Source of the DNA: Pseudomonas chlororaphis
GTDB taxonomy: Bacteria; Pseudomonadota; Gammaproteobacteria; Pseudomonadales; Pseudomonadaceae
Assembly (NCBI RefSeq): GCF_001921865.1
Contig: NZ_MSCT01000019.1
Coordinates: 496,001-560,000, forward strand
Reading direction: 5' to 3'
DNA length: 64,000 nt
In this document: in pieces, positions 1 through 64,000 of the stretch
Position numbering within the stretch: the first letter of the stretch is position 1
Layout of the letters: every line of letters starts with the position of its first letter
Program-made: the position numbers and the translations under genes
Notes under the pieces: generated by a model
Told to the model about the DNA's origin: nothing
The model's input: only the letters and a program-made list of their open reading frames with translations
The model's database searches: none

Positions 1-297
1 ATCCAGGCCCGCACCGTGCTCGAGGACGTGCCCCTGGACGTGGTCGAAAGCGTTGCCGCGCCCCTGAGCAGCGCCGAGGATGCCGCCCATGCCGAACAGT
101 TGCTGGAACGCCTGAACATGAGCCTTGCCCAACTCAGCCCGCGCCAACAGCAGATCTTCATCCTCAGCCGCCTGCACGGCCACAGCTACCTGGAGATCGC
201 CGAGAAACTCGACGTCTCCCAGAGCACCGTGCAAAAGGAACTGAAGCTGATCATGGCCATCTGCATCGGCGTCGCCGAGCGTTTGAACGGTCATTGA
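1..297 (+). CDS. ECF sigma factor, C-terminal part (FecI/HxuI type)
   Basis: The reading frame is open from base 1, so the gene starts upstream of the window; 98 codons remain. The visible part is sigma-70 region 4: a helix-turn-helix around the segment LSPRQQQIFILSRLHGHSYLEIAEKL, split here as LSPRQQQIFILSRL then HGHSYLEIAEKL, followed by a recognition helix starting DVSQSTVQKEL. This is the organisation of iron-starvation ECF sigma factors of the FecI family. A FecR-type anti-sigma gene and a TonB receptor with a signalling domain follow directly, so it is inferred to activate that receptor operon when heme binds. The exact subfamily (HasI versus HxuI) cannot be settled without the N-terminus. 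Confidence 0.85.
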   Translation: MQARTVLEDVPLDVVESVAAPLSSAEDAAHAEQLLERLNMSLAQLSPRQQQIFILSRLHGHSYLEIAEKLDVSQSTVQKELKLIMAICIGVAERLNGH

Positions 298-401
298 GAG
301 CACGCCGGGCGGGCGTCAGCCGCGGCCCTTTGTTACCCTTGACCGCCCTGCGCTCTCCATCTAAAAAAACAGCCGTGCACAGACACAGCCGAGGAACACC
401 C

Positions 402-1382
402 GTGACGGACACCCACAGCAACCGGCCGACCGCCCAGGACGGGGAAACGCCCGCTGGCACTCTGGCCCAAGCCATGGACCAGGCCCTGGACTGGCTGATC
501 CTGCTGGAGAACCCGAGCCCCGAACAGACCCGGCAATTTCACCTCTGGCTGAACGCCTCGCCCCTGCACGCCGAAGCGTTCGACAAGGCGCAGGCGATCT
601 GGAACGGCCCGCAGATTGCCCGCTGCGCGCAAAGCCTGAGCGCGAAAAAGGCCAAGGTCGGCGTCCTCGCGCGCCTGCGCCCGCACTGGCGGCCGCTGGC
701 CACTGCCGCGGTGCTGATCCTCGGTCTGTTCAGTTTCAGCAACCTGCCGCTGCGCTTGCAGGCCGACCACCTGACCGTGGTCGGCGAACGCCAGCGCCTG
801 CAACTGGAAGACGGCTCGAAAGTCCTGCTCAATACCAATTCGGCGTTCTCCAGCACCATCGACGAACGCCAGCGCGTGGCCCGCCTGTACCAGGGCGAAG
901 CCTTCTTCGAGATTCCCGCCAGCCGCAGCCAGCCGCTGGAACTGGACGCCGGCCCGGTGCGCGCCAGCGTGCGCGATACCGCCTTCGCCGTGCGTTACCT
1001 GGACGGCGTGGCCCAGGTGCGGGTGCAGCGCGGCGACGTCGACCTGCGCGCCACCCATGACGATGCCCGGGTGCGCCTGTCGGCCGGCGAGAGCATCCGC
1101 ATCGGCCCCAACGGTTTCGACCTTCCGGCCCGGCTCGACCCGGCCAAGGACCTGGCCTGGGTCCAGGGCCGGCTGGTGTTCGAGAACTGCCCGCTGAACC
1201 AGGTGCTGGCCGAACTGCGCCGTTATTACCCGGGCTGGATCATCAACACCAACGAGCGCCTGGCCGACGTCGCCGTCACCGGCAACTACCGCCTCGACCA
1301 GCCGCTGGACGTGGTGCGTTCGCTGGCTCACATCACCTCGGCGCGGCTGCAGGAATTTCCCGCCCTGGTGATTCTCAACTAG
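402..1382 (+). CDS. FecR-family anti-sigma / sigma regulator
   Basis: This 326-residue protein transmits the receptor signal to the ECF sigma factor across the inner membrane. The N-terminal cytoplasmic anti-sigma domain (about residues 20-70, with LDWLILLENPSPEQ and the HAEAFDKAQAIW segment) precedes one membrane helix (about 98-116), a periplasmic FecR domain (about 125-215) and a C-terminal STN-like segment that would contact the receptor. I chose the GTG at 402 because GAGGAA lies at 391-396; an in-frame GTG at 294 overlaps the sigma factor stop and would add a tail unlike the family. It sits between its sigma factor and its receptor, the usual order for cell-surface signalling. Confidence 0.88.
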   Translation: MTDTHSNRPTAQDGETPAGTLAQAMDQALDWLILLENPSPEQTRQFHLWLNASPLHAEAFDKAQAIWNGPQIARCAQSLSAKKAKVGVLARLRPHWRPLATAAVLILGLFSFSNLPLRLQADHLTVVGERQRLQLEDGSKVLLNTNSAFSSTIDERQRVARLYQGEAFFEIPASRSQPLELDAGPVRASVRDTAFAVRYLDGVAQVRVQRGDVDLRATHDDARVRLSAGESIRIGPNGFDLPARLDPAKDLAWVQGRLVFENCPLNQVLAELRRYYPGWIINTNERLADVAVTGNYRLDQPLDVVRSLAHITSARLQEFPALVILN

Positions 1383-1433
1383 AACGCATTTATTTTTACG
1401 CGATCGCTACCGGTCGTACGTCTCGTTATAGCC

Positions 1434-1452
1434 AATGCAATTGATTCGCATT
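1434..1452. promoter_or_regulatory. Probable Fur box upstream of the heme receptor
   Basis: The 19 bp from 1434 form an inverted repeat AATGC-N9-GCATT. The inner part, 1440-1452 (ATTGATTCGCATT), matches 8 of 10 informative positions of the Pseudomonas Fur core AATGA-N3-TCATT. It lies about 55 bp before the receptor start. Repression by Fur-iron is inferred; an ECF-sigma promoter is also expected in this gap. Confidence 0.5.
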
Positions 1453-1505
1453 AAAGATGGCGAATCAGCACCTATAAAAGATTCGTGCGACACGGAGCAC
1501 TATCG

Positions 1506-4100
1506 ATGTCCTCTCGCCTCAACAGCCGGTCCGCTTCACCTTCCCGCCAGGCTCGCCTGCAGAACTGCACGCTGTCGCTGCTGACCGCCGCCATCCTGCT
1601 GGCCGGCGCCCAGGCCGCGCCGGTCATGGCCGCCACCGCCGGGGCCCAGCCGACGCGCAACATGGGCGACTACAGCTTCGCCATCGAGCAGCAGCCGCTG
1701 GTCTCGGCGCTGAATGCCTTTACCGCCGTCACCGGCTGGCAGGTCGGCCTGCCGGCGGAACTCGGCGAAGGCATCGCGTCGCCGGGCGTACGCGGCTCGC
1801 TGCCAGCGGAGAAAGCCCTGGACCGCCTGCTGATGGGCACCAACCTGAGCTACCGCAAGCTGGGCAACAACAATATCGTCCTGGAAAAGCGCGCCAGCGG
1901 CGGCGCCCTGAACCTGCAACAGGTGACCATCAGCGCCACGCGCCAGGAACAGGACATCAATAGCGTCCCGAGCACCGTGACCGTCCACGACCGCCAGGAC
2001 CTGGACCGCAACAACGTCAACACCATCAAGGAACTGGTGCGCTACGAGCCCGGTGTTTCGGTCGGCGGCGCCGGCCAGCGCGGCGGCATCAGCGGCTACA
2101 ACATCCGCGGCATCGACGGCGACCGCATCCTGACCCAGGTCGACGGCGTCGAGATTCCCAACAGCTTCTTCAACGGCCCCTACGCCAAGACCCAGCGCAA
2201 CTACGTCGACCCGGAAATCATCAAGCGCGTGGAAATCCTCCGCGGTCCGGCCTCGGTGCTGTACGGCAGCAACGCCATCGGCGGCGCGGTCAGCTACTTC
2301 ACCCTCGACCCGGACGACATCATCAAGCCTGGCCAGGACGTCGGCGCCCGCCTGAAGACCGGCTACAGCTCGGCGGACGACAGCTGGCTGAAATCCGCCA
2401 CCGTGGCCGGGCGCAGCGGCGAGTTCGACGGCTTGCTGCACTTCAGCCAGCGCGACGGCCACGAAACCGAATCCTACGGCAGCAACAACGGCACCGGGCT
2501 GGCCCGCACCGCCGCCAACCCGGAAGACGTGCGCACCACCAACGTGCTGGCCAAGGCCGGCTGGAACTATGCCGACGACGCACGCCTGGGCCTGACCTAC
2601 GAGAAGTACAAGGACGACCGCGACACCAACCAGAAAAGCGCCGTGGGCGGCCCGTTCAACGCCGGCCAGCCGCTGGGCATGTACCGTTCGCGCACCGGTA
2701 ACGACACCATCACCCGCGAGCGCTTCGGCCTGGAAAACAACTTCGCGCTCGACAGCCTGGTGGCCGACCACGTCAAGTGGAGCCTGAACTACCAGATCGC
2801 CAAGACCGACCAGAGCACCCTGGAAAATTACTTCCCGTTCACCCGTAACGTCATGCGCAGCCGCGAAACCCTCTACGAAGAGAAGCAGTGGGTCTTCGAC
2901 GCCCAGGCCGACAAGGCCTTCGCTATCGGTGAAACCGAGCACCTGCTGACCTACGGCACCACTATCAAGCAGGAAAAGGTCACCGGCTCGCGCAGCGGCA
3001 GCGGCACGTGCCTGGCCGTCGGCCGCGGTTGCACGGCGGTCGGCGCCATCAGCCCGGCCGACGTGCTGAAGAAGTCCAGCGACTTCCCGGACCCGACCAT
3101 CAACACCTACAGCCTGTTCGCCCAGGACCAGATCAGCTGGAACAAGTGGACCTTCCTCCCCGGCCTGCGCTACGACTACACCCAGCTCAAGCCGCACGTG
3201 ACCCAGGAGTTCCTCAACACCGTGGCCGCGGACGGCCGGGGTACCGTGAGCGACGAGAACAAGACCTGGCACCGGGTCTCGCCCAAGTTCGGCCTGACCT
3301 ACGCCCTGAGCGACCAGTACACCTGGTACGGCCAGTACGCCGAAGGCTTCCGTACCCCGACCGCCAAGGCGCTGTACGGCCGCTTCGAGAACAACACCAC
3401 CGGTTACCGCGTGGAGCCGAACTCGAACCTCAAGCCGGAGAAAAGCCAGAGCTACGAGACCGGCCTGCGCGGCAACTTCGAGTCGGGCAACTTCGACGTG
3501 GCGGTGTTCTATAACAAGTACCGCGACTTCATCAACGAAGACGCCGTGACCCCGGGCTACGACGAGCTGACGTTCCAGAGCAACAACATCAAGCACGCCA
3601 CCATCAAGGGCGTGGAACTCAAGGGCCGGCTCAACCTCGACACCTTCGGCGCGCCGCAGGGCCTGTACACCCAGGGTTCGGTGGCCTATGCCTACGGTCG
3701 CAACAACGACACCGGCGAGCCGCTGAACGCGGTCAACCCGCTGACCGGCGTGTTCGGCCTGGGCTACGACCAGGACAACTACGGCGCCTTGCTGAGCTGG
3801 ACCCTGGTGAAGAAGAAGGACCGCGTCGACGACAGCACCTTCAAGACCCCGGACGGCACCAGCAGCCAGTTCAAGACCCCAGGCTACGGCGTGCTCGACC
3901 TGACCGGTTTCTACAAGGTCACCGACGACGTCACCGTCAGCGCCGGCGTCTACAACCTGGCCGACAAGAAGTACTGGCTGTGGGATGACGTGCGCGGCTA
4001 CGACAGCGTCGGCGAAGCCGCCGTGCTCAGCCCGGCCAACCTCGACCGCCTGACCCAGCCGGGTCGCAACTTCGCGGTCAACCTGATCTGGGATATCTGA
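1506..4100 (+). CDS. TonB-dependent heme receptor with STN signalling domain (HxuA/HasR-like)
   Basis: This 864-residue outer membrane transporter has a signal peptide (AILLAGAQAAPVMAA, ending near residue 43), an STN domain (about 53-105, DYSFAIEQQPLVSALNAF), a TonB box and plug (about 120-260), and a 22-strand barrel ending in the aromatic-rich NFAVNLIWDI. The motif FRTP (from residue 615) followed by NLKPE (near 642) matches the FRAP-NPNL signature of heme receptors. The ATG at 1506 is chosen over a GTG at 1485 because CGGAGCA lies just upstream. The STN domain with the sigma/FecR pair makes this a signalling receptor. No hemophore gene is adjacent, so free heme or host hemoproteins are more likely ligands than HasA. 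The next gene is heme oxygenase. Confidence 0.9.
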   Translation: MSSRLNSRSASPSRQARLQNCTLSLLTAAILLAGAQAAPVMAATAGAQPTRNMGDYSFAIEQQPLVSALNAFTAVTGWQVGLPAELGEGIASPGVRGSLPAEKALDRLLMGTNLSYRKLGNNNIVLEKRASGGALNLQQVTISATRQEQDINSVPSTVTVHDRQDLDRNNVNTIKELVRYEPGVSVGGAGQRGGISGYNIRGIDGDRILTQVDGVEIPNSFFNGPYAKTQRNYVDPEIIKRVEILRGPASVLYGSNAIGGAVSYFTLDPDDIIKPGQDVGARLKTGYSSADDSWLKSATVAGRSGEFDGLLHFSQRDGHETESYGSNNGTGLARTAANPEDVRTTNVLAKAGWNYADDARLGLTYEKYKDDRDTNQKSAVGGPFNAGQPLGMYRSRTGNDTITRERFGLENNFALDSLVADHVKWSLNYQIAKTDQSTLENYFPFTRNVMRSRETLYEEKQWVFDAQADKAFAIGETEHLLTYGTTIKQEKVTGSRSGSGTCLAVGRGCTAVGAISPADVLKKSSDFPDPTINTYSLFAQDQISWNKWTFLPGLRYDYTQLKPHVTQEFLNTVAADGRGTVSDENKTWHRVSPKFGLTYALSDQYTWYGQYAEGFRTPTAKALYGRFENNTTGYRVEPNSNLKPEKSQSYETGLRGNFESGNFDVAVFYNKYRDFINEDAVTPGYDELTFQSNNIKHATIKGVELKGRLNLDTFGAPQGLYTQGSVAYAYGRNNDTGEPLNAVNPLTGVFGLGYDQDNYGALLSWTLVKKKDRVDDSTFKTPDGTSSQFKTPGYGVLDLTGFYKVTDDVTVSAGVYNLADKKYWLWDDVRGYDSVGEAAVLSPANLDRLTQPGRNFAVNLIWDI

Positions 4101-4109
4101 TCGTGCCCG

Positions 4110-4148
4110 CCTCACTGCGCTTTTTCCGCGGCGCAGTGAGGATTTTTT
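4110..4148 (+). terminator. Rho-independent terminator after the heme receptor
   Basis: An 11-bp perfect stem (CCTCACTGCGC / GCGCAGTGAGG, 4110-4120 and 4131-4141) is followed by a T-run at 4143-4148. It separates the receptor transcript from hemO, which has its own Fur box. Confidence 0.85.
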
Positions 4149-4178
4149 ACTGTGCCGCGTCTACTTGTTCGTCTAGTT

Positions 4179-4197
4179 AGCAAATGACTCTCATTTA
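4179..4197. promoter_or_regulatory. Fur box upstream of hemO
   Basis: AAATGA-CTC-TCATTT at 4182-4196 is a perfect inverted repeat and fits the Pseudomonas Fur core AATGA-N3-TCATT exactly. It lies about 36 bp before the hemO start codon, so iron repression of heme oxygenase is strongly suggested. Confidence 0.75.
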
Positions 4198-4232
4198 AGT
4201 AGCCCCATTTTCATTTTCCCAAGGACATCGTC

Positions 4233-4841
4233 ATGACCGCCCAGGATTCCACCCAGCGCCCGAGCCTGCGCTCCCAGCGTCTGAACCAGATCACCCACGA
4301 ACCCCATGCCAAGCTCGACGCCCTGGTCAAGGCCCACGCGCCGTTCGAGAGCGCCAGCAGCTTTGCCCGCTTCGTCGTCGCCCAGTACCTGTTCCAGTCC
4401 GAGCTGGTGGCGCTGTACAACGACCCGGCGCTGATCGCCATCGTCCCGGACCTGGCCGAGCGCTGCCGCGCCGACGCGGCCAAGGCCGACCTCGCTGACC
4501 TGGACACCGAAGTCCCGGCCCCGGTGGCCGGCGCCGTCAGCCACCCAAGCAAGGCCGAAGCCCTGGGCTGGATCTTCGTTTCCGAAGGTTCCAAGCTCGG
4601 CGCCGCGTTCCTGATCAAGCGCGCCGTAGGCCTGGGCCTCAGCGAAACCTTCGGTGCCCGCCACCTGGGCGAGCCGGCCGGCGGTCGCGCCGAGGGTTGG
4701 AAAACCTTCACCCGCATCCTCGACGGCATGGAATTCAGCGCCGAAGAAGAAGCCGCGGCGGAAAAAGGCGCGCTGGATGCCTTCAACCGGTTTACCGTAT
4801 TGCTGGAAAAGGCCTACGACACCGCACCCGAGCTGGCCTGA
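4233..4841 (+). CDS. hemO: Heme oxygenase, biliverdin-producing (HemO/PigA type)
   Basis: This 202-residue cytoplasmic enzyme opens the heme ring to biliverdin, CO and free iron. The N-terminal segment LRSQRLNQITHEPHAKLD is typical of the Pseudomonas HemO/PigA family, with the probable heme-ligating histidine at residue 25. FARFVVAQYLFQSELVALY and the later GWIFVSEGSKLGAAFLIKRA (distal helix) also match. It is transcribed from its own Fur-type promoter behind the receptor terminator and completes the pathway heme sensing, uptake, iron release. The regiospecificity of cleavage (beta/delta versus alpha) cannot be read with confidence from the sequence alone. Confidence 0.92.
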   Translation: MTAQDSTQRPSLRSQRLNQITHEPHAKLDALVKAHAPFESASSFARFVVAQYLFQSELVALYNDPALIAIVPDLAERCRADAAKADLADLDTEVPAPVAGAVSHPSKAEALGWIFVSEGSKLGAAFLIKRAVGLGLSETFGARHLGEPAGGRAEGWKTFTRILDGMEFSAEEEAAAEKGALDAFNRFTVLLEKAYDTAPELA

Positions 4842-4848
4842 CATTTTG

Positions 4849-4914
4849 ATCGCGAGCCAGCTCGCTCCTACACAGGGATCGCCTTGAACCTGTAGGAGCG
4901 AGCTGGCTCGCGAT
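4849..4914. repeat. REP doublet (inverted pair)
   Basis: Two inverted copies of the Pseudomonas REP palindrome (ATCGCGAGCCAGCTCGCTCCTACA and its complement, here abbreviated as ATCGCGAGCC...CTCCTACA) face each other across about 20 bp between hemO and the DUF454 gene. Confidence 0.85.
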
Positions 4915-4953
4915 AGCCGTCCCACCGTCCTGAAGCCCGCCACCATCGAACCC

Positions 4954-5355
4954 ATGACCGGTACAACCCGCTCTCCGTCCAAAGCCTCCCGCCTGTTCTT
5001 CGGTTGCCTGGCGTACGTCAGCCTGGCCATCGGCCTGATCGCTATCGTCGTACCGGGTCTGCCAACCACCGAATTCGTGCTCCTGGCCGCCTGGGCCGCG
5101 ACCAAAAGCTCGCCGCGCCTGAGCGCCTGGATGGAAAACCACCGCCTGTTCGGCCCGATCCTGAGCAACTGGCGCAACGGCCGGATCATCAGCCGTCGGG
5201 CCAAGGTCAGCGCCACGGTGAGCATGCTGCTGTGCGCCACCCTGATGCTGAGCCTGCTCAACCATCACTGGAGCCTGTACCTGGCGCTGGCCGGCATGGG
5301 CCTGGGCAATCTGTGGATCTGGTCGCGCCCGGAGGCTCTGGCCCAGGCCTCCTGA
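4954..5355 (+). CDS. DUF454 (YbaN-like) inner membrane protein
   Basis: This 133-residue protein has three hydrophobic stretches: about residues 14-33 ([20 protein letters not shown]), 38-51, and a C-terminal pair around 85-120. The signature [16 protein letters not shown] and the following [18 protein letters not shown] are diagnostic of the DUF454/YbaN family. Its biochemical function is unknown. In Pseudomonas it is often found beside iron or heme genes, and here it follows hemO after a REP doublet, so a functional link to heme metabolism is possible but unproven. Confidence 0.85.
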
Positions 5356-5551
5356 GCGCAATCACGCTGCCGGCGCCCGCTGGCCGGCACTCGGGGCGTC
5401 CTCCCGTGTATGTCAAACAGATGACCGTTCATCAGATTTTTCTCAGGCAAATGCAGACCAAGCCGATGTTCCGGGCATGGCGCTGAATGGACTTGGCGAC
5501 TCGAGTCAATCGACTCACTGCTCATCACCTACCCATTCGCGAGATCGCCCC

Positions 5552-7690
5552 ATGTTCGACTCTCTGTCCATTCGCCTGAAAATCGTGCTGCTGTCCGGAC
5601 TGTGCCTGCTCGGCGTGGTGGGTCTGATCGTCGGGATGAACATCTACCAGACCAACCAGAACGATCGGTTGGTCAGCAGCTCCAGTACGCGAATGCTCAC
5701 CGACAGCGTGCAGAACCTGCTGCAGGCCCGGGCCGCCGAACAGGCGGTGCGCGTGCAGAAAACCTTTGGCGAAAGCCTGCTGGTGATCACTGCCCTCGCC
5801 GATCAGGTCAGCGACCTGCGGGCCATGGCCGGCAAGCGCTCGCTGGACGCCGCGACGCTGCGCGAAGAACTCAACCACAGCCTGAAAACCGCCTTCGAGC
5901 GCAACACCAAGGTGCTGGGCATCTGGCTCGCCTACGAACCCAACGCCCTCGACGGCAAGGACAGCGAGTTCGCCAACGACGCCGGCCGCGCCTCCAACGA
6001 GGCCGGGCGCTTCGCCAGCTACTGGAGCCGCGCCGGCGGCACCGGGCTGAATACGATGATGGTCGAAGAGGACATGAACAAGACCACCCTGAGCCTCAGC
6101 GGCACGCCGTACAACAGCTGGTACACCTGCCCGCGCGACAACAAGCGCAGCTGCCTGCTGGACCCCTACGCCGACACCGTGGGCGGCAAGCTGATGCTGA
6201 TGACCACCATTTCCCTGCCGCTGATCGTCGACGGCAAAGTCATCGGCGTGGTCGGCGTGGACATCGCCCTGGACTCCCTGCAAGCCGCGGCCGTCGATTC
6301 CCAGCGCGGGCTGTTCGACAGCGCCGGGCACATGCTGATCGTCGCCGGCAGCGGCGTCCTCGCTGCCTACAGCAACGACCCGGCCAAGGTTGGCAAGAAC
6401 ATCGCCGACACCCTCGGCGCTGAAGGCAAGGAGGTCCTGCAACAGCTGGGCGGCGCGGCGCCGAAAGTGCTCAAGCAGGGCGACCTGATCCGCGCCGTGT
6501 ACCCGGTCAGCCCGATTGCCGATGCCCGCCCCTGGGGCGTGGTGATCGACCTGCCGGAACAGGTGTTGCTGGCCGACTCGGTGAAGCTCCAGGCGGTCCT
6601 CGACGACGCCCAGACCCAAGGCACCCTGGTGTCCCTGCTGGTGGCCGCGATCGCTGGTGTGGTTGGCCTGCTGCTGATCTGGCTGACCGCCTCCGGCGTG
6701 ACCCGGCCGATCAACAGCGTCGCGCAGATGCTCAAGGCTATCGCCAGCGGCGACGGCGACCTGACCCAGCGCCTGAACTACACGAAGAAAGACGAACTGG
6801 GCGAACTGGTGAGCTGGTTCAACCGCTTCCTCGACAAGCTGCAACCGACCATCGCACAGATCAAGCAGAGCATCGTCGACGCCCGCGGCACCGCCGACCA
6901 GTCCTCGGAAATCGCCCGCCAGACCAGCGAAGGCATGCAGGTGCAGTTCCGCGAAATCGACCAGGTGGCCACCGCCTCCAACGAAATGAGCGCCACCGCC
7001 CACGACGTCGCCAACAGCGCCTCGAACGCTGCCAATGCCGCCCGCGGCGCCGACCAGTCGGCCAAGGATGGCATGACCATCATCGAGCGCAGCACCCGCG
7101 ACATCAGCACCCTGGCCGATGAAGTCAGCAAGGCGGTGACCGAGGTCGAGGCCCTGGCGGTCAACAGCGAGCAGATCGGCTCGGTGCTGGAAGTGATCCG
7201 CAGCATTGCCGAGCAGACCAACCTGCTGGCCCTCAACGCCGCCATCGAAGCGGCGCGGGCCGGGGAAAGCGGCCGCGGCTTCGCCGTGGTCGCCGACGAA
7301 GTGCGCAACCTGGCCAAGCGCACCCAGGACTCGGTGGAAGAGATTCGCCAGGTGATCGAACGCATCCAGAGCGGCACCCGCGGCGTGGTGGCGACCATGC
7401 ATTCGAGCCAGGCCCAGGCCCAGAGCAACGCCGGGCAGATCCAGCAAGCGGTGCAGGCCCTGGGCAAGATCAGCGACGCGGTCACCGTGATCAGCGACAT
7501 GAACCTGCAGATCGCCAGCGCCGCCGAACAGCAGAGCGCGGTGGCCGAAGAGGTCAACCGCAACGTCTCGGCGATCCGCAGCGTGACCGAATCCCTGACC
7601 GAGCAGGCCACCGAATCGGCCCAGGTCAGCAGCCAGCTCAATACCCTGACCACCCAGCAGATGAAACTGATGGACCAGTTCCGCGTCTGA
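5552..7690 (+). CDS. Methyl-accepting chemotaxis protein, dCache ligand-binding type
   Basis: A 712-residue chemoreceptor. Membrane helix 1 spans about residues 12-33; a periplasmic double-Cache domain (about 40-350) holds the segments [14 protein letters not shown] and [17 protein letters not shown]; helix 2 is about 359-382; then come HAMP (383-437) and a methyl-accepting signalling domain with the conserved hairpin ([21 protein letters not shown]...[15 protein letters not shown], split around the glycine). The ATG at 5552 places the first helix at the usual distance. No C-terminal CheR-binding pentapeptide is visible. The ligand is unknown; the sensor layout is reminiscent of polyamine/histamine receptors (McpU/TlpQ type), which is only a guess. 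Confidence 0.9.
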
Positions 7691-7705
7691 CCCGCATCAC
7701 CCCCT

Positions 7706-7805
7706 GTAGGAGCGAGCTTGCTCGCGATGAACCCGAAAGCGCCGCATTCAGCCAGTGAGTGCGCATCATCGTTGACGAGCATCGCGAGCAAGCTTCGCTC
7801 CTACA
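7706..7805. repeat. REP doublet (inverted pair)
   Basis: An outward-facing pair of REP palindromes (TGTAGGAGCGAGCTTGCTCG... at 7706 and its complement ending at 7805) with about 55 bp between them fills the gap between the chemoreceptor and the CoA-transferase gene. Confidence 0.85.
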
Positions 7806-7885
7806 AATAGTCCGTGCGCCGTGGCAAGGCTGCGGCGCCTCGCCTTTTTGCTCTATGCTGCCCCCTCTCTTGCGGAGGGCCAGCA

Positions 7886-9235
7886 ATGACCGATGTTCTG
7901 TCGTCTATCCAAGCCGCGCTTGGCTTGCCTCGTACCCCGATCCTGTTTACCTCGAGCGGCGCCCTGCCCTCGGCCTTCGCCGTGACCGAACTGGCCAGCG
8001 CCAGCATCGCCGCGGCCGGCCAGGCCACGGCCGAACTGCTGCTCGGCCAGACCGGGCGCCTACCGGCGCTCTGCGTCGACCGCCGCCTTGCCTCCTTCTG
8101 GTTCGCCACCTCGCTGCGCCCGCTTGGCTGGAGCGTGCCGCCGTTGTGGGACCCGGTCGCCGGCGACTACGCCACCCGCGACGGCTGGATTCGCCTGCAC
8201 ACCAACGCGCCCCATCATCGCCAGGCGGCCGAACAGGTGCTGGGGCCGGTCGCGGATCGTCCGGCGATGGCCGCCAGGGTCGCCCAGTGGCACAGCGGCG
8301 AACTGGAGCAGGCGGTGGTCGCGGCCGGCGGCTGCGCGGCCGAGATGCGCAGCTGGGGCGACTGGCAGGCCCACCCCCAGGGGCAGGCGGTGAATGCCGA
8401 GCCGCTGGTGCATTTCACTGCGCCCGCTAACGGCCCGGTGCGGCAATGGAGCGGGACCCTGGCGCAACCTTTGGCCGGCATCAAAGTGCTGGACCTGACT
8501 CGGGTCCTGGCCGGCCCCATCGCCAGCCGCTTCCTCGCCGGGCTGGGCGCCGACGTGCTGCGCATCGACCCGCCGCACTGGAACGAGCCGGGCGTGGTCC
8601 CGGAAGTCACCCTGGGCAAACGCTGCGCCCGCCTGAACCTGCACGACGCCGCCGATCGCCAGGTATTCGACGCCCTGCTGGGCGAAGCCGACCTGCTGCT
8701 GCACGGCTACCGTGGCGATGCCCTGGAACGCCTCGGCTACGGCGCCGCCGAGCGCCTGCGCCTTGCCCCGGGGCTGATCGATGTGAGCCTGAATGCCTAC
8801 GGCTGGAGCGGGCCCTGGCAGAACCGCCGCGGCTTCGACAGCCTGGTGCAGATGAGCTGCGGCATCGCCGAGGCCGGCCAGCGCTGGCAACAGGCCGATA
8901 AACCGGTACCGCTGCCGGTCCAGGCCCTGGACCACGCCACCGGTTACCTGATGGCCGCCGCCGCGCTCCAGGCCCTCAACGCCCAGCTGCAAACCGGGGC
9001 CACCGGCAGCGCGCGGCTCTCCCTGGCACGGACCGCGAAGCTGTTGACCGAGCACTCCAGCGGCGCCGCCGAAGAGGCCCTGCGGGGCGAAGACCAGGCC
9101 GATCAGGGGTTGCTGGTGGAACAGACGCCCTGGGGCCCGGCCCATCGCCTGCACGTGCCGTTGCAGATCAGCGGCACGCCGTTGCAATGGGCGCGCCCGG
9201 CCAGCGAACTGGGCGCCCACCGCGCGCAATGGTAG
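7886..9235 (+). CDS. CaiB/BaiF-family (class III) CoA-transferase
   Basis: This 449-residue protein belongs to the class III CoA-transferases, which move CoA between carboxylic acids without covalent ping-pong of the classical type. The diagnostic stretch GIKVLDLTRVLAGPIASRFLAG sits near residue 200, followed by LGADVLRIDPP and, later, NRRGFDSLVQMSCGIA. There is an unusual 190-residue N-terminal part resembling a second, degenerate CaiB-like half. The ATG at 7886 follows GGAGG (7874-7878). It is monocistronic between repeats and convergent with alkA, so the substrate cannot be inferred from neighbours. Confidence 0.82.
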   Translation: MTDVLSSIQAALGLPRTPILFTSSGALPSAFAVTELASASIAAAGQATAELLLGQTGRLPALCVDRRLASFWFATSLRPLGWSVPPLWDPVAGDYATRDGWIRLHTNAPHHRQAAEQVLGPVADRPAMAARVAQWHSGELEQAVVAAGGCAAEMRSWGDWQAHPQGQAVNAEPLVHFTAPANGPVRQWSGTLAQPLAGIKVLDLTRVLAGPIASRFLAGLGADVLRIDPPHWNEPGVVPEVTLGKRCARLNLHDAADRQVFDALLGEADLLLHGYRGDALERLGYGAAERLRLAPGLIDVSLNAYGWSGPWQNRRGFDSLVQMSCGIAEAGQRWQQADKPVPLPVQALDHATGYLMAAAALQALNAQLQTGATGSARLSLARTAKLLTEHSSGAAEEALRGEDQADQGLLVEQTPWGPAHRLHVPLQISGTPLQWARPASELGAHRAQW

Positions 9236-9264
9236 CCCTCGCCGCCTGCCGTAGCCCTGTAACC

Positions 9265-9413
9265 CTGTAGCCGCTGCCGAGCGTAGCGAGGCTGCGTACG
9301 ACTGCGCAGCAGGCGCAAAACCAGAACACTCGGTTTCCCTGAATTTCCGTGTGGCCCATTTTGCGGCCGCTGCGCGACCGTACGCAGCCTCGCAGGCTCG
9401 GCAGCAGCTACAG
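9265..9413. repeat. Long inverted repeat, second repeat family
   Basis: About 36 bp at 9265-9300 (beginning CTGTAGCCGCTGCCGAGC) recur inverted at 9379-9413 (ending GCTCGGCAGCAGCTACAG) with few mismatches, separated by about 78 bp. It lies between the convergent CoA-transferase and alkA genes. The sequence differs from the GTAGGAGCGAGC REP family but has the same paired architecture. Confidence 0.75.
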
Positions 9414-9422
9414 GGCATGGGT

Positions 9423-10289
9423 TCAAGGGGCCGCGAACGCGGTCCATAAATGCTGCGCCGCATAACCGCGCCAGGGGCGCCAGGCTTCGGCGCGGGCCAG
9501 CAACTGACGAGCCGTGACCGGCCCGCCTTCCAGCGCCGCCAGGGCATTGAGCAGGCCGACGTCGGCCGCGGGAAACGCATCCGCTTCGCGGAATTGGCGC
9601 AGGGCCACGTAATGCGCGGTCCAGTCGCCAACGCCCCACAGCGCCAGCAAGGCCGACAGGCTGTGCTCGAGATCGGCCTTGGGCGCAAACAGCTGCGGGT
9701 CGTCGAGCACCGCCTGGGCCACGCCGGACAAGGTTCGCCCACGACTGCGCGGCATGCCCAGGCTCGCCAGGTCGGCGCCGGCCATCCGCGCCGGCTCGGG
9801 GAACACATGGCTCAAGCCCGCCGGCGCCGCCACGCAACGCAGCGGCTGGCCGTACTGCGCCACCAGCTTGCCCGCCAGGCGAATGGCCGCGCCCACCGTG
9901 ATCTGCTGCCCCAATACCGCGCGCACCGCCAGCTCGAAGCCGTCCCAGGCGCCGGGCACGCGCAGCCCCGGACGGGCAGCGATCAAACGCGCCAGCAGCG
10001 GGTCGGCGCACAAGTGCCGATGGATCGGTGCCAAGTCAGCGTCCAGGTCCAGCAGACGACGAATGCGCGCCACGATCTGCGCCTTGGCCAGGGGGTCGGG
10101 AAAATCCAGGGTCAGGACCAGCGCCTCGCTGTCGCCCGGGGCCACGCTGAACCAGCCGTGCCCGCCGTCGAAGCTGATGCTGCGCGAATAACGGTCGCCG
10201 CTGACTGTCTCCAGCCCTTCGATGGCCCGCATCCGGAGAAAGTCCAGCATCGCCGGCCAATCGTAAGGTGGCCGATAAACCAGCCTCAC
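9423..10289 (-). CDS. alkA: DNA-3-methyladenine glycosylase II (AlkA)
   Basis: This 288-residue base-excision repair enzyme removes alkylated purines. The N-terminal AlkA beta domain (RPPYDWPAMLDFLRMRAI) precedes the helix-hairpin-helix / GPD segment LLALWGVGDWTAHYVALR, with the catalytic aspartate in AFPAADVGL. GQQITV (helix residues near 140) is also typical. The start is GTG at 10289, which overlaps the TGA of the upstream permease gene by four bases (GTGA), so translation is probably coupled. No Ada-type regulator is nearby. Coupling to an amino-acid antiporter is unexpected. Confidence 0.88.
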   Translation of the reverse strand: MRLVYRPPYDWPAMLDFLRMRAIEGLETVSGDRYSRSISFDGGHGWFSVAPGDSEALVLTLDFPDPLAKAQIVARIRRLLDLDADLAPIHRHLCADPLLARLIAARPGLRVPGAWDGFELAVRAVLGQQITVGAAIRLAGKLVAQYGQPLRCVAAPAGLSHVFPEPARMAGADLASLGMPRSRGRTLSGVAQAVLDDPQLFAPKADLEHSLSALLALWGVGDWTAHYVALRQFREADAFPAADVGLLNALAALEGGPVTARQLLARAEAWRPWRGYAAQHLWTAFAAP

Positions 10290-11713
10290 AGCGACAGCAC
10301 GCCGCTGTACAGGCCATAGGCGGCCAGCGTCGCGCCGACCACCACACAGGCGAAAATGCCTTTTTCGATGCCGGTGAACAGCGGCTCGCCCTGCTCGCGC
10401 TTGGCCTTGGCGAAGAGGATGACCCCCGGAGCGTAGAGCAAGGCCGACAACAGCAAGTACTTGACCCCGCCGGCGTACAACAGCCAGACCGCGTAGCACA
10501 GCGCGACCCCGCCGATGCACAGGTCTTTCATGCGCTCGGCCGACGCGTGTTCGTAGGTCTCGCCCCGCCCGCTGAGCAATACCGCATAGGCCGCCGACCA
10601 CAGGTAAGGCACCAGGATCATCGACGACGCAAGGTAGATCAGGCTGGTGTAGGTCCCGGCGGAAAACAGGGTGATCAGCAGGAACACCTGGATCATGCAG
10701 TTGGTCAGCCACAGGGCGTTGACCGGCACATGGTTGGCGTTCTCGCGGCGCAGGAACTCCGGCATGGTCCGGTCGCGGGCGGTGGCGAACAGGATCTCGG
10801 CGCACAGCAGCGCCCACGACAACAAGGCACCGATCAGGGAAACCGCCAGGCCGACGCTGATCAGCAACGCGCCCCAGGGCCCGACGATGTGCTCCAGCAC
10901 CGCTGCCAGCGACGGATTCTGCAAGGTCGCCAGTTCCGGCTGGCTCATGATCCCCAGCGACAGCACGTTGACCAGCACCAGCAGGGCCAGCACGCCGACG
11001 AAGCCGATCACCGTGGCCCGGCCGACGTCCGCGCGCTTCTCGGCCCGGGCCGAATAGACGCTGGCGCCCTCGATGCCGATGAACACAAAGACCGTGACCA
11101 GCATCATGTTGCGCACCTGGTCCATCACCCCACCGAAGCTCGGGTTGCTGCGCCCCCAGATGTCGCGGGTGAAAATGTCCGCCTTGAACGCCACGGCGGC
11201 AATCACGATGAACATCACCAGCGGCACGATCTTGGCCACGGTGGTCAGCAGGTTGATGAACGCCGCTTCCTTGATCCCACGCAGCACCAAAAAGTGCACG
11301 GCCCACAGCAACACCGAGGCGCAGGCGATGGCGACCGGCGTGTTGCCCTGGCCGAAGATCGGGAAGAAATAGCCCAGGGTGCTGAACAACAACACGAAGT
11401 AGCCGACATTGCCCAGCCAGGCACTGATCCAGTAACCCCAGGCCGACGAAAACCCCATGTAGTCGCCGAACCCCGCCTTGGCATAGGCGTACACCCCCGA
11501 GTCGAGTTCGGGCTTGCGGTTGGCCAGGGTCTGGAACACGAAGGCCAGGGTCAACATGCCCACCGCGGTGATTGCCCAGCCGATCAGGATCGCCCCGGCA
11601 TCCGCGCGGGCCGCCATGTTCTGGGGCAAGGAAAAGATCCCGCCGCCGATCATCGAGCCCACCACCAGGGCGATCAGGGCACCGAGCCGCAGTTTTTGCG
11701 TGGTTTGTGGCAT
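10286..11713 (-). CDS. Basic amino acid antiporter, ArcD paralogue
   Basis: A 475-residue APC-superfamily transporter with about 12-13 membrane helices. It starts with LGALIALVVGSMIGGGIFSLPQNMAA, the APC signature, and is clearly a close paralogue of the divergent arcD at 12162 throughout its length, with the same length. The family exchanges arginine for ornithine (ArcD) or related basic amino acids. It is transcribed away from the arc operon and ends in a GTGA overlap with alkA. Divergence from ArcD in the loops suggests altered specificity or expression, but the substrate is not known. Confidence 0.85.
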   Translation of the reverse strand: MPQTTQKLRLGALIALVVGSMIGGGIFSLPQNMAARADAGAILIGWAITAVGMLTLAFVFQTLANRKPELDSGVYAYAKAGFGDYMGFSSAWGYWISAWLGNVGYFVLLFSTLGYFFPIFGQGNTPVAIACASVLLWAVHFLVLRGIKEAAFINLLTTVAKIVPLVMFIVIAAVAFKADIFTRDIWGRSNPSFGGVMDQVRNMMLVTVFVFIGIEGASVYSARAEKRADVGRATVIGFVGVLALLVLVNVLSLGIMSQPELATLQNPSLAAVLEHIVGPWGALLISVGLAVSLIGALLSWALLCAEILFATARDRTMPEFLRRENANHVPVNALWLTNCMIQVFLLITLFSAGTYTSLIYLASSMILVPYLWSAAYAVLLSGRGETYEHASAERMKDLCIGGVALCYAVWLLYAGGVKYLLLSALLYAPGVILFAKAKREQGEPLFTGIEKGIFACVVVGATLAAYGLYSGVLSL

Positions 11714-12161
11714 GCCTACCTCTGCGTCCAGTCAAATTGTCCGACAACAAACTATATGCAATTAAATACTTTCCACAGCGTGGCAACGAACTAAAAGAGT
11801 CAATTATTTATCTTTTGCGACCCCGTCGACATGACACCGATCACAACATGCTGAATGCATGTGAATTTCAATATGGATAAAGTCCAAGTGCCATCAGCGC
11901 TCGACTGCCCTTATAACTTTTTAACCAGTTGCACATTCTAGAAAGCGAACTAGCTTCAATCTGGCGTCAATGAGAAGACCTGTCATCCAGGCTCATAAAG
12001 CCCTCTGGAATGGTGTTTTCAGGCTCACCTCCCGTTACTGCAAAGACTGCTTAAGTCATTCATTCACAATGGAATGTCGCAATGACCTGATCTAAGTCAG
12101 CTGTTTGAACAGTGCGCAGATTTACTCTGACATCTCTCTTCTCCTGCAATGGAGTCACGCA
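11714..12161. other. Intergenic region between divergent antiporter genes
   Basis: These 448 bases contain no convincing gene and are more AT-rich than the flanks. The right end holds the ANR-type box and probable arcD promoter described separately. The left part should hold the promoter of the minus-strand antiporter, which I could not define. Confidence 0.6.
12087..12100 (+). promoter_or_regulatory. ANR/FNR-type box and promoter for arcDABC
   Basis: CTGAT-CTAA-GTCAG matches 8 of 10 positions of the ANR/FNR consensus TTGAT-N4-ATCAA and is itself symmetric. If it acts from -41.5, transcription would start near 12135, and TACTCT at 12123-12128 would be the -10. ANR control of the arginine deiminase operon is established in P. 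aeruginosa; this site is inferred from sequence. Confidence 0.6.
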
Positions 12162-13589
12162 ATGTCTGACACTCCCGGAAAACTACGACTTGGTGCGTTA
12201 GTCGCCTTGGTAGTCGGCTCGATGATCGGTGGCGGGATCTTTTCGTTGCCACAAAACATGGCAGCAAGTGCCGATGTAGGCGCTGTTCTTATTGGTTGGG
12301 CCATTACCGCTGTCGGTATGTTGACGCTGGCCTTCGTGTTCCAGACCCTGGCCAACCGCAAACCCGATCTGGACGGCGGCGTTTACGCCTACGCCAAGGC
12401 AGGGTTCGGTGACTACATGGGCTTCTCGTCGGCCTGGGGCTACTGGATCAGTGCCTGGCTGGGCAACGTGGGGTACTTCGTACTCTTGTTCAGCACCCTG
12501 GGCTACTTCTTCCCGATCTTCGGCGAGGGGAACACGCCTGCCGCGGTGATCGGCGCCTCGGTGCTGCTGTGGGCCGTGCACTTTTTGGTGCTGCGCGGCA
12601 TCAAGGAAGCAGCGTTCATCAACCTGGTGACCACGGTCGCCAAGGTGGTGCCTCTGCTGCTGTTCGTGCTGATCGCGCTGTTCGCCTTCAAGCTGGACAT
12701 CTTCACCGCGGATATCTGGGGCATGAAGAACCCTGACCTGGGCAGCGTGATGAACCAGGTGCGCAACATGATGCTGGTCACCGTCTGGGTGTTCATCGGC
12801 ATCGAAGGCGCGAGCATCTTCTCTTCCCGCGCGGAAAAACGCTCCGACGTGGGCAAGGCCACCGTGATCGGCTTCATCACCGTGCTGCTGTTCCTGGTGC
12901 TGGTGAACGTGCTGTCGCTGGGCATCATGACCCAGCCGGAACTGGCGAAACTGCAGAACCCGTCGATGGCCGCGGTGCTGGAGCATGTGGTCGGCCACTG
13001 GGGCGCGGTGCTGATCAGCGTCGGCCTGATCATCTCGCTGCTGGGGGCGCTGCTGTCGTGGGTGCTGCTGTGCGCGGAGATCATGTTCGCCGCGGCCAAG
13101 GACCACACCATGCCGGAGTTCTTGCGCCGCGAGAACGCCAACCACGTACCGGTCAACGCCCTGTGGCTGACCAATGCCATGGTGCAGATTTTCCTGGTCA
13201 TCACCCTGTTCTCGGCCAGCACCTACCTGTCGCTGATCTATCTCGCCACCTCGATGATCCTGGTGCCCTACCTGTGGTCGGCGGCCTATGCGGTGCTGCT
13301 GGCGGTGCGCGGCGAAACCTACGAAGCGGCCCTGGCCGAACGCAAGAAAGACCTGTTCATCGGCGCCATCGCCCTGGTCTACGCGATCTGGCTGCTGTAC
13401 GCCGGCGGGGTCAAGTACCTGCTGCTCTCCGCCCTGCTCTATGCCCCCGGCGCGATCCTGTTCGCCAAGGCCAAGCTGGAGTTGGGCAAACCGATTTTCA
13501 CCAACGTCGAGAAGCTGATTTTCGCCGCAGTGGTCATAGGCGCCCTCGCGGCCGCCTACGGTCTCTACGACGGCTTCCTGACCCTGTAA
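12162..13589 (+). CDS. arcD: Arginine:ornithine antiporter ArcD
   Basis: First gene of the arginine deiminase operon, 475 residues, with the APC signature LGALVALVVGSMIGGGIF at the N-terminus and about 12-13 membrane helices. It imports arginine and exports ornithine, coupling uptake to the deiminase pathway without energy cost. The ATG at 12162 has GGAG at 12151-12154; an upstream TTG at 12105 is rejected because it adds a non-homologous tail and lies before the predicted transcription start. arcA follows after 42 bp. A paralogue is transcribed divergently at 11713. Confidence 0.93.
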   Translation: MSDTPGKLRLGALVALVVGSMIGGGIFSLPQNMAASADVGAVLIGWAITAVGMLTLAFVFQTLANRKPDLDGGVYAYAKAGFGDYMGFSSAWGYWISAWLGNVGYFVLLFSTLGYFFPIFGEGNTPAAVIGASVLLWAVHFLVLRGIKEAAFINLVTTVAKVVPLLLFVLIALFAFKLDIFTADIWGMKNPDLGSVMNQVRNMMLVTVWVFIGIEGASIFSSRAEKRSDVGKATVIGFITVLLFLVLVNVLSLGIMTQPELAKLQNPSMAAVLEHVVGHWGAVLISVGLIISLLGALLSWVLLCAEIMFAAAKDHTMPEFLRRENANHVPVNALWLTNAMVQIFLVITLFSASTYLSLIYLATSMILVPYLWSAAYAVLLAVRGETYEAALAERKKDLFIGAIALVYAIWLLYAGGVKYLLLSALLYAPGAILFAKAKLELGKPIFTNVEKLIFAAVVIGALAAAYGLYDGFLTL

Positions 13590-13631
13590 TCGCAAGATTG
13601 TGTTTCTTACTACCTCTGGAGGATCACTGTA

Positions 13632-14888
13632 ATGACCACGGAAAAAGTTAAGTACGGCGTCCATTCCGAAGCCGGCAAACTGCGCAAAGTCATGGTTTGC
13701 TCCCCAGGCCTGGCCCATCAGCGGCTGACTCCGAACAACTGCGACGAACTGCTGTTCGATGATGTGATCTGGGTCAACCAGGCCAAGCGCGACCATTTCG
13801 ACTTCGTCACCAAAATGCGCGAGCGCGGGATCGAAGTCCTGGAAATGCACAACCTGCTGACCGATACCATCCAGAACCCCGAAGCCCTGAAATGGATCCT
13901 GGATCGCAAGATCACCCCCGACACCGTCGGCGTCGGCCTGACCAACGAAGTGCGCAGCTGGCTCGAAGGCCTGGAGCCGCGCAAGCTCGCCGAGTTCCTG
14001 ATCGGCGGCGTGGCCGGCGAGGACCTGCCGGAAAGCGAAGGCGCCAGCGTGATCAAGATGTACCGCGACTACCTGGGCCACTCCAGCTTCCTGCTGCCGC
14101 CGTTGCCCAACACCCAGTTCACCCGCGACACCACTTGCTGGATCTATGGCGGCGTGACGCTGAACCCGATGTACTGGCCAGCCCGCCGCCAGGAAACCCT
14201 GCTGGCCAGCGCCATCTATAAATTCCACCCCGAGTTCACCCACGCCGAATTCGACATCTGGTACGGCGACCCGGACAAGGATCACGGCCAGGCCACTCTC
14301 GAGGGCGGTGACGTCATGCCGATCGGCAATGGCGTGGTGCTGATCGGCATGGGCGAGCGCTCCTCGCGCCAGGCCATCGGCCAGCTCGCGCAATCCCTGT
14401 TCGCCAAGGGCGCGGTGGAAAAAGTGGTAGTGGCCGGCCTGCCGAAATCCCGCGCGGCGATGCACCTGGATACCGTGTTCAGCTTCTGCGACCGCGACCT
14501 GGTCACGGTCTTCCCGGAAGTGGTCAAGGAAATCGTGCCGTTCGTCATCCGCCCTGACAGCAGCAAGCCCTATGGCATGGACGTGCGACGGGAGAACAAA
14601 TCCTTCCTCGACGTCGTGGCCGAGTCCCTGAACCTCAAGCAACTGCGCGTGGTGGAAACCGGCGGCAACAGCTTCGCCGCCGAGCGCGAGCAGTGGGACG
14701 ACGGCAACAACGTGGTGGCCCTGGAACCGGGCGTGGTCATCGGCTATGACCGCAACACCTACACCAACACCCTGCTGCGCAAGGCCGGCGTGGAAGTGAT
14801 CACCATCAGCGCCGGCGAACTGGGCCGCGGCCGCGGCGGCGGCCACTGCATGACCTGCCCGATCGTGCGCGACCCGATCGACTACTAA
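13632..14888 (+). CDS. arcA: Arginine deiminase ArcA
   Basis: Hydrolyses L-arginine to citrulline and ammonia, the first step of anaerobic ATP production from arginine. It is 418 residues, the usual length. The catalytic cysteine is Cys406 in [11 protein letters not shown] at the C-terminus; the guanidinium-binding segment [11 protein letters not shown] and the catalytic-triad region [12 protein letters not shown] are present. AGGAGG-like sequence (TGGAGGATC) precedes the ATG. Arginine is delivered by ArcD and citrulline passes to ArcB. Confidence 0.97.
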
Positions 14889-14902
14889 TCAATTAACCAC
14901 AA

Positions 14903-15044
14903 CCCGACGCTGTGAAAGCGTAGCGAGCGCAGGAAAGACAAGGCAAAAACAGGCGAGGAAGCGGAGTCTACTGGTTGTAAATGAGCATTCCGAGCCTGTT
15001 TTTAACGCAGTATTTCCAAGCGCAGTAGCTTTCACAGTGTCGGG
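14903..15044 (+). repeat. 142-nt foldback element between arcA and arcB
   Basis: The outer arms CCCGACGCTGTGAAAGC (14903-14919) and GCTTTCACAGTGTCGGG (15028-15044) pair with one mismatch. An inner perfect 10-bp stem joins AAAAACAGGC (14945-14954) to GCCTGTTTTT (14994-15003), and GCGCAGGAAA / TTTCCAAGCGC can pair between them. The element fills almost the whole gap and its right arm touches the arcB ribosome binding site GGAAGGAG (15043-15050). It could be a mobile repeat, an RNA processing site or a translational control structure. Confidence 0.75.
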
Positions 15045-15057
15045 AAGGAGAATCATC

Positions 15058-16068
15058 ATGGCTTTCAATATCCACAACCGTAACCTGCTCAGCCTCGAAC
15101 ACCACACCCCGCGCGAGCTGCGCTACCTGCTCGACCTGTCCCGCGACCTCAAGCGCGCCAAGTACACCGGCACCGAGCAGCAGCACCTCAAGGGCAACAA
15201 CATCGCGCTGATCTTCGAGAAGACCTCGACCCGCACCCGCTGCGCCTTCGAGGTGGCCGCCTACGACCAGGGCGCCAACGTTACCTACATCGACCCGAAC
15301 TCGTCGCAGATCGGCCACAAGGAAAGCATGAAGGACACCGCCCGCGTGCTGGGGCGCATGTACGACGCCATCGAGTACCGCGGCTTCAAGCAGGAGATCG
15401 TCGAAGAGCTGGCGAAATTCGCCGGGGTCCCGGTGTTCAACGGCCTGACCGACGAATACCACCCGACCCAGATGATCGCCGACGTGCTGACCATGCGCGA
15501 ACACGCCGACAAGCCGATCCACGACATCAGCTACGCCTACCTGGGCGATGCCCGCAACAACATGGGCAACTCGCTGCTGCTGGTGGGCGCCAAGCTCGGC
15601 ATGGACGTGCGCATCTGCGCGCCGAAGGCCCTGTGGCCCCATGACGACCTGGTCGAGCGTTGCAAAAAATACGCAGCCGAAAGCGGTGCCCGCATCACCC
15701 TCACCGACGACCCGAAAGCCGCGGTCAAGGGCGTCGACTTCATCCACACCGACGTCTGGGTCTCCATGGGCGAACCGGTGGAAGCCTGGGCCGAGCGCAT
15801 CCAGCAACTGCTGCCGTACCAGGTCAACACCGAGCTGATGAAGGCCACCGGCAACCCGCGGACCAAGTTCATGCACTGCCTGCCGGCGTTCCACAACAGC
15901 GACACCAAGGTCGGCAAGCAGATCGCCGAGCAGTATCCGCACCTGGCCAACGGCATCGAAGTCACCGACGACGTGTTCGAGTCGCCGGCCTGCATCGCCT
16001 TCGAGCAGGCGGAAAACCGCATGCACACCATCAAGGCGATCCTGGTCTCGACCCTGGCTGACCTGTAA
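15058..16068 (+). CDS. arcB: Ornithine carbamoyltransferase, catabolic (ArcB)
   Basis: Phosphorolyses citrulline to ornithine and carbamoyl phosphate. It is 336 residues long. [16 protein letters not shown] is the carbamoyl-phosphate-binding STRTR motif; [12 protein letters not shown] and MHCLPAFHN (ornithine-binding HCLP) are present. The position in arcDABC and the [20 protein letters not shown] start mark it as the catabolic enzyme rather than ArgF. The ATG at 15058 has a strong GGAAGGAG site directly after the arcA-arcB foldback element; a GTG at 15037 lies within that element's arm and is rejected. Confidence 0.96.
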
Positions 16069-16078
16069 ATCCGACGTC

Positions 16079-16105
16079 GGGGCCGATCGCCTGGCGATCG
16101 GCCCC
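16079..16105 (+). repeat. Strong hairpin between arcB and arcC
   Basis: GGGGCCGATCGC (16079-16090) pairs with GCGATCGGCCCC (16094-16105) across a three-base loop. No T-run follows, so it is more likely an mRNA processing or stability structure inside the operon than a terminator. A half REP unit (TGTAGGAGCGAGG...) follows at 16111. Confidence 0.65.
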
Positions 16106-16212
16106 CAATCTGTAGGAGCGAGGCTTGCCCGCGATGGCGTCACACCTGACACCACACGATCGCCGGCAAGCCGCGCGCCCACGGGATCACCGAATTCTGG
16201 AAGGAATGCATT

Positions 16213-17142
16213 ATGCGTATCGTCGTTGCACTGGGCGGTAACGCCCTCCTGCGCCGTGGTGAACCCATGACCGCGGACAATCAACGCGCCAATATCCGGA
16301 TCGCCACCGAACAGATCGCCAAGATCCACCCTGGCAACCAGCTGGTCATCGCCCACGGCAACGGTCCGCAAGTCGGCCTGCTGTCGTTGCAGGCGGCGGC
16401 CTACACCTCGGTATCGCCGTACCCGCTGGACGTGCTCGGCGCCGAAACCGAAGGCATGATCGGCTACATCATCGAACAGGAACTGGGCAACCTGCTGGAC
16501 TTCGAAGTGCCCTTCGCCACCTTGCTGACCCAGGTCGAAGTCGACGCCAAGGACCCCGCGTTCCAGAACCCGACCAAGCCCATCGGCCCGGTCTACAGCA
16601 AGGAAGAAGCGGAAAGACTCGCCAAGGAAAAAGGCTGGGCCATCGCCCCCGACGGCGACAAGTACCGCCGCGTGGTGGCCAGCCCGAAACCCAAGCGCAT
16701 CTTCGAGATCCGCCCGATCAAGTGGCTGCTGGACAAGAGCAGCATCGTGATCTGCGCCGGCGGTGGCGGTATCCCGACCATGTACGGCGAGGACGGCAAA
16801 CTCAGGGGCATCGAGGCCGTCATCGACAAGGACCTGTGCTCGGCGCTGCTGGCCGAACAGCTGGAAGCCGACCTGCTGGTGATCGCCACCGACGTCAACG
16901 CGGCCTTTATCGACTGGGGCAAGCCGTCGCAGAAAGCCATCGCCCAGGCGCACCCGGACGAAATGGAAAAACTCGGCTTCGCCGCCGGCTCTATGGGACC
17001 CAAGGTCCAGGCGGCCTGCGAGTTCGCCCGCCACACTGGAAAAGTCGCGGTGATCGGTTCACTCTCGGATATCGAGGCGATTGTCCAGGGCAAGGCCGGC
17101 ACCCGCATCAGCACGGCCAAACCGGGCATCACTTACCTATAA
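16213..17142 (+). CDS. arcC: Carbamate kinase ArcC
   Basis: Makes ATP from ADP and carbamoyl phosphate, the energy-yielding last step of the arginine deiminase pathway. The 309-residue protein carries the amino-acid kinase fold signatures [15 protein letters not shown] at the N-terminus, [13 protein letters not shown] near 50-62, and [12 protein letters not shown] near 180. Its ATG has AAGGAA upstream. It closes the arcDABC operon. Confidence 0.96.
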
Positions 17143-17205
17143 AAAAGCCACTCCGGGGGCAGATCCAGAGTCTGTCCCTGTCCCATGCCTTGAAAGGAGA
17201 GAGCC

Positions 17206-17568
17206 ATGGCCCAGTTCGAACCCGGTCATCTACACATCGAGCGACATGCGCTGACCAAGGACGATGTCAGCTACAACATCTGCATCGACTACGAGGTCGC
17301 GCAAGATCCCAAGGAAGGCAAGGGGATGCAGTTCAAAATGCACGGAACGATCCAGGGCAAGGAGGTCAACGAACCGTTCTTCCTGCCCAAGGATCAGGCT
17401 TACAACTTCGCCAGCAACGTGACGAAAATCGCCGAGAACTATGGGATTCCCAAGGCCCTGAGCAGCATCGGTTCGCTGCACAAGTACTACGACGCGATGT
17501 TCGAGGATGTGCGGGTGCAGTTGAATATGAAATCCGGCGACCCGGTGAAGCCCGAACACCTGGAGTGA
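17206..17568 (+). CDS. Conserved hypothetical protein (DUF5064-like)
   Basis: A 120-residue soluble protein with no signal peptide or membrane segment, starting MAQFEPGHLHIERHALT. It resembles a small Pseudomonas-restricted family annotated DUF5064; this assignment is from memory of the N-terminal pattern. A strong AAAGGAGAGA precedes the ATG. It lies 63 bp after arcC in the same direction with no terminator seen between, so it may be the last gene of the arc transcript. Function is unknown. Confidence 0.75.
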   Translation: MAQFEPGHLHIERHALTKDDVSYNICIDYEVAQDPKEGKGMQFKMHGTIQGKEVNEPFFLPKDQAYNFASNVTKIAENYGIPKALSSIGSLHKYYDAMFEDVRVQLNMKSGDPVKPEHLE

Positions 17569-17585
17569 TTCCCTGTCCGCTTACG

Positions 17586-17688
17586 TGTAGGAGAGAGGCT
17601 TGCCCGCGAAAGTCGTCGACGATGACGCGGGAAGCCTGATCCGCCGCGGCGTCCTCAAGCTCATCGCGAGCAAGCTTCGCTCCTACAC
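17586..17688. repeat. REP doublet (inverted pair)
   Basis: A slightly degenerate unit (TGTAGGAGAGAGGCTTGCCCG) at 17586 faces a canonical inverted unit (ATCGCGAGCAAGCTTCGCTC) ending at 17688. It separates the arc cluster from gcsR. Confidence 0.8.
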
Positions 17689-17780
17689 AAGCCCTGGCAG
17701 ACCGTACGGCGCATTTCACCAAACCCCTCCCGCCAAGGCATACTTGCCACCCTCCGTTTTCCAGAACCGTCAGCCACCCC

Positions 17781-19289
17781 ATGCGTATCCACGTCAGTTT
17801 CATCGACCGCGTCGGCATCACCCAGGAAGTCCTGGCCCTGCTCGGTGGACGCAACCTCAATCTGGATGCGGTGGAAATGGTTCCCCCCAACGTCTACATC
17901 GACGCTCCGACCCTCAGCCCGCAGGTGCTGGAAGAATTGCGCGACGCGCTGTTCAGCGTGCGCGGCGTGCAGGCGGTGACCGTGGTCGACATTCTCCCCG
18001 GCCAGCGCCGCCACCTGCAGCTCGATGCCCTGCTGGCGGCCATGACCGACCCGGTGCTGGCCCTGGACAGCGCCGGCAAGGTGCTGCTGGCCAACCCGGC
18101 GCTGATTGCCCTCTACGGCCGCGAACCGGCCGGGGAAAGCGTCGCCGAGCTGTTCGACGATCCGGCATTGCTGGACACCCTGCTGGAACAGGGTTTTCGC
18201 CTGCCCCTGCGGGAAATCACCCTCAATGGCCAGACCCTGTTGCTGGACGCTACGCCGATCACCGACGCCGGCGCGCTGCTGACGTTGTATCAGCCCAACC
18301 GCATCGGCGAGCGGCTGTCGGCGCTGCACCATGACCATGCCGAGGGTTTCGACGCCCTGCTCGGCGAATCACCGGCCATCCGCACCCTCAAGGCCCGCGC
18401 CCAGCGTGTCGCCGCGCTGGACGCGCCGCTGCTGATCCAGGGCGAAACCGGCACCGGCAAGGAACTGGTGGCCCGCGCCTGCCACGCCATCAGCGCGCGG
18501 CACAATGCGCCGTTCCTCGCGCTGAACTGCGCTGCCCTGCCGGAAAACCTCGCCGAAAGCGAGCTGTTCGGGTATGCCCCCGGGGCCTTTACCGGCGCCC
18601 AGCGCGGCGGCAAGCCGGGGCTGATGGAGCTGGCCAACCAGGGCACGGTGTTTCTCGACGAGATCGGCGAGATGTCGCCTTACCTGCAGGCCAAGCTGTT
18701 GCGGTTTCTCAACGACGGCAGCTTCCGCCGGGTCGGCGGCGACCGCGAGATCAAGGTCAATGTACGCATCCTCAGCGCCACCCACCGCAACCTGGAAAAG
18801 ATGGTCGCCGAAGGCAGTTTCCGCGAAGACCTGTTCTATCGCCTGAACGTGCTGAATGTGGAAGTCCCGCCGCTGCGCGAGCGCGGCCAGGACATCCTGC
18901 TGCTGGCGCGCTATTTCATGCAGCAAGCCTGCGCGCAAATCCAGCGCCCGATCTGCCGCCTGGCGCCCGGCACCTACCCGGCGCTGCTGGACAACCGCTG
19001 GCCCGGCAACGTGCGCCAGTTGCAGAACGTGATCTTCCGCGCGGCGGCGATCTGCGAAAGCAGCCTGGTGGACATCGGCGACCTGGACATCGCCGGCACC
19101 TCGGTGGCACGCCAGAACGACAGCGAAGTCGAAAGCCTGGAACAGGCCGTCGAAGAGTTCGAGAAGGCGCTGCTCGAGGGCCTCTACGTCAACTACCCCT
19201 CGACCCGCCAGCTCGCCAGCCGCCTGCAGACCTCCCACACCGCCATCGCCCATCGCCTGCGCAAATACGGCATCCCCAACAAGCCCTGA
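17781..19289 (+). CDS. gcsR: TyrR-like sigma-54 activator GcsR (glycine-responsive)
   Basis: A 502-residue enhancer-binding protein with an N-terminal ACT domain (residues 1-70, [21 protein letters not shown]), a PAS domain (about 78-150), an AAA+ domain with Walker A GETGTGKE at 221-228 and an intact sigma-54 contact loop GAFTGA at 268-273, and a C-terminal TyrR-type helix-turn-helix ([22 protein letters not shown]). In P. aeruginosa GcsR activates the glycine cleavage operon in response to glycine. Here it lies directly upstream of gcvHP-sdaA-gcvT, and three sites resembling its binding sequence precede gcvH, supporting the assignment over PhhR. Confidence 0.9.
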
Positions 19290-19301
19290 AGCAGACTGCT
19301 C

Positions 19302-19409
19302 TTTTGTAGGAGCGAAGCTTGCTCGCGATGAACGTGAGAACGCCGCATGACTGCTGAGGCACCGCGTCGTCCTTGAGAGCTATCGCGAGCAAGCTTCGCT
19401 CCTACAAAA
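19302..19409. repeat. REP doublet with perfect 28-bp arms
   Basis: The arm starting TTTTGTAGGAGCGAAGCTTG at 19302 is repeated exactly inverted at 19382-19409. It separates gcsR from its target promoter and may help end gcsR transcription. Confidence 0.88.
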
Positions 19410-19433
19410 AAAGCGCGAAAAGCGACCTCTACC

Positions 19434-19451
19434 TGTACTGAAAGCGCTACA
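19434..19451. promoter_or_regulatory. GcsR-type binding site 1
   Basis: TGTACTG-AAAG-CGCTACA, a partial match to the GcsR 18-bp consensus (TGTAACG-N4-CGTTCCG as I recall it). It starts 19 bp before site 2. Confidence 0.6.
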
Positions 19452-19452
19452 G

Positions 19453-19470
19453 CGGAACGATATCGCTACA
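19453..19470. promoter_or_regulatory. GcsR-type binding site 2
   Basis: CGGAACG-ATAT-CGCTACA, whose complement reads TGTAGCG-N4-CGTTCCG, the closest match to the GcsR consensus in the window. Confidence 0.7.
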
Positions 19471-19533
19471 GACGCTCTTCATAGGCACTGCGCAAGGCTT
19501 TGATCCCCATAGGCTTTTTCCAAGGCATGCAGC

Positions 19534-19551
19534 TGTAGCGATTTCGCTACA
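19534..19551. promoter_or_regulatory. GcsR-type binding site 3
   Basis: TGTAGCG-ATTT-CGCTACA, a perfect palindrome, 81 bp downstream of site 2 and about 100 bp upstream of the predicted transcription start. Confidence 0.7.
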
Positions 19552-19583
19552 GCTATCAAAATCAAGCTTCCGGAAAATCATCA

Positions 19584-19596
19584 TAAGTTATTGATT
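19584..19596 (-). promoter_or_regulatory. IHF binding site
   Basis: On the minus strand AATCAA-TAAC-TTA matches the IHF consensus WATCAA-N4-TTR at every position. It lies between the GcsR sites and the sigma-54 promoter, where DNA bending would bring activator and polymerase together. Confidence 0.65.
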
Positions 19597-19615
19597 AATA
19601 ACAACTAATAAACAT

Positions 19616-19631
19616 TGGCCGCGTTTTTGCT
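19616..19631 (+). promoter_or_regulatory. Sigma-54 promoter for gcvH operon
   Basis: TGGCCGCGTTTTTGCT carries GG at 19617-19618 and GC at 19629-19630, exactly 10 bases apart, as required for -24/-12 promoters. The predicted start is near 19642, about 70 bp before gcvH. Confidence 0.75.
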
Positions 19632-19712
19632 AAGGGATTACCCATTCGGCTCTGCCCCGCATGAGCATTCAATCGCGTCCACCAGACGAATCTGGCCCCT
19701 TGAGGAGTTTCC

Positions 19713-20096
19713 ATGAGCGAGTTGCGTTTTACTGAAGATCACGAATGGCTGCGTACCGAAGCCGACGGCAGCGTTACCGTCGGCATCACGGCTTTCGCGC
19801 AAAACGCCCTGGGCGATGTGGTGTTCGTGCAATTGCCGGAGCTGCAGGTCTACGACAAGGGTGCGGAAGCCGCCACCGTGGAATCGGTAAAAGCCGCCAG
19901 CGGTGTGTACATGCCCCTGGACGGTGAAGTGGTCGCCACCAACCCGGCCCTGGAAGACAGCCCGGAACTGGTCAACGAAGACCCGCTGGGCGAAGGCTGG
20001 TTCTTCCGCTTCATTCCCGCGGACGCCGCCGCTGTCGGCCAATTGCTGGATCAGGACGCCTACGACCGCCTGATCAAAGCCAACGCCGAAGCCTGA
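19713..20096 (+). CDS. gcvH: Glycine cleavage system H protein
   Basis: The 127-residue lipoyl carrier shuttles the aminomethyl group between the P and T proteins. The lipoylated lysine is Lys60 in ESVKAASG. The start LRFTEDHEWLRTE and the GLGEGW-like GEGWFFRF are family hallmarks. TTGAGGAG precedes the ATG. It is the first gene of the GcsR-regulated operon, and gcvP starts 9 bp after its stop, corresponding to the gcvH2 copy of P. aeruginosa. Confidence 0.96.
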   Translation: MSELRFTEDHEWLRTEADGSVTVGITAFAQNALGDVVFVQLPELQVYDKGAEAATVESVKAASGVYMPLDGEVVATNPALEDSPELVNEDPLGEGWFFRFIPADAAAVGQLLDQDAYDRLIKANAEA

Positions 20097-20105
20097 GGAG
20101 CCGCC

Positions 20106-22967
20106 ATGAGCATCAAGCCAAACCTGAACACCGCCAACGAATTCATCGCGCGCCACATCGGCCCCCGCGCCGGCGACGAGCAAGCCATGCTCAACAGCCT
20201 GGGCTTCGACTCCCTGGAAGCCCTGAGCGCCAGCGTAATTCCCGACAGCATCAAGGGCACCAGCGTGCTCGACCTGCCGGCCGGGCAGAGCGAAGCCGAC
20301 GCACTGGCCTCGATCAAGGCCATCGCCGCGAAAAACCAGCTGTTCAAGACCTACATCGGCCAGGGCTACTACAACTGCCATACGCCGTCGCCGATCCTGC
20401 GCAACCTCCTGGAAAACCCGGCCTGGTACACCGCCTACACCCCGTACCAGCCAGAGATTTCCCAGGGTCGCCTGGAAGCGCTGCTGAACTTCCAGACCCT
20501 GATCAGCGACCTCACCGGCCTGCCGATCGCCAACGCCTCCCTGCTCGACGAAGCCACCGCCGCCGCCGAAGCCATGACCTTCTGCAAGCGCCTGAGCAAG
20601 AACAAGGGCAGCCACGTCTTCTTCGCCTCCATCCACTGCCATCCGCAGACCCTCGACGTACTGCGTACCCGCGCCGAGCCGCTGGGTATCGACGTGGTGG
20701 TCGGCGACGAGCGCGAACTGAGCGATGTCAGCGCCTTCTTCGGCGCCCTGCTGCAATACCCGGCGAGCAACGGTGACCTGTTCGACTACCGCCAACTGAC
20801 CGAGCGTTTCCACGCCGCCAATGCCCTGGTGGCGGTCGCCGCCGACCTGCTGGCGCTGACCGTGCTGACCCCGCCGGGCGAATTCGGCGCCGACGTGGCC
20901 ATCGGCAGCGCCCAGCGCTTCGGCGTGCCACTGGGCTTCGGCGGCCCGCATGCCGCTTACTTCTCCACCAAGGACGCGTTCAAGCGCGACATGCCGGGCC
21001 GTCTGGTCGGCGTTTCCGTGGACCGTTTCGGCAAGCCGGCGCTGCGCCTGGCCATGCAGACCCGCGAGCAACATATCCGTCGCGAGAAAGCCACCAGCAA
21101 CATCTGCACCGCCCAGGTCCTGCTGGCCAACATCGCCAGCATGTACGCCGTGTATCACGGCCCCGAAGGCCTGACCCGGATTGCCCAACGCATCCACCAG
21201 CTGACCTCGATCCTGGCCCAGGGCCTGAGCAAACTGGGGGTCAAGGTCGAGCAAGAGAGTTTCTTCGACACCCTGACCCTGCACACCGGCGCGCGTACCG
21301 CGGCGTTGCACGACCAGGCACGCGCCCAGCGTATCAACCTGCGGGTGATCGACGCCGAGCGCCTCGGCCTGTCGCTGGATGAAACCACCGGCCAGGCCGA
21401 TATTGAAACCCTCTGGAGCCTGCTGGCCGACGGCCAGGCCCTGCCGGACTTCGCCGCGCTGGCCACCACCGCGCAGAGCCGCATCCCGCCAGCGCTGGTG
21501 CGCCAGTCGGCGATCCTCAGCCACCCGGTGTTCAACCGCTACCACTCGGAAACCGAGCTGATGCGCTACCTGCGCAAGCTGGCCGACAAGGACCTGGCGC
21601 TGGACCGCACCATGATCCCGCTGGGCTCGTGCACCATGAAGCTCAACGCCGCCAGCGAAATGATCCCGATCACCTGGGCCGAATTCGGTGCCCTGCACCC
21701 GTTCGCCCCGGCCGAGCAAAGCGCCGGTTACCAGCAGCTGACCTCCGAGCTGGAAGCCATGCTCTGCGCCGCCACCGGCTACGACGCGGTGTCCCTGCAA
21801 CCGAACGCCGGCTCCCAGGGCGAGTACGCCGGCCTCTTGGCCATCCGTGCCTATCACCAGAGCCGCGGCGACGACCGTCGCGACATCTGCCTGATCCCGT
21901 CCTCCGCCCACGGCACCAACCCGGCCACCGCCAACATGGCCGGCATGCGCGTGGTAGTCACCGCCTGCGATGCCCGCGGCAACGTCGATATCGAAGACCT
22001 GCGGGCCAAGGCCATCGAGCACCGCGAACACCTCGCCGCGCTGATGATCACCTACCCGTCGACCCACGGCGTGTTCGAGGAAGGCATCCGCGAAATCTGC
22101 GGCATCATTCACGACAACGGCGGCCAGGTGTACATCGACGGCGCCAACATGAACGCCATGGTCGGCCTCTGCGCCCCGGGCAAGTTCGGCGGCGACGTGT
22201 CGCACCTGAACCTGCACAAGACCTTCTGCATTCCCCACGGCGGCGGCGGCCCGGGCGTCGGCCCGATCGGCGTCAAGTCGCACCTGGCGCCGTTCCTGCC
22301 TGGCCACGCGGCCATGGAGCGCAAGGAAGGCGCGGTCTGCGCCGCGCCGTTCGGCAGCGCGAGCATCCTGCCGATCACCTGGATGTACATCCGCATGATG
22401 GGCGGCGAAGGCCTCAAGCGCGCCTCGCAGTTGGCGATCCTCAATGCCAACTACATCTCCCGGCGCCTGGAGGAGCACTACCCGGTGCTCTACACCGGCA
22501 GCAACGGCCTGGTGGCCCACGAGTGCATCCTCGACCTGCGCCCGCTCAAGGACAGCAGCGGCATCAGCGTCGACGACGTCGCCAAGCGCTTGATCGACTT
22601 CGGCTTCCACGCCCCGACCATGTCGTTCCCGGTAGCTGGCACCCTGATGATCGAGCCGACCGAAAGCGAATCCAGGGAAGAACTGGACCGCTTCTGCGAC
22701 GCCATGATCCGCATCCGCGAAGAAATCCGCGCGGTGGAAAACGGCAGCCTGGACAAGGACGACAACCCGCTGAAAAACGCCCCGCACACCGCGGCGGAAA
22801 TCGTCGGTGAATGGTCGCACCCCTATAGCCGCGAACAGGCGGTGTACCCGGTGGCCTCGCTGGTCGAAGGCAAGTACTGGCCGCCTGTGGGCCGGGTCGA
22901 CAACGTGTTCGGCGACCGCAACCTGGTCTGCGCCTGCCCGTCGATCGAAAGCTACCAGGACGCGTAA
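20106..22967 (+). CDS. gcvP: Glycine dehydrogenase (decarboxylating), P protein
   Basis: The 953-residue PLP enzyme decarboxylates glycine and loads the remaining aminomethyl group on GcvH. It has the full bacterial single-chain length. The PLP lysine is Lys705 in [16 protein letters not shown], and the glycine-rich loop follows it. The N-terminal domain shows FIARHIGPR and [13 protein letters not shown], both typical. GAGGAG lies before the ATG. A REP doublet follows the stop, and sdaA, not glyA, is next. Confidence 0.97.
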
Positions 22968-22982
22968 GACGGCCTAGCCGTC

Positions 22983-23049
22983 CATCGCGGGCCAGCCTCG
23001 CTCCTACAGTTTCTGCGTATACCTTGTAGGAGCGAGCTTGCTCGCGATG
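22983..23049. repeat. REP doublet inside the gcv operon
   Basis: ATCGCGGGCCAGCCTCGCTC at 22983 and the inverted unit TGTAGGAGCGAGCTTGCTCG ending at 23049 lie between gcvP and sdaA, at the position where glyA occurs in P. aeruginosa. Confidence 0.85.
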
Positions 23050-23132
23050 AGCGCCAAGGCGCTCGACGCGCAAATGCACCATCCGTTTCCCCCTGCGTGC
23101 CGATCCACACAATAAGAAACCGGAGAACCAAC

Positions 23133-24509
<1,377 letters not shown>

Positions 24510-24549
24510 TGCCGGCACACGCGCATCTCACGTTTACCAGGAGCTGAAC

Positions 24550-25674
24550 ATGTCCACCGAAATACTGTTGAAGACCCCGCTGCATGCGCTGCACCTCGAG
24601 CTCGGCGCGCGCATGGTGCCGTTCGCCGGCTACGACATGCCCGTGCAATACCCGCTGGGCGTGATGAAGGAACACCAGCACACCCGCGAGCAGGCCGGCC
24701 TGTTCGACGTCTCGCACATGGGGCAGATCCGCCTGACCGGCGCCAACGCCGCCCAGGCCCTGGAAACCCTGGTGCCGGTAGACATCATCGACCTGCCCGT
24801 GGGCATGCAGCGCTATGCCATGTTCACCAACGAAAGCGGTGGCATCCTCGACGACCTGATGGTCGCCAACCTGGGTAACGACGAGCTGTTCCTGGTGGTC
24901 AACGCCGCCTGCAAGGATCAGGACCTGGCCCATCTGCGCCAGCACATCGGCCAGGCATGCCGCATCGAGCCGCTGTTCGAGGAGCGGGCCCTGCTCGCCC
25001 TGCAAGGTCCGGCGGCCGTCACCGTTCTGGCGCGCCTGGCGCCGGAAGTGGCGAAAATGACCTTCATGCAATTCACCCGCGTGAAGCTGCTGGGCGAGGA
25101 CTGCTTTGTCAGCCGTTCGGGCTACACCGGTGAAGACGGTTTCGAAATCTCCGTACCGGCCGCCGCGGCCGAAACACTGGCCCGCGCCCTGCTGGCCGAG
25201 CCGGAAGTGGCCGCCATCGGCCTCGGCGCACGCGACTCGCTGCGCCTGGAAGCCGGCCTGTGCCTGTATGGCCACGACATGAACAGCCAGACCACGCCGA
25301 TCGAAGCCAGCCTGCTGTGGGCCATCTCCAAGCCGCGCCGCGCCGATGGCGTACGGGCCGGCGGTTTTCCCGGCGCCGAACAGGTGTTCGCCCAACAACT
25401 CAAGGGGGTGAGCCGCAAGCGCGTGGGCCTGCTGCCCCAGGAACGTACCCCGGTGCGTGAAGGCGCGGAAATCGTCGATGAAGCAGGCACTGTGATCGGT
25501 AGCGTCTGCAGCGGCGGCTTTGGGCCGACCCTGGGCGGTCCGTTGGCGATGGGTTACCTCGATAGCGCCTATGTCGCACTCGATACGCCAGTCTGGGCAA
25601 TTGTTCGTGGGAAAAAGGTGCCAATGCTTGTAAGCAAAATGCCATTCGTTGCACAACGCTATTATCGAGGTTGA
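24550..25674 (+). CDS. gcvT: Aminomethyltransferase, T protein of glycine cleavage
   Basis: The 374-residue enzyme transfers the methylene group from GcvH to tetrahydrofolate, releasing ammonia. Family motifs are [13 protein letters not shown] near the N-terminus, [28 protein letters not shown] and [20 protein letters not shown] (folate-binding aspartate region). CAGGAG precedes the ATG and the gap from sdaA is 40 bp. It ends the operon. Confidence 0.96.
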
Positions 25675-26067
25675 GTAGCTGTTTCCTTAAGTAACGCGGT
25701 TGCGTTAAAAGTGCACTAATCTGTAACGCAACCGCCATAAAACAGTGCATTTCTTCGATATTGAACTTGCCTTATAACAGCTGAAAACAATTGAACAACT
25801 CTATCGAATAAGGGCGAACGGCTAGTACCGGCAAACAGCCGCCAGGCTGAACAAAACCGGGTGTTTCGCAGGGCTTGTATTTTCTCCCATAGTTGGCGTA
25901 GAGTTTCCCCACTGTGTTTGCATGGGTCGCTTGGAATCGTGACCTGGGCAGTAGCCAACAAGTTTGCTACACCCGTTCGACGTCTCTTACTTTCCTGCAA
26001 CCCAGCCCAGTACTCTTTCATGAGAAAGAGACTGTCATTAATTTTTTAGCGTCAAAGGAAATAAGAA
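25675..26067 (+). other. Gene-free leader region before the cold-shock gene
   Basis: These 393 bases hold no convincing gene. They contain a clear hairpin CTCTTTC-ATGA-GAAAGAG at 26013-26030, about 40 bases before the cold-shock start. Long structured leaders are usual for csp mRNAs, so this is probably a long 5' untranslated region, but no promoter was defined. Confidence 0.5.
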
Positions 26068-26280
26068 ATGTCCCAACGTCAGAGCGGTACCGTCAAGTGG
26101 TTTAACGACGAGAAAGGTTTTGGTTTTATCACTCCAGAAAGCGGTCCGGATCTGTTCGTGCATTTCCGCGCCATTCAGGGCAACGGCTTCAAAAGCCTGA
26201 AAGAAGGCCAGAAAGTAACCTTCATCGCTGTGCAGGGCCAAAAAGGCATGCAGGCTGACGAAGTACAAGCTGAAGGCTGA
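26068..26280 (+). CDS. Cold-shock protein (CspA/CapB family)
   Basis: A 70-residue single cold-shock domain that binds single-stranded RNA/DNA. Both RNA-binding motifs are intact: KGFGFI (RNP1, residues 16-21) and LFVHF (RNP2, about 30-34). AAAGGAAATAAGA precedes the ATG, and a strong terminator follows. Several paralogues exist in Pseudomonas, so no specific letter symbol is given. A second cold-shock domain occurs in the window, fused to membrane helices, at 48232. Confidence 0.94.
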
Positions 26281-26292
26281 TCGTCTGTAACG

Positions 26293-26327
26293 AAAAAGCC
26301 CCTGATGCTGACATCAGGGGCTTTTTT
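26293..26327 (+). terminator. Rho-independent terminator after the cold-shock gene
   Basis: Perfect stem GCCCCTGATG / CATCAGGGGC (26298-26307, 26312-26321) with a CTGA loop and six T residues. Confidence 0.92.
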
Positions 26328-26373
26328 GTGCGCGCAATTCCGTAATATGGCTTCTTTTTCTTGGAGCCCTGCC

Positions 26374-26862
26374 ATGTCGAAACCCTTGCTGAGCCCCCAG
26401 GGCGAATTTCCCGCTGCTGGTCTGGGCCGCCGTCTGGCAGCGATGTTCTACGATTTCCTGCTGTGCACCGCCTTGCTGATTGTCACAGGCGGCATCTATA
26501 AAATGATCCAACTGCAGATCCTCGGCGAAACGCGGATGCGCGCCCTGACCGAGTCCGGCGCCCTGGATGGCGACCCCCTCTACTCGACCGTCCTGTTGTT
26601 TGTGCTGTTCGCCTTCTTCGCCAAGTTCTGGACCCATTCCGGGCAGACCTTGGGCATGCAAGTCTGGGGCATACGCGTGCAGAACGCCGACGGCAGTCGC
26701 ATCAGCCTGTGGCAAGCGCTCTTGCGTTTCATGGTTTCGATCGCGTCCTGGCTGTGCGCCGGGCTGGGTTTCCTCTGGGTCCTGATCGACAAACAGCAAC
26801 GCAGCTGGCACGACATCTACTCCTCCAGCCAGATCGTGCGTATCCCCAAACAGAAAAAGTAG
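26374..26862 (+). CDS. RDD-family inner membrane protein
   Basis: A 162-residue protein with the RDD signature (LGRRLAAMFYDFLLCTALL, about residues 14-32), a second helix (about 67-85, TVLLFVLFAFFAKFWTH), and GQTLGMQVWGIRV, followed by a third helix near 120-140 and the C-terminal WHDIYSSSQIV. Family members are small membrane proteins, some implicated in ion exchange, but function here is unknown. The ATG at 26374 has GGAG at 26363-26366; an earlier in-frame start at 26305 would lie inside the preceding terminator. Confidence 0.85.
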   Translation: MSKPLLSPQGEFPAAGLGRRLAAMFYDFLLCTALLIVTGGIYKMIQLQILGETRMRALTESGALDGDPLYSTVLLFVLFAFFAKFWTHSGQTLGMQVWGIRVQNADGSRISLWQALLRFMVSIASWLCAGLGFLWVLIDKQQRSWHDIYSSSQIVRIPKQKK

Positions 26863-26875
26863 CCAGCCACCAACA

Positions 26876-26905
26876 AAAACGCCCCGAACCGTCGGGGCGT
26901 TTTTT
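26876..26905. terminator. Bidirectional terminator between the RDD gene and nadA
   Basis: Stem ACGCCCCGA / TCGGGGCGT (26879-26887, 26892-26900) is flanked by A-run and T-run and serves both convergent genes. Confidence 0.9.
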
Positions 26906-26921
26906 GTGCTGTCAGCAATGA

Positions 26922-27980
26922 TCAGGCATTGCCCGCCAACTTCATCCGCGCAGCCTGGGTGAAATCGAGCATGCGCTTGAGTGGCCGGATCGCCTGGGGA
27001 ATCAACGCCGGGTCCACGAATATCTCGTTACTGCCTTCACGCAGGCACTGCAGGGTGCGCTCCAGGGTGTTCATGGCCATCCATGGGCAATGGGCACAGC
27101 TGCGGCAAGCCGCGCCGTTACCCGCCGTAGGCGCTTCGATAAACACCTTGTCCGGGCACAGCTGCTGCATCTTGTAGAAAATGCCGCGGTCGGTGGCCAC
27201 GATCAGCGTCTTGTTCGGCAGGCGTTGCGCAGCGGCAATCAGCTGGCTGGTGGAGCCCACCGCGTCCGCCAGTTCGATCACCGAAGTCGGCGACTCCGGG
27301 TGAACCAGAATGGCCGCATCGGGATAGAGCGCCTTCATGTCTTCCAGCTGCTTGGACTTGAACTCCTCGTGGACGATGCAGGCGCCGTCCCACAGCAGCA
27401 TATCGGCACCGGTCTGGCGCTGAATATAGGTTCCCAGGTGCTTGTCCGGTCCCCAGATGATGGTCTCGCCGTTATCCATCAGGCTCTCGACGATCTCCAG
27501 CGCGCAACTGGAGGTCACGACCCAGTCGGCACGTGCTTTGACCGCGGCCGAGGTATTGGCGTAGACCACGACGGTACGTTCCGGGTGCTGGTCGCAGAAC
27601 GTCGAGAACTCGTCCACCGGGCATCCCAGGTCGAGGGAGCAGGTCGCTTCCAGCGTGGGCATCAGCACACGCTTCTCGGGGTTGAGAATCTTCGCCGTCT
27701 CGCCCATGAATTTTACCCCAGCGACCACCACGGTCTTGGCCGGGTGAGCGTTGCCGAAACGGGCCATTTCCAGGGAGTCGGATACACAGCCGCCGGTTTC
27801 TTCGGCCAGGGCCTGAATCACCGGGTCACAGTAGAAATGCGCCACCAATACCGCATCCTGAGCCTTGAGCTCGGCGGCGATGGCAGCACGGTAATGAGCC
27901 TCCTCGGCAGCGCTGAGCGGTTTCGGCTGCTTGGCGTCGAGATGGGCTTGAACCAGAAGGCGTTCGGAAATTTGCGTCAT
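26922..27980 (-). CDS. nadA: Quinolinate synthase NadA
   Basis: Condenses iminoaspartate and dihydroxyacetone phosphate to quinolinate in NAD synthesis, using a [4Fe-4S] cluster. The 352-residue length, [19 protein letters not shown] at the N-terminal third, [12 protein letters not shown], the cluster cysteine in [10 protein letters not shown] and the final [13 protein letters not shown] motif are all as expected. It is monocistronic here and marks the left border of the accessory secretion locus. Confidence 0.97.
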
Positions 27981-28376
27981 GTTCGCAAGACCTGCAGGCG
28001 CCTAGGCGCGAAAGTCGAGTATACCACCGGCTCCGGACCGTTCAGGGCCCCGCCGGGAGAGTGAGTTCATCAGGCACGGATAGTGTCGAAGCTGCGCAAG
28101 GCTACAGAATATCCAGAGGATTCAAAAGACCATTCTGACCTGCGCCGCAGTTACCACACCGACCCCGAGCAATGGGAAATCCGCAGGGTTTTCTTCAGTC
28201 GATAATCCTCGGCATATCAATAAATTCAGTATGGGATTGCACACCTCATCAGATTCAGGAGGACGGCATCTCAGTCTTTTCTGATTTCTTCATGGATATT
28301 TTTTACGCAATTATTTGCATCGAATGCAGTTGCATCGCATTCAATCCAAACATCACCCAACACAGTGAGACTACTC
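27981..28376. other. Intergenic region before the small precursor genes
   Basis: These 396 bases shift from typical GC-rich sequence to AT-rich sequence after about 28170. An imperfect inverted repeat AATGC-N9-GCATT at 28323-28341 has the same half-sites as the one upstream of the heme receptor, but its core fits the Fur consensus poorly. A possible 84-codon frame at 28172-28426 overlaps the first precursor and lacks a ribosome binding site. No convincing gene was found. Confidence 0.45.
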
Positions 28377-28583
28377 ATGAAAGAACTGAACGAAATGGAA
28401 ATTGGATATATCAGTGGTGCTACTAATGAGTTGTCACCGGCAATACCGGAGTTCGGCTTCAATAAGGATAAGGTAGTGGGTATCACACCAACAGTTCCCC
28501 CAACAGGCTGCATATTCTGGAGGCCTGTCACCCAAGGGTCGATTGAAGGGCGTCCAGGCATTCCTACCTCCTGGTGGCGCTAA
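28377..28583 (+). CDS. Small secreted peptide precursor 1 (microcin-like, double-glycine-type leader)
   Basis: A 68-residue precursor. Residues 1-15 (MKELNEMEIGYISGA) form a double-glycine-type leader with hydrophobic positions and a final SGA. The leader is nearly the same as that of the next gene, and a C39-peptidase exporter lies downstream. The 53-residue predicted mature part is Pro- and Trp-containing with one cysteine (Cys45) and ends PGIPTSWWR, which loosely recalls the PEGIPSEAWN segment of microcin V. The ATG at 28377 is preferred to an upstream GTG at 28365 because of leader alignment. It could be a bacteriocin, a partner peptide, or a signal peptide. Cleavage after Ala15 is predicted only. 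Confidence 0.7.
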   Translation: MKELNEMEIGYISGATNELSPAIPEFGFNKDKVVGITPTVPPTGCIFWRPVTQGSIEGRPGIPTSWWR

Positions 28584-28695
28584 TACTCAAGCCTCACCTT
28601 AACGCTCATATAGAAGATGCAGGGTTTGCTGCTCCCCGGGAAACTCTCAAGTAGGTAAGACATCACTACTTTCCCTTCTAAAAAAGGTAGAACAG

Positions 28696-29001
28696 ATGAA
28701 AGAACTAACCAGCAGTGAGATTGAAGCTGTTTCCGGAGCCCTCTCGTTACAGGAGTCGATCGCCGGCAGTGCGATCGGCGCCATTGGAGGTAGCTGGGTC
28801 GGCGCCATCGCCGGCGGCAAATTCGGCGCAAGTGCCGGCGGCTGGATCGTCGGCGGTATCGCCGCCGGTGTCGGTATGCTCTACGGAACGGTTCTCGGCG
28901 GTCTCGGCGGTTTAATCGGCGGCGCCTTTGTAGGCCCTGACCGTGCCGTCGACATTGCGGTTGAAGCAGGCCGTATCCTGTTCGGCAATTCGAAGGTCTG
29001 A
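28696..29001 (+). CDS. Microcin-like bacteriocin precursor 2 (Gly/Ala-rich, double-glycine-type leader)
   Basis: A 101-residue precursor with leader MKELTSSEIEAVSGA (1-15), comparable to the MRTLTLNELDSVSGG leader of microcin V. The predicted 86-residue mature peptide is Gly/Ala-rich with repeated small-xxx-small motifs (AIGAIGGSWVGAIAGG and GGLGGLIGGAFVG), as in pore-forming class II bacteriocins, then a charged tail (PDRAVDIAVEAG) without the cysteines of siderophore-free microcin V. AAGG lies upstream of the ATG. A hairpin terminator follows. It is probably exported and matured by the downstream C39 ABC transporter. Confidence 0.8.
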   Translation: MKELTSSEIEAVSGALSLQESIAGSAIGAIGGSWVGAIAGGKFGASAGGWIVGGIAAGVGMLYGTVLGGLGGLIGGAFVGPDRAVDIAVEAGRILFGNSKV

Positions 29002-29486
29002 TCTACCCCTGTGCGTCTACCCAGCTGTAACAGGTAGACGCCTTCATCTTTTCGCCACAATAGATCATGGTTACTAATGACCGATTGTGATCTCTACATA
29101 ATCAAGTGCGGCATAACTCAACTCACGGATCACGCTGTATAAAAGACTACTTCCAACCGAGATATCGTTAGGCATCGAAAGACAGAAGCCAACAGTACCT
29201 CTCAAACACATCACCCTAGCATAAGAAACTAAAAGCAAAGACTGTCCATACCTAACTCACCTATACAAAACCAATATGGACGCCATCCTAGGCCAAAGGC
29301 ATTAAAGACATAAGTTCTCCTCACGACTAACCAGTACAACAGAAAAGCAATTCCCTAACAGAGCGTCTGCCAACTACGCAACCCTCTTACAGAAACAACC
29401 CCACTGATTGATAGCAACCCTAATTACATATTCTCGCCTCCTCATAACCACCGAACTTACATGCTCAATGACAGGACGTTCCCCCG
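29002..29486. other. AT-rich gene-poor region between precursor 2 and the export genes
   Basis: Apart from the terminator at its left end, these 485 bases are visibly AT-rich against the rest of the window and hold no convincing gene. A minus-strand frame of 46 codons (29074-29214, GTG start) is the only small frame with a protein-like look; it has no clear ribosome binding site. The promoter for the export genes should lie near the right end. Confidence 0.5.
29013..29050 (+). terminator. Terminator after precursor 2
   Basis: Perfect 9-bp stem GCGTCTACC / GGTAGACGC (29013-29021, 29033-29041) followed by CTTCATCTTTT. It would separate high precursor expression from the transport genes. Confidence 0.7.
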
Positions 29487-30758
29487 ATGACCCAAATGGC
29501 CTTGTTCCGCCAGGAGGCGCTCGACGCGCAACATGCCAGCGGACTGGGCGAGATCGTTCTGATCCGTCCCGTTTCCTTCTCGTTCCTGACGCTGCTGGCG
29601 ACAGCAATGGCTTTGATGGTCGTCGGATTTTTCCTACTCGGCAGCTACACCAAGCGCAGCACCGTCAGCGGCCAACTGGTCCCGGCCAACGGCCAGGTCA
29701 AGGTGCATGCTCCACAACCGGGCATCGTGCTGGAGAAGTTTGTCCATGAAGGCCAGAGGGTGAAACGCGGGGAACGCCTGATGATTCTCTCCAGCGAACG
29801 CTACGGCAGCGACGCAGGGCCGGTACAAGCTGGTATCAGTCGCACGCTCGAACAACGTCGCGACTCCCTGCGCGACGAGCTCGAGAAGATCCGCCGCCTA
29901 CAGGCGGACGAGCGCGACAGCCTGACCAGCAAGGTGTCCAGCCTACAACGCGAGCTCGCCACCCTCTTTGCGCAAACCGATAGCCAACAGCGCCTGCTGG
30001 CGCTGGCCAGCGATGCCGTCGAGCGTTACCAGGGACTGATGGACAAGGGCTACATTTCCATGGACCAGTTGCAACAGCGCCAGGCCGAACTCCTCGGCCA
30101 GCGCCAGACCCTGCAAGGCCTGGAACGTGAGCGCACGTCCCTGCAACAGCAGTCCACCGAACGCCGCAACGAACTAGCAGGCTTGCCGGCACGCCAGGCG
30201 AACCAGCTCGCGGAAATCCGTCGCCAGCTTTCGACCCTGGAGCAGGACCTGGCGGAAAGCGAGGCCAAACGCACGCTGCTGATCATCGCCCCGGAAACCG
30301 GGATCGCCACTGCCGTGCTCGCCGAAGCGGGCCAGACCGTGGACAGCTCACGTCCGCTGCTGAGTATCGTGCCAGCCGACAGCCCCCTGCAGGCGGAGCT
30401 CTACGCCCCGAGCAAGTCCATTGGTTTCATCAAGCCAGGAGACTCGGTGCTGATCCGCTATCAGGCCTACCCCTACCAGAAGTTCGGCCAGTACCACGGC
30501 CAGGTGCAATCGATCTCCCGCACTAGCGTGTCGCTGGCCGAACTGTCCAGCATGATCGGTGGTGTGCCGGGACTGGGCCAGGACGGCGAGCAGCTGTACC
30601 GCTTGCGCGTCAGCCTCGACCAACAAGCGGCCACCGCCTACGGGCAGCCTCGGCCGTTGCAGAGCGGCATGCTGCTCGACGCGGACATTCTCCAGGACAC
30701 CCGACATTTATATGAATGGGTGCTGGAACCGCTCTACAGCCTGACCGGCAAACTTTAG
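29487..30758 (+). CDS. HlyD/CvaA-family membrane fusion protein of bacteriocin exporter
   Basis: A 423-residue periplasmic adaptor with one N-terminal membrane helix (about 32-52), a lipoyl-like half (GQVKVHAPQPGIVLEKFVHEG), a long coiled coil (about 115-275, rich in Leu, Gln, Arg), the second lipoyl half and a beta-barrel domain (KPGDSVLIRYQAYPYQKFG). This layout is that of CvaA-type adaptors linking a peptide-exporting ABC transporter to TolC. It begins the export operon; the ABC gene starts 11 bp after its stop. The start ATG at 29487 has only a weak AGGA upstream. Confidence 0.9.
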   Translation: MTQMALFRQEALDAQHASGLGEIVLIRPVSFSFLTLLATAMALMVVGFFLLGSYTKRSTVSGQLVPANGQVKVHAPQPGIVLEKFVHEGQRVKRGERLMILSSERYGSDAGPVQAGISRTLEQRRDSLRDELEKIRRLQADERDSLTSKVSSLQRELATLFAQTDSQQRLLALASDAVERYQGLMDKGYISMDQLQQRQAELLGQRQTLQGLERERTSLQQQSTERRNELAGLPARQANQLAEIRRQLSTLEQDLAESEAKRTLLIIAPETGIATAVLAEAGQTVDSSRPLLSIVPADSPLQAELYAPSKSIGFIKPGDSVLIRYQAYPYQKFGQYHGQVQSISRTSVSLAELSSMIGGVPGLGQDGEQLYRLRVSLDQQAATAYGQPRPLQSGMLLDADILQDTRHLYEWVLEPLYSLTGKL

Positions 30759-30769
30759 GAAGCGCCAGC

Positions 30770-32929
30770 ATGGTATTTCTCGACACCCTCGCCCTGCGCC
30801 TGACGAGACGCTTGCCGCTGATACTGCAAACCGAAGCCACCGAATGCGGCCTGGCCTGCCTGGCAATGATTGCCGGCTACCACGGCTACCATACCAACCT
30901 GATGGAACTGCGCCGGCACTTCAGCGTGTCGCTCAAGGGCATCGCCTTGAAGCAACTGATCCAGACCGCGCACCGCCTGCAACTGGGAACCCGCGCGGTG
31001 AAGCTGGATCTCGGCGATCTGGGCAAGCTCAAGCTGCCGTGCGTGCTGCACTGGAATTTCAATCATTTCGTCGTACTGAAGGCGATCGACGCCCGCGGCG
31101 CCTTGCTCCACGATCCCGCTCACGGGCTGCGCCGGGTGAGCCTGGCAGAGTTCTCGCAAAGCTTCACCGGCGTCGCGGTGGAGTTCTGGCCGGACAGCGG
31201 CTTCGAGAAGCAACAAGCGCCGCCGCGGATCAAGTTGCTGGGCATGCTGGGCAAGGTCACCGGGCTCTACCGTTCGCTGGCTCAGGTTCTGTTGCTGGCC
31301 GGCGCGCTCGAGGTGTTCTCGTTGGTCAGCCCGTTCTTCCTGCAATGGACGATCGACAACGTGATCGTCAGCGCAGACCGCGACCTGCTCAGTACCCTGG
31401 TCATGGGCTTCGGCCTGCTGCTACTGATGCAACAGGCGGTCAGTGGGGTGCGCGCCTGGGTCATGATGCACATGAGCACCCTGCTCGGCGTGCAGTGGCA
31501 GGCCAACGTATTCAGCCATCTGCTGCGCCTGCCCATCCAGTATTTCGAGAAGCGCCATCTGGGCGACGTGGTTTCGCGCTTCGGCGCAGTGGGCAACATC
31601 CAGCAGACCCTCACCGCAGCCTTTCTCTCAGCCGTGCTGGACGGCCTGATGACCGCCGCCACCCTGGGCATGATGCTGCTCTACAGCCCACCGCTGGCGG
31701 CCATTGCTCTTGCCTCCATGAGTCTCTATGCCCTGGGCCGCTGGATCTGGTACCGCCCGCTGCGCAATGCCACCGAAGAGCAGATCGTGCACGCCGCGCG
31801 CCAGCAGAGCCACTTCCTGGAAACAGTGCGCGGCATCCGTCCGTTGAAGCTGTTCCAGCGCCAGGACGAGCGCCGCGCAGTGTGGCTCGGCCTGCTGGTG
31901 GAGCAGATCAACGCCGGCCTGCGCACGCAGAAACTGCAACTGCTCTATCAACAGATGAATGGCCTGCTGTTCGGCGTGGAGAACCTGCTAGTGATCTGGC
32001 TCGGTGCGACCATGGTAATGGACGGCCAATTCAGCGTCGGCGTACTGATGGCCTTCAACGCCTACAAGTCGCAGTTCGATGACCGCGTCGGCAGCCTGAT
32101 AGACAAGTTCTTCGAGCTGCGCATGCTGCAACTGCAGGGCGAGCGCCTGGCCGATATCGTCCTTCAGCCCGCGGAAAACAACCACGGCAATCTGGACCCG
32201 GGCAGCCTCGACGAACGCGAAGCGGGCATCGAGATACAGGGCCTGCGCTATCGTTACTCGGACCAGGAGCCGTGGGTGCTCGACGGCGTCGACCTACAGA
32301 TCGGCGCAGGTGAATCGGTGGCCATCGTCGGCCCTTCGGGCTGCGGCAAGAGCACCCTGTTCAACGTTCTGCTCGGCATCCTGCCGGCCAATGAAGGGCA
32401 GGTCCGCGTGGCTGGCCTGGAGCTCTCGCAACTGGGCCTGGATGGGCTGCGCGAACGGGTTGCCACGGTCTTGCAGGACGATGTGCTGTTTGCCGGCTCG
32501 CTCAGCGAAAACATCGGTTTCTTCGACCCGCAGGTGGACATGCCGTGGCTGATCCAGTGCGCGCAGATGGCCGCTATCCATGACGACATCCAGGCCATGC
32601 CGATGGGCTACAACACCCTGATCGGCGAGATGGGCACAGTGCTTTCAGGTGGCCAGAAACAGCGGGTCATGCTGGCCCGGGCGTTGTACAAGAAACCAAA
32701 AATTCTCTTTCTCGACGAGGCGACGAGCCACCTCGATGTCCATTGCGAACAACGGGTGAATGCCGCCATCCGTGCGCTGCGTATCACCCGCATCATGGTC
32801 GCCCACCGTCCGGAGACCATTGCCTCTGCGGACCGGGTCGTGGTCCTCGGCCAAGGCAAGATAGTGCTGGACGAAACCGCCGAGAGCCTGGCCGAACGCC
32901 AGGCCATGGCGGCGCAGGGGCAAGCCTGA
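30770..32929 (+). CDS. Peptidase C39 ABC exporter (CvaB-like) for double-glycine peptides
   Basis: A 719-residue bacteriocin-processing exporter. The N-terminal C39 protease holds Gln20, catalytic Cys26 (QTEATECGLAC), His99 (NFNHFVVL) and Asp115 (HDPAHG), so it should cut the leaders. A six-helix membrane domain follows (about 160-440), then an ATPase with Walker A GPSGCGKST (521-529), signature LSGGQKQR (from about 625) and Walker B ILFLDEATSHLD. The ATG at 30770 has TAGGAAGCG upstream; a longer frame from 30716 overlaps the adaptor gene. The TGA overlaps the next ATG (ATGA-type). It is the central evidence that the two small peptides are exported substrates. Confidence 0.95.
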   Translation: MVFLDTLALRLTRRLPLILQTEATECGLACLAMIAGYHGYHTNLMELRRHFSVSLKGIALKQLIQTAHRLQLGTRAVKLDLGDLGKLKLPCVLHWNFNHFVVLKAIDARGALLHDPAHGLRRVSLAEFSQSFTGVAVEFWPDSGFEKQQAPPRIKLLGMLGKVTGLYRSLAQVLLLAGALEVFSLVSPFFLQWTIDNVIVSADRDLLSTLVMGFGLLLLMQQAVSGVRAWVMMHMSTLLGVQWQANVFSHLLRLPIQYFEKRHLGDVVSRFGAVGNIQQTLTAAFLSAVLDGLMTAATLGMMLLYSPPLAAIALASMSLYALGRWIWYRPLRNATEEQIVHAARQQSHFLETVRGIRPLKLFQRQDERRAVWLGLLVEQINAGLRTQKLQLLYQQMNGLLFGVENLLVIWLGATMVMDGQFSVGVLMAFNAYKSQFDDRVGSLIDKFFELRMLQLQGERLADIVLQPAENNHGNLDPGSLDEREAGIEIQGLRYRYSDQEPWVLDGVDLQIGAGESVAIVGPSGCGKSTLFNVLLGILPANEGQVRVAGLELSQLGLDGLRERVATVLQDDVLFAGSLSENIGFFDPQVDMPWLIQCAQMAAIHDDIQAMPMGYNTLIGEMGTVLSGGQKQRVMLARALYKKPKILFLDEATSHLDVHCEQRVNAAIRALRITRIMVAHRPETIASADRVVVLGQGKIVLDETAESLAERQAMAAQGQA

Positions 32930-34329
32930 TGCGTGGGCCGGTCTGTCTGCTGCTCTGCCTTCTGGGCAGCGCCCCCTTTGCCACCGCCGAACCGGACGTA
33001 TTCGGTACCGCCGAGCCTGTCGTGTACGACCTTGGGACCGGCGGCCAGCTGTGCGTCTCCGGGTCGTTGCCGGCCGAACTGACCTTGGCGCAGGCCATCG
33101 AACGAATGCTCTGTCACGACCCGCAGACCCGTCTCGCCTGGGCCAATGCCAAGGTGCAGGCCGCGCAAGTCGGGATCGCCCGCTCGGCCTTCCTGCCGCG
33201 CCTCGACGGACGCCTGGAAAGCAGCCGGAGCGATACCCGCGTCGATTACCGAGACCTGCCCGGGCACTCCATCGACGGTCAGCGCCGACGCCGTGGGGCC
33301 AATCTCGAACTGAGTTGGGTACTGTTTGACTTCGGTCGGCGCAGCGCCGCCCTGAACAACGCCCAGCAGCTCTTGCTGGCAGCCATCGCCAGCCAGGAGA
33401 TGACGCTGCAGAACGGCTTCGCCCTCGCCGCCCAGGCCTACTACGATGCCCTCGCCGCGCAACGCAGCCTGACGGCCTCGCGACAGGTGACGGTACTGGC
33501 GGAACAGAATCTCGAAGCCGCCGATGCCAAGTACAAGGCCGGCGTCGCCGCGCTTTCCGATCGCTTGCAGGCGCAAACCGCCTTGTCCGAGGCGAGCCTG
33601 CGTCAGGTCCGTGTCGAGGGAGCTCTGCGCAGCGCCCTTGGCGTCATCGCGCTACGCATGGGCCAACCACCAGACACGCCTCTGCGCCTGGCCAGCGATC
33701 TGGAAACCCTGCCCGATACCAGTTTCGTCAAGGCCATCGACGAGCTGCTCGCCGAGGCCCGACGCGAACATCCGGCATTGCTTGCCGCCCAGGCGCGGTT
33801 GCAGGCCGCGGGGGCCGCGGTGGCGGAAAGCCGCGCGATGGGCCGACCGAGCCTGGCGCTGACCGCCAACCTGGCACGCAACCATAACGATCAATCGCTG
33901 ACGCTCAATGGCGATACCCGCGAGTACGATCGCAGCATCGGCCTGCAACTGAAGATCCCCCTGTTCGAAGGCTTCGAGCGTAACTATCAGGTACGAAATG
34001 CCCTGGCCCGCCAGGAGGCCAGCCAGCTGGAGCTGGCCGATACCGAGCAGCAGGTATCGCTGGAGGTCTGGAGCAACTACCAGTCACTGAGCACGGAAAC
34101 CCGCAGCCTGAGGCGCACCCGCGAGTTGGTCGAGCAGTCGCGGCAAAGCCTGGAGGTGGTGCAGGGGCGCTATCGCTCGGGAGTCGGCAGCATGATCGAA
34201 CTGCTGAACACCCTGACCGCCTACGCCAGTGCCGAGGAGCAACATATCCAGGCCCTCGGCAACTGGCAGACCTCCCGCCTGCGTTTGGCGGCAAGCCTCG
34301 GCCGCCTGGGATTCTGGGCGCTGCCCTGA
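32929..34329 (+). CDS. TolC-family outer membrane factor of the bacteriocin exporter
   Basis: A 466-residue outer membrane channel protein with a signal peptide (LLLCLLGSAPFATAEP, cleavage near residue 20), two TolC repeats of paired long helices (starting LTLAQAIERMLCHDPQTRLAWANAKVQAAQ), and the conserved second half (REHPALLAAQARLQAAGAAV; IPLFEGFERNYQVRNA). The ATG at 32929 overlaps the ABC stop (TGATG), showing translational coupling. Having its own dedicated TolC makes the locus a complete type I export unit; colicin V in E. coli uses the chromosomal TolC instead. Confidence 0.92.
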   Translation: MRGPVCLLLCLLGSAPFATAEPDVFGTAEPVVYDLGTGGQLCVSGSLPAELTLAQAIERMLCHDPQTRLAWANAKVQAAQVGIARSAFLPRLDGRLESSRSDTRVDYRDLPGHSIDGQRRRRGANLELSWVLFDFGRRSAALNNAQQLLLAAIASQEMTLQNGFALAAQAYYDALAAQRSLTASRQVTVLAEQNLEAADAKYKAGVAALSDRLQAQTALSEASLRQVRVEGALRSALGVIALRMGQPPDTPLRLASDLETLPDTSFVKAIDELLAEARREHPALLAAQARLQAAGAAVAESRAMGRPSLALTANLARNHNDQSLTLNGDTREYDRSIGLQLKIPLFEGFERNYQVRNALARQEASQLELADTEQQVSLEVWSNYQSLSTETRSLRRTRELVEQSRQSLEVVQGRYRSGVGSMIELLNTLTAYASAEEQHIQALGNWQTSRLRLAASLGRLGFWALP

Positions 34330-34408
34330 ATGAGCATGGACCTGAAACCGCTGAAAAGGCGCCATTGCCAGACTGAACGAGCAAGGTGTGCCAGGGCTTT
34401 TCTGCAGG

Positions 34409-34452
34409 CAAAAAAAAACCCGGAAATCCTCACTTTCGTGGGCCTTCCGGAT
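34409..34452 (-). terminator. Terminator after tRNA-Lys (minus strand)
   Basis: On the minus strand an imperfect stem with CCGGAA ... TTTCCGG arms is followed by nine T residues (plus-strand A-run at 34410-34418). It lies just past the 3' end of the tRNA. Confidence 0.65.
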
Positions 34453-34470
34453 TTTCTAAACCGCCAAATA

Positions 34471-34546
34471 TGGTGGGTCGTGTGGGATTCGAACCTACGA
34501 CCAATTGGTTAAAAGCCAACTGCTCTACCAACTGAGCTAACGACCC
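34471..34546 (-). tRNA. tRNA-Lys (anticodon TTT)
   Basis: The minus strand reads GGGTCGTTAGCTCAGTTGGT at the 5' end, with anticodon loop CTTTTAA, the T-arm GGTTCGAATCC and a perfect 7-bp acceptor stem ending ACGACCC, plus encoded CCA. Total 76 nt. Its 3' end faces the microcin-like locus. tRNA-Lys genes are integration sites for Pseudomonas islands such as PAPI-1/pKLC102. Confidence 0.97.
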
Positions 34547-34609
34547 GCTGTGTGGTGGCGCGTATAATACTGATTTCTAAAAGGAATTCAACACCCTAGA
34601 TGAAAAAAA

Positions 34610-35311
34610 TCAAAAATAAGGTGTTGGATCGCTGACACCGGCCGCGGCAAAACCCTCTGCACGCAGGCGGCAGCTATCGCACTTGCCACAGGCACGGCCC
34701 TTATCATCGGCCTGGTAGCAGGACACGGTCAGGCTGTAATCGACCCCAAGCTTGACGCCCGCCTTGACGATATCGGCCTTGCTCAGGTTCTGCAGCGGCG
34801 CCTGGATACGGAACCCCTGCCCCTCTACTCCGGCCTTGGTCGCCAGGTTGGCCATGCGCTCGAAGGCTTCGACGAACTCCTGGCGGCAATCCGGGTACCC
34901 CGAATAGTCCACGGCATTGACGCCGATAAAAATGTCCCGCGCACCCAGCACTTCCGCCCAGCCCAACGCCAGGGAAAGAAATACGGTGTTACGCGCCGGC
35001 ACGTAAGTGACGGGAATCCCTTCGCTTGGGGCCTCAGGCACCGCGATGGAACTATCGGTCAGGGCGGAGCCGCCAATGCCGTTGAGGTTGAGGCCGATCA
35101 CCTTGTGCTCGACCACGCCCAAGTCACGGGCAACGCGCTCAGCCGCCTGCAACTCGGCGCGATGGCGCTGGCCATAGTCGAAACTCATGGTGTAGCAGCG
35201 GTAGCCTTCGGCATGCGCCATGGCGACCACAGTGGCCGAATCCAGGCCGCCGGACAGCAGAATTACCGCACGTTTTTCAGTACACACTTGGTTCTGTGCT
35301 TGTTCAGTCAT
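34610..35311 (-). CDS. queC: 7-cyano-7-deazaguanine synthase QueC
   Basis: Converts carboxydeazaguanine to preQ0 in queuosine biosynthesis, consuming ATP and ammonia. The 233-residue protein has the PP-loop ATPase motif [12 protein letters not shown] near residue 17 and the zinc cysteines in [16 protein letters not shown] with the earlier SCYQAD. The ATG at 35311 is one base past the queE stop, giving close coupling; a longer in-frame start inside queE is rejected. It ends the small queE-queC operon. Confidence 0.96.
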
Positions 35312-35312
35312 A

Positions 35313-35960
35313 TCAGCGCCCCGGCTCGTCATTCCAAAGATATTTATGCAGCTGCAATTGCAGGCGCACCGGCAGGTTGTCCGCAACGACCCAGTCGGCC
35401 AGGTCGCGCGCATTCAAATCGTGATGGCTCGGCGAAAACAGCACCTCGCCTGCCCGTCGCTCCAGACCGTACTGGATCAGCTTGGAGACCGCCCAGTCGT
35501 AGTCCTCGCGGGAACAGATGACAAACTTGACCTGATCGTTCGATGTCAGCAGTTCGATGTTTTCGTAACGGTTGCGCTGGACCTCTTCCGACCCGGGGGT
35601 CTTCAGATCGAGCACTCGGCTTACGCGCGGATCGACCGTCGAGATATCCAGTGCCCCACTGGTTTCCAGGGAAACCTCGTAACCGGCATCACACAGCTGC
35701 TTGAGCAAGGGAATGGCATTGGGTTGTGCCAGAGGCTCGCCCCCGGTCACGCAAACATAACGCGGACGGAAGCCGGCGACCTGTTCGAGAATGCTCTCGA
35801 GGGTCCGGATGCTGCCGCCGCTGAATGCGTAGGCGCTGTCGCAGTATTGGCAACGCAGCGGACAACCGGTCAGGCGCACAAATACCGTGGGCAGGCCGGC
35901 AGTCCGAGTTTCACCCTGCAACGAGTAGAAAACTTCGGTAATTCTCAATGTGTCTTGCAT
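35313..35960 (-). CDS. queE: 7-carboxy-7-deazaguanine synthase QueE
   Basis: Radical SAM enzyme forming carboxydeazaguanine from carboxytetrahydropterin. The 215-residue protein starts [17 protein letters not shown] and carries the CxxxCxxC cluster motif [11 protein letters not shown], then the SAM-binding VCVTGGEPL. The ATG at 35960 is preferred to a GTG three codons upstream by similarity to the family start. It is followed directly by queC. Confidence 0.95.
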
Positions 35961-36076
35961 AGTCGCCACGGGCGTAACAGCTAAACAGGCTGTCCGCCTC
36001 CGTCAGGCACCTCGAGGAATCCCGCAAAGCGTCAATTCCAGGAAGCGTGTTTCATAAAAAGGGCATGGATTCTAAC

Positions 36077-36104
36077 GAAAAAACCCGCGGCAAGCGCGGG
36101 TTTC
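36077..36104 (-). terminator. Terminator after cpoB
   Basis: AAACCCGCG / CGCGGGTTT stem; on the minus strand it is followed by a T-run, closing the tol-pal-cpoB transcript upstream of queE. Confidence 0.85.
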
Positions 36105-36126
36105 TTCAAAACGGCTCAAACGACGA

Positions 36127-36951
36127 TCACATGCGTTGCAGATCACGCTGAGCCAGCTGGGCGGCGGAAGTACCCGGGTATTGGGCCACCACCTGCTGCA
36201 GAATGCCTTTGACCTTGTCGGCATGCCCCAGGCGACGTTCTACGTCAGCCAGCTTGTACAGCGAATCCGGCACTTTGGCGTGCTTCGGATACAGCTGCGA
36301 GACCTTGGCAAATGCCTGGCCGGCACCTTGCAGGTCGCCTTTGGCCAGATTCACTTCGCCCAACCAGTACTGGGCATTACCCGCGTACTGGCTGTTTGGA
36401 TATTTACGCAGGAACGCGGCGAAAGCCTGGCTGGCCTTGTCGAAGTCCTTGGCCTTGATCAGGTCGAAGGCGGCATCGTAATAGAGCTTTTCCTTCGCCG
36501 GATCGCCCGGTTCGCTGCTTGCCGCTGGAGCTTGCGAGGCAGCTCCGGCAGCTGCACCGGCGGCACTTGCATCGCCACCGGCAGAAGAATTATCAGGAGT
36601 CGCGGCAGATGCGCCGCCCGCTCCAATGCGCCGATCAAGATCCTGGTAACGCTCCAGGCTTTCCTGCTTCATGCGCGCAACATCGTTTTGCAAGACTTCG
36701 ATCACGCCTTGCTGGCGCGCGATCTGCTCCTGCATTTGCTGCAGTTGCTGGAACAGCTCGCCCTGTGCCGAGACAGGGGTCGAAACCCCTCCCCCGGCAT
36801 AGGCGCCGTTCGTGCCATAACCCGCTGGCGGATAACTGCTCCCGCTATTGCTATAGCCTGAGTTGCTATCGACCACAGGAACCGCAGCCCACACCGAAAG
36901 CGGCGCGAGGCTGAGAGCCAAGACAGTTAGAGCACGACGGCACGTTCGCAT
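36127..36951 (-). CDS. cpoB: Cell division coordinator CpoB (Tol-Pal system YbgF)
   Basis: A 274-residue periplasmic protein that links Tol-Pal constriction with PBP1B peptidoglycan synthesis. It has a signal peptide (VLALSLAPLSVWAAVP), a trimerising coiled coil (about 65-110, LFQQLQQMQEQIARQQGVIEVLQNDV), an Ala/Ser-rich linker, and C-terminal TPR repeats (YDAAFDLIKAKDFDKASQAFAAFL, then YWLGEVNLAKGDLQGAGQAF). It is the last gene of the tol-pal cluster, 6 bp after pal. Confidence 0.94.
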   Translation of the reverse strand: MRTCRRALTVLALSLAPLSVWAAVPVVDSNSGYSNSGSSYPPAGYGTNGAYAGGGVSTPVSAQGELFQQLQQMQEQIARQQGVIEVLQNDVARMKQESLERYQDLDRRIGAGGASAATPDNSSAGGDASAAGAAAGAASQAPAASSEPGDPAKEKLYYDAAFDLIKAKDFDKASQAFAAFLRKYPNSQYAGNAQYWLGEVNLAKGDLQGAGQAFAKVSQLYPKHAKVPDSLYKLADVERRLGHADKVKGILQQVVAQYPGTSAAQLAQRDLQRM

Positions 36952-36957
36952 GACGAA

Positions 36958-37455
36958 TTACTTACGCAGTTCGACGCGACGGTTTTGAGCCCAGGACTGC
37001 TCGTCGTTGCCGGTAGCAACTGGACGCTCTTCGCCGTAGGAAACCAGTTCCAGCTGAGCTGGGGAAACACCTTGCAGAACCAGGTAGCGTTGAACGGCTT
37101 TCGCACGACGCTCGCCCAGTGCCATGTTGTACTCACGAGTACCACGTTCGTCGGTGTTGCCTTCCAGAACAACGCGAGCGCCGTTTGCTTTCAGGTCTTT
37201 GGCGTGAACGTCCAGAGCGCGCATGGCTTCTGGCTTCAGGTCCGAGCTGTCGTATTCGAAGTAGAAGGTGGTGATTGCGCGCAGAGCAGCTTCTTCGCTC
37301 AGGGAGCCGTCAACTGCACCGGTGTTAGCGCCGTAACCAGCGTTTGGATCAACAGCGCCTTCACCAGCGTTGTCGCCGCCTTTGGAGGAGCAACCTACAG
37401 CTACAGCCATGGCCAGAGCCAGCGCAGCAAACTTACCAAACTTCAGCATTTCCAT
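36958..37455 (-). CDS. pal: Peptidoglycan-associated lipoprotein Pal (OprL)
   Basis: A 165-residue outer membrane lipoprotein anchoring the envelope to peptidoglycan. The lipobox AVGC gives lipidation at Cys22. The OmpA-like domain (about 65-165) carries the peptidoglycan-binding [19 protein letters not shown] motif. AGGAG lies before the ATG. It interacts with TolB and TolA encoded upstream. In Pseudomonas the protein is also called OprL. Confidence 0.97.
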
Positions 37456-37507
37456 CGTGAAACTCCTAATGAACCCCAGTGTGTTAAGTAAAACGTAAAG
37501 CGCCGCG

Positions 37508-38809
37508 TCAGTTCAGGTAAGGGGACCAGGACGGTTCTCTGACTTCGCCTTGAGCGGTAGGAAGCGGGAGCCTCACGCGCCCATTAATGGACACGAGCAT
37601 CAAGACTCCCCGGCCCTGCTGGCGGGTGGCGTAGATTACCATGGTGCCGTTGGGCGCAACAGTAGGCGACTCATCAAGTGTGCTGTCGGTAAGGATTTTT
37701 ACGTTACCGCGCTGCAAGTCCTGAGCGGCCACCTTGAAGTTGGTGAAACCGTCCTGGCGGTGAATCATCACCAGGGTCTTTTCGTCCGCGGAAAGTTTCG
37801 GGTTGGCGTTGTAGTTACCCACGAACGTCACCCGTTCCGCACCGCCGCCGCCAGCGCTGGTCTTGTAGATCTGCGGCTTGCCGCCACGGTCCGAGGTGAA
37901 GTAGATGGTCGAACCATCCTTGCCCCAGAACGGCTCGGTATTGATGCCAGGACCTGCGGTCACACGGCTGATCTGGCGCGAGCCCAGGTTCATCACATAG
38001 ATGTCCGGGTTGCCGTCCTTGGACAGCACGAACGCCAGGCGCTGACCGTCCGGCGACCAGGCAGGCGCACCGTTCAGGCCTTCGAAGTTGGTGATCTGCT
38101 CGCGACGGCCCGTGTCGATGTGCTGGACGAAGATCCGTGGACGCTTCTGCTCGAACGAGACATAGGCGATGCGCTTGCCGTCCGGCGCGAAGCGCGGCGA
38201 CAGGATCGGCTCACGGGATTGCAGCAGCGTCACCGCACGCGCGCCGTCGTAGTCGGAGCGTTGCAGGGTATAGCGCGTGTTCTTCTCGGAGAAACGCTCG
38301 GCCGTGACGTACAACATACGAGTGGAGAACGCGCCCTTGATACCGGTGAGCTTCTCGAACGACTGGTCGGAGATGTAGTGAGCCATGTCGCGCAGTTGAT
38401 CGACGCTGCCCGAGACGCTGCCGGTCAGCACTTGCTGCTCGGTCGCGACGTTGAACAGGGCGTATTGCACCTGCAGGCGGCCGCCCGCCGGGACAATGCT
38501 GCCGACCATGATGTACTGGGCGCCCAGGGCTTTCCAGTCACGGTAGATGACTTCGCTGGCCTGGGTCGGCAGGCTGATCATGTTCTGCTTTGGAATCGGC
38601 GAGTAGTAACCCGAGTTGCGCAGGTCGTTGCCGATGATTTCCGCCATGTCGTCGGGCAGCACGCTGCCCCCTTGCCAACCGAATGGCACTACCGCGATTG
38701 GCGTGGCCCGATCACTGCCGCTAGTGACCAGAATGTTCTTTTCATCCGCTGTCGCTATCCCTGCCATACAGCAGATAACGACCAGCAATCCTCGAAGAAG
38801 GTTTCTCAC
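37508..38809 (-). CDS. tolB: Tol-Pal system protein TolB
   Basis: A 433-residue periplasmic beta-propeller with signal peptide ([20 protein letters not shown]). An N-terminal TolA-interacting domain (about 22-160) is followed by WD-like propeller repeats of the type [32 protein letters not shown] and [16 protein letters not shown]. Its start overlaps the tolA stop by four bases. Confidence 0.97.
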
Positions 38810-39885
38810 AAGGCTAGATCCTCAGGTGTGAATGTCATCTTGAACGAACGATACGGAGCGAAATCGCTCGGCTTCATTCCCTGCATTTCTGTCAAACGTC
38901 CAATGTTCTTGACCGCAGCTACCGCCGAGGCATCGAACGGACCGTCGCCGCTGGACTTGGCCACCGATACGGAAGTCACCGTACCGTCAGGCAACATGCC
39001 GATTTGCAGCACGACAGTCATGTTGTTGCGTGCCGAAGGAGGACGAGCCCAGCCTTCCGCCGCACGAGCGCGAATCAGATCGTCGAAACTGCCCGCGACT
39101 TCATCGCCCTGCTCGTCCGCCAAGGCCTGCTGACGCTGCGGCGTGTCGGAAAGCAAATCAGCCAGGGCCTGAGCCTTTTTCTCTTCGGCCGATTTACGCG
39201 CTGCTTCCTGAGCCTTTTTCTTGGCTGCATCGGCGGCGGCTTTCTTCTTCGCGTCCTCGGCGACCTTCTTCTTCGCCTCGTCTGCTTCAGCTTTCTTCTT
39301 GGCGTCTTCCGCGGCTTTCTTCTTCGCGTCTTCGACTACCTTTTTCTTCGCCTCTTCAGCGGCCTTTTTCTTGGCCTCTTCTTCGGCGGCTTTCTTGGCT
39401 TCTTCTTCGGCTTTCTTCTTGGCTATATCAGCCAATTGTTTCTCTTCAGCCTTTTTCGCCTCCGCAGCCTTCTTCGCATCGTCGGCTTTCTTGGCTTCAT
39501 CAGCCTTCTTCGCCTCATCCGCTTTCTTGGCTTCGTCGGCCTTTTTCGCTTCCTCGGCTTTTTGAGCAGCCTCTTCTTTCTTTTGTTCCGCAGCCTTCAC
39601 AGCTTCCTGCTCGACCTTTTTCTGCTCCATCTGCTCGACTTCGGTCTGACGCGCGGCGGATTTCTTCGCCTCACCCGCAATCTTCTGATTGGTCTGGGTG
39701 GTCGCCTGACTTTTCGATTTCAGCTGATACAGGGTCGCCTGGACGATCGGCTTGGACGGCGGCAACTCCGGCGTCATGGCAAAACTGACGAACAGCATGC
39801 CGAACACCAGAATGTGCAGGGCAATTGCCCACACGCTAGGCCAGAAGTAGCTTTCCGAGGCGGACGGCTCTCGCTGTTGCTGCAT
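38806..39885 (-). CDS. tolA: Tol-Pal system protein TolA
   Basis: A 359-residue inner membrane protein spanning the periplasm. A membrane helix (about 14-35) precedes a long charged helical domain (about 55-245) rich in Lys, Ala, Glu, with perfect tandem ADEAKK units, then the C-terminal D3 domain (about 255-359) that binds Pal, TolB and phage coat proteins. The gene overlaps tolR by one base and tolB by four. The 15-bp unit array near 39470-39550 is prone to length change. Confidence 0.95.
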
Positions 39886-40337
39886 CAGGGCGCCTCGGTA
39901 ATCAGGCCAACGTTACCAACGCCGGCCTTCTGCAGCCCGCCCATGGCGCCCATGACGGCACCGTAGTCAACAGACTTGTCGCCGCGAATGAACACTTGGG
40001 TATGCTTGCCGCCTTCGTTGCCGGCACGAATGATCTTGGTCACCGCGTCGGTCATCTGCGGCAAGGTCATGGCCTTGTCCATCTGCTTGTCGGTGTCGAC
40101 TTCACTGCCAAGGTTCCAGTAGTAGGTCTTGTCAGCCTTGATCGAAATGGTCAGGACCTGGGTGTTGTTGTCCTGCGGCAAGGCTTCGCTGGAAACCTTG
40201 GGCAGATCGACTTTCACGCCCTGATTGAGCATCGGCGCGGTCACCATGAAGATAACCAGCAGTACCAACATCACGTCGATGTAGGGCACCACGTTCATCT
40301 CGGCAACCGGCTTGCGTTTGTGGCGAACTCGGGCCAT
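39885..40337 (-). CDS. tolR: Tol-Pal system protein TolR
   Basis: A 150-residue ExbD-type protein with one membrane helix (about 17-37, VVPYIDVMLVLLVIFMVTAPM) containing the proton-channel aspartate in YIDVML. The periplasmic part ends in the family motif DYGAVMGAMGGLQKAGVGNVGLI. It works with TolQ to energise TolA from the proton motive force. Confidence 0.97.
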   Translation of the reverse strand: MARVRHKRKPVAEMNVVPYIDVMLVLLVIFMVTAPMLNQGVKVDLPKVSSEALPQDNNTQVLTISIKADKTYYWNLGSEVDTDKQMDKAMTLPQMTDAVTKIIRAGNEGGKHTQVFIRGDKSVDYGAVMGAMGGLQKAGVGNVGLITEAP

Positions 40338-40351
40338 GGGGATTTACCTGC

Positions 40352-41047
40352 TCACTCTTCGCTGGTGTGCACTTTACGGTGCAGGATCGCCTGGAACTCG
40401 TCGGCGAAGGTGTAGTAACGGCTGATCAGTGTCTCGCCGCGGGCCGCAAAGCGGTTGTAGGCGATAACGGCCGGGATTGCCGCGAACAGGCCGATCGCGG
40501 TGGCGATCAGGGCTTCGGCGATGCCTGGAGCTACGGTCGCCAGGGTTGCCTGCTGGGCGCTGGCCAAGCCGCGGAAGGAGTTCATGATCCCCCAGACGGT
40601 ACCGAACAGACCGATATACGGGCTGACCGAACCAACAGTAGCGAGGAACGGTAGGCTCTGCTCGAGCTTCTCTTCCTCACGCGAGATGGCGACACGCATG
40701 GCCCGCGCGACACCTTCCATGACCGCTTCAGGATCAACGCCCGACTGCTGGCGCAGGCGCGAGAACTCTTTGAAACCGGCGCGGAAGATCTGCTCCACGC
40801 CCGAATCCGGATCCGGGTTGCTGCCCGCCTGGCGGTACAGCTTGGACAGGTCGATACCCGACCAGAAGCGCTCTTCGAAGCTCTCCAGGGCGCGTCGACC
40901 GGCACGCAGCAGATTGCTGCGCTGAAAGATCATGATCCATGAGGTCACCGATGCGGCTACCAGGGTCAGCATTACCAACTGCACAACGACGCTGGCATTG
41001 CTGACCAAGCTCCACATGGAGGAATGGTCGACGACGTTAGCTTCCAC
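40352..41047 (-). CDS. tolQ: Tol-Pal system protein TolQ
   Basis: A 231-residue ExbB-type channel protein with three membrane helices (about 17-37, 132-155, 172-192). The conserved [23 protein letters not shown] and [17 protein letters not shown] segments are present. It overlaps ybgC by 11 bp at its start, indicating coupled translation. Confidence 0.97.
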
Positions 41048-41504
41048 GCTTTATCTCCTGCTCTGAGTGTGTACCCGCGCCGCTCACGTCGGCAAAGGCC
41101 GCGCGTAGAGCTTCGGGAATGGCCCGGGGTTTCAAATTGTCGGTGCGCACACAGGCCACCAGAAACTGCCCTTCACAGAGCAGTGCATTATCCGCGGCCC
41201 GCCTGACCTGCTGTTTGAAGCGCAGGCTGGCCCGATTCAATTCGATGACTTCTGCACTTACCAGAAGCTCGTCGTCCAGTCGCGCCGGCGCGTGATAGCG
41301 CGCTTCGCTGGAATGCACGACGAACAACAGGTTCTCCCCTGCCAGCTGCGATTGGGCAAAGCCCAGGTGTCGTAGCCGCTCGGTTCGAGCCCGCTCCATA
41401 AACTTAAGGTAATTAACGTAATACACGATGCCGCCGGCATCGGTGTCTTCGTAATAAACGCGACAACGATGTGCGAACGGCTCAAGCCCGTTTTGCGCGC
41501 GCAT
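41037..41504 (-). CDS. ybgC: Acyl-CoA thioesterase YbgC (tol-pal associated)
   Basis: A 155-residue hotdog-fold thioesterase, the first gene of the tol-pal cluster. The catalytic aspartate lies in [16 protein letters not shown]. In the E. coli enzyme the corresponding stretch has histidine (VYH); here it is tyrosine (VYY), a change in the active-site region. The following [15 protein letters not shown] is typical. Substrates in Pseudomonas are not settled. Confidence 0.94.
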
Positions 41505-41643
41505 ACTCTAGTGCTTACTCCTCAGGTTGCCAATCCGGCCAAGCAACTGTTTTTCATTCTCGAAGGCCACCCTGGCGAAATAATGGCGATGCCAGCCCCC
41601 TAGGACAGCACAACCTGCGAATAAATCGCTGCCGACCGAGTTA

Positions 41644-42702
41644 TTAATCGTCCACGGCATCGAGGAATTCGTCTACCACAGGCATCTCCCCCAATCGTGA
41701 CGGGATGTTTAGACCGAAATGCAAATAGGCGTGCCGGGTCACTACACGTCCCCGCGGCGTACGCATGATATAGCCTTGCTGGATCAGATAGGGCTCGAGC
41801 ACATCCTCGATGGTGTGCCGTTCCTCGCTAATGGCAGCCGCCAGGCTGTCGACCCCCACCGGCCCGCCATCGAACTTCTCGATCATGGTCAGCAGCAGCC
41901 GTCGGTCCTGGTGATCGAAACCACGCTCGTCGACATCCAGCAGGTTCAGTGCCAGATCGGCGATGGGCTTGGTGATGTGCCCCTTGGCGCGAACTTCGGC
42001 AAAGTCCCGCACCCGACGCAACAAGCGATTGGCGATACGCGGTGTGCCGCGGGCGCGCCGGGCCACCTCAAAAGCACCCTCAGGGTCCAGCGGCAAGCCG
42101 AGGATACCGGCGGAACGACCGACGATGGTCGCCAGGTCCGCCGTGCTGTAGAACTCCAGGCGCTGGACGATGCCGAAACGATCACGCAGCGGGTTGGTCA
42201 GCATGCCGGCGCGGGTCGTCGCCCCTACCAGGGTGAACGGCGGCAGGTCGAGCTTGATCGAACGGGCTGCCGGCCCTTCACCGATCATGATGTCCAGCTG
42301 GAAGTCTTCCATGGCTGGATACAGCACTTCCTCGACAATCGGCGACAAGCGATGGATTTCATCGATGAACAGCACGTCGTGCGGTTCGAGGTTGGTCAGC
42401 AGCGCCGCCAGGTCCCCCGGACGCTCCAGCACCGGCCCCGAGGTGCTCTTGATCGAGACCCCCATTTCCTGGGCGATGATGTTGGCCAGGGTGGTCTTGC
42501 CCAGGCCTGGCGGCCCGAAGATCAAGGTATGGTCCAGCGACTCGTTGCGCCCGCGCGCAGCCTGGATGAACAGCTCCATTTGCTCGCGCACCGTCGGCTG
42601 GCCGATGTACTCGGCCAGGCTGACGGGGCGAATCGCCCGGTCCTGAACTTCCTCGCGCTCACGGGGCCCCGTGGCGGCGATCAGACGATCTGCTTCTATC
42701 AC
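41644..42702 (-). CDS. ruvB: Holliday junction branch migration helicase RuvB
   Basis: A 352-residue AAA+ motor. Walker A GPPGLGKT is at 63-70, Walker [10 protein letters not shown] follows, and the sensor and arginine finger region [18 protein letters not shown] is intact; the C-terminal winged helix ends with [16 protein letters not shown]. Its ATG immediately follows the ruvA stop. It pumps DNA through the RuvA tetramer. Confidence 0.98.
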
Positions 42703-43311
42703 TTAAATCATTCCCTTCAGGGCGCGGCGGATCATATCTTCACTGCTCAAGCCTTTTTCCTTGATAGCGGAGACGGCCTTGCTGGCTTCCTGCGGTTTGT
42801 AACCCAGGGAAATCAGGGCGCTGACCGCATCGGTCTCGGCACTGGCTACCGGCATCGGCGCATCCGGCTGGTTCGGCACCAGGGCAAACATACTCGGCAC
42901 GGTTTCCCAGGCCTTGAAGCGGTCCTTGAGTTCGACCAACAGTCGCTCCGCGGTCTTCTTGCCGACCCCCGGCACCTTGGTCAGCGCCGAGGTGTCCTGC
43001 GCCTGCACGCAACGCACCAGCTCGTCGACTTCCAGGCTGGACATCAACGCCAGCGCCAGCTTGGGCCCCACGCCATTGAGACGAATCAGTTCGCGGAAAA
43101 AATCCCGCTCGCGCTTGCTGGCAAAACCATAGAGTAACTGGGCATCTTCACGCACGACCAAATGGGTGTGCAGGGTAAGCGGTTCACCGACCGACGGCAG
43201 GCGATACAGGGTGGTCATGGGGACCTCCACTTCATAGCCCAGGCCATTCACATCGAGAATCAGGTGCGGCGGCTGTTTTTCAGCCAAGGTGCCGCGCAAG
43301 CGTCCAATCAC
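42703..43311 (-). CDS. ruvA: Holliday junction branch migration protein RuvA
   Basis: The 202-residue junction-binding subunit has an N-terminal OB fold ([23 protein letters not shown]), helix-hairpin-helix motifs ([16 protein letters not shown] and [16 protein letters not shown]), and the C-terminal RuvB-binding three-helix domain ([17 protein letters not shown]). It abuts ruvB. Confidence 0.98.
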
Positions 43312-43427
43312 GTTTCAGATCCTTAGCTCAGGCCGGATCGGCGGCCGGCGAGTCACAAAAAGGGAAGTTCCGGGCCGGGCAGACAGGCGCGGGGCACTCC
43401 ACTCATCAAATGTTTGCGCAGATGCTA

Positions 43428-43952
43428 TCAGAGACGCAGCCGGCCGCCACGACTGCGTGCGGTCCCCAGGCCATGGGGCACCAGGCTGGAGCGTGTATGG
43501 GCATGACAGATGGCAATCGCCAGGGCATCGGAGGCATCGATCTGCGGCTTGCTGGTCAACTTGAGCAAATGCATGACCATCATTTGCACCTGTTCCTTGT
43601 TGGCCCCACCGGTACCCGCCACCGCCTGTTTGACCTGCGTGGCCGTGTACTCGGCGATTTCCAGGCTTTCCTCGGCCCCGGCGACGATCGCCGCGCCACG
43701 GGCCTGGCCCAGTTTCAAGGCCGAATCGGCATTGCGCGCCATGAACACCTTTTCAATGCCCATGGTCACCGGCCCGTAGGTCTGAATGACCTCGCGCACC
43801 CCGCGATAAACGATTTGCAGCCGCTCATGCAGCTCGCCGGCGCCCGTGCGAATACAACCCGACGCCACGTACACACAGCCGCGCCCGGTATCCCGTACCA
43901 CGCCATAACCGGTGATGCGCGACCCCGGGTCGATACCAAGAATAAGAGTCAT
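43428..43952 (-). CDS. ruvC: Crossover junction endodeoxyribonuclease RuvC
   Basis: The 174-residue resolvase cleaves Holliday junctions. Acidic residues are in LILGIDPGS (Asp7), MGIEKVF, and [13 protein letters not shown]. It is 116 bp upstream of ruvA and in the same direction, so ruvCAB is probably one transcription unit. Confidence 0.97.
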
Positions 43953-44010
43953 AACGCCTGCAAAGAAAAATTCGGTTGCCTAAGGTAACCCTGGGATAAG
44001 TCGAAGAAAC

Positions 44011-44084
44011 AAAAAATCGCAGCCTTCGACAGCTCCCCTACAGGTACAGCGTAATCCTGGGAAACGTCGAAAGATGCGATCTTT
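44011..44084. repeat. Imperfect inverted repeat, third repeat family
   Basis: AAAAAATCGCAGCCTTCGAC at 44011-44030 recurs inverted as GTCGAAAGATGCGATCTTTT at about 44065-44084 with few mismatches, around CAGCTCCCCTACAGG. It lies between yebC and ruvC and resembles another dispersed Pseudomonas palindrome. It could act as a terminator for yebC. Confidence 0.65.
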
Positions 44085-44094
44085 TATCGCGGTA

Positions 44095-44841
44095 TCAGCC
44101 AAGCTGCTCGGCAACCGACTCGGGAATATCCGCGTTGGAGTAGACATTCTGCACGTCGTCCAGGTCCTCGAGCATGTCGATCAGCTTGAGGACCTTCTCG
44201 GCGCCCTCCAGGTCCAGCTCGGCGCTGGTGGTCGGCAGCATGACGATTTCCGCGTCCGCCGCCTTGAAACCGGCCGCCTCCAGGGCGTTGCGCACGGCAT
44301 AGAAACCGGCGAACGAGGTGAACACATCGATGGAACCATCTTCGTTAGTGACCACGTCGTCTGCATCGGCCTCCATGGCAGCTTCCATCAGTGCGTCCTC
44401 GTCGACGCCCGACTCGAAGGAAATCTGCCCCTTGCGCTCGAACAGATAGGCCACCGAGCCATCGGTCCCCAGGTTGCCGCCGCACTTGCTGAAGGCGTGA
44501 CGCACGGCAGCCGCGGTACGGTTGCGGTTGTCGGTCATGCATTCGACCATCACCGCCACGCCGTTCGGGCCGTAGCCTTCGTAAGTCAGCTCGACCACGT
44601 CGTCGCTGCCAGCCGCGCCAGTACCGCGGGCAATGGCGCGATCGATGATGTCGCGGCTCATGTTGGCGCCCAAGGCCTTGTCCAGGGCCAGACGCAGACG
44701 CGGGTTGGAGCCCGCCTCCCCGCCGCCCTGGCGCGCGGCGACCGTCAGCTCACGGATCCACTTGGTGAAAATCTTGCCTCTCTTGGCATCCTGACGCTCT
44801 TTGCGGTGCTTGATGTTCGCCCACTTGGAATGACCTGCCAT
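44095..44841 (-). CDS. YebC/PmpR-family DNA-binding regulatory protein
   Basis: A 248-residue protein starting [28 protein letters not shown], the diagnostic YebC N-terminus, with [21 protein letters not shown] in the middle domain. Family members bind DNA (PmpR represses quorum-sensing gene pqsR in P. aeruginosa), and recent work also ties YebC proteins to translation. It lies upstream of ruvC in the common aspS-yebC-ruvC order. Confidence 0.94.
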
Positions 44842-44921
44842 AACTCGCTCCAGATTCTCTTTGAAACATTGCCCGCGCCGCCGTAAAGGCGGGCGGGCAA
44901 CAAAATACTTCGACCCAATAG

Positions 44922-44948
44922 AAAAAGGCGCATCCGAAGATGCGCCTT
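44922..44948 (-). terminator. Terminator after aspS
   Basis: Stem AAGGCGCATC / GATGCGCCTT (44925-44934, 44939-44948) with a tetraloop; on the minus strand a T-run follows. Confidence 0.85.
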
Positions 44949-44958
44949 CAGGTCGGCC

Positions 44959-46734
44959 TTACTCAGCCTTTGGCTGTTCGCGCAGACGGATGTGCAGCTC
45001 GCGCAGGGCCTTGGCGTCGACCAGGCCAGGCGCCTGGGTCATCACGCACGCGGCGCTCTGGGTTTTCGGGAAGGCTATCACTTCACGGATCGACTGGGCG
45101 CCAGTCATCAACATGACCAGGCGATCCAGGCCGAAAGCCAGGCCACCGTGCGGCGGCGCACCGAACTTCAGGGCGTCGAGCAGGAAGCCGAACTTCTCTT
45201 CCTGCTCCGCTTCGTCGATGCCCAGCAGACGGAACACCGCCTGTTGCATCTCCTTGCGGTGGATACGAATCGAACCGCCACCCAGCTCGGTGCCGTTGAG
45301 CACCATGTCATAGGCACGGGACAAAGCGGTCGCCGGGTTGGCTTCCAGTTCTTCCGGCGAGCACTTCGGCGCGGTGAACGGGTGGTGCAACGCGGTGAAG
45401 CTGCCGTCTTCGTTCTCTTCGAACATCGGGAAGTCGACGACCCACAGCGGAGCCCAGTCGCAGGTCAGCAGGTCCAGGTCGTTGCCGACCTTGATCCGCA
45501 GCGCGCCCAGGGCCTCGCTGACGATCTTGGCCTTGTCGGCGCCGAAGAACACGATGTCGCCGTCGACCGCGCCCACGCGATCGAGGATCACGTTCAGGTT
45601 GGCCTCGGGGATGTTCTTGACGATCGGCGACTGCAGGCCTTCAACGCCCTTGGCACGCTCGTTGACCTTGATGTACGCCAGACCCTTGGCACCGTAGATG
45701 CCGACGAACTTGGTGTAGTCGTCGATCTTGCTGCGCGGCATGCTCGCGCCGCCAGGAACGCGCAAGGCGGCCACACGGCTTTTCGGGTCGTTGGCCGGGC
45801 CGCTGAACACCTTGAATTCAACTTCCTTGAGCTGGTCGGCAACGTCCACCAGTTCCAGCGGAATGCGCAGGTCCGGCTTGTCGGAACCGTAACGACGCAT
45901 GGCCTCGTCCCAGGTCATGTGCGGGAACTCGCCGAATTCCAGATCCAGCACTTCCTTGAACAGGTTGCGGATCATGCCTTCGGTCAGGCCCATGATGTCT
46001 TTTTCATCGAGGAAGCTGGTTTCGATGTCGATCTGAGTGAACTCAGGCTGACGGTCGGCACGCAGGTCTTCGTCGCGGAAGCACTTGGCGATCTGGTAGT
46101 AGCGGTCGAAGCCAGCCACCATCAGCAGCTGCTTGAACAACTGAGGCGACTGCGGCAGGGCAAAGAAACTGCCAGCGTGGGTACGGCTCGGCACCAGATA
46201 GTCACGCGCGCCTTCAGGGGTGGCGCGAGTCAGGATCGGGGTCTCGACGTCGAGGAAGCCGTTCTCGTCCAGGTAACGACGGATGCTGGTGGTCATGCGC
46301 GAACGCAGACGCAGCTTCTCGGCCATTTCCGGGCGGCGCAGGTCGATGAAGCGATAGCGCAGACGGGTTTCTTCGCCGACGTCGGAGTATTCATTGAGCG
46401 GGAACGGCGGGGTTTCCGCTTCGTTCAGCACTTCCAGCTCGTAGCCCAGCACTTCGATCATGCCCGAAGCCATGTTGGCGTTGCCGGCACCGGCCGGACG
46501 CAGGCGCACCTTACCGGTGATCTTGACCACATACTCACTGCGCACACGGTCGGCGGCGGCGAAGGTTTCAGCGCGATCCGGGTCGAACACCACCTGGGCC
46601 AAGCCTTCACGATCACGGATATCGAGGAAAATCACCCCGCCATGGTCGCGACGACGGTGGACCCATCCGCAAAGGGTAACTTCCTGACCTTCCAGGCTTT
46701 CGTTCAGTTGGCCGCAATAATGGCTGCGCATCAT
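44959..46734 (-). CDS. aspS: Aspartyl-tRNA synthetase
   Basis: A 591-residue class II synthetase. The OB-fold anticodon domain (about 1-110, [21 protein letters not shown]) is followed by the catalytic core with motif 2 ([16 protein letters not shown]), the bacterial GAD insertion (about 285-420) and motif 3 ([12 protein letters not shown]). I chose the ATG at 46734, giving [14 protein letters not shown], the normal Pseudomonas start; an upstream frame adds 27 residues. In Pseudomonas this enzyme also charges tRNA-Asn for later amidation, which is known for the family rather than visible here. Confidence 0.96.
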
Positions 46735-46829
46735 GGTAGTGGTTTCACTTCTCGTAATTCGAAATTCGATGGAGGACTTGCGCACCTTGGGGAACCGGAT
46801 AATGCAAGCGCTCACGCGTGTCGTTCAAC

Positions 46830-47051
46830 TTAGTCAGCTTTGTCGCCGCCAGCCAGATTCTTCTTGGTGCCGGTCTTGAAATCGGTCTCATACCAACCGG
46901 AACCGCTAAGGCGGAAACCTGGCATGGACAGCATTTTCTTCAGCTCGGGCGCCTGGCAGGCAGGGCAATCGACCAACGCCGGCGCGCTGATCTTTTGAAT
47001 GGCTTCCAACTGATGACCACAGGAAGCGCATTGGTAGTCGTACATGGGCAT
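46830..47051 (-). CDS. FmdB-family zinc-ribbon protein
   Basis: A 73-residue protein with two CxxC knuckles: YQCASCGH at the N-terminus and VDCPACQ near residue 32, starting MPMYDYQC. This is the FmdB/CxxC regulatory family found upstream of aspS in Pseudomonas. The C-terminal part (FRLSGSGWYETDFKTGTKKN) is typical. Function is unknown; a zinc or RNA/DNA-binding role is only presumed. Confidence 0.9.
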   Translation of the reverse strand: MPMYDYQCASCGHQLEAIQKISAPALVDCPACQAPELKKMLSMPGFRLSGSGWYETDFKTGTKKNLAGGDKAD

Positions 47052-47268
47052 GAAGGCGTCTCGGCGTGCTTAACGTCTGGCTCAACCCGTACCAAGGCCC
47101 GGGTTATATAGCAAAGAGCGGGATTATATCCATTAAATCGGCCCTGTGCAGCCGTATGACGGCACCGATGAAGCATGCCCCGCCGAAACGCCGTCGACTG
47201 GCCGGCCAAGATGCACGTGCACCCGGCCCGAACGACGAACTGCCAATATCGAGCACCCCATAAAAGCA

Positions 47269-47292
47269 GATGGCGCCAATAATGGCGCCATC
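47269..47292 (-). terminator. Hairpin after dps
   Basis: GATGGCGCC / GGCGCCATC (47269-47277, 47284-47292). On the minus strand it is followed by TGCTTTTATG, a modest T-rich tail, just past the dps stop. Confidence 0.6.
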
Positions 47293-47299
47293 CTGGGAC

Positions 47300-47773
47300 T
47301 TATTGCTCGCTCAACAACGAACGCAACATCCATGCGGTTTTCTCGTGCACCTGCATCCGCTGGGTCAGCAAGTCTGCCGTGGGTTCGTCGCTGACCTTGT
47401 CGATGATCGGGAAAATGCCCCGCGCGGTGCGGGTCACCGCCTCCTGCCCTGCCACCAGTTGCTTGATCATCTCCTCGGCACTTGGCACGCCTTCTTCTTC
47501 CTTGATCGAAGACAGGCGCGCATAGATGGAATAGGCGCCCGGCGCCGGGAACCCCAGGGCGCGGATACGCTCGGCAATCAGGTCGACCGCCAGTGCCAGC
47601 TCGTTGTACTGCTCTTCGAACATCAGGTGCAGGGTGCGGAACTGCGGACCTGTGACGTTCCAGTGAAAGTTATGGGTCTTCAGATAAAGCACATAAGTAT
47701 CCGAAAGCAGGCGAGAGAGGCCTTCCACGATGGACTTGCGGTCTTCTGCGCTGATACCGATATCGATTGCCAT
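47300..47773 (-). CDS. Dps-family DNA-binding ferritin-like stress protein
   Basis: A 157-residue ferritin-like protein. The ferroxidase site is visible in [30 protein letters not shown] (split here at FRTL), where His, Asp/Glu and Glu residues sit at subunit interfaces, and the bundle continues with [12 protein letters not shown]. Dps proteins store iron and protect DNA under oxidative stress and starvation. The ATG at 47773 has GGAG before it; a start six codons upstream is rejected. It has no Lys-rich N-terminal extension, so direct DNA binding may be weak. Confidence 0.9.
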
Positions 47774-48231
47774 GTCTATCTCCGTTAACACATTGAATTC
47801 AACAGATCAGGTACCGAACCACTCTAACAAGACTGCCGCACACCCGCAGCCCAGGATTCCCCCATGCTCTGCGACAGATTGTCCCGAGCGAGCCAACCCG
47901 ATTTGCAAGAGAGCCCACGCTCGTTGTGACCCGCCTGAAAAGCCTGCGTTCCGCCTTTTTTTCGCTCGCGACTCTCTAGAACAGGGTTTTGCCCGATAGT
48001 CCGATATCCCCCTGAGAGCATCCGGGCTTTTCCCCTGCGCCGGGCCACGGCGCCTGATTTGAGAAGGCTTGGGCTTTGCTGTTAAATAGAGCCCGTGTCG
48101 CTATTGCCTATTTCTCGGCCGCGGCGCATAGGCTGTTCTCCGCCCACGTGCTCACCGCCTCCCATTGTTCAGAAGCGAACCGTGTGCGCTCAGCTTTTCC
48201 TTGTGATCCGTCTTAACGTGAGTTCATTAAA
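47774..48231. other. Divergent intergenic region dps / cold-shock-domain gene
   Basis: These 458 bases contain no gene I can support. They must hold the divergent promoters. No OxyR, Fur or other recognisable operator was found by eye. Confidence 0.5.
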
Positions 48232-48837
48232 ATGTTGAAAATCGTCCACCTGCTAACGGGCGCAGTAGCCTTGCTGCTGTCCTTTATCCCTAGCCTGCGA
48301 TCTGAAGCCGTTCCCTTCCTGCAACAACCCGATGCCCTTTACCTGGCCTTTTTCGGCCTGCTCAACCTGACACTGGCTCCGGTTATCCCTTACTGGAACA
48401 AAGGCCCGCGTCACCAACTGCAAAACCTGGTCAGCGCGCTTCTGGTGCTGGCAGTGGTATTGCAAACCCTGACCCTGCTGGCGCCAATGCCGGTTATCGC
48501 AGGTCAACCGGCTGTGCTGTTCAGCCTGCTGACGGCGGCAATCGCCATTGTTCTGCACCTGGCCGTCAGCTTCTACAAAGCGTCCCCCGCGACCAACACC
48601 TCGCAAACCTACGACATGAGCAATCGCGATACCGGCACCGTCAAGTGGTTCAACACTTCGAAGGGGTTTGGCTTCATCTCCCGTGACTCCGGCGATGACA
48701 TCTTCGTGCATTTTCGTGCCATCCGCGGCGAAGGCCATCGCGTCCTGGTGGAAGGCCAGCGCGTGGAGTTCTCCGTCATGAATCGCGACAAAGGCCTGCA
48801 GGCCGAAGACGTGATTGCGGCACTGCCGCGCCGCTGA
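48232..48837 (+). CDS. Membrane protein with C-terminal cold-shock domain
   Basis: A 201-residue protein joining three to four N-terminal membrane helices (about 5-20, 38-55, 64-84, 92-112) to a complete cold-shock domain (about 132-199) with RNP1 KGFGFI and RNP2 IFVHF. The domain begins [19 protein letters not shown], very like the free cold-shock protein at 26068. It would place a nucleic-acid-binding module at the cytoplasmic face of the membrane. Only a weak ribosome site precedes the ATG. A same-context gene occurs in P. aeruginosa. Its role is unknown. Confidence 0.85.
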
Positions 48838-48850
48838 TTCGCGCCCATGA

Positions 48851-48888
48851 AAAAAACCGCGACGCAGCCTGGCTGCTCGCGGTTTTTT
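48851..48888. terminator. Bidirectional terminator between cold-shock-domain gene and slyX
   Basis: AAAAAACCGCGA / TCGCGGTTTTTT outer stem (48851-48862, 48877-48888) with an inner GCAGCC / GGCTGC stem. It suits both convergent genes. Confidence 0.9.
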
Positions 48889-48916
48889 ATTGCCTGAACG
48901 ACAGGCTGCCCAGCAC

Positions 48917-49123
48917 TCAATAATGCGGCGGCGGGGCCTCTTCCTCGAATGACTCGAACTGCCCCACCATTTCCTCCTGACGCTTGAGCAAAGCAGCCAT
49001 CTGCAGTTGCAGACGCTCGACCACCCGTTGCTGCACCACCAATACGTCGTTCAAGGCTTGAATGGTGTCGTCCTGAAAAGCCAATCGGCTTTCCAGATCG
49101 GTTACCCGCTCTTCCAGGCTCAT
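48917..49123 (-). CDS. slyX: SlyX family protein
   Basis: A 68-residue coiled-coil protein, [29 protein letters not shown] with heptad leucines and the C-terminal PPPHY typical of SlyX. Its molecular function is unknown. It starts three bases after the HIT gene stop. Confidence 0.92.
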
Positions 49124-49126
49124 GCT

Positions 49127-49561
49127 TCAGCCCTCCAGAAACTTGAAATCATCGGTCAGGACCAGCCGCAAGCGCTCACGGATCGCCGCGACCTGTTCGA
49201 CGCTGTAGGGCTTGGCGGCAAGCTTGCCCCACACCGGGGCAGGCCAGGCGGCATCGTCGCGTTTGCGAACGATAACGTGCATGTGCAACTGGCTGACCAC
49301 ATTGCCCAGGGTCGCCACATTCAACTTGTCCGCATCGAACGAGTCTTTCAGCAACTCCGCCAGGGCCGTGGTTTCTCGCCACAGCTGCTGCTGGTCCGCG
49401 TCATCCAACTGAAACAACTCGCTGATATCTTCCCTGCGCGGTACCAGGATGAACCACGGGTAATTGGAATCGTTGGACAACAGCAACCGGCACAGGGGGA
49501 AATCCCCGATAGGCAAGGTGTCTTGTTGAAGTCGTGGATCTAAAGCGAACACCGCGCGCAC
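49127..49561 (-). CDS. HIT-domain protein
   Basis: A 144-residue histidine-triad protein. The active-site stretch is VSQLHMHVIVR: the central catalytic histidine and the following one are present, while the first His of the triad is Gln, as in some diadenosine-tetraphosphate or uncharacterised HIT branches. Substrate is probably a nucleotide phosphoester or phosphoramidate but cannot be named. It forms a two-gene unit with slyX. Confidence 0.9.
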   Translation of the reverse strand: MRAVFALDPRLQQDTLPIGDFPLCRLLLSNDSNYPWFILVPRREDISELFQLDDADQQQLWRETTALAELLKDSFDADKLNVATLGNVVSQLHMHVIVRKRDDAAWPAPVWGKLAAKPYSVEQVAAIRERLRLVLTDDFKFLEG

Positions 49562-49788
49562 TCCCGCTCAGCTCATCAAGTTTCAGCTTAGCGAACGCCC
49601 TGATTGGCCGCCCGCCAAGCGACAGAACGGCAGCATACCTGCGAACGCTTTTCCGTTCATCGCTCCCTGCACGGATCCCGCCTCGACATTCACTCTCGCT
49701 CCACGGCAAAGCGCCCTGGCCTGGATCATTTCCCGATGGATTGCACCACCGTCGAACGACGCTCATGAAAAACCAGGAGAAAAACGCC

Positions 49789-50019
49789 ATGGAAGCCATC
49801 TCCTTCATGCCCTTGAGCACCCGACACCGAATGAAAAATGCACAGCATCGAGAAAGTTTTGCACCAAAACCGCACAGCACGTCTACGCTCAGTGCGTCGA
49901 CCATCCGCCATCTACTCACCCACCAGGGTGAACCGGTAACGTTTTGGAAAGTCGTGTGTTTTTTTCAGGGATCAACACCAGGAGGACAGGAAACGTCAAG
50001 CCAAACAAAACGACCTTAA
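49789..50019 (+). CDS. Possible small protein, uncertain
   Basis: A 76-codon frame starting MEAISFMPLSTRHRMKN with a good AGGAG nine bases before the ATG and a terminator-like hairpin right at its stop. The composition is not clearly protein-like and no family is recognised. It may be chance; listed because the signals at both ends agree. Confidence 0.2.
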   Translation: MEAISFMPLSTRHRMKNAQHRESFAPKPHSTSTLSASTIRHLLTHQGEPVTFWKVVCFFQGSTPGGQETSSQTKRP

Positions 50020-50042
50020 AACCGCTGTTTTATGCGGTTTTT
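50018..50042 (+). terminator. Terminator-like hairpin upstream of the porin
   Basis: AAAACCGC / GCGGTTTT (50018-50025, 50034-50041) with an 8-base loop and short T-run. No established gene ends here, so it may end a small RNA or act as an attenuator. Confidence 0.6.
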
Positions 50043-50469
50043 ACAGCCCCGAAGGCTGGCACCAAAAAAAACTCGGTGGCTTTGCGTTTTGTGCACGCTT
50101 GTTGCATTCACACCCATATTGTCCCAAGGGAGGCCGCCGGAAAAGACCTCTCCCGGGACTAATAACAATAGTGGCAGGGCTGCCCCATGGAGATTTGATT
50201 GCTTGGCCAAAGTTCTTTCTGTATCCAGGTTCAAGCCTTCAAAAACAGCACTAAAGTTGTCAGTCCGGATACATGCGGACTGCGAATTTGCGACATTGAT
50301 CGAGCATTTTGCGACAGGGTCGTAAAGAAGCTGAAAGGACTGATACGTAAGTATCGCCAACATTGTCAGCGTGATATAAGTTTGCGCCGACACAAAAAGA
50401 AAGAGCCGCCCAGATAATAAAACAGGTGGGACGGCAGTACTCTTCTAAAAACCAAAGGAGCAAATCACG

Positions 50470-51822
50470 ATGCGCGTGATGAAGTGGAGCATGATCGCAC
50501 TGGCAGTTGCAGCAGCAGCCAGTACTCAAGTGGCTACGGCCGCACCTTTCGTAAGTGACCAGGCTGAAGCCAAAGGTTTCGTTGAAGGCGCCAAGTTCGA
50601 CGTCCTGCTGCGTAACTATTACTTCAACCGTGATAACAAGAATGGCGGCAACGACCAGAAAGACTGGACCCAAGGTATCTGGGGCAACTTCAGCTCCGGT
50701 TACACCGAAGGTACTGTAGGCGTCGGCGTTGATGCGTTTGGTTATCTGGCACTCAAACTGGATGGCGGCGACGGCACTGGCGGCACCGGCAACATGAGCC
50801 GCGACGCCGATGGCGACGTCAACAAGAGCCAAGGCAAAGCAGGCGCAGCGGTCAAATTCCGCATCTCCAAAACCGAGCTGAAAGTTGGCGACATGCAGCC
50901 AAGCACCTCTCCGGTGTTCGCAGTCGGCGGTTCCCGTATCCTTCCTCAAACTGCCAGCGGTTTCCAACTGCAGAGCAGCGAGATCCAGAATCTTGATCTG
51001 GAAGGCGGTCACTTCTATTCGGGTACCAGCCAGGACTCCAACGCGCGTAATGGCAACTTGTATGCTAACTACGCTGGCGTGGCATCCAACAGCATCGACT
51101 ACTTCGGTGGCAAATACGGCATCACCGATAACCTGAGCGCGTCGCTCTACGGCTCCAAGCTGGAAGACGTCTGGAACCAGTACTACGCCAACCTGAACTA
51201 CACCATCCCGATGGGCGGCGACCAGTCGTTGAACCTGGACGGTAACATCTACCGTACTACCGACACCGGCAGCTCCAAGGCAGGTGACATCAGCAACACC
51301 ACGTTCTCCCTGGCAGCTGCGTTCTCGTTCCTGAAAGCGCACACCGTTACCGTAGGCTTCCAGAAGGTCAACGGCGACACTCCGTTCGACTACATCGGTG
51401 TAGGTGGCCACGACACGAGCAAACGCGGTTCCAACCGTGGCGGCGACTCGATCTTCCTCGCCAACTCCATCCAGTACTCCGACTTCAACGGCCCGAACGA
51501 GAAGTCCGCACAAGTCCGTTACGACCTGAAAATGGCCGAATACGGCGTGCCTGGCCTGAGCTTCATGACCCGCTACGTGAAGGGTTGGGACATCGACGGC
51601 ACCAAGATGGCCGCCGACAGCCCATACCGTCTCTACGGTTACGGCGAAGATGGCAAACACCACGAGACCAACCTCGAGGCCAAATACGTTGTTCAGACCG
51701 GCCCAGCCAAGGACCTGTCGTTCCGTATTCGTCAAGCCTGGCACACTGCCAACGCCGACCAGGCCGAAGGCGACGTCAAAGAGTTCCGCCTGATCGTCGA
51801 CTACCCACTGTCGATCTTGTAA
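50470..51822 (+). CDS. OprD-family outer membrane porin
   Basis: A 450-residue, 18-strand substrate-specific porin with a signal peptide (MIALAVAAAASTQVATAAPF, cleavage near residue 25). Barrel hallmarks include GFVEGAKFDVLLRNYYFNRD at the first strand, the KFRISKTELKVGDMQPSTPVF-like segment (here KTELKVGDMQPSTSPVF) and the final FRLIVDYPLSIL. Gene order (aspS-dps-csd-slyX-HIT-porin) equals that around oprD in P. aeruginosa, so it is the positional equivalent, taking up basic amino acids or small peptides there. Substrate here is inferred. Codon use suggests high expression. GGAG precedes the ATG. Confidence 0.9.
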   Translation: MRVMKWSMIALAVAAAASTQVATAAPFVSDQAEAKGFVEGAKFDVLLRNYYFNRDNKNGGNDQKDWTQGIWGNFSSGYTEGTVGVGVDAFGYLALKLDGGDGTGGTGNMSRDADGDVNKSQGKAGAAVKFRISKTELKVGDMQPSTSPVFAVGGSRILPQTASGFQLQSSEIQNLDLEGGHFYSGTSQDSNARNGNLYANYAGVASNSIDYFGGKYGITDNLSASLYGSKLEDVWNQYYANLNYTIPMGGDQSLNLDGNIYRTTDTGSSKAGDISNTTFSLAAAFSFLKAHTVTVGFQKVNGDTPFDYIGVGGHDTSKRGSNRGGDSIFLANSIQYSDFNGPNEKSAQVRYDLKMAEYGVPGLSFMTRYVKGWDIDGTKMAADSPYRLYGYGEDGKHHETNLEAKYVVQTGPAKDLSFRIRQAWHTANADQAEGDVKEFRLIVDYPLSIL

Positions 51823-51844
51823 TAGCGGATACTTCGCGAGTAAT

Positions 51845-51878
51845 AAAAAAGGCCCATCACTTGATGGGCCTTTTTTTT
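51845..51878 (+). terminator. Terminator after the porin gene
   Basis: GGCCCATCA / TGATGGGCC stem at 51851-51870 flanked by A6 and T8 tracts. Confidence 0.93.
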
Positions 51879-52014
51879 GTTGGACGCGGGTAGCCTGATG
51901 AAAGATCCGGCTATCGACAGTTAGCTATTACAACCAGGTTACACCCCCTGCCCCAACAACTATGAATTAAAAGCCTGACCACTCGATCAGACTTTTAACC
52001 CCTGCCTTCACTAC

Positions 52015-52857
52015 TTACTGAACAGCCGCTTCCTGAACCACACGAATCACTCGCTGTGGAAATGGAATATCAATACCTGCCTCTTTCAATCGGTCACGGG
52101 ACAACTCGTTGAAGCGGAACAGTACATCCCAGTAGTCCGCGGTTTTCACCCAGACGCGCAGCGAAAGAGTAATCGAGCTATCGCCCAGCATGGAAACCAC
52201 CGCGACCGGCGCTGGATCGGCCAACACACGCTCATCCTTGGCCAGTTCCAACAGAACCTCACGGGCCTTTTGCAGGTCAGCCTCGTAGTTCACCCCGACA
52301 TCGAAGACCACCTTACGGGTCAGCTGTCGGTTGTGGTTGGTAATAATGCCGTTGGACAGATTGCCGTTGGGCACGATGACCGTCTTGTTGTCGGCGGTGC
52401 GCAATACGGTGTGGAAGATCTGGATGCTATCGACCGTACCGCTGATGCCCTGAGCTTCGATCACATCGCCGATACGGAACGGGCGGAACAGCAAAATCAG
52501 CACGCCGCCGGCGAAGTTCGCCAGGCTGCCTTGCAGTGCCAGGCCAATGGCCAGGCCCGCGGCGCCGATCGCGGCAACGAACGATGTGGTTTCGACACCG
52601 ATCATCGAGGCCACGCTGACAATCAGCAGCACCTTGAGGATGATGTTCGCCAGGCTGCTGATAAACCCTTGCAGCGCCTGGTCGGCATTACGCAGCGCCA
52701 GCAACTTGCCGACCTTGTGCGTCAACCTGTTGATCAGCCACCAGCCGATGGCCAGGGTGATGACCGCGAGCAATACCCGGCTGCCGTATTCCATGATCAT
52801 CGGGATCCAGGCTTGTGAAGCCTTGACCAGGTTGTCTACTTCAGCATTCAAATCCAT
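52015..52857 (-). CDS. Small-conductance mechanosensitive channel (MscS family)
   Basis: A 280-residue channel that opens under membrane tension. Three membrane helices lie at about 24-44, 65-88 and 95-127; the pore helix AAIGAAGLAIGLALQGSLANFAGGVLILLFRPF (abbreviated as GAAGLAIGLALQGSLANFAG) has the conserved Gly/Ala packing. The beta domain (FRIGDVIEAQGISGTV) and C-terminal cytoplasmic domain are complete. It is similar in size to E. coli MscS. Confidence 0.95.
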   Translation of the reverse strand: MDLNAEVDNLVKASQAWIPMIMEYGSRVLLAVITLAIGWWLINRLTHKVGKLLALRNADQALQGFISSLANIILKVLLIVSVASMIGVETTSFVAAIGAAGLAIGLALQGSLANFAGGVLILLFRPFRIGDVIEAQGISGTVDSIQIFHTVLRTADNKTVIVPNGNLSNGIITNHNRQLTRKVVFDVGVNYEADLQKAREVLLELAKDERVLADPAPVAVVSMLGDSSITLSLRVWVKTADYWDVLFRFNELSRDRLKEAGIDIPFPQRVIRVVQEAAVQ

Positions 52858-52991
52858 CTATCTCTCCTGATTCCCCGCGACCGGGCATAAAAACAAGGGC
52901 AGCACGATTGACGCCATGGAGGCTCACTCGTTTCTGCCCATGACTCGGGCCTGGGACGCCAATAACCTTCCGAGGTTCCCGAAAATTCCGA

Positions 52992-53477
52992 TCAATCGCG
53001 GAAGTTGTTGAACTGCAGCGGCATGCCGAATTCTTTTGCGCGCAGAGCCGCGATGGCTTCCTGCAAGTCATCGCGCTTCTTGCCGGTAACCCGCACCTGC
53101 TCGCCCTGGATGGCCGCCTGGACTTTCAGCTTGGCGTCCTTGATATGGGCCACGATCTTTTTCGCCAGTTCTTTGTCGATGCCTTCCTTGAGGGTCGCTT
53201 CTTGCTTCATCACCTTGCCCGAAGCGTAAGCGTCCTTGACCTCGAGGCACTGCACATCGATCTTGCGCTTGACCAGGGCCAGCTTGAGGATCTCGATCAT
53301 CGCTTCCAGCTGGAATTCGGCTTCAGCGGTCAGGTTGACAGTCAGTTCCTTTTCCTTGAACTCGAAGCTGCCTTTGCCCTTCAAGTCGTAACGGCGGTCC
53401 AGCTCCTTGACGGCGTTTTCCACGGCGTTGGTGACTTCGTGCTTGTCCAGTTCGGATACCACGTCAAACGACGGCAT
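52992..53477 (-). CDS. YajQ-family nucleotide-binding protein
   Basis: A 161-residue protein starting [22 protein letters not shown] with two ferredoxin-like lobes. YajQ proteins bind nucleotides; some bind c-di-GMP and act in virulence regulation. The ATG at 53477 gives the standard family length, whereas a longer frame runs into the divergent panE promoter. It lies downstream of nothing on its strand and 133 bp from mscS. Confidence 0.94.
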
Positions 53478-53514
53478 GTAGTTTCTCCAATAAAAAAGGG
53501 GCGCCGCTCGATAA

Positions 53515-54540
<1,026 letters not shown>

Positions 54541-54585
54541 GCAGCGGCTACGCTGCCCACGTATTCCTCTCTAGCGACGTCCCCG

Positions 54586-56622
54586 ATGCCATTGCGCCAG
54601 CGCCTCGAAAACCTGCCGGTCGGCCAAAAGCTGCTGGCCGCCTTGCTCGTCCTGCTGATTACCGTATTGCTGGTCGCCAACCTGACCTTTATCAGCGCCG
54701 CCTACTGGATCTCCCAGGAAAGCATGGCGCCGCAGGCGTTGCAGACCATTGGCCGGCTGGTGTCCAACCCGACGCTGGCCGCCCAGGCCCTGGATTCGCC
54801 GCAGAACGCCGAGAAACTGCTCAACGAACTCAATAGCTACTCTCCGCTGCGGGCCGCTGCGATCTATGACAGCAAGGGCATGCGCCTGGCCCAGCTGCAA
54901 CACGGCGAGCGCCTGAAACTGCCGGAGCGCTATCGGCACATCGAAGCCTGGCAACTGACCGAATTTCGCAGCAATCAGATCATCGCCCTGCCCCGCGCCG
55001 GCCTGCCTCCCGGGCACCTGTTGCTGGTGGCCAGCAGCGAACTGCCGATGGCCTTCTATACCGGCACCCTGACCGCGAGCCTGGGCATCCTGATCTTCAG
55101 CGTGCTGCTGTGGCTGATCATTGCCCGACAGATCAAACGGCTGATCACCCAACCCATCCATCAGCTGGAGGAGTTGTCCCGCCAGGTGACCCGCGAGGAA
55201 AACTATTCCCTGCGAGCCGCCCGCGGCAACCACGATGAAATCGGTAGCCTCGCCGAGGCCTTCAACACCATGCTGTCGCGCATCGAAGCCCGGGAGCAGC
55301 AACTCAAGCGCGCCCGCGACGACTCCCAGGCCGCCTACGACCAGGCCCAGGGGCTGGCCGAGGAAACCCGCCACACCAACCGCAAGCTGGAGCTGGAAGT
55401 CCAGGTGCGCAGCAAGATCGAAAAGAAGCTCACCGGTTTTCAGAACTACCTCAACAGCATCATCGACTCGATGCCCTCGGCGCTGATCGCCCTGGACGAG
55501 CAGCTCTACGTCACCCAATGGAACCAGGAGGCCAGCGCCCTCTCCGGCACCCGCCTGGACGAAGCGCTGAACCAGCCGATTTTCCTCGCCTTCGAGCCGC
55601 TCAAGCCCTTCCTGCCCCAACTCAAGGAAACCGTGGAACAACATACGGTCACCAAGGTCGAGCGGGTCACCTGGGTCAAGGACGACGAGGCCCGGCACTA
55701 TGCCCTGACGTTCTATCCGTTGATGGGCGGGGCCGGGCGCGGCGTGGTGATCCGAATAGACGACATCACCCAGCGCCTGTCCCTGGAAGAAATGATGGTG
55801 CAGTCGGAAAAAATGCTCTCCGTGGGCGGCCTGGCCGCCGGCATGGCTCACGAAATCAACAACCCACTGGGAGCCATCCTGCACAACGTACAGAACATTC
55901 GCCGACGCCTGTCACCCGAACTGCCGAAGAACCTGGAGCATGCCGAACAGTTGGGTATCGAACTGGAAACCGTCAACCAGTACCTGCAGGGCCGCGAAGT
56001 GCCGCAGCTGCTGGACGGCATCCAGCAGGCCGGCGCCCGGGCGGCGAAGATCGTGACCCACATGCTCAGTTTCAGCCGGCGCAGCAACCGGCAGATGGCG
56101 CCTTGCGACTTGCCGGCCTTGATCGACCAGGCGGTGGAGATTGCCGGCAACGATTTCGACCTGGCCATCGGCTTCGACTTCAAGGGCCAGGCCATCATCC
56201 GTCAGTTCGATCCGCAACTGGGCCCGGTGCCCGGTACCGCCAACGAACTGGAGCAAGTGCTGCTCAACCTGCTGAAAAACGCCGCCCAGGCCATCCACCA
56301 GCGTGAAGACGACAGTGAGCCCGGGCGCATTATCCTGCGTACCCGGCTGAACCCGCCCTGGGCGGAAATCCAGGTCGAGGACAACGGCATCGGCATGAGC
56401 GAAAACGTGCGCAAACGCACCTTCGAGCCGTTCTTCACCACCAAGGAAATCGGCCAGGGCACCGGCCTTGGGCTTTCGGTTTCGTATTTCATCATTACCA
56501 ACAATCACAAGGGCCAGATGGAAGTGCAGTCGACGCGGGGCCAGGGCACCTGCTTCACCTTGCGCCTGCCGTTGGCGGGCAGCCAGCCTCCGCCCCTGGA
56601 ACACCCCCCACTGGAGAGTTAG
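54586..56622 (+). CDS. Membrane sensor histidine kinase
   Basis: A 678-residue kinase: membrane helix (about 15-41), periplasmic sensor (about 42-160), second helix (about 164-183), HAMP (about 184-237), coiled coil, PAS domain (about 290-400), HisKA with the phospho-acceptor His422 in GMAHEINNPLGAIL, and a HATPase domain (N box LLNLLKNAAQAI, G box VEDNGIGMS, ending GLGLSVSYFI). No response regulator is adjacent. The corresponding P. aeruginosa gene (PA4398 context, panE-kinase-adenosyltransferase) affects motility, but the signal is unknown. Confidence 0.92.
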   Translation: MPLRQRLENLPVGQKLLAALLVLLITVLLVANLTFISAAYWISQESMAPQALQTIGRLVSNPTLAAQALDSPQNAEKLLNELNSYSPLRAAAIYDSKGMRLAQLQHGERLKLPERYRHIEAWQLTEFRSNQIIALPRAGLPPGHLLLVASSELPMAFYTGTLTASLGILIFSVLLWLIIARQIKRLITQPIHQLEELSRQVTREENYSLRAARGNHDEIGSLAEAFNTMLSRIEAREQQLKRARDDSQAAYDQAQGLAEETRHTNRKLELEVQVRSKIEKKLTGFQNYLNSIIDSMPSALIALDEQLYVTQWNQEASALSGTRLDEALNQPIFLAFEPLKPFLPQLKETVEQHTVTKVERVTWVKDDEARHYALTFYPLMGGAGRGVVIRIDDITQRLSLEEMMVQSEKMLSVGGLAAGMAHEINNPLGAILHNVQNIRRRLSPELPKNLEHAEQLGIELETVNQYLQGREVPQLLDGIQQAGARAAKIVTHMLSFSRRSNRQMAPCDLPALIDQAVEIAGNDFDLAIGFDFKGQAIIRQFDPQLGPVPGTANELEQVLLNLLKNAAQAIHQREDDSEPGRIILRTRLNPPWAEIQVEDNGIGMSENVRKRTFEPFFTTKEIGQGTGLGLSVSYFIITNNHKGQMEVQSTRGQGTCFTLRLPLAGSQPPPLEHPPLES

Positions 56623-56624
56623 AC

Positions 56625-57209
56625 ATGGGTTTTCGCTTGTCGAAGATTTACACCCGCACCGGCGACAAAGGCGAAACCGGGCTGGGTGACGGGCGCCGGG
56701 TGCCCAAGGACCATCCGCGAGTCGAGGCCATTGGCGAAGTCGATACACTGAACAGCCAGCTGGGGTTGCTCTTGGCCGGACTGGCCGAGCAGCGCCAGGA
56801 ACATCCCGGCCTGCAGGAAGTGATAGAGGTGCTAGGCCCTTGCCAGCATCGCCTCTTCGACCTCGGCGGCGAACTGGCAATGCCGGTGTACCGCGCCCTC
56901 GACACGCTTGAAGTCGAACGCCTGGAAGCCGCCATCGATGCCTGGAACGAAGAGTTGGGCCCCCTGGAGAACTTTATCCTGCCCGGCGGATCACTCCTGA
57001 TCGCCCAGGCCCACGTTTGCCGCAGCCTGGCCCGCAGCGCCGAACGACGCTGCCAGCATCTGAATGCCGTGGAACCGCTGGAGGGAGTCGGCCTGGCCTA
57101 CATCAATCGCCTGTCCGACCTGCTGTTCGTCGCTGCACGCCTGATTGCCAAGCGCCAGGGGATTGCCGAGATTCTCTGGCAGGCGGCGCAAAAACCGACT
57201 GCCGATTGA
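56625..57209 (+). CDS. Cob(I)alamin adenosyltransferase, PduO type
   Basis: A 194-residue enzyme that attaches the adenosyl group to cob(I)alamin. The N-terminal ATP-binding motif KIYTRTGDKGETGLGDGRRV and the GGSLLIAQAHVCRSLARSAERR segment are diagnostic. It begins two bases after the kinase stop, so it is co-translated with it. An enzymatic link with the kinase is not evident. Confidence 0.93.
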   Translation: MGFRLSKIYTRTGDKGETGLGDGRRVPKDHPRVEAIGEVDTLNSQLGLLLAGLAEQRQEHPGLQEVIEVLGPCQHRLFDLGGELAMPVYRALDTLEVERLEAAIDAWNEELGPLENFILPGGSLLIAQAHVCRSLARSAERRCQHLNAVEPLEGVGLAYINRLSDLLFVAARLIAKRQGIAEILWQAAQKPTAD

Positions 57210-57222
57210 GCTGGGCGATCTG

Positions 57223-57287
57223 ATCGCGAGCAAGCTCGCTCCTACAAAATCGTGCAGTTCCTGTAGGAACGAGCCTGCTCGCGATTG
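57223..57287. repeat. REP doublet (inverted pair)
   Basis: ATCGCGAGCAAGCTCGCTCC at 57224 and an inverted unit TGTAGGAACGAGCCTGCTCG to 57285, between two convergent genes. Confidence 0.85.
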
Positions 57288-57288
57288 G

Positions 57289-58227
57289 TTACGGCCAGAA
57301 CGCGCGGATCCCCGCCACCCCTTGTGCCCCGGCGTGCCACGCTTGCTCGCGCTGATCCGGACCGAGTCCGCCCAGCAAGTAGACCGGCTTGTTGAAACCG
57401 CTGATCAACTGCGTAGCCTGCTCCCAACCCAAGGGCTGGGCATCGGGATGGGTCTGGGTGGGCTGGACCGGAGACAGGGTCACGAAGTCCACATCCATCT
57501 GCTGCGCCAAAGACAACTCTTGCGCGTTATGGCAGGAAGCGGCCAACCAGCGCTCCTTGCCGAAAGGACGCCCGGCGCCGGCATGTTTGCGCAATTGCGC
57601 TGAAGTGATGTGCCAGCCCGCCGAAGGAAAATCCCCCAGCCACTCGAACGGTCCCTTGAGCATCAATTGCGCCTTGCCCGCGCAAAGACCGACCGCATCC
57701 ACCGCCAGGTCGCGGTACTGCGGGTCGTAGCCGTTGGGCGCACGCAGTTGCACCAGCTTGATCCCGCCGGCAATGGCCTGCTGCATGCCTCGCAACAGCG
57801 CCGGGGTTTCCAGGCCTTCCGGGGTGATCAGGTATTCGCTCGGCAAACGCGCCGCCGCTACGATCGGCTGGTTGGCCGCCGGAAACTCATAATTCTCCAG
57901 CTCGCGGGAGGTGACCCAGGCCAGAGGCTGCCCCTCTGCGCCATGGGGTTCGCCGGTAAAACCGGAAACCTCCCAGACATCCAGCAAGACCTGTTTGTCC
58001 GGGTAGTCGTGCTGCACCTTGATCAGCGGCCGCGCCTGGGACACCTGAATGCCCAACTCCTCCTGCAACTCACGGGTCAGCGCCGCCTCTACGGCCTCGC
58101 CCGACTCGACCTTGCCCCCGGGAAACTCCCAGAGACCGCCCTGATGCTGAGTATCGGCACGTCGGGCAATCAGAATCCTGCCGCTGGCATCACGGATAAC
58201 GGCCGCCGCCACATGTACTCGTTTCAC
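57289..58227 (-). CDS. MutT-type Nudix hydrolase fused to thiamine phosphate synthase-like domain
   Basis: A 312-residue two-domain protein. The N-terminal part (1-130) is a MutT-type enzyme with the Nudix box GGKVESGEAVEAAL...RELQEELGI, which removes 8-oxo-dGTP. The C-terminal part (about 150-312) is a TenI/ThiE-like barrel (GIKLVQLRAP, then LLGGLGP). The fusion is standard for Pseudomonas. Start is GTG at 58227, with GAGGAA upstream and a GTGA overlap with the GST stop. The barrel domain lacks several ThiE catalytic residues I would expect, so its activity is uncertain. Confidence 0.9.
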   Translation of the reverse strand: MKRVHVAAAVIRDASGRILIARRADTQHQGGLWEFPGGKVESGEAVEAALTRELQEELGIQVSQARPLIKVQHDYPDKQVLLDVWEVSGFTGEPHGAEGQPLAWVTSRELENYEFPAANQPIVAAARLPSEYLITPEGLETPALLRGMQQAIAGGIKLVQLRAPNGYDPQYRDLAVDAVGLCAGKAQLMLKGPFEWLGDFPSAGWHITSAQLRKHAGAGRPFGKERWLAASCHNAQELSLAQQMDVDFVTLSPVQPTQTHPDAQPLGWEQATQLISGFNKPVYLLGGLGPDQREQAWHAGAQGVAGIRAFWP

Positions 58228-58856
58228 CGTACTGCTTCCTCTAAACCGGCTTTCTGCCAGGCCTTGAAGGCCGGCCATTGATAAATCGTTTCAACATAGG
58301 CCGCATCGATAGCCGGCAGCAGCACCCTGTAGGTGCGCAGGCGAACGGCGATCGGCGCAAAAAAAGCGTCCGCCAGGCTGACCCGGCCAAACAGGTACGG
58401 GCCCGGCTCGATAGCGGCAGCCCGGCATTCGGCCCACAAGGCTAGCATCCGTTCGATATCGACCTGAGCCTCGGGCGGCATGGGCGAAAGCGCGGCGTCG
58501 CGGCTCAGGTCGAACGGCAGGTTGCCGCGCATGCCAAAGAAACCGCTGTGCATCTGCGCACAGGCGGAACGCGCCTGGGCCCGGGCAGCCACATCACGCG
58601 GCCAGAGCTCGGCCGCGGGAAAACGTTCGACCAGGTATTCGGCAATCGCCAGCGAGTCGGCGATGGTGCCGTGCTCGCTCTGCAATAGTGGGACTTTGCC
58701 GGTCGGCGAGTGCTGGAGAAGCCGCTCACGGGTATCGGGCTGGTTCAGCTTGATCAATTCTTCGGTGTAAGTCGCACCGGCCAGCTCGAGCGCCAGGGCG
58801 GCACGCAGCGACCAGGAAGAATAGAGTTTGTCACCGATGATCAGGTGAAGGCTCAT
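58224..58856 (-). CDS. Glutathione S-transferase family protein
   Basis: A 210-residue protein with an N-terminal thioredoxin-like domain (MSLHLIIGDKLYSSWSLRAALAL, active-site Ser in SSWS) and the cis-proline / GSH-binding segment TGKVPLLQSEHGTIADSLAIAEYL, then an all-helical C-terminal domain. The ATG at 58856 has AAAGG upstream; a GTG three codons earlier is possible. It is coupled to the Nudix gene. Substrate unknown. Confidence 0.9.
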   Translation of the reverse strand: MSLHLIIGDKLYSSWSLRAALALELAGATYTEELIKLNQPDTRERLLQHSPTGKVPLLQSEHGTIADSLAIAEYLVERFPAAELWPRDVAARAQARSACAQMHSGFFGMRGNLPFDLSRDAALSPMPPEAQVDIERMLALWAECRAAAIEPGPYLFGRVSLADAFFAPIAVRLRTYRVLLPAIDAAYVETIYQWPAFKAWQKAGLEEAVR

Positions 58857-58897
58857 GTCGGGCACCTTTCAAAAGGGGGTGGAGGCCTGTGGCCTCC

Positions 58898-58963
58898 ATC
58901 GCGAGCCAGCGCGCTCCTACAAGTGATGTGCTGTCCCCCTGTAGACGCGAACTGGCTCGCGAT
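58898..58963. repeat. REP doublet (inverted pair)
   Basis: ATCGCGAGCCAGCGCGCTCC at 58898 and an imperfect inverted copy (TGTAGACGCGAACTGGCTCG) to 58963, between argJ and the GST gene. Confidence 0.8.
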
Positions 58964-58973
58964 CAACGGTCTA

Positions 58974-60191
58974 TCAGGTACGGTATTCCGCGTTGATTTT
59001 CACGTACTCGTGGGACAGGTCGGTGGTCCAGATGGTTTCGCTGCAAGCACCACGGCCCAGTTCGATACGGATGGTGATTTCTTCCTGTTGCATCACCGCC
59101 GCACCCTGGGCTTCGGTGTAGCTGGCAGCCCGCGCACCGCGGCTGGCGATACACACCTGGCCGAGGAAAACGTCGATCTTGCTCACATCCAGATCCGCTA
59201 CGCCGGCACGCCCGACAGCCGCCAGGATACGTCCCCAGTTCGGGTCGGAAGCGAACAGCGCGGTCTTGATCAGCGGCGAGTGAGCCACGGTGTAGCCAAC
59301 ATCCAGGCATTCCTGATGAGTGCCGCCGCCGTTGACTTCGACCGTCACGAACTTGGTCGCGCCTTCGCCGTCACGCACGATGGCCTGGGCCACGTCCATG
59401 CAGACCTCGAATACCGCCTGCTTCAAGGCGGTGAACAGCGGGCCGCTGGCTTCGGTAATTTCCGGCAGGGCCGCCTGGCCCGTGGCGATCAGCATGCAGC
59501 AGTCGTTGGTGGAGGTGTCGCCGTCGATAGTGATGCGGTTGAACGACTTGTTGGCGCCGTCCAGCAACAGGTTCTGCAACACCTCGCGGGAAACCTTGGC
59601 GTCCGTCGCGATGTAACCGAGCATGGTCGCCATGTTCGGACGGATCATGCCCGCGCCCTTGCTGATGCCGGTGACGGTAATGGTCACGCCATCGTGCTGG
59701 AACTGGCGGCTAGCGCCCTTAGGCAGGGTATCGGTGGTCATGATGCCCGTCGCGGCGGCAGCCCAGTTGTCCACGGACAGGTCATCCAGCGCGGCCTGCA
59801 GCGCGCCTTCGATTTTCTCCACCGGCAGCGGTTCGCCGATGACCCCGGTGGAATACGGCAGTACGGCAGTGGCATCGACACCCGTCAGTTCAGCCAGCTT
59901 GGCGCACGTACGGGTCGCGGCGGCCAGGCCGGGCTCCCCGGTACCGGCGTTGGCATTGCCGGTGTTGGTCAACAGGTAACGCACCGGGCCCTGTACCCGC
60001 TGCTTGGCCAGGATCACCGGAGCGGCGCAAAACGCATTCAAGGTGAACACGCCGGCCACCGTGGAACCTTCGGCGCAGCGCATGACCACGACATCCTTGC
60101 GCCCCGGGCGCTTGATGCCCGCCGAGGCGATACCGAGTTCAAAACCGGCAACCGGGTGCAACGTTGGCAAAGGACCAAGACCAACAGCCAT
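58974..60191 (-). CDS. argJ: Bifunctional ornithine acetyltransferase / N-acetylglutamate synthase ArgJ
   Basis: A 405-residue self-cleaving enzyme that recycles acetyl groups in arginine synthesis. Autocleavage occurs between Ala188 and Thr189 in RPNMATMLG; Thr189 then acts as nucleophile. The TGxxGxPLP-like [11 protein letters not shown] and [15 protein letters not shown] motifs are present. Whether it also makes N-acetylglutamate cannot be read directly. It lies between secA and the GST-Nudix pair, as in other pseudomonads. Confidence 0.96.
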
Positions 60192-60253
60192 GAATGCGCT
60201 CCTCTTTAATGTGATGTACGCACCGCCATCGAAAAAGGCAGTGCTGCGAATGG

Positions 60254-60287
60254 AAAAACGCCGCGACGGCTGATGCCGGTCGCGGCG
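60254..60287 (-). terminator. Terminator after secA
   Basis: CGCCGCGAC / GTCGCGGCG stem (60259-60267, 60279-60287) with an inner GGC/GCC pair; five T residues follow on the minus strand. Confidence 0.85.
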
Positions 60288-60314
60288 CGGGTATTTCAGT
60301 GTCTGGCGAAAATC

Positions 60315-63056
60315 TTAGTTGATCTGGCCGTGACAGTGTTTGTACTTCTTGCCCGAACCGCAGTAGCACAGCTCGTTGCGGCCCAGTTTCTGCTCGTTGC
60401 GTACCGGAGCGGAAGCCAGGGCCACATCGACATCGACGCCCTCCTCCAGCGCTTCCGACTGCTCCAGGCCCGGGGCGGCGGCGTGCTCGAACTGCATGCG
60501 CTGAGCCAGTGCCTCGGCTTCCTGGCGCAGGCGCGCCTCTTCCTCGATCGGGTCCTCGCGGCGAACCTGAACGTGCGACAGCACACGAATCGAGTCGCGC
60601 TTGATGGAATCCAGCAGCTCGGAGAACAGGGTGAAGGACTCGCGCTTGTATTCCTGTTTCGGGTTCTTCTGCGCATAACCGCGCAGGTGAATACCGTGGC
60701 GCAGGTGGTCCATGGTCGACAGGTGGTCTTTCCACAGATCGTCCAGTACGCGCAGAACGATTTGTTTCTCGAAGGTGCGCAGTGCTTCGGCGCCGGCCTG
60801 GTCTTCTTTCTCGTTGTACGCGGCGACCAGCTCGTTCAGCAGCTTCTCGCGCAGGGTTTCTTCGTACAGGTGGTCGTCTTCGTCGAGCCATTGCTGGATC
60901 GGCAGGCTCACCCCGAAGTCGCTCTGCAACGCAGCTTCCAGACCGGCCACATCCCACTGCTCAGGCAGCGATTGCGGAGGAATGTGCGCGCTGACGGTGG
61001 CGTTGAGCACGTCCTGGCGGAAATCGGAAATGGTCTCGCCGATGTTGTCCGCGGCCAGCAACGTGTTACGCATGTGATAGATCACTTTACGCTGTTCGTT
61101 GTTGACGTCGTCGAACTCCAGCAGTTGCTTGCGAATGTCGAAGTTGCGGCCCTCGACCTTGCGCTGGGCTTTTTCGATCGCGTTGGTCACCATGCGGTGC
61201 TCGATCGCCTCGCCAGACTGCATACCCAGCGCCTTCATGAAGTTCTTCACCCGGTCGGAGGCGAAGATACGCATCAGGCTGTCTTCCAGCGACAGGTAGA
61301 AACGGCTGGAACCGGCGTCGCCCTGGCGGCCGGCACGGCCCCGCAACTGGTTGTCGATACGACGGGATTCGTGACGCTCGGAGGCAATCACCTGCAGGCC
61401 GCCGGACTCCAGGACCTGCTGGTGACGCTTCTGCCAGTCGGCCTTGATCTGGGCGATCTGCTCGGGGGTCGGGCTTTCCAGGGAGGCGACTTCAACTTCC
61501 CAGTTACCGCCCAACAGAATGTCGGTACCGCGACCGGCCATGTTGGTGGCGATGGTCAGGGCGCCCGGACGACCGGCCTGGGCAATGATTTCCGCTTCTT
61601 TTTCGTGGAACTTGGCGTTCAGTACCTTGTGCTCGATACCCTCCTTGTTGAGCAGGCCGGAAACATGCTCGGAGGTTTCGATGGTCGCGGTCCCCACCAG
61701 GATCGGACGGCCCTGGGCCATGCCGTCCTTGATGTCGTTGATGATCGCCGCGTACTTCTCCTCGGCGGTCAGGAACACCAGGTCGTTGTAGTCCTTGCGC
61801 GCCAGCGGCTTGTTCGGCGGGATGACCATCACCGACAGGCCATAGATCTGATGGAACTCGAACGCTTCGGTGTCGGCGGTACCGGTCATGCCGGACAGCT
61901 TGGCGTACAGGCGGAAGTAGTTCTGGAAGGTGGTCGATGCCAGGGTCTGGCTTTCGGCCTGGATATTCAGGTTTTCCTTGGCTTCGATGGCCTGGTGCAA
62001 GCCTTCGGACAGGCGACGGCCCGGCATGGTGCGACCGGTGTGTTCGTCGACCAGGACCACCTGGCCTTCCTGCACGATGTACTCGACGTTGCGGTGGAAC
62101 AGCTTGTGCGCGCGCAGACCGGCATATACGTGGGTCAGCAAGCCCAGGTTATGGGCCGAGTACAGGCTCTCGCCCTCGGCCAGCAGGCCGACGCGGGTCA
62201 GCATTTCCTCGATGTACTGGTGACCGGCTTCGTTCAGCTCGACCTGACGGGTCTTCTCGTCGATGGTGTAGTGGCCGGCCTTGGTGACCTCGCCTTCCAC
62301 TTCTTCGATGTGCTGCTCGAGTTGCGGGATCAGCTTGTTGATTTCGGTGTAGAGCTTGGAGCTGTCCTCGGCCTGGCCGGAGATAATCAGCGGAGTACGA
62401 GCCTCGTCGATCAGGATCGAGTCGACTTCGTCGATCACGGCAAAATTGAGCTCGCGCTGGAACTTGTCTTCCATGCTGAAAGCCATGTTGTCGCGCAGGT
62501 AGTCGAAACCGAATTCGTTGTTGGTGCCGTAGGTGATGTCGGCCGCGTAGGCCGCGCGCTTCTCTTCCGGCGGCTGGAACGGCGTGACCACGCCGACCGT
62601 CAGGCCGAGGAATTCATAGAGCGGGCGCATCCAGTTGGCGTCGCGGCGGGCCAGATAGTCGTTCACCGTGACCACGTGCACGCCCTTGCCGGACAGCGCG
62701 TTGAGGTAAACGCCCAGTGTCGCCACCAGGGTCTTGCCTTCACCGGTACGCATCTCGGCGATCTTGCCTTCATGCAAGGTCATGCCGCCGATCAACTGTA
62801 CGTCGAAGTGGCGCATGCCCATGACCCGCTTACCGGCTTCGCGGGCGACCGCAAAGGCTTCGGGAAGCAGTTTGTCGAGGGATTCACCTTTGGCTATGCG
62901 GGCCTTGAACTCGGCAGTCTTGGCACGCAACTGATCGTCCGAAAGGGCCACCATTTGCTCTTCGAAGGCATTGACGATCTGTACCGTCTTGAGCATGCGT
63001 TTGACTTCACGCTCGTTCTTGCTTCCAAAAAGTTTCTTTAACAAAGGCGCAAACAT
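60315..63056 (-). CDS. secA: Preprotein translocase ATPase SecA
   Basis: A 913-residue motor that drives secreted proteins through SecYEG. Walker A is in [13 protein letters not shown] (about residues 102-109), DEAD-type motifs follow ([14 protein letters not shown]), the [16 protein letters not shown] motif VI region is intact, and the C-terminus has the zinc-binding [14 protein letters not shown]. The ATG giving [20 protein letters not shown] is the family start; a frame extending six codons upstream is rejected. Confidence 0.98.
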
Positions 63057-63362
63057 ATCGGCAGGATCTTCCACACATAGGGATGGAGGGCGGCCCCGTG
63101 AGTCGCCCGTGCAGCCCTCATGGCCGCATGCGAACGAGCATTCTACCCGGAAACGATGGTGAGGAAAGTGGCGTTATTCCACGATGCTGGTACAGCGCTG
63201 TGACGGGGCTTGCTTACAATAAGGCCTTTTACGCCAGTTTCAACCCGGACGAGTACGAAGTTAACCATTGATTTAATAGACAAAGCCTTGCTGCAGCGAT
63301 GGGCGAGGTCTGGCCTGCGCTTTCTGCTACCATGGCGGCTCTGTAACTTCAGGTGTCGGATC
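63057..63362. other. Divergent intergenic region secA / DUF721 gene
   Basis: 306 bases without a gene I can support. It must contain divergent promoters. An in-frame extension of the DUF721 gene to 63210 is open but not family-like. Confidence 0.5.
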
Positions 63363-63818
63363 ATGGCATTTCGCCCTCTCACGGCCAGAGCACCCGCCGT
63401 CCTCCTGCGCGAAGCCAAGCCTCTCAAAGCCATACTCGGCCATGCCCAGCGCCTGGCGCATTTGCAGCGCCTGCTGGAAAGCCAGTTGCAGCCCGCGGCA
63501 CGCGAACACTGCCATGTCGCCTCCTGGCGCGAAGGCTGCCTGCTGCTGATCGTCACCGACGGCCATTGGGCGACACGCCTGCGTTATCAGCAAAAACGCC
63601 TGCAACGTCAACTTCTGGAATTCAATGAATTCAACAATCTGACGCGGATTCTGTTCAAGGTCCAACCTCCCACCGTGCAGCGCAACGCCGCTGGCCACAC
63701 CATGGACCTGTCGAGCAACGCCGCCGAGACCATTCAGGCCACTGCCGACGGCATCACCGACCCCAACCTGCGCGCCGCCCTGGAGCGCTTGGCCAGTCAC
63801 GCCAAACCACGGGCATGA
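63363..63818 (+). CDS. DUF721/DciA-family protein
   Basis: A 151-residue protein with the DUF721 domain (about 20-110, AKPLKAILGHAQRLAHLQRLLESQL, WREGCLLLIVTDGHWATRLRYQQKRL). DciA proteins load the replicative helicase DnaB in bacteria without DnaC. Position divergent from secA matches other pseudomonads. The ATG at 63363 is preferred over the longer open frame. Role as DciA is inferred from family. Confidence 0.88.
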   Translation: MAFRPLTARAPAVLLREAKPLKAILGHAQRLAHLQRLLESQLQPAAREHCHVASWREGCLLLIVTDGHWATRLRYQQKRLQRQLLEFNEFNNLTRILFKVQPPTVQRNAAGHTMDLSSNAAETIQATADGITDPNLRAALERLASHAKPRA

Positions 63819-63833
63819 CCGGCCGGCCGCCAA

Positions 63834-64000
63834 TCAGCGGCGCTTGCTGCCACCGAGCAACGACCCCATGAGCCCACGCACCAGTTGTCGTCCCAACTGG
63901 TTCGCAGCTTGGCGCATGGCCGACTTCAGGGCCTGACCGGCGGCCGTTCCGAGGAACTCGCCGGCGCGATCGGTGAAGCTCGGCTCCTCGGCTGCCGGTT
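63834..64000 (-). CDS. C-terminal end of HerA/YjgR-like ATPase (partial)
   Basis: The minus-strand frame is open from the window edge to a TGA at 63834-63836. The last residues read RAGEFLGTAAGQALKSAMRQ then AANQLGRQLVRGLMGSLLGG, ending SKRR. This Gly/Arg helical tail resembles the end of the DUF853 / YjgR HerA-like ATPases. The catalytic part lies outside the window, so the call rests on the tail alone. Confidence 0.6.
   Translation of the reverse strand, partial: PAAEEPSFTDRAGEFLGTAAGQALKSAMRQAANQLGRQLVRGLMGSLLGGSKRR

Follow-up and report, generated by a model that had tools for sequence, protein, structure and literature searches.

The DNA between gcsR and gcvH of Pseudomonas chlororaphis very probably forms a control region for glycine catabolism, in which a GcsR enhancer, a bend introduced by integration host factor (IHF) and a sigma-54 promoter serve the genes gcvH-gcvP-sdaA-gcvT. 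In the window (the whole stretch of 64,000 nucleotides that was analysed), three predicted GcsR sites are followed by a predicted IHF site, a promoter motif and gcvH, and the coordinates confirm this order, which an initial annotation had proposed. The system itself is already known and ordinary in kind; what the sequence comparisons appear to add are two facts, a conserved IHF site and a near-rigid split spacing. Neither the precision of the spacing nor the IHF site of the GcsR switch seems to have been examined in published work.

How would such a region operate? GcsR dimers would occupy the three sites, here called S1, S2 and S3, and in response to glycine would form an AAA+ hexamer that joins the S1-S2 pair to S3 over the 81-bp gap. 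IHF, if it binds at 19584-19596, would bend the DNA between S3 and the promoter, and the GAFTGA loops of the hexamer could then reach the sigma-54 RNA polymerase at 19616-19631. ATP hydrolysis would open the promoter, with transcription starting near 19642, and a conserved block in the gap between S2 and S3 may carry a second bend. The promoter is presumed to be active in this strain and to transcribe the four genes as an operon.

Genes and regulator in the window

The gene order is a carbamate-kinase-like gene (named by eye), a DUF5064 gene, gcsR, gcvH, gcvP, sdaA and gcvT. The regulator gene gcsR (17781-19289, plus strand) encodes a TyrR-like sigma-54 enhancer-binding protein of 502 amino acids, with matches to Sigma54_activat (228 bits) and HTH_50 (51 bits), and its translated product carries the intact GAFTGA loop that had been ascribed to it. 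Pfam finds no ACT domain in the protein and places PAS marginally below threshold (22.3 bits versus a cut-off of 22.6). Judged by profile score, it is TyrR-like and is not classed as a TyrR, the equivalog NF008085 giving 457.1 bits against a curated cut-off of 576. Among the matches listed, P. brassicacearum 48H11 has the closest named GcsR, at 96% identity; identity computed against the nearest relatives is 93-97%, and the PAO1 study sets its own orthologue criterion at >80% identity to PAO1 GcsR (PMC4894688).

On the plus strand downstream lie gcvH, encoding the glycine cleavage H protein (19713-20096), gcvP (20106-22967), sdaA, encoding L-serine ammonia-lyase (23133-24509), and gcvT (24550-25674), which score above the cut-offs of TIGR00527, TIGR00461, TIGR00720 and TIGR00528, respectively; the sdaA start at 23133 was picked by eye, and the mechanical open reading frame list gives 23097. 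No glyA is found between gcvP and sdaA of the window, the position that glyA2 occupies in P. aeruginosa PAO1 according to the portion of the PAO1 report available (PMC4894688). The genome from which the window comes encodes rpoN, ihfA and ihfB, all with scores above cut-offs.

Several other features were observed near these genes. A perfect inverted repeat with 28-nt arms (19302-19329 and 19382-19409, 52 nt apart), which we take to be REP-like, lies between gcsR and S1, and a 12-nt inverted repeat of related sequence (22997-23036) lies between gcvP and sdaA. A match to the cspA thermoregulator RNA family occurs 3' of gcvT (25922-26326), at 78.2 bits against a gathering score of 78. The search of 15000-27000 for RNA families gave three matches at E up to 1, all of them away from the control region, and no sigma-70 promoter or terminator was recognized by consensus within 19280-19730.

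Predicted GcsR sites and promoter

The initial annotation described three 18-bp GcsR-type sites, spaced by 19 and then 81 bp, and both coordinates and matrix scores agree with that description. Predicted site S1 (19434-19451, TGTACTGAAAGCGCTACA) is the distal and weakest of the three at 17.1 bits; S2 (19453-19470, CGGAACGATATCGCTACA), at 22.4 bits, starts 19 bp after S1; and S3 (19534-19551, TGTAGCGATTTCGCTACA), the strongest at 25.3 bits and with perfect palindromic arms, starts 81 bp after the start of S2. When the 64-kb window was scanned with a weight matrix, S3, S2 and S1 took ranks 1, 2 and 3, the next best position scoring 13.8 bits. The matrix drew its counts only from 66 promoters <68% identical to the window promoter, whose sites had first been located with an earlier matrix that took in the window. 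A Markov background of 5 Mb yielded no position scoring as high as S2 or S3, and 0.8 per Mb scoring as high as S1. In the 6.76-Mb genome, S3 is the only exact occurrence of TGTANCGNNNNCGNTACA. The window has three 18-bp sites like TGTAACG-N4-CGTTCCG 5' of gcvH.

The predicted sigma-54 promoter reads as the -24/-12 motif TGGCCGCGTTTTTGCT at 19616-19631 on the plus strand, ahead of gcvH, with GG at 19617-19618 and GC at 19629-19630. The GG-N10-GC spacing noted at the outset is present within a TGGC...TTGC context, and the motif implies a transcription start that would fall at or near 19642. The distance from S1 to the GG is 183 bp.

Promoters compared

A search for GcsR across 199 genomes of the genus found it in 190 at E up to 1e-150. 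The region after gcsR was taken from 100 of these 190 genomes, picked by hand; adding the window and 19 named loci from Pseudomonas brought the set to 120 sequences. In 70 of them gcvH lies near gcsR; in the other 50 it does not, and one of these (L011) ends soon after gcsR. A direct search for gcvH in the 45 fetched genomes among those 50, and in nine genomes with no gcsR match, found some gcvH in all 54; eight of the nine have only a gcvH1 type, 54-58% identical, and no gcvH2. The comparison was then enlarged by 46 gcvH2-type upstream regions (L207-L252), in which no gcvH turned up in the roughly 750 bp next to gcsR (45 genomes, in some of which it is 1-2 kb off) or gcsR is unmatched (one genome), and by 14 extra regions, 13 from genomes with a second gcsR copy and one with a broken gcsR. 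Three sites above cut-off are present in 128 of the resulting 130 gcvH2-type promoters and two sites in the others (L202 and L243); dropping these two-site promoters and two exact duplicates left 126 for analysis. Among 14 gcvH1 upstream regions used as controls, six of them from genomes with no gcsR match and with start codons placed approximately, none had a site above cut-off.

Individual genomes in this sample showed further arrangements. A fragmented genome with no GcsR match at 1e-150 (G123, locus L237) also has a gcvH2-type gene, 72% identical, with all three sites in its promoter. A second gcsR, 71-85% identical, occurs in some pseudomonads together with a gcvH and a GcsR-site promoter of its own (L193-L205), and at eight of these loci (L193-L200) the second gap is 69-70 bp. 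In the second cluster of L197 (5912-8771), gcvH is followed by serine hydroxymethyltransferase and lipoyl-synthase-like genes; gcvP has no match in the stretch covered for L197-L200, and in L194 it matches at its two ends only. At the locus where the gcsR frame is broken (L206, near residue 365), gcvH, three GcsR sites and an 8/9 IHF match are retained. In P. sivasensis (L028), the place expected for gcvH after gcsR is taken by an open frame of 1,326 codons on the minus strand (5519-9499).

Spacing of the sites among relatives

The initial annotation singled out the split spacing as worth testing, and among the 126 distinct gcvH2 promoters the spacing proves, as judged from predicted sites, to be nearly fixed. 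The step from S1 to S2, which was not imposed in the count, is 19 bp in 125 promoters and 20 bp in one. The gap from S2 to S3 is 81 bp in 81 promoters and 79-82 bp in 105, with further groups at 69-71 bp (11 promoters) and 91-92 bp (six) and single promoters at 55, 57, 77 and 134 bp. From S3 to the first G of the -24 element the distance is 80-85 bp in 123 promoters, 72 bp in two and 94 bp in one; the count required a GG-N10-GC motif and left its distance free. These near-fixed spacings argue that the S1-S2 pair and S3 act jointly. Of the 80 promoters with the 19/81 spacing, 54 survive thinning at 80% identity over the gap, which indicates that the sequence of the gap has changed while its length has been kept.

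The layout extends to other genera of the family. Among 30 loci from 24 genomes of ten genera, scanned with the 19-bp step imposed, the full layout occurs in 18, from six genera; at the remaining 12, gcvH was not found in the stretch covered. The second gap in the 18 is 81-85 bp in 14, 71 bp in two, and 57 and 58 bp in one each.

Do the departures from the common spacing follow the turns of the helix? Comparing spacing classes and nearest neighbours by hand, rather than on a species tree, gave 13 spacing changes, three of them from the scan in which 19 bp was imposed. Eight of the 13 fall no more than 1.5 bp from a multiple of 10.5, the distance being exactly 1.5 bp for one of them (binomial p 0.013; V-test p 0.015). 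The other five (-4, -24, -26, -23.5 and -13) fall off this helical ladder, and gaps of 55, 57 and 77 bp violate any strict helical rule; these comparisons are suggestive only. A link between odd spacing and loss of the IHF match was considered and rejected (5 of 14 promoters with no match versus 18 of 112 with one; Fisher p 0.13, not significant).

A described regulon becomes, in this way, a natural spacing experiment: more than 100 natural promoters keep the geometry with near base-pair precision, and variants that are a turn shorter, a turn longer or missing IHF are built in. The closing of one AAA+ ring from three dimers on split sites is also a mechanical question for sigma-54 activators.

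The predicted promoter-proximal IHF element

The predicted IHF site TAAGTTATTGATT lies on the minus strand at 19584-19596 and starts 32 bp before the promoter motif. It is the reverse complement of AATCAATAACTTA and agrees with all nine specified positions of the IHF consensus WATCARNNNNTTR, so that the perfect consensus reported for this DNA stands. The accompanying question about the site is answered, as far as sequence can answer it, by its apparent conservation: the interval between S3 and the promoter contains a 9/9 match in 86 of the 126 promoters and a match of at least 8/9 in 113, versus 1.1% and 18.5%, respectively, of 2,520 dinucleotide shuffles that keep the AT content. A minus-strand match of at least 8/9 stands exactly 32 bp before the promoter motif in 106 promoters and at -30 to -34 in 111; in the promoter with 94 bp between S3 and the promoter (L242), the match is shifted to -42. 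Across 101 promoters left after thinning, the letters WATCAA and the two T's carry 0.87-1.35 bits and the intervening N4 0.21-0.44. Since the consensus letters are kept and the N4 varies, the element has the pattern of IHF contacts and not merely that of an AT-rich block. In 14 of the 126 promoters the stretch from -44 to -24 relative to the promoter motif has no match of 8/9, and IHF therefore cannot be necessary in every lineage.

The available main text of the P. aeruginosa study by Sarwar (2016) is silent on IHF (PMC4894688). A search limited to open-licence papers turned up no title dealing with IHF or site spacing at gcvH, and no paper combining gcvH, IHF, Pseudomonas and RpoN; in the accessible part of one review, GcsR and integration host factor are both named, in separate places only.

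A conserved block in the S2-S3 gap

A conserved block, CAAGGCTTTGATC-N9-TTTTT, occupies the middle of the interval between S2 and S3 on the minus strand (19493-19519) and agrees with 8/9 IHF positions. Matches of at least 8/9 occur inside the gap in 71 of the 126 promoters versus 4.1% of shuffles, and in 63 promoters they share one position and strand. An A-tract precedes GATCAA by about nine bases on the minus strand, as it does at the lambda H' site. The block departs from IHF sites in that its first letter is G rather than A/T in most promoters and its N4 is partly as conserved as the consensus letters, and it is missing in many promoters of other lineages. Three promoters have 9/9 at this position (L016, L219 and L223), and in L223 the N4 differs and the promoter-proximal match has been lost. 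The 13-bp core has one exact match in the genome, the window's own, and 22 copies with one mismatch; the reversed pattern has none. The block may hold a second bend, as a candidate IHF-like element.

Occurrence outside Pseudomonas

Among 11 GcsR-like loci scanned outside Pseudomonas (L019-L027, L029 and L030, with L031-L080 left out), only L019, from a Thauera MAG, passed the combined site and promoter test. In this single case the sites are spaced at 19 and 81 bp, a -24/-12 motif follows 81 bp further on, and an 8/9 IHF match stands at -31, all on the strand that leads to a Na+/alanine symporter gene, with a 51-codon open frame between. In Desulfoluna (L030), also a single case among the 11, the gene of a 35% identical regulator is followed by three sites at 19/69 spacing, with alanine dehydrogenase and symporter genes downstream; the first two sites overlap the end of the regulator frame, and from the start of the third site it is 198 bp to the start of a strong -24/-12 motif.

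A broader model, which we put forward tentatively and would not yet bet on, is that the GcsR enhancer is a two-bend phase-locked scaffold: a second IHF-type bend, at the gap block, would fold the S1-S2 pair onto S3 and so let three dimers close a hexamer, and the proximal IHF would present that hexamer to the sigma-54 polymerase. Spacing would then shift mainly by whole turns (69-71, 79-82, 91-92 and 134 bp, with some exceptions), and the 19/81 plan would also serve GcsR-like regulators of alanine genes outside Pseudomonas.

Alternative readings of the layout

Perhaps the split sites are really two units, S3 activating alone and S1-S2 acting separately, for example as a repressing operator or on gcsR. 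The top or joint top score of S3 in 97 of the 126 promoters would suit such a division, as would E. coli TyrR, which represses through paired boxes. Separate units, however, would not need the 79-82 bp kept between S2 and S3 in 105 promoters, nor gap changes whose larger members tend toward whole helical turns (8/13); moreover, both S1 and S2 precede gcvH in 45 of the 46 regions L207-L252, L243 being one site short. We consider this division unlikely. Less likely still is a layout retained by descent alone, with its spacing under no constraint. The promoters are indeed all related: single-linkage clustering at 60-70% identity gave one dominant cluster, with all 126 together at 65%, and is of little use for independent counts. 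Against this, the gap has diverged in sequence at constant length, and the 19/81/81 layout recurs ahead of the Thauera symporter gene under a regulator 59% identical.

It is similarly improbable that the three-site GcsR/sigma-54 control is right while 19584-19596 acts as AT-rich DNA, UP-like or with an intrinsic bend, or as a site for a nucleoid protein other than IHF, such as HU. Such a reading gains from the AT-richness of the S3-promoter interval (mean 63%) and from the promoters that have no match, but it fits poorly with a consensus conserved around a variable N4 at one position and strand, and with the rarity of perfect matches in AT-preserving shuffles. The preferred reading is still joint action of the three GcsR sites with IHF at a sigma-54 promoter.

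Comparison with known systems

The closest relative of the window is gcs2 of P. aeruginosa PAO1, in which, as far as the available text goes, a TyrR-like regulator adjoins the operon, three 18-bp sites precede a sigma-54 promoter and gcvH comes first (PMC4894688). That study reported three shifts with GcsR, loss of binding on site mutation, a requirement for GcsR and RpoN, and induction by glycine (PMC4894688, Sarwar 2016), and a GcsR 3D-seq peak has been placed at gcvH2 of P. aeruginosa in the accessible part of another (PMC9159945). A 200-bp PAO1 probe 5' of the RpoN site held all three sites, which is compatible with the 183 bp from S1 to GG in the window. The PAO1 gene set is gcvH2-gcvP2-glyA2-sdaA-gcvT2, whereas the window has no glyA between gcvP and sdaA. 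No discussion of exact spacing was found in the text available, and the comparison draws on the published description of the PAO1 system. Published control of gcs2 by GcsR and RpoN (PMC4894688) fits the sequence, gene context and orthology of the window and is to that extent supported here.

The operators of E. coli TyrR at aroF are like GcsR sites in being 18-bp palindromic boxes bound by a TyrR-family protein. TyrR at aroF represses a sigma-70 promoter, and a scan upstream of aroF gave two clear boxes 52 bp apart, with further candidates weak and no 19/81 plan. In the PhhR-phhA region of the same genome as the window, the best box reached 9/12 and the 19/81 plan was not seen.

A position between activator sites and promoter is customary for IHF. 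At the CbrB promoters of P. putida (crcZ, crcY and PP2810), the available text describes activator sites, an IHF consensus and GG-N10-GC, with IHF dependence demonstrated; the CbrB subsites are non-palindromic and variable in spacing, contrary to the near-fixed spacing of GcsR sites (PMC6296734). At norVW of E. coli, three enhancer sites scaffold a higher-order oligomer of NorR, a protein of a different family from GcsR, and that oligomer is, in the part of the report available, most likely a hexamer (PMC2941729).

Follow-up and report, generated by a model that had tools for sequence, protein, structure and literature searches.

What is made from the small gene at 28377–28583: a toxin, one partner of a two-peptide pair, or a signal? 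From sequence these three roles are inseparable; our reading, held with somewhat better than even confidence, is that the gene product, P1, gives rise to a bacteriocin-type peptide, secreted and probably unmodified, in a cassette with two precursors, of which the other is P2. The neighbouring genes encode a pump that almost certainly trims P1 and exports it. Throughout, the window denotes the whole 64,000-nucleotide stretch of Pseudomonas chlororaphis DNA that was analysed.

P1 is a double-glycine precursor with a Pro/Trp-rich core

The first-pass annotation had described an ORF at 28377–28583 with a Pro/Trp core, and this description stands: the coordinates (forward strand, stop codon included) are correct, and the ORF encodes 68 amino acids with a single Cys and the end RPGIPTSWWR, namely a 15-amino-acid leader, MKELNEMEIGYISGA, followed by a 53-amino-acid Pro/Trp-rich core, TNELSPAIPEFGFNKDKVVGITPTVPPTGCIFWRPVTQGSIEGRPGIPTSWWR. 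The leader (28377–28421, forward strand) has the consensus residues L−12, E−8, I−7, I−4, G−2 and A−1, with cleavage predicted after Gly-Ala; class II microcin leaders are 15–18 amino acids long with hydrophobic residues at −4, −7 and −12, and P1 presents I−4, I−7, L−12 and Gly-Ala. A search of the window for leaders with a double-glycine motif, hydrophobic residues at −12, −7 and −4 and Glu at −8 returned exactly two ORFs, P1 and P2, and dinucleotide shuffles (n = 40) gave an average of 0.025, a chance rate that applies to this 64-kb window only. An in-frame GTG at 28365 is an alternative start for P1; we favour the ATG at 28377 because a GTGAG element lies 7 nt before it, and this element is found as well in a second Pseudomonas species, G362, and in P. 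aeruginosa PA7.

The core contains 8 Pro, 3 Trp and 1 Cys. The mature peptide is predicted to have 53 residues, a pI of 7.9 and a mass of 5.8 kDa, inside the class II microcin size range of about 5–10 kDa; it is weakly cationic or nearly neutral, with no acidic residue beyond Glu57. The contrast with P2 that had been drawn at first reading also holds, as the core of P1 is 11% Gly (11.3%) and that of P2, with its GxxxG repeats, is 28% (27.9%), on either side of the 12–26% range of class II microcins (PMC11494933), with P1 just under it. Searches of Pfam, NCBIfam and the PDB with P1 gave only spurious repeat hits (the PDB matches were rejected as summed weak matches to repeat proteins), and its PHROGs matches are all weak. 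AlphaFold, given two sequences, predicted no fold (mean pLDDT 47).

P1 and P2 lie ahead of a C39 exporter in a compact cassette

P2 (28696–29001, forward strand) is a 101-amino-acid double-glycine precursor with the leader MKELTSSEIEAVSGA and a Gly-rich, glycine-zipper core, in which GxxxG repeats occupy residues 24–48 and 60–80. It matches the microcin V family (PF17508) at 0.0095, below the cut-off; P1 gives no match. The two genes are probably co-transcribed, since they are 112 bp apart, ahead of a conserved hairpin (29013–29050, forward strand) that has a 9-bp stem followed by a T-rich tail. This hairpin, a likely terminator of the P1–P2 transcript, was found by folding (−14.5 and −18.8 kcal/mol) and was not reported by a generic terminator scan; because it is T-tailed, follows P2 and is conserved in G362, it suggests that P1 and P2 form a transcript of their own. 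Downstream, the gap between P2 and the exporter genes (29000–29486) is AT-rich (45% GC), strongly C-biased and has no conserved ORF; it aligns well with G362 and may, on that account, hold a regulatory region.

Upstream of P1, a repeat scan revealed a 14-bp direct repeat (TTGCATCGAATGCA/TTGCATCGCATTCA) with an overlapping inverted repeat, GAATGC...GCATTC (28315–28343, forward strand), a candidate operator 34 bp before the gene. The pattern occurs once in the genome, its inverted repeat is intact in G362, and part of the element can be aligned before the gene of a Pro/Trp peptide in PA7 at an equal distance from the ATG; it is a possible regulator site. Near P1, no Rfam element was found, nor did a promoter scan find a sigma-70-type promoter.

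Three export genes follow on the forward strand: an HlyD-type membrane-fusion protein of a type I exporter (29487–30758; PF13437, 1.8e-16; TIGR01843, 6.2e-44, under that model's curated cut-off), a Peptidase C39-ABC transporter (30770–32929; PF03412, 8e-37; PF00664; PF00005) with intact catalytic Cys26, His99, Asp115 and Gln, and a TolC-type outer-membrane factor (32929–34329; PF02321, 7e-51; TIGR01844, 4.8e-50, under that model's curated cut-off). P1 therefore has near it, as class II microcins do, a membrane-fusion protein and a C39 exporter with catalytic Cys, His and Asp. With a total of six C39 matches, the window's genome encodes further exporters.

The limits of the cassette were set by an empty site. 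In four close relatives (L148, L150, L152 and L154) nadA, ending at window 28142–28146, lies no more than about 40 bp from the tRNA-Lys side, and the sequence resumes near window 34403. Because of this we take the insert to be 28143–34402 (forward strand), about 6.26 kb between nadA and tRNA-Lys(TTT), which ARAGORN places on the reverse strand at 34471–34546, just past the right edge. Within it the only recognisable genes are P1, P2 and the three export genes. No integrase was found in the cassette, nor was a sensor kinase or regulator. There is also no candidate immunity gene: comparison with G362 revealed no third conserved ORF in 28135–29487, and none was found elsewhere in the cassette.

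The cassette is rare and its genes occur together

The distribution of P1 was assessed in 399 Pseudomonas species, the window's own included. Only one of the 398 others, G362, has a clear P1 match, and P1 and P2 are clearly matched in the same two of the 399 species (the window's genome and G362), with the exporter present both times; a close fusion protein occurs in nine of the 399. No further P1 turned up when 294 relatives from 81 genera were sampled as well, and no relatives were found in viral contigs, plasmids or phages. Weak P1 matches in many Pseudomonas genomes (E 0.001–1) were set aside as chance, judging by their E-values, short alignments and frequent internal stops.

Two expectations attached to P1 by the first-pass annotation, a conserved GIPxxW end and constant co-occurrence of the two precursor genes, agree with these data. 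The sole clear homologue retains GIPxSWWR, as part of a longer conserved stretch, CIFWRPVTQGxxEGRPGIPxSWWR, and P1, P2 and exporter are together in both genomes, although two is a small number. This co-occurrence supports the proposal that P1 is a second precursor sharing the C39 exporter.

In G362 the cassette also adjoins tRNA-Lys; its left neighbour differs, being an AraC-type regulator by its sequence, and homology to the window begins at 28135, near the boundary that the empty site defines. By its flanks, the G362 cassette is an independent insertion context. Given the empty site, the G362 copy, the leader and the exporter, we count the cassette as moving together; P1 belongs to the broad class of double-glycine substrates of C39 type I exporters, with leader and cognate exporter moving as one unit. 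As judged from these comparisons, the P1 locus is a compact mobile two-precursor cassette. At a second exporter of the same family, G362 encodes another small leader peptide (L123, 6123–6347; MRDLNAVEIEEVSGA...).

The P1 core changes faster than the rest of the cassette

Between the window and G362, P2 and the export genes are 95–98% identical at the protein level, and P1 only 78–80%. The changes in P1 are unevenly placed. The leader has two synonymous and no nonsynonymous changes; in the core, some 14.5 nonsynonymous changes stand against about 3.5 synonymous ones (dN/dS about 1.4), together with a 6-nt (2-codon) in-frame indel that leaves the frame and the stop position as they were. Within the core, the N-terminal half (residues 16–44; 28422–28508, forward strand), which contains the indel, has a dN/dS of 1.6, and the more conserved C-terminal 24 residues (45–68; CIFWRPVTQGSIEGRPGIPTSWWR; 28509–28580, forward strand), of which 21 are identical in G362, have a dN/dS of 0.9. 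Over whole genes dN/dS is 0.76 for P1 and 0.42 for P2, against 0.08–0.17 for the export genes, and the element upstream of P1 is well conserved. With 18 substitutions in the core, dN does not exceed dS significantly, and relaxed constraint would give the same picture, but the core differs greatly from the remainder of the cassette. Selection on the N-terminal half of the core would appear to be either diversifying or relaxed. A fast core behind an unchanged leader, with a constrained exporter, is the pattern that would be expected of a bacteriocin-type arms-race gene.

Related exporters accompany varied leader peptides

The exporter of P. aeruginosa PA7 is about 90% identical to that of the window at the protein level. 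Just before its fusion-protein gene is a leader peptide (L032, 6190–6411) with the leader MELLNESEMENVAGG and a 58-residue Pro/Trp-rich core. Its 5′ region can be aligned to that of P1 from about −72 to +26 with a score of 20, reached in none of 2000 shuffles; for the upstream part alone, 6 of 2000 shuffles did as well, and among 1566 places in the PA7 locus this one ranks first. Like P1, the PA7 peptide has a 15-amino-acid leader and a Pro/Trp-rich core and precedes a close exporter; unlike P1, it has four Cys and a different partner peptide, and its core cannot be aligned to P1 above shuffles. This combination suggests, and does not prove, that the PA7 peptide occupies the gene slot of P1 with a replaced or strongly diverged core. 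About 2.2 kb, including a large ORF, separates the two leader peptides of PA7; the other one (L032, 3736–4035) is membrane-like, and a similar one is found in Acinetobacter (L061, 4265–4603).

More broadly, the double-glycine peptides found beside exporters of this family are highly diverse, and several are rich in Pro. Pro-rich leader peptides lie near related exporters in Collimonas, P. cerasi and a Sterolibacterium MAG; that of a Collimonas MAG (L040, 585–743) lies just before the exporter and has a very Pro-rich core, CFWFSYFRSWRPAPQRNCIRPTPPTPPKPPVPVVP. We rejected homology of the P1 core with the Pro-rich peptides of PA7, Collimonas and P. cerasi, as the similarity was not above that of composition shuffles. 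Other loci look different. In Mitsuaria (L096, 6604–7847) there is a series of short ORFs with a leader-like sequence and then P(Q/E)VxND, a motif sometimes repeated within an ORF. An exporter 85–87% identical to that of the window, in G540 (L138), has no recognisable leader peptide in the 3.5 kb upstream. In four species of PA7's genus (L139, L140, L141 and L142) the exporter, with its C39 residues intact, has no small leader peptide upstream and follows the apparent end of a larger, glycine/aspartate-rich ORF, suggesting that its cargo is a large protein.

Proposed function and alternatives

In the mechanism that we propose, the C39 exporter would cut P1 after Gly14-Ala15 and the 53-residue peptide would leave the cell through the channel of the membrane-fusion protein and outer-membrane factor. 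P2 would be exported in the same way; it is of the glycine-zipper type that inserts into membranes and is the likelier membrane-active partner of P1. Most likely the system serves to compete against other bacteria through a presumed antibacterial action, in which P1 would either kill alone or supply target recognition for P2, its conserved Trp/Pro C-terminus forming the constant recognition part. We favour a bacteriocin function because the P1 core diversifies and P2 is a glycine-zipper peptide. Also on its side are a leader found well above chance, an intact exporter, a bounded cassette, co-occurrence in two of two genomes, the likeness of P2 to the Cdz proteins of Caulobacter and the varied peptides beside related exporters; against it stand the lack of an immunity-like ORF, a Gly content of 11%, a charge that is not strongly cationic, a dN > dS that is not significant, a single homologue and no predicted fold. 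The missing immunity gene tempers this reading, as in class II microcins such a gene is normally found next to that of the precursor (PMC10233263). It is not fatal, since Bacteroides double-glycine bacteriocins without an immunity gene are mentioned (PMC10233263).

A specific form of the bacteriocin reading, which we hold only tentatively, is a split two-peptide system in which P2 is the membrane-active toxin and P1, inactive alone, is its partner for receptor recognition or delivery, so that the pair would share out the tasks of the two halves of a single class II microcin. The pairing of P1 and P2 in two of two genomes, their adjacency ahead of a shared conserved hairpin, the dissimilarity of the two peptides (P2 a Gly zipper, P1 of Trp/Pro type), and the faster evolution of P1 all speak for it, as does the finding that microcin V uses only its C-terminal 32 residues for receptor binding (PMC12511343); killing by two type I exported proteins is known in Gram-negatives (Cdz, PMC5380434). 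Only two loci are known, however, and the leader peptides of PA7 lie far apart around a large ORF. In the two-peptide pairs known so far, each member usually acts on membranes, and P1 does not have the look of such a peptide. The fullest version, a split Gram-negative bacteriocin of a glycine-zipper toxin and a fast-evolving Trp/Pro recognition part that share one C39 pump, need no dedicated immunity protein and are represented in PA7 by the same slot with a swapped core, is a more doubtful proposition.

Double-glycine peptides act as pheromones in Gram-positives, and P1 could be such a signal, leaving through the same pump and controlling P2 production or another density response. The lack of an immunity gene and the unique repeat element just upstream of P1 would suit this role, yet the cassette has no sensor kinase or regulator, and a signal's core is expected to be constrained when that of P1 has the highest dN/dS in the cassette; we consider it unlikely. 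We give even less credence to a peptide that promotes autolysis or acts in the surface or biofilm of its producer and is not a weapon against others. The lack of an immunity gene would suit this role too, and gonococcal Nap double-glycine peptides act by promoting autolysis, with no killing of competing species (PMC11798529); the Naps, however, are cationic and come with NapI, which resembles a bacteriocin immunity protein (PMC11798529), P1 is nearly neutral, and a rare mobile cassette with a diversifying core fits conflict between strains better. It is very improbable, finally, that P1 is a decaying remnant of a former precursor and that its core has ceased to matter. A core dN/dS near 1 and only two known copies are what decay might leave, but the leader protein is unchanged, the indel is in frame, frame and stop are kept, 21 of the last 24 residues are identical and the element upstream is well conserved.

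Validated class II microcins are few, and almost all of them come from enterobacteria. A Pro/Trp-rich, fast-evolving precursor in a compact Pseudomonas cassette with no immunity gene is of a type that would probably escape existing microcin searches, which are geared to Gly-rich cores and to microcin profiles. If active, it would offer a testable case of separate recognition and killing functions, and one of producer survival without an immunity protein.

Comparison with known systems

By composition only, P1 recalls the proline-rich and Trp-rich antimicrobial peptides of animals, a resemblance that we presume to lie in its Arg-Pro and Trp-Trp-Arg motifs; its positive charge is weak, its origin and export are different, and we claim no homology. 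A link to microcin V through the GIPxxW string, raised at first reading, is not borne out, and we rejected the string as evidence of homology: there is no family or structure match, and the string, which appears in 0.5% of composition shuffles of the P1 core, was noticed after the fact and carries little weight. Microcin V binds its receptor Cir through its last 32 residues, with the key contact elsewhere than in this string, at Asp85 near the C-terminus (PMC12511343). P1 has neither an Asp85-type contact nor the Cys pair; with a single Cys, it cannot form an intramolecular disulfide.

The class IIa microcins (microcin V, L, N and PDI; Acinetobacter Mcc17978) share with P1 a double-glycine leader, a co-located C39 exporter, a membrane-fusion protein and a mature size of 5–10 kDa. 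P1 differs in its lower Gly content, its one Cys, its lack of a family-model match and the absence of an immunity gene from the cassette, which has in addition two precursors of different character and its own outer-membrane factor. Because the cassette contains no adjacent immunity protein, we do not claim that P1 is a class II microcin. The Bacteroides bacteriocins resemble P1 in being Gram-negative, with a double-glycine motif and no immunity gene, a likeness drawn by description and across phyla.

In the Cdz system of Caulobacter, two type I exported proteins with glycine zippers, CdzC and CdzD, are responsible for killing and CdzI provides immunity (PMC5380434). The cassette has no ORF that is a candidate for a CdzI-type immunity protein. 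Like Cdz, it encodes a pair of small precursors with leaders and a type I exporter dedicated to them, and P2 has GxxxG repeats as CdzC and CdzD do; whereas both Cdz proteins carry glycine zippers, here P2 carries one and P1 is instead Pro/Trp-rich.
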